From: Desulfotignum sp.
Lineage (GTDB): Bacteria; Desulfobacterota; Desulfobacteria; Desulfobacterales; Desulfobacteraceae
DNA: 9,452 bases
Direction of reading: 5' to 3'
Assembly: GCA_011390235.1 (NCBI GenBank)
Contig: JAABSS010000465.1
Span: 1 to 9,452 of the forward strand
This document shows positions 1 through 9,452 of the stretch, piece by piece (the first letter of the stretch is position 1; each line of letters starts with the position of its first letter). The translations under genes were made by a program, and so were the position numbers. The notes beneath the pieces are model-generated. The model made no database searches. It saw nothing but the letters and a program-made list of their open reading frames with translations, and was not told the DNA's origin.

Positions 1-812
1 GCAAAGAGCAATGGAAAGATCTGTTTCATGAATCCCCAGGTGGAATCGATCCAGGACACGCGTTCATCCTTGGTGAACCAGGCTTTTAGCATCCATCCCA
101 AAGCAATTAAAAGAATAATGGTAATAACCCATTTGGCGGCGAAAATGGCCGGCCAGAGACCTGTTGCATTCGGAGCCGGTTTGGCAAAGGCGGCAAAAAT
201 AAGGATCAGGACCATGGTCAGAATATAGATGCTGTCCTGGAAAAGGGTCCGGCCCTTGTCATCTTCATCCGGCACATAGATCTGGCCCCCGGTTCTGGCC
301 ATGTCATCTTTTTTAAAGATCACCGACATCAACAGGCCCGTGATGACTGCAAAAACAACGGCACCAATGGCCCGGGCAAGGCCCAGCTGCCATCCCAGGA
401 TCTTGGCGGTCATGGTGATGGCCAGGACATTGATGGCCGGCCCGGAATACAAAAATGCGGTGGCCGGGCCGATACCCGCCCCCCGGGTGTAGATGCCGGC
501 AAACAGCGGCAGCACCGTGCAGGAGCAGACCGCCAGGATGGTGCCGGAAACCGATGCCACCGAATAGGACAAAATTTTACTGGCCTGGTTGCCGAAATAT
601 TTGAGTATTGATGCCTGGGATACGAATACGGCAATGGCACCGGCAATGAAAAACGCCGGGATCAAGCAGTTCAAAACATGTTCTCTGGCATATTCCTGGA
701 GCATCATGAATGCTTCCAGCCCGGACTGCCGGATCAACGGATCGTCCCAGGGCATGAAATAGGCCATGAGAAACAAAGCCACCAGAATGAGCAGTTTGGT
801 TTTTTCTTTCAT
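1..812 (-). CDS. UPF0718/ArsP-type permease, C-terminus beyond window
   Basis: This is an integral membrane permease of the UPF0718 (DUF318) family. Members include ArsP, which exports trivalent organoarsenicals, and other permeases of unknown substrate. About 270 residues are visible and the C-terminus runs off the left edge. The translation shows hydrophobic segments near residues 5-20, 47-65, 83-105, 115-135, 146-166, 194-210 and 225-243. The family hallmark CSCTVLPLF lies at 95-103 (CSC at 96-98), followed by RGAGIGPATAFLYSGPAIN (110-128). A charged loop (KKDD to DEDDKG, 167-187) separates the two halves. The ATG at 810-812 has an AAAGGAG site 7 bases upstream. It follows the arsR stop by 25 bases, so the two are very likely cotranscribed and controlled by that repressor. 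Substrate is not determinable: arsenical, other metal or thiol-reactive compound. The family call is firm; a role in arsenic efflux is inferred from the neighbour. Confidence 0.88.
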   Translation of the reverse strand, partial: MKEKTKLLILVALFLMAYFMPWDDPLIRQSGLEAFMMLQEYAREHVLNCLIPAFFIAGAIAVFVSQASILKYFGNQASKILSYSVASVSGTILAVCSCTVLPLFAGIYTRGAGIGPATAFLYSGPAINVLAITMTAKILGWQLGLARAIGAVVFAVITGLLMSVIFKKDDMARTGGQIYVPDEDDKGRTLFQDSIYILTMVLILIFAAFAKPAPNATGLWPAIFAAKWVITIILLIALGWMLKAWFTKDERVSWIDSTWGFMKQIFPLLF

Positions 813-837
813 TATGGAAAACTCCTTTGTGAAACAA

Positions 838-1185
838 TCAGTTTCGGTTCAAAATGATATTACGGTCAATGGCAGGCAGGTGCCGGACCATGGTTTGCAC
901 TTCCGGATCATCTTCCAGCCAGTGGTGGAGATGGCTGATCAGGCTTGCGGCAAACTGGCTCTGGGTGCCGTCCGCCAGTTTGTAATTCACCCACAGCCCG
1001 TTTTTCTGATAGGTTATCAGGCCTGCATCTTCCAGGATTTTCAAATGTTTGCTGGTGGTGGACTGGGCCTTATCCAGGGCGGTCTGGATTTCACACACGC
1101 ACATGGTTTTGTGCTGAAGCATTTTCATGATTTTAACCCGGGCCGGATCAGACAAGGCTTTCATGACTTTGATAAATTCTTTCAT
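838..1185 (-). CDS. arsR: ArsR/SmtB-family metalloregulatory repressor
   Basis: A 115-residue winged-helix repressor of the ArsR/SmtB family, the usual length. It starts with the typical KALSDPARVKIMKML helix (9-23). The recognition-helix region is AQSTTSKHLKILEDAGLI (40-57) and the wing is YQKNGLWVNYKL (59-70). Cysteines 29 and 31 lie in a CVCEI motif at the position of the arsenite-sensing ELCVCDL motif of classical ArsR, so a trivalent metalloid or soft metal is the likely inducer. By family knowledge, metal binding releases the operator. The ATG at 1183-1185 has a weak AGGAA site. The gene heads an operon with the permease downstream. A sigma70-like promoter overlapped by a dyad lies about 110-150 bases upstream, and the same dyad recurs in front of the DUF1573 gene. 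This suggests autoregulation plus control of that second unit. A gene symbol beyond arsR-like cannot be assigned. Confidence 0.93.
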   Translation of the reverse strand: MKEFIKVMKALSDPARVKIMKMLQHKTMCVCEIQTALDKAQSTTSKHLKILEDAGLITYQKNGLWVNYKLADGTQSQFAASLISHLHHWLEDDPEVQTMVRHLPAIDRNIILNRN

Positions 1186-1291
1186 GGTCGGTTCCTGTTA
1201 TAGTAAAAAATATATTACATCACAGTTACTGTCAGGGCAGGGGCTGGGCAGCACCACTTGTCCCCCAGCTGCCTGGATTTGGCGCTACCTT

Positions 1292-1338
1292 AATATATCG
1301 TTAAAACCGAATATATAGTTGTAGGGCCTGTTTGTCAA
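1292..1338 (-). promoter_or_regulatory. arsR promoter with overlapping ArsR-type operator
   Basis: Read on the minus strand, TTGACA (1333-1338) is followed after exactly 17 bases by TATATT (1310-1315), a near-consensus sigma70 promoter. Over the -10 box and start region lies an AT-rich imperfect inverted repeat at 1292-1318. On the plus strand its arms are ATATATCG and CGAATATAT, separated by TTAAAAC. This is the expected place for a repressor operator. The same 27 bases with two substitutions recur at 2257-2283. The predicted leader to the arsR ATG is about 115 bases. A weaker candidate, CTGACA (1230-1235), 17 bases, TATTTT (1207-1212), lies closer to the gene and cannot be excluded as a second promoter. 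Binding by the encoded ArsR is inferred. Confidence 0.72.
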
Positions 1339-1384
1339 CACCTGTGGAAAATTTTTCTGGGAGGTTGCACACTGTTAAACCAAA

Positions 1385-1426
1385 CACACCCGTGGAAAAC
1401 AATCAGAATTGCCTGCCACGGGTGTG
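1385..1426 (-). terminator. Nested hairpin, probable terminator of the DUF1573 gene
   Basis: A perfect 11-bp inverted repeat (CACACCCGTGG at 1385-1395 and CCACGGGTGTG at 1416-1426) encloses 20 bases. Those 20 bases contain a second 4-bp stem (CAAT/ATTG at 1400-1403 and 1408-1411) with a four-base loop. It lies 54 bases past the stop of the DUF1573 gene and before the arsR promoter, where a terminator would be needed. On the minus strand the tract after it, TTTGGTTT, is only moderately T-rich, so termination is plausible rather than certain. Between this hairpin and the stop there is a smaller TGCCC/GGGCA stem (about 1450-1463). Confidence 0.55.
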
Positions 1427-1480
1427 GGAAAAAGATCGAATAACGGCCATGCCCTGCCGGGCACAACAAAGCATAAAAGA

Positions 1481-2191
1481 TTACGGCTGAAGGTGGCCGG
1501 ACACCCGGACCCTGATATCTCTTTTGGGGGTGGTGTCTGTTTTCAGAACAATGATATCAAAATACCTGCCGGCCCCTTGTTTTTTGTTGTTAACAGTCAG
1601 CAGAAAATAATTGTCCGGCGGGGTTCCCTTTTTTTCAATGGTGAAGTCAATGTCTTTGCCCACTTTTGCCTGTGCACTGGTGATGTCAAAATCGGGCACG
1701 GCAGCCGGGATGATCTTTACCTGGGCCGAGATTTTTTCACCCGGTTTTCCCCGGAGGCTGACAATCTCCGGTGTCAGACGTGCCATTTGTCTGACCTCAC
1801 CGGACATGGAAATGGTGAATATCCGGTAGGCAGGATCATTGGTGTGGATTTTAACCACTTCTCTGACCATTCTGCCGCCATAGCCCTGTGTTGAAAATGT
1901 TGCTTTTATTTTCCCTTCTTCCCCCGGAAGAATCAGCCGGTCACTGGTGGCTGCGGTGCACCCTCAGCCCGATTCAATCTTGAGGATTTCCAGGGGGGCG
2001 GTGCCGGTATTGCTGAGGGTAAATTCATGGGTAACCACATCCCCTTCAATGACCGGATCAAACTTGTAACTGGGGTCTGTTATGGAACCGCTGGGGGTTC
2101 CCTGGGTGGCGGTGGATGATGATGATGAGTCTGCATACAACGGCTGGATCCACAACAAAGCCAGCATCAGCAGGAATAACCATTTTTTCAT
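1481..2191 (-). CDS. Secreted DUF1573 protein, apparent selenoprotein (Sec76)
   Basis: Reading through one in-frame TGA (1964-1966) gives a continuous 236-residue protein. Without readthrough there are only a 75-codon piece and a downstream piece in the same frame. Residues 1-20 are a signal peptide (MKKWLFLLMLALLWIQPLYA), followed by a Ser-rich linker. The DUF1573 (ASH/Ig-like) domain spans about 42-135: a YKFDPVIEGDVVTHEFTLSN strand pair, TGTAPLEILKIESG, then U-GCTAA at 76-80, LPGEEGKI, and the VKIHTNDP repeat. Family members normally have (S/G)CGCT here, so the TGA replaces the first Cys of the conserved pair and Cys78 is retained. Residues 136-236 form a second beta-rich region. The ATG at 2189-2191 has AAAGGAG 10 bases upstream. 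The gene has its own promoter, almost identical to that of arsR, so arsenic- or metal-type induction is likely. The protein is presumably periplasmic and its role is unknown. A nonsense mutation or sequencing error (TGC to TGA) is the alternative. Confidence 0.82.
1916..1953 (-). promoter_or_regulatory. Candidate bacterial SECIS hairpins after the in-frame TGA
   Basis: In the mRNA (minus strand) two hairpins follow the UGA. The first, CAGCC/GGCUG (pairing 1949-1953 with 1934-1938), has a 10-base loop containing AGUGA. The second, stronger one has a 7-bp stem UUCUUCC/GGAAGAA (1926-1932 with 1916-1922) and a GGG loop, beginning 38 bases after the UGA. Bacterial SECIS elements need a stem-loop shortly downstream of UGA with a G early in the apical loop. 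The second hairpin meets the loop rule but lies at the outer distance limit, while the first is nearer but has a short stem. Both are read by eye and neither is proof. Confidence 0.45.
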
Positions 2192-2256
2192 TTACAACTA
2201 ACTCCTTTGCATACTTTGGGGGGCTCCATGGGTTGGATTCCGATTCCCCGGTTGAC

Positions 2257-2303
2257 AATATATCTTTAAAACGGAATATATAGATTCATAGATCCTACGT
2301 CAA
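2257..2303 (-). promoter_or_regulatory. Promoter and ArsR-type operator of the DUF1573 gene
   Basis: On the minus strand TTGACG (2298-2303) is followed after 17 bases by TATATT (2275-2280). The AT-rich imperfect dyad at 2257-2283 covers the -10 box. It matches the arsR operator (1292-1318) at 25 of 27 positions and sits at the identical register relative to the -10 and -35 boxes. The start codon lies about 85 bases downstream of the -10 box. The most economical reading is that the nearby ArsR represses both transcripts. Binding is inferred, not shown. Confidence 0.7.
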
Positions 2304-2308
2304 CCCAT

Positions 2309-2449
2309 TTCTTTATCGGCTGCAGGCAGGTCAAAAAGATCGTGCTGTACATTGAGACCGGCCTGTTGGCGGAGGCAGCCAAAAACGGGGACCAGATAAA
2401 GGTGTTCATGGGTGATTACGGTAGATGGACCCTGCGGCTGGTGCGATAG
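2309..2449 (+). pseudogene. Possible orphan C-terminal gene fragment
   Basis: About 46 codons on the plus strand end in TAG (2447-2449) and read like real protein: CRQVKKIVLYIETGLLAEAA, then KNGDQIKVFMGDYGRWTLRLVR. The third codon positions are GC-rich like the neighbouring genes. There is no convincing start codon or ribosome binding site. The upstream end runs into the promoter of the divergent DUF1573 gene, so if real it is a decayed 3' remnant of a gene. I do not recognise the family. It is the only coding-like content in 2304-2468; a chance open frame is a serious alternative. Confidence 0.3.
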
Positions 2450-2468
2450 AACCATCCTGGGAACCTGT

Positions 2469-3296
2469 TCAGCTGGAAACTATTTTGCCCATCAGCTCTT
2501 TCATGATTTTGGCAGCTGTCATGGCAGTCAACCCGGTGAGATCCCGCCCGGGATTGTATTCCACCAGATCGGCACCGACAATTTTTTTTGCTTTCAGGTT
2601 GTGAATCACGGCTAAGATATCCCGAATTCCAAGTCCGCCGGGCTCCCAGTGTGATACCCCCGGAGCAAAAGCCGGGTCCAGTGCATCCATGTCAAAAGAG
2701 ATGTACAACGGACCGTCAAAGGAAAATTTCAGCGGTCCCTGCCAGTCTTTCATCTCATGAACTTCCACACCGAATTTTTCTGCCTGCTCTTTCTGGTGCC
2801 CGTTCGTGCACCGGATGCCCACCTGGACCAGGCGGTCAATCCGGCTGGTTTCCATGATCCGGGCAAACGGGCAGGCATGGGAAAACCGGTCGTTGTCCAG
2901 TATATCATACAGATCCGGGTGGGCATCGAAATGCAGTATGTTCAGGTGATCATACTTTTGCGCAACAGCCTTGACAACCGGATAGGTGACGGCATGATCT
3001 CCTCCCAGGCAGAATAACGGTGTGTTGTGATCCAGCAGTTCGGTCACCCTGGTCTGAATCTGTGTCAGCGGATCCGGTTCTCCTTCCAGCACCAGATCGC
3101 CTGCATCCTGGATGATGCCCTTCTGCCCCAGATCAATGCCTGATTCGGTCCATTGATTGGAAGACGGGCATGCAAATGCCATGCGGATTTTGGGCGGTGC
3201 CAGGGCCGGTCCCTGCATATAAGAGGAATGGTCATCCCAGGGAATGCCCAAAAGGTTGATGGGTCGGTATTTCATGGTTTGCATGATCCCTTGCAT
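2469..3296 (-). CDS. Agmatinase/arginase-family ureohydrolase
   Basis: A 275-residue enzyme of the ureohydrolase superfamily (agmatinase, arginase, guanidinobutyrase, formimidoylglutamase), which hydrolyses guanidino or related C-N bonds using two Mn ions. All six expected metal ligands are present: His101 in GGDH (98-101), Asp124/His126/Asp128 in FDAHPDLYD (123-131), and Asp202/Asp204 in SFDMDALDPAFAPG (200-213). Glu246 in VEYNP is the conserved late acidic residue. Length is slightly below the usual 290-310. The substrate cannot be fixed; the agmatinase-like motif set favours agmatine or another small guanidine, and putrescine formation is one option. The first ATG (3294-3296) has no Shine-Dalgarno. 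ATGs at 3284 and 3275 follow an AAGGG sequence, so the protein may really begin four or seven residues later. It is last of a loosely spaced minus-strand cluster with the YjbQ-type and CMD-like genes. Confidence 0.9.
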   Translation of the reverse strand: MQGIMQTMKYRPINLLGIPWDDHSSYMQGPALAPPKIRMAFACPSSNQWTESGIDLGQKGIIQDAGDLVLEGEPDPLTQIQTRVTELLDHNTPLFCLGGDHAVTYPVVKAVAQKYDHLNILHFDAHPDLYDILDNDRFSHACPFARIMETSRIDRLVQVGIRCTNGHQKEQAEKFGVEVHEMKDWQGPLKFSFDGPLYISFDMDALDPAFAPGVSHWEPGGLGIRDILAVIHNLKAKKIVGADLVEYNPGRDLTGLTAMTAAKIMKELMGKIVSS

Positions 3297-3409
3297 AATG
3301 GTTGCGGCAATGCCGACAGAAGCATGTCCGGTTTACTGATGACAAAACAGTTCATGGGTATAAAAAACTCCGTGATTGAGAATTTCCAGGCAGGCTCGGC
3401 CGGTATATC

Positions 3410-3826
3410 TTATTCCCCGATTATTTTTACCAGGACCCGTTTTTTTCTTCTGCCGTCAAATTCCCCGTAAAAAATCCGCTCCCAGGTGCCGAAATCCAGT
3501 TTGCCGTCTGTAATGGCGATCACGCTTTCCCTGCCCATGATCTGCCGCTTCATGTGGGCATCGGCATTGTCTTCCCCCACATTGTGCCGGTACTGGGACA
3601 CCGGTTCATGGGGTGCCAGTTTTTCCAGCCATTTGTCATAATCATGATGCAGTCCGGATTCATCATCGTTGATAAAAACCGATGCGGTGATGTGCATGGC
3701 ATTCACCAGAACCAGTCCTTCCGTGATCCCGCTCTCATCAATGCATTGTTGCACATCCGGGGTAATATTGATGAATGCCCGTCTGGCGGGTACCTCAAAC
3801 CACAGTTCTTTTCGATAGGTTTTCAC
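3410..3826 (-). CDS. YjbQ/UPF0047 family protein
   Basis: A 138-residue protein of the YjbQ/UPF0047 family, full length. Family members are small trimeric cytosolic proteins; secondary thiamine-phosphate synthase activity has been attributed to some, but the physiological role is unsettled. Family motifs are all seen: [14 protein letters not shown] (45-58), YRHN (79-82), [13 protein letters not shown] (86-98) with its conserved Asp and His, [15 protein letters not shown] (105-119), and the closing [14 protein letters not shown] (122-135). The start is a GTG at 3824-3826, chosen because AAAGGAG lies four bases upstream and the family N-terminus begins here. The gene lies 97 bases after the CMD-like gene and 113 bases before the ureohydrolase. 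Cotranscription is possible but the gaps are wide, and a small dyad lies in the upstream gap. Confidence 0.92.
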
Positions 3827-3856
3827 AATGCTCCTTTATGTGTGTCCAAAAACAGA

Positions 3857-3869
3857 TGACAGCCTGTCA
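3857..3869. promoter_or_regulatory. Small perfect dyad upstream of the YjbQ-type gene
   Basis: TGACAG and CTGTCA form a perfect 6-1-6 inverted repeat 31 bases upstream of the GTG start at 3826. The one-base centre is too small for an RNA hairpin, so if functional it would be a protein-binding site. No matching promoter boxes could be placed with confidence. It may be chance. Confidence 0.25.
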
Positions 3870-3923
3870 CATGCAAAAGAAAATGCCGCCATCAGAAAAG
3901 TTGGGAAAGGAAGGTGATGTGGA

Positions 3924-4235
3924 TCAGTTTTTTTCCAGTACCGCATCCACCCATCCAAAGGCAGCCACCATATTGGGAAAACCGGTGGTGGGCATCGCCA
4001 GAAGGACGGCGTGCCGGATTTCTTCTTTGGTGGCACCGCTTTCCATTGCTTTGCGGGTATGGGACATGACAGCGCCCTTTGAATTACCGCCGATGGCAAT
4101 ACCCAGTCTGATCAGGTCCTGGGTTTTTGTGTCCAGGGGACCGGCATCCCGGATATGTTTGCCAAGATCCTGGTAAATGTTAAATACATCAGGGAACGCT
4201 GCGGAAAATTTTTGGTAGATTTCTGGCAGATACAT
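3924..4235 (-). CDS. Carboxymuconolactone decarboxylase-like protein lacking Cys pair
   Basis: A 103-residue protein of the carboxymuconolactone decarboxylase/AhpD-like alpha-helical family, of typical single-domain length. The core reads DTKTQDLIRLGIAIGG (35-50), then SHTRKAMESGATKEEIRHAV (58-77) and GFPNMVAAFGWVDAVL (85-100). AhpD-type peroxidases carry a CxxC about six residues ahead of the conserved His. Here that stretch is NSKGAVMSH and the protein contains no Cys at all, so thiol peroxidase activity is not expected. It belongs to the Cys-free branch whose function is mostly unknown. The ATG at 4233-4235 has GAGAGG seven bases upstream. It may be first in a cluster with the YjbQ-type and ureohydrolase genes. 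Upstream lies only gene debris, and no strong promoter was found. Confidence 0.88.
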   Translation of the reverse strand: MYLPEIYQKFSAAFPDVFNIYQDLGKHIRDAGPLDTKTQDLIRLGIAIGGNSKGAVMSHTRKAMESGATKEEIRHAVLLAMPTTGFPNMVAAFGWVDAVLEKN

Positions 4236-4262
4236 GGGAAAACCTCTCGTGAAAATTTATGG

Positions 4263-4414
4263 TTAAAATAAAATCACATTCCGACAGTCCATGCATAAAC
4301 CGCGATGGTCCAAAAATGCAAGCTCTTTTTTGCTGATATGCTCTCCGGCCAGCATCTGAGGCAGCACCAGGTCCAGCACTGTGATCCGGTAGTGGAGCCC
4401 GCAGGGCGGCGCCC
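4263..4414 (-). pseudogene. Degenerate copy of the 3' end of the MoeA-like gene
   Basis: Bases 4275-4414 align with 5685-5825, the last third of the C-terminal domain of the MoeA-like gene, in the same orientation. By eye there are about 16 substitutions and one single-base deletion, near 88% identity. The translated piece (CGLHYRITVLDLVLPQMLAG, then GLCMDC) mirrors the intact protein. The deletion shifts the frame in the Cys-rich tail and the remnant ends at a TAA (4263-4265). There is no upstream part of the gene: homology stops abruptly at about 4414. It is either debris of a second paralogue or a duplicated end made when the segment 4415-5684 was inserted. Confidence 0.8.
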
Positions 4415-4518
4415 GGGTCCTGGTGGAGGATTTGGAGGAAGGGGATGGTAACCAAAAGGTAGCCCCTTTTTTAATGACGGCTGCCAGAAATTTTTGGAAA
4501 ACAGTATTTTTTTCTTGT

Positions 4519-4584
4519 AGGTTGACAATAACAAACAATTAAGTTTACAATAATTTTGTTTAAGGTTGACAATAAAGCGCGAGG
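4519..4584 (+). repeat. Three direct repeats with exact 22-bp period
   Basis: The motif A(G/A)GTT(G/T)ACAATAA occurs three times, with its TT(G/T)ACAATAA core at 4522-4531, 4544-4553 and 4566-4575. The spacing is 22 bp each time, about two helical turns, so bound proteins would sit on one face. The last copy ends 15 bases before the ATG of the downstream regulator gene. Sequence between cores is not conserved, as expected for protein-binding iterons rather than a tandem duplication. The array overlaps the likely promoter. The winged-helix protein encoded just downstream is the obvious candidate ligand, by inference. Confidence 0.75.
4522..4551 (+). promoter_or_regulatory. Probable promoter inside the 22-bp repeat array
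   Basis: TTGACA (4522-4527) in repeat one and TACAAT (4546-4551) in repeat two form a sigma70-like promoter with an 18-base spacer. The predicted start is near 4558, giving a leader of about 30 bases to the ATG at 4591 with a GAGG site. Because both boxes are parts of the repeats, occupancy of the repeats would directly block or modulate RNA polymerase. Confidence 0.55.
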
Positions 4585-4590
4585 TTCAAA

Positions 4591-5625
4591 ATGGCAAAAT
4601 TAAGAAAACGCGGGGAAACGATTCGGCAGTTCATTCTTGATCATGTTGAAAGTCATCCTTCTGATATCGCACAGATAGCAGCAGAAAAGTTCGATATCTC
4701 ACGACAGGCAATAAATAAACACATGCGGCAACTGATTGAACAAAATACAATGGTTATGTCTGGACACACAAAGGCCCGCCGGTATGGCCTTGCTCCACAT
4801 ACAGAAGTGATAAAAACATTTTCCCTGGATGACAACCTGCAGGAGGATGTGGTCTGGCGCAATGATATGTCTGTTCTGCTTTCCGATTTCCCGGACAATA
4901 TAATTGAAATATGGGGTTACTGTTTCACAGAAATTCTCAATAACGCGATAGATCATTCATCAGGACAAACGGTCAAAATCAGCCTGAAAAAAAATGCCGT
5001 CAGCACAGAGATATATATCCATGACAACGGAGAAGGGATATTTAAAAAAATTCAGCGGGAAATGGGGTTGCTGGATGAACGGCATGCTGTTTTGGAATTA
5101 TCCAAAGGAAAGCTTACAACTGATCCATCACGTCATACAGGAGAGGGTATTTTCTTTTCTTCAAGAATGGTTGATGATTTCCAGATTTTATCAGGAGACA
5201 CATATTTTTCACATAAACATACCGAAGAATCTGATTGGGTTCTTGAGAGATACCAACCAGGCAAAGGCACCTTGGTCTATATGAAGATGAAAAACAACTC
5301 TTCCAGAAACGTCAAAAAAGTTTTTGATGCCTATACCACTACCGAGGATTATGGTTTCAATAAAACGATAGTGCCTGTCCGTCTGGCGCAATACGGGAAC
5401 GAAATGCTTGTGTCCCGTTCGCAAGCCAAAAGGCTTTTGTCAAGGATTGACCGTTTTAAAACCGTGATCCTTGATTTTGAGGGAGTTGATTCCATAGGAC
5501 AGGCGTTTGGAGATGAAATATTCCGGGTGTTTGCAATGAAAAATAAAGACATTATTTTGTTGCATGTAAACGCATCAAAGGAAGTTGAACAGATGATTAT
5601 GCGTGCCCTTTTAAATTCTGATTAA
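4591..5625 (+). CDS. Winged-helix / GHKL ATPase / STAS-like (DUF4325) regulator
   Basis: A 344-residue cytosolic protein with three parts. Residues 5-67 form a winged helix-turn-helix (IAAEKFDISRQAINKHMRQL at 29-48, wing to RRYGL). Residues about 95-235 form a GHKL/HATPase domain with an N-box (TEILNNAIDHS, 113-123; Glu114, Asn118), a G1 box DNGEGI (145-150) and a G2-like HTGEGIFFSS (182-191). Residues about 250-344 match the STAS-like DUF4325 domain (VDSIGQAFGDEIFRVF, 299-314). No His-phosphorylation helix or membrane segment is seen, so it is not a classical sensor kinase. It resembles an anti-sigma-factor-type ATPase joined to its STAS partner and a DNA-binding head. It is the only plus-strand gene, more AT-rich than its neighbours, and preceded by the 22-bp repeats, which suggests transfer and autoregulation. 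Its targets are unknown. Confidence 0.87.
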   Translation: MAKLRKRGETIRQFILDHVESHPSDIAQIAAEKFDISRQAINKHMRQLIEQNTMVMSGHTKARRYGLAPHTEVIKTFSLDDNLQEDVVWRNDMSVLLSDFPDNIIEIWGYCFTEILNNAIDHSSGQTVKISLKKNAVSTEIYIHDNGEGIFKKIQREMGLLDERHAVLELSKGKLTTDPSRHTGEGIFFSSRMVDDFQILSGDTYFSHKHTEESDWVLERYQPGKGTLVYMKMKNNSSRNVKKVFDAYTTTEDYGFNKTIVPVRLAQYGNEMLVSRSQAKRLLSRIDRFKTVILDFEGVDSIGQAFGDEIFRVFAMKNKDIILLHVNASKEVEQMIMRALLNSD

Positions 5626-5649
5626 TCTTTTGCCCGGGGTAACCGTGGA

Positions 5650-6681
5650 TCACATGCCTTTGCCGAACGGGCAATGGGGGTGAACACATTCCGGACAGTC
5701 CATGCATAAACCGCCATGGCCTAAGAAGGCAAGTTCTTTTTTGCCGACATGCTCTCCGGCCAGAATCCGGGGCAGCACCAGGTCCAGCACCGTGACCCGG
5801 TGGTGGAGCCCGCAGGCCGGCACCCCGATCAGCGGTGTGCCGATGATATAGGCCACCATGAACATGGCCCCGGGCAGGGCCGCTGCCCCGTAATGTATTT
5901 CTGTGACACCGGCTTTGCAGATGCCTTTGCGGGTCACGTCATCCGGGTCCACGCTCATGCCGCCGCTCAAGAGAATCAGGTCGCACCCGTCAGACAGATG
6001 GGTTTCAATGGCTTTTTGAATCAGGGATTCATCATCCGGGGCAAACATGATCCCGGAAACCGTGGATCCCAGGTCAAGAATTTTTTTTCTGAGTATCGGC
6101 GCGAACTTGTCCTCTATCAGGCCGGAAAACACCTCATTTCCCGTGATGACGATGCCGGTTTTCTTTGCTTTGAGGGGATGGACACTGAGAATACCGCCGT
6201 TCTTCCCGGCAATGGCGGCGGCCCGCTCGACCGGGGCCCGCTTCATCACCAGGGGGATGGCCCGGGTGGCTGCCACCTGCCGGCCTTTTTTCACCAGGGT
6301 GTGGCTGTGCAAAGAGGCGCACATCACCTCATCCACCATGTTGAAGGCAGTCAGGGCTGCCGCATCCACCCGGAGCAGGCCGTCGGTTTTGGCATACAGG
6401 CAGATCTTGCCCTCCTTTGGGTCGTTGTCAAAGGTGATGCCTGTGCCGGCCAGGCTTTTGGCCAGGATGGCCGCGGCCTGGTTCTCATGGATTTCATCTT
6501 TTTCAAGATCAATGAGATACAGATGGTTTTTTCCCAGCTTCTGCAGGTGGCAGATGTCTTGATCGCAAACGGTGTGGCCTTTTCTGAAAGCCGGGCCCTT
6601 GAACTCCCCGGGCCGGATTTCAGTGATGTCATGGCTGAGAACCTTGCCCACCGCATCGGTGACAGAAATTTTTTTCAACAC
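5650..6681 (-). CDS. MoeA-like molybdopterin-binding protein with Cys-rich tail
   Basis: A 343-residue protein with a MoCF-binding (MoeA/MogA-type) domain, the fold that binds molybdopterin during metal insertion. Counting from the GTG at 6679-6681, the signature is GIVITGNEVFSGLIEDKF (176-193) and LILLSGGMSVDPDDVT (235-250), followed by GTPLIGVPACGLHHR (281-295). It is shorter than MoeA (about 400), and the N-terminal part only loosely resembles MoeA. The end carries CMDCPECVHPHC (Cys326, 329, 332, 337), a probable metal or Fe-S site absent from MoeA itself. GTG was chosen because AAGGAGG lies seven bases upstream; an upstream ATG at 6777 would overlap the preceding gene by about 100 bases. 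It overlaps the FmdE gene by 7 bases, implying coupled translation. It likely serves cofactor maturation of the upstream molybdoenzyme. Its last 141 bases are duplicated at 4275-4414. Confidence 0.88.
   Translation of the reverse strand: MLKKISVTDAVGKVLSHDITEIRPGEFKGPAFRKGHTVCDQDICHLQKLGKNHLYLIDLEKDEIHENQAAAILAKSLAGTGITFDNDPKEGKICLYAKTDGLLRVDAAALTAFNMVDEVMCASLHSHTLVKKGRQVAATRAIPLVMKRAPVERAAAIAGKNGGILSVHPLKAKKTGIVITGNEVFSGLIEDKFAPILRKKILDLGSTVSGIMFAPDDESLIQKAIETHLSDGCDLILLSGGMSVDPDDVTRKGICKAGVTEIHYGAAALPGAMFMVAYIIGTPLIGVPACGLHHRVTVLDLVLPRILAGEHVGKKELAFLGHGGLCMDCPECVHPHCPFGKGM
5685..5825 (-). repeat. Intact copy of the 140-bp direct repeat
   Basis: This part of the MoeA-like coding sequence is the intact partner of the degenerate copy at 4275-4414. 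The two copies are direct repeats and bracket the AT-rich regulator gene with its 22-bp repeats (distance about 1.4 kb). Confidence 0.75.
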
Positions 6682-7319
6682 GGTACATCCTCCTTGATGG
6701 TTGGCGACCAGCTCATGTCCGGCCAGGTGACCTCTTTTGCATGGGAAAAATAGCAGTTGCCGGCACAGGGTTTGCAAAGCGTCTGCCCGTCTTTGTCAAC
6801 CTGGCGGCCGTCTCTGACCACCTGGCCGCATCGGGTGCAGGTGACTTTGAGCCGGGTGGGACCCGGCAGGTCCACATCCCGCACCTGCACCTGCACCTTC
6901 TGCACCCGGAACAGGACACTGTCGGGCATCCGTTTGTAGGCCAGAATCTGTTTTTTTGATTTTTCTTCCAGTTCCGGGGCATAGATGTCACACAGGTCCC
7001 GGGACTCTTCCGTGGAAATGATCCGAAAGGTCCGGTCGGTTTCCAGGTTGACAAAGGTGGCGGCCATGATGCCGTAATCCATGAATTTGAGGCTTCTTCT
7101 GCCCAGTTTCACCCCGGAGACATGGGCCACGGCATCTGCCGTGCACCGGTCCATCTCCACATACACCAGCAGTTTTTTGATCTGGTCCCTGCGGGTGGGG
7201 TGGGTAAGTCCGATAAGCCGGCAGCCGAGCATGGCCATTCTGACCCCCACCACCTGGCCCGGGCACAGGTGGCCGTGGGCTGCGGCTGATTTTTCCAGTA
7301 ACAGGTTAAACGGTTCCAT
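6675..7319 (-). CDS. FmdE-family protein with C-terminal zinc ribbon
   Basis: A 214-residue FmdE-family protein, related to the subunit E-like protein encoded with molybdenum formylmethanofuran dehydrogenase. In bacteria such proteins occur beside molybdenum or tungsten enzymes; their role is unproven but probably concerns cofactor or metal handling. The family motif HGHLCPG is at 15-21, followed by GVRMAMLG and the conserved Cys59 in MDRCTADA. The C-terminal part has a zinc ribbon, CTRC (161-164) and CKPC (182-185), with an extra Cys189. I chose the ATG at 7317-7319 because AGGA lies six bases upstream. An ATG at 7325 forms an ATGA overlap with the preceding stop and is also possible. The last seven bases overlap the MoeA-like gene. 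Position in the molybdoenzyme operon supports a maturation role. Confidence 0.9.
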   Translation of the reverse strand: MEPFNLLLEKSAAAHGHLCPGQVVGVRMAMLGCRLIGLTHPTRRDQIKKLLVYVEMDRCTADAVAHVSGVKLGRRSLKFMDYGIMAATFVNLETDRTFRIISTEESRDLCDIYAPELEEKSKKQILAYKRMPDSVLFRVQKVQVQVRDVDLPGPTRLKVTCTRCGQVVRDGRQVDKDGQTLCKPCAGNCYFSHAKEVTWPDMSWSPTIKEDVPC

Positions 7320-7321
7320 CT

Positions 7322-8635
7322 TCATTCCTGCAGGGTTTGGGTTTCCCGGCATTGCTCGGCCGGTGCGTCAATGGTGGCCAGGTAAAGGTGGTCTTCATCC
7401 AGAAATATTCGGGTGGCCCGGGCAAGATCCGGGTAGAACCAGGTATTTGCGTGTTCCATCACCCGGTCCGTGAACAGTGGGATCCATTGGATCAGGTGTT
7501 CGCTGAGAAAAGCCTGCTGATGTGCCAGCATCTGCTGCACCTGGCCGGGGTTGCCGGACCGGATACCTGACAGTTCCTTATAGACCAGCAGGCACATGAA
7601 TTCAAGCTCGGCACAGATGTGATCCGGGGCTTCTTTGAAATGTTGATCAAGATCCACACCCAGGTTTCGGTATCTTGTGAGGGCATCCATGGTGGAGTCC
7701 CCCATGAGGGTCCGGTTTTTTTCCATATATACCGATCCGTATGGCAGGCAGGGGGGATGAAACGGACCGATGAACAGCCGGGTGAACTCCGGTGTCAAAG
7801 ATACCGGGTTGTCAGCTTTTGCTGCATGGGTTTTCAGGCGGTCAACCGGTTCGGATGCGGCTGAATCCAGCTCTTTCAGATGGTTCAGCAGCGCTGCCAG
7901 AACTGGCCCCATAGGGGTATCAGGGATATGCCAGCATTGTGCCAGGCAGTTATAGGTCTGCTGCCGGGCGGTTTCACGGGATACAAGGGTGTGGATCTCC
8001 ATTACGGCCCGGCCGGCAATGCGTTCATAAACAATGCTGAACAAAAGCAGCACGGCAATGCCGGACCCGAAACCGGTCAATGGAAAATAAACGGAAAAGA
8101 ACGAGGCGTTCAGGGCCGGCCGGGCATCGGTCATGCCCATGAGCCATCCTAAGGTGGTGGAGGTGCCCACGGCGATTACCGCGATGGTGATGCCCAGAGC
8201 CTTGCTCACTTTGGCAGTATGGATACGCCAGAACGCACTCAACAATACCACAAAATAGACATGGTAGAGCATGGCCAGCCACCACAGCGGGGAGGAAAGA
8301 TTGGGAGAAAGAAAAATATAGATGATCTTCAGGGGGGACCCGATGTGCAGAATCAGACAGACAAAAGATCCCAGCAGCACGGCGATTTCCAGAAATACCG
8401 TGCGTTTTTCAATGATATCGTAGCGCCGCACACCTAACACCACCGGAATGGCGGACACAAAAGCCAGCCCGGCACTGGTGAGGCTGAAGAAAATATAGGT
8501 GGACAAGGGCAGGGTCCACACCAGGACATCGGTTTTGGCATACAGGGTAAACCCCACGGTATACACCTTGAACGCGGTCCACAGGCCCAGGAGAATACCG
8601 ATTCCCAGAAGGGAAAACCAGAGTTTGGATTTCAT
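7322..8635 (-). CDS. NrfD-like membrane anchor fused to TorD-type chaperone
   Basis: A 437-residue two-part protein. Residues 1-208 hold six hydrophobic segments (about 5-25, 40-69, 81-99, 117-136, 147-166, 182-203) resembling the NrfD/PsrC family of quinone-interacting anchors. That family usually has eight to ten helices and over 300 residues, so this anchor is short. Residues about 215-437 match the all-helical TorD/DmsD family: SLTPEFTRLFIGPF (279-292), PYGSVYMEKNRTLMGDST (298-315), then HICAELEFMCLLVYKE (339-354). TorD proteins are soluble chaperones that insert or proofread the molybdenum cofactor of the catalytic subunit. Frame is continuous, and a Met at 212 has no ribosome binding site, so a true fusion is likely. 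The ATG (8633-8635) overlaps the preceding TAA by one base and has AAAGGAG eight bases upstream. It probably links quinol oxidation and enzyme assembly at the membrane. Confidence 0.88.
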   Translation of the reverse strand: MKSKLWFSLLGIGILLGLWTAFKVYTVGFTLYAKTDVLVWTLPLSTYIFFSLTSAGLAFVSAIPVVLGVRRYDIIEKRTVFLEIAVLLGSFVCLILHIGSPLKIIYIFLSPNLSSPLWWLAMLYHVYFVVLLSAFWRIHTAKVSKALGITIAVIAVGTSTTLGWLMGMTDARPALNASFFSVYFPLTGFGSGIAVLLLFSIVYERIAGRAVMEIHTLVSRETARQQTYNCLAQCWHIPDTPMGPVLAALLNHLKELDSAASEPVDRLKTHAAKADNPVSLTPEFTRLFIGPFHPPCLPYGSVYMEKNRTLMGDSTMDALTRYRNLGVDLDQHFKEAPDHICAELEFMCLLVYKELSGIRSGNPGQVQQMLAHQQAFLSEHLIQWIPLFTDRVMEHANTWFYPDLARATRIFLDEDHLYLATIDAPAEQCRETQTLQE

Positions 8636-9360
8636 TATACAGCTCCTTTCGTTTTCGGGTAGTTGGCAGCGGTGAAGTCCCGGATGTAAAACACGGCCGG
8701 TTCTGTTCCCAGGGCCTCTTTCAACCGGTAAGGCTTGTATTTGCCCAGCAGCTGATTCACCATGCTTTCGGGATCGTTGAGATCACCGAATATCCGGGCA
8801 TCCGCCGGACAGGCCTCCACGCAGTAGGGCAGGGATCCGGCCCGGACCCGGTGCTCACAGAAGGTGCATTTTTCCACCACCCCTTTGGGCCGGATATCCG
8901 GTGTGGTGGAATTGACCTGGGGGTTGTAGTAGGGGGTGCCTTTGCCGTCCACGACCCGGACCACTTCCGCCGGGGAATGGGTGCCGCCGGGCAGCAGTTC
9001 TTTTTTGTCTTTCCAGAACTGGTGGGAATCTTTCCAGTTGAAATAAATGACCCCGTACGGGCAGTTGATCATGCAGTACCGGCACCCGATGCATTTTTTG
9101 GGATCATGCATGGTGATACCGTTGTCAATCTTGTACAGGGCCCGGTTGGGGCAGCCCCTGACGCAGGGGGCATGGGTGCAGTGGTTGCACAAAGTGGGAA
9201 TGTAATGGAACCGGACATTGGGAAACACCCCCGAGGTTTCGGTGATCTTGTGGGACCAGTACACCCCTTCGGACACATTGTTTTCATTTCTGCAGGCAAT
9301 GCTGCACGCACCGCAGCCCACACACCGCTGACGGTCGATTACCATGGCATATCGTGGCAT
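8635..9360 (-). CDS. Four-cluster ferredoxin subunit of a molybdoenzyme
   Basis: A 241-residue electron-transfer subunit of a complex iron-sulfur molybdoenzyme (DmsB/PsrB/TtrB/ArrB type). Sixteen cysteines fall in four groups: 13/16/19/23 (CVGCGACSIAC), 58/61/66/70 (CNHCTHAPCVRGC), 90/93/96/100 (CIGCRYCMINC) and 165/168/180/184 (CTFC to CVEAC). These fit four [4Fe-4S] clusters that pass electrons between the membrane anchor and the molybdenum site. There is no signal peptide of its own, so if exported it would travel with the catalytic subunit. The ATG at 9358-9360 has AAAGGAG seven bases upstream, overlapping the end of the catalytic-subunit gene. The stop overlaps the anchor start. The family call is firm; the particular enzyme is not determinable. 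Confidence 0.95.
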   Translation of the reverse strand: MPRYAMVIDRQRCVGCGACSIACRNENNVSEGVYWSHKITETSGVFPNVRFHYIPTLCNHCTHAPCVRGCPNRALYKIDNGITMHDPKKCIGCRYCMINCPYGVIYFNWKDSHQFWKDKKELLPGGTHSPAEVVRVVDGKGTPYYNPQVNSTTPDIRPKGVVEKCTFCEHRVRAGSLPYCVEACPADARIFGDLNDPESMVNQLLGKYKPYRLKEALGTEPAVFYIRDFTAANYPKTKGAV

Positions 9361-9372
9361 TGTTTTTCTCCT

Positions 9373-9452
9373 TTACGCTTTTTCAATCTTCACCCGGGTG
9401 ACGCCGTAGTATGCGGAGCTGCCGCTCAATGCCTCATACTGTGCCGGAATGA
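9373..9452 (-). CDS. C-terminus of molybdopterin oxidoreductase catalytic subunit
   Basis: Only the last 25 residues are inside the window, ending YEALSGSSAYYGVTRVKIEK before Ala and TAA (9373-9375). A closing GS-AYY-VRV-type strand is typical of the molybdopterin-dinucleotide-binding domain at the end of DMSO-reductase-family catalytic subunits such as PhsA, PsrA, TtrA and ArrA. The gene lies 12 bases upstream of the ferredoxin subunit, whose ribosome binding site begins at its stop codon. This fits the usual order catalytic subunit, ferredoxin, anchor. The operon promoter lies outside the window. Confidence 0.8.
   Translation of the reverse strand, partial: IPAQYEALSGSSAYYGVTRVKIEKA

Follow-up and report, generated by a model that had tools for sequence, protein, structure and literature searches.

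The DNA analysed here, a 9,452-nucleotide stretch from Desulfotignum sp. (the window), raises the question of whether an in-frame TGA in a gene for a DUF1573 protein is read as selenocysteine (Sec) and, if so, what the resulting Sec-Gly-Cys (UGC) site might do. The gene lies on the minus strand (1481..2191; 236 codons plus stop), running from an ATG at 2191 to a TAA at 1483-1481. Its translation confirmed the preliminary description, which had left the strand unstated, in that the only internal stop of the frame is a TGA at 1966-1964 (1964..1966, minus strand, residue 76) with the same phase on both sides. In the product this codon stands in the context S-G-U-G-C-T-A-A, where it occupies the position of the first Cys in the CGCT motif of DUF1573. 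The read-through product scored 69.2 bits against Pfam DUF1573 (PF07610, cut-off 26.1), which Pfam annotates as a protein of unknown function, and 115.4 bits against the NCBIfam model NF041425, OS_HP2 family (seleno)protein (cut-off 100). By eye, its N-terminus (MKKWLFLLMLALLWIQPLYA) resembles a signal peptide, by which the protein is probably exported. Structure prediction gave two Ig-like domains (model pLDDT 87.5), with the U76-G-C78 tripeptide placed in a turn of the first; solved structures of cilia scaffolds, pilus chaperones and cadherins are among the listed fold matches. A sequence search of the PDB returned marginal troponin matches only (best E 0.0098), which we took as noise.

When the window protein was scanned against a collection of genome contigs, 12 loci were recovered. 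The codon at the motif position was TGA in 8 of them (four Desulfotignum MAGs, a 'Proteobacteria' MAG, a Desulfobacterales MAG, a Desulfobacula MAG and 'bacterium AUK263') and Cys in the other 4, which carry the titles Porphyromonas, Chlorobi, Bacteroidetes and Paludibacter. A profile built from 13 relatives was then run on genomes of the class to which the Desulfotignum MAG G004 belongs (taken to be Desulfobacteria), and DUF1573 was matched in 347 of 389 genomes. Among the best 150 class matches listed, 141 contained exactly one TGA, 8 contained none and 1 contained two. From the best-scoring class matches, 60 loci were retrieved so as to cover all 8 listed stop-free matches; the motif codon was TGA in 52 and TGC or TGT in 8, the latter all being the stop-free matches, and the GC of the motif followed directly in 60/60. 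An additional match of the L010 protein, gapped at the motif column, was omitted from this count. A count of TGAs per match in 80 lower-scoring class genomes, hand-picked from those whose matches fell outside this list, showed that 74 had one or more matches with a single TGA and that 6 had none of this kind.

Another 39 loci were read, 29 of them from the G004 phylum and 10 from that of AUK263, with two of the 39 repeating earlier loci: 33 had a TGA, each falling on the U of U-G-C, while the remaining six comprised three with CGC and three without such a motif (L142, L144 and L147). Matches with one TGA occurred in 25 of 80 genomes of the AUK263 phylum (26 matches), and DUF1573 matches of any kind, with and without TGA, in 164 of 395 genomes of the G004 phylum. 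In a protein collection, 28 of the 57 clusters found consisted of 129-132-residue fragments that begin after the TGA (M-V/I-...-H-T-N/S-D-P), meaning that about half of these clusters are headless fragments of the UGC-DUF1573 gene.

The protein is conserved on both sides of the TGA, and full-length, intact Cys forms exist. On a FastTree tree the Cys copies were placed at several points, so that Sec and Cys interchange, as is usual for redox sites. The preliminary description had held a random nonsense mutation at this codon to be unlikely and had proposed an alignment at residue 76; the alignment did yield Cys members (4/12 and 8/60 loci), and because relatives keep TGA or Cys at the motif codon (52 and 8, respectively, in the 60 class loci), chance or random mutation is excluded. 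Judged from these sequences, the UGC form of DUF1573 appears to be nearly class-wide in Desulfobacteria. The retention of UGC in most of the class, together with its interchangeability between Sec and Cys, marks the likely reactive atom of the protein.

Sec-decoding machinery was assessed in the genomes of relatives. SelA exceeded its cut-off in 9/9 relatives' genomes compared to 1/14 controls, and SelB in 7/8 genomes of TGA loci, with a partial match in the eighth, compared to 2/14 controls. tRNA-Sec exceeded its cut-off in 6/8 genomes of TGA loci and in 5/5 other Desulfotignum-clade genomes; since 5/14 controls also pass this cut-off, more than for SelB, tRNA-Sec alone is no sharp test. No tRNA-Sec over cut-off was found in the two MAGs nearest to the window protein (G001 and G002), both of which have SelB and SelA. 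Separately, two Desulfotignum-clade genomes carry a second Sec-decoding pair, in which a second tRNA-Sec (tca) lies beside a second SelB over cut-off (G198, L160:3684-6503; G137, L161:6413-8482). By eye, the neighbours of this pair look like 2Fe-2S and NuoF-type subunits, and in G198 a Cys-type DUF1573 (CGCT, L160:5631-6350) sits between the second tRNA-Sec and the second SelB.

Taken together, the conservation of the codon, the Sec machinery of relatives, the interchange of Sec and Cys and the covariation of a hairpin across the family (below) make it close to certain that the TGA at 1966-1964 encodes selenocysteine and that the gene encodes a selenoprotein, in agreement with the earlier proposal that Sec replaces the first Cys of CGCT.

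Downstream of the TGA, the window contains a candidate SECIS helix (helix 1; 1934..1953, minus strand, CAGCC/GGCUG, offsets 10-29 after the TGA) and a second hairpin (1913..1932, minus strand, offsets 31-50) over the I-L-P-G-E-E-G codons, which reads UUCUUCC-GGG-GGAAGAA at offsets 31-47. The stable hairpins with a G-rich loop that had been described here are thus present, but they are not stable beyond chance in the window: the fold after the TGA is unremarkable (z -0.98, 31/200 shuffles as good), and the hairpin region gave z -0.81 in the family comparison. In a bacterial SECIS prediction, which the preliminary description had suggested, the window fell short of the published energy limit. 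The published bSECIS rule specifies a loop of 3-9 nt, a stem of 4-16 bp, a G in the first two loop bases, a spacing of 16-37 and an energy of -7.5 kcal/mol or lower, and the same text mentions that some selenoprotein genes fail it (PMC13188914); using an approximation of this rule, the best candidate in the window reached -6.5 kcal/mol. The approximated rule accepted 22/61 Sec loci (resampled 0.24) and 3/8 Cys loci (resampled 0.09), and it separates Sec from Cys copies poorly because so few Sec loci pass and some Cys loci pass too.

Across the family, we codon-aligned the post-TGA sequences of 61 Sec loci, which include close relatives and give 57 distinct helix sequences, and the corresponding sequences of 8 Cys loci. 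Helix 1 pairs offsets 10-16 with 23-29, and 0.762 of cells were paired in the 57 distinct Sec sequences, compared to 0.518 in the Cys copies, 0.31-0.50 when the partners were slid by 1-4, and 0.724 in the best of 1000 partner shuffles, a comparison that ignores relatedness. Both sides change at helix pairs 13-26 (TA 23, CG 21 and TG 10 among the 57) and 14-25 (CG 37, TA 8 and TG 6), and the window retains 5 of the 7 pairs. The mean fold energy of Sec copies was -9.12 versus -6.64 after synonymous codon resampling, and that of Cys copies -6.08 versus -4.92. The family hairpin comparison gave a Wilcoxon p of 2e-8, which ignores relatedness, and hairpin z-scores did not differ significantly between Sec copies and the Cys copies, of which there are only 8 (p 0.16). 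RNAalifold assigned -22.1 to all Sec sequences against a codon-column shuffle mean of -11.9, with 0/200 shuffles as low; for the two genomic settings described below, 5/200 (type H) and 2/200 (type R) shuffles were as low, and helix 1 was absent from the consensus of the 18 distinct type-R sequences alone.

These comparisons support a SECIS for the family as a whole, while a SECIS in the window itself is only plausible. As a SECIS candidate, the second hairpin with its GGG loop was weakened, since its sequence encodes the conserved PGEEG and most of it persists in the 8 Cys copies; the protein motif would partly explain this hairpin. An Rfam search of the window gave no match.

In the window, DUF1573-U is followed by a gene for an ArsR/SmtB-family regulator (838..1185, minus strand; PF01022 63 bits, NF033788 88.8 bits with a cut-off of 55) and then by an ArsP_1-family permease with a C-S-C motif (3..812, minus strand; PF03773 143.3 bits), which is truncated by the window end. 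The operator-like site previously described ahead of DUF1573 proved to be real: it spans 27 bp (2257..2283, minus strand), lies 66-92 nt upstream of the DUF1573 start codon and is 93% identical to a second 27-bp copy upstream of arsR (1292..1318, minus strand). With up to 5 mismatches, the DUF1573-side site was present in 10/10 Desulfotignum-clade loci and the arsR-side site in 9/10. Scanning at up to 8 mismatches gave 3 matches in 294,995 bases of shuffled DNA and also produced matches within the HAD gene of seven type-H loci; these we take as a coding coincidence. Between DUF1573 and arsR lies a 19-nt inverted repeat (1385..1426; arms 84% complementary, 4 nt apart), a possible terminator, and DUF1573-U may therefore form a separate unit, presumably under the same regulator as arsR. 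Elsewhere in the window (4270-4440 and 5690-5820), two versions of the end of a molybdopterin-binding (MoCF) gene are present, of which the shorter looks by eye like a decayed copy. A plus-strand HATPase/DUF4325 gene (4591-5625) lies between them, and the arrangement as a whole resembles a duplication or insertion scar.

The arrangement in the window is one of two settings in which UGC-DUF1573 occurs, with the neighbour counts for both being lower bounds because many contigs are short. In the first (type H), a HAD-family hydrolase lies downstream on the same strand in 39/69 loci (median gap 36 nt), and PriA lies upstream in 23 of 69 loci, some with PolA further on; in several class genomes (e.g. 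L089, L074 and L084) the UGC gene is seen between PriA and the HAD hydrolase with PolA beyond. In the second (type R), to which the window belongs, 20 loci (19 Sec, 1 Cys) have an ArsP_1 permease, CcdA (DsbD_TM) or MauE nearby and also carry, in varying number, ArsR, an MTH895/ArsE thioredoxin, a DGC-domain protein, thioredoxins and rhodaneses. In the Desulfotignum loci the order beyond ArsP is ArsE, thioredoxins, CcdA, rhodanese, MauE, rhodanese and a cysteine-rich CCG protein. MauE was the nearest gene found upstream of UGC-DUF1573 in 6/20 type-R loci, other than the Desulfotignum ones, and lay within 250 nt upstream in 5 further loci. Type-R copies fell into two separate groups on the FastTree tree; leaving deep branches aside, type-R and Cys copies each appear more than once on it. 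Two side observations concern individual loci. In L130 and L137 a further DUF1573-like match begins ~10 nt after the UGC copy, possibly an extra domain or a tandem copy. Downstream of ArsE in L062, several type-R operon genes contain in-frame TGAs at scattered positions, in contrast to the one TGA of the motif; these genes look decayed or wrongly assembled.

In the type-R operons, MauE carried CGCF in 12/14 matches, ArsP CSC in 15/17 and the operon thioredoxin CxPC in 16/18, with the misses in these three being low-scoring or cut matches, and ArsE carried CxxC in 17/17. CcdA showed four Cys columns without exception (14/14, then 16/16 three times) and rhodanese one invariant Cys column. One cluster of the protein collection (P0054) was listed with DUF1573, DsbA and Thioredoxin_4 domains. 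As recurrent members of this operon, MauE, CcdA, thioredoxin and ArsP are testable candidate partners for the selenoprotein.

On balance, we favour a role for UGC-DUF1573 as an extracytoplasmic selenol-thiol exchange protein that serves an ArsR-linked soft-element export operon, because the CGCF of MauE, the CSC of ArsP, the CxxC of ArsE, the CxPC of the thioredoxin and the Cys residues of CcdA and rhodanese occur in the same operons. The redox or soft-metal chemistry outside the cytoplasm that had been suggested from the window alone would fit this operon. In such a mechanism, SelB and tRNA-Sec would decode the TGA, aided by RNA structure just downstream, and the UGC site would cycle outside the cytoplasm between a selenol/thiol and a selenylsulfide form, serving in rapid disulfide exchange (PDI-like) or as an electron relay. 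Electrons could pass from the cytoplasm to CcdA, on to thioredoxin and then to UGC/CGC, with the CGC-bearing MauE as relay partner, and the relay would maintain the proper redox state of both the soft-element exporter and its thiol-bound cargo. We infer the redox cycling, the partners, the direction of electron flow and the substrate from motifs and gene context. Two observations speak against a redox relay, namely that the type-H copies (39/69 loci, beside the HAD hydrolase) have no obvious redox partner and that the predicted fold appears to be Ig-like rather than that of a thioredoxin. More tentatively, UGC-DUF1573 could be a near-universal extracytoplasmic selenoprotein of Desulfobacteria with an Ig-like fold and MauE as its dedicated partner, the two forming a relay from CGC in the membrane to UGC in the periplasm that was recruited more than once into ArsR/ArsP operons; if true, this dedicated relay would give DUF1573 its first function. 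The portions of the DUF1573 literature available to us describe no function for any DUF1573 protein.

The main rival to the selenol-thiol relay is metal(loid) binding, in which UGC would be a soft-metal(loid) ligand that coordinates through its selenolate and thiolate, and the protein a periplasmic chaperone taking As(III), Hg(II), Cu(I) or an organometal from the CSC-bearing ArsP permease. The ArsR regulator, the common operator-like site and the CSC motif of ArsP_1 would all suit such a role, and the part of a review available to us considers metal binding possible for the Sec of SaoB, SaoC and UXX-star proteins (PMC13188914). However, copies in the HAD context keep UGC with no metal genes seen among their recurrent neighbours, and the CcdA, thioredoxins and MauE of the operons suggest electron flow; we regard metal binding as less likely than the relay. 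Less probable still is a purely structural role, in which Sec would only improve a scaffolding Ig-domain protein and UGC would form a stabilising selenylsulfide without turnover. This would agree with the Ig/ASH-like fold, with the cilia scaffolds, pilus chaperones and cadherins among its solved matches, and with the absence of the motif from some family members, yet Sec is a costly residue that is retained in most class genomes examined, and the disulfide of CGC has been described as comparatively unstable, opening and closing fast (PMC4316792). Finally, a true stop, leaving a pseudogene or two proteins of 75 and 129 residues, might be read from the 28 clusters of 129-132-residue fragments but is highly improbable given that the motif codon is only TGA or Cys in the loci read, that both sides of the TGA are conserved, that intact full-length Cys forms exist and that relatives have Sec machinery.

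The selenol-thiol relay that we favour resembles known systems in part. Sec in the first place of a CGC tripeptide should speed it up, and the window protein has the tripeptide of the CXC-type mimic of protein disulfide isomerase with Sec for the first Cys. CGC itself, with an E0' of -167 mV, is a protein disulfide isomerase mimic (PMC4316792, citing Woycechowsky and Raines), although the CGC work in the text available concerns peptides and Nox2, not Ig-fold bacterial selenoproteins. A search for literature on MauE or CcdA together with a selenoprotein found nothing useful, and a DUF1573 gene appears as only a table entry in the available part of a study of the iron-dependent stimulon of Bacteroides thetaiotaomicron (PMC10434189). 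The TSO/SAO neighbourhoods (TsoB, TsoR, SaoE; Haft, cited in PMC13188914) likewise combine, as far as the excerpt goes, a metal regulator with a permease and a thiol relay. The TsoB, TsoR and SaoE models gave weak matches to the operon CcdA, thioredoxin, rhodanese, ArsR and permease, but all fell far below the curated cut-offs, and we rejected membership in TSO/SAO; TsoA, TsoC and SaoC had no match among the operon proteins scanned.

The closest known system is the OS_HP2 family (NF041425) itself, with which the window protein shares the PF07610 domain, the UGC motif of the review tables and a score above cut-off. DUF1573 with the motif UGC is tabulated in one review, citing Zhang and Gladyshev 2007 (PMC9312934), and DUF1573 'UGC' again in a 2026 review (PMC13188914), in each case, within the text available, as a single table row without function or gene context. 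The family is thus already known as selenoproteins, and the window gene adds one member. The class-wide spread of the UGC form, its ArsR/ArsP/MauE setting, the shared operator-like site and the covarying hairpin go beyond what these two reviews give in the parts available.
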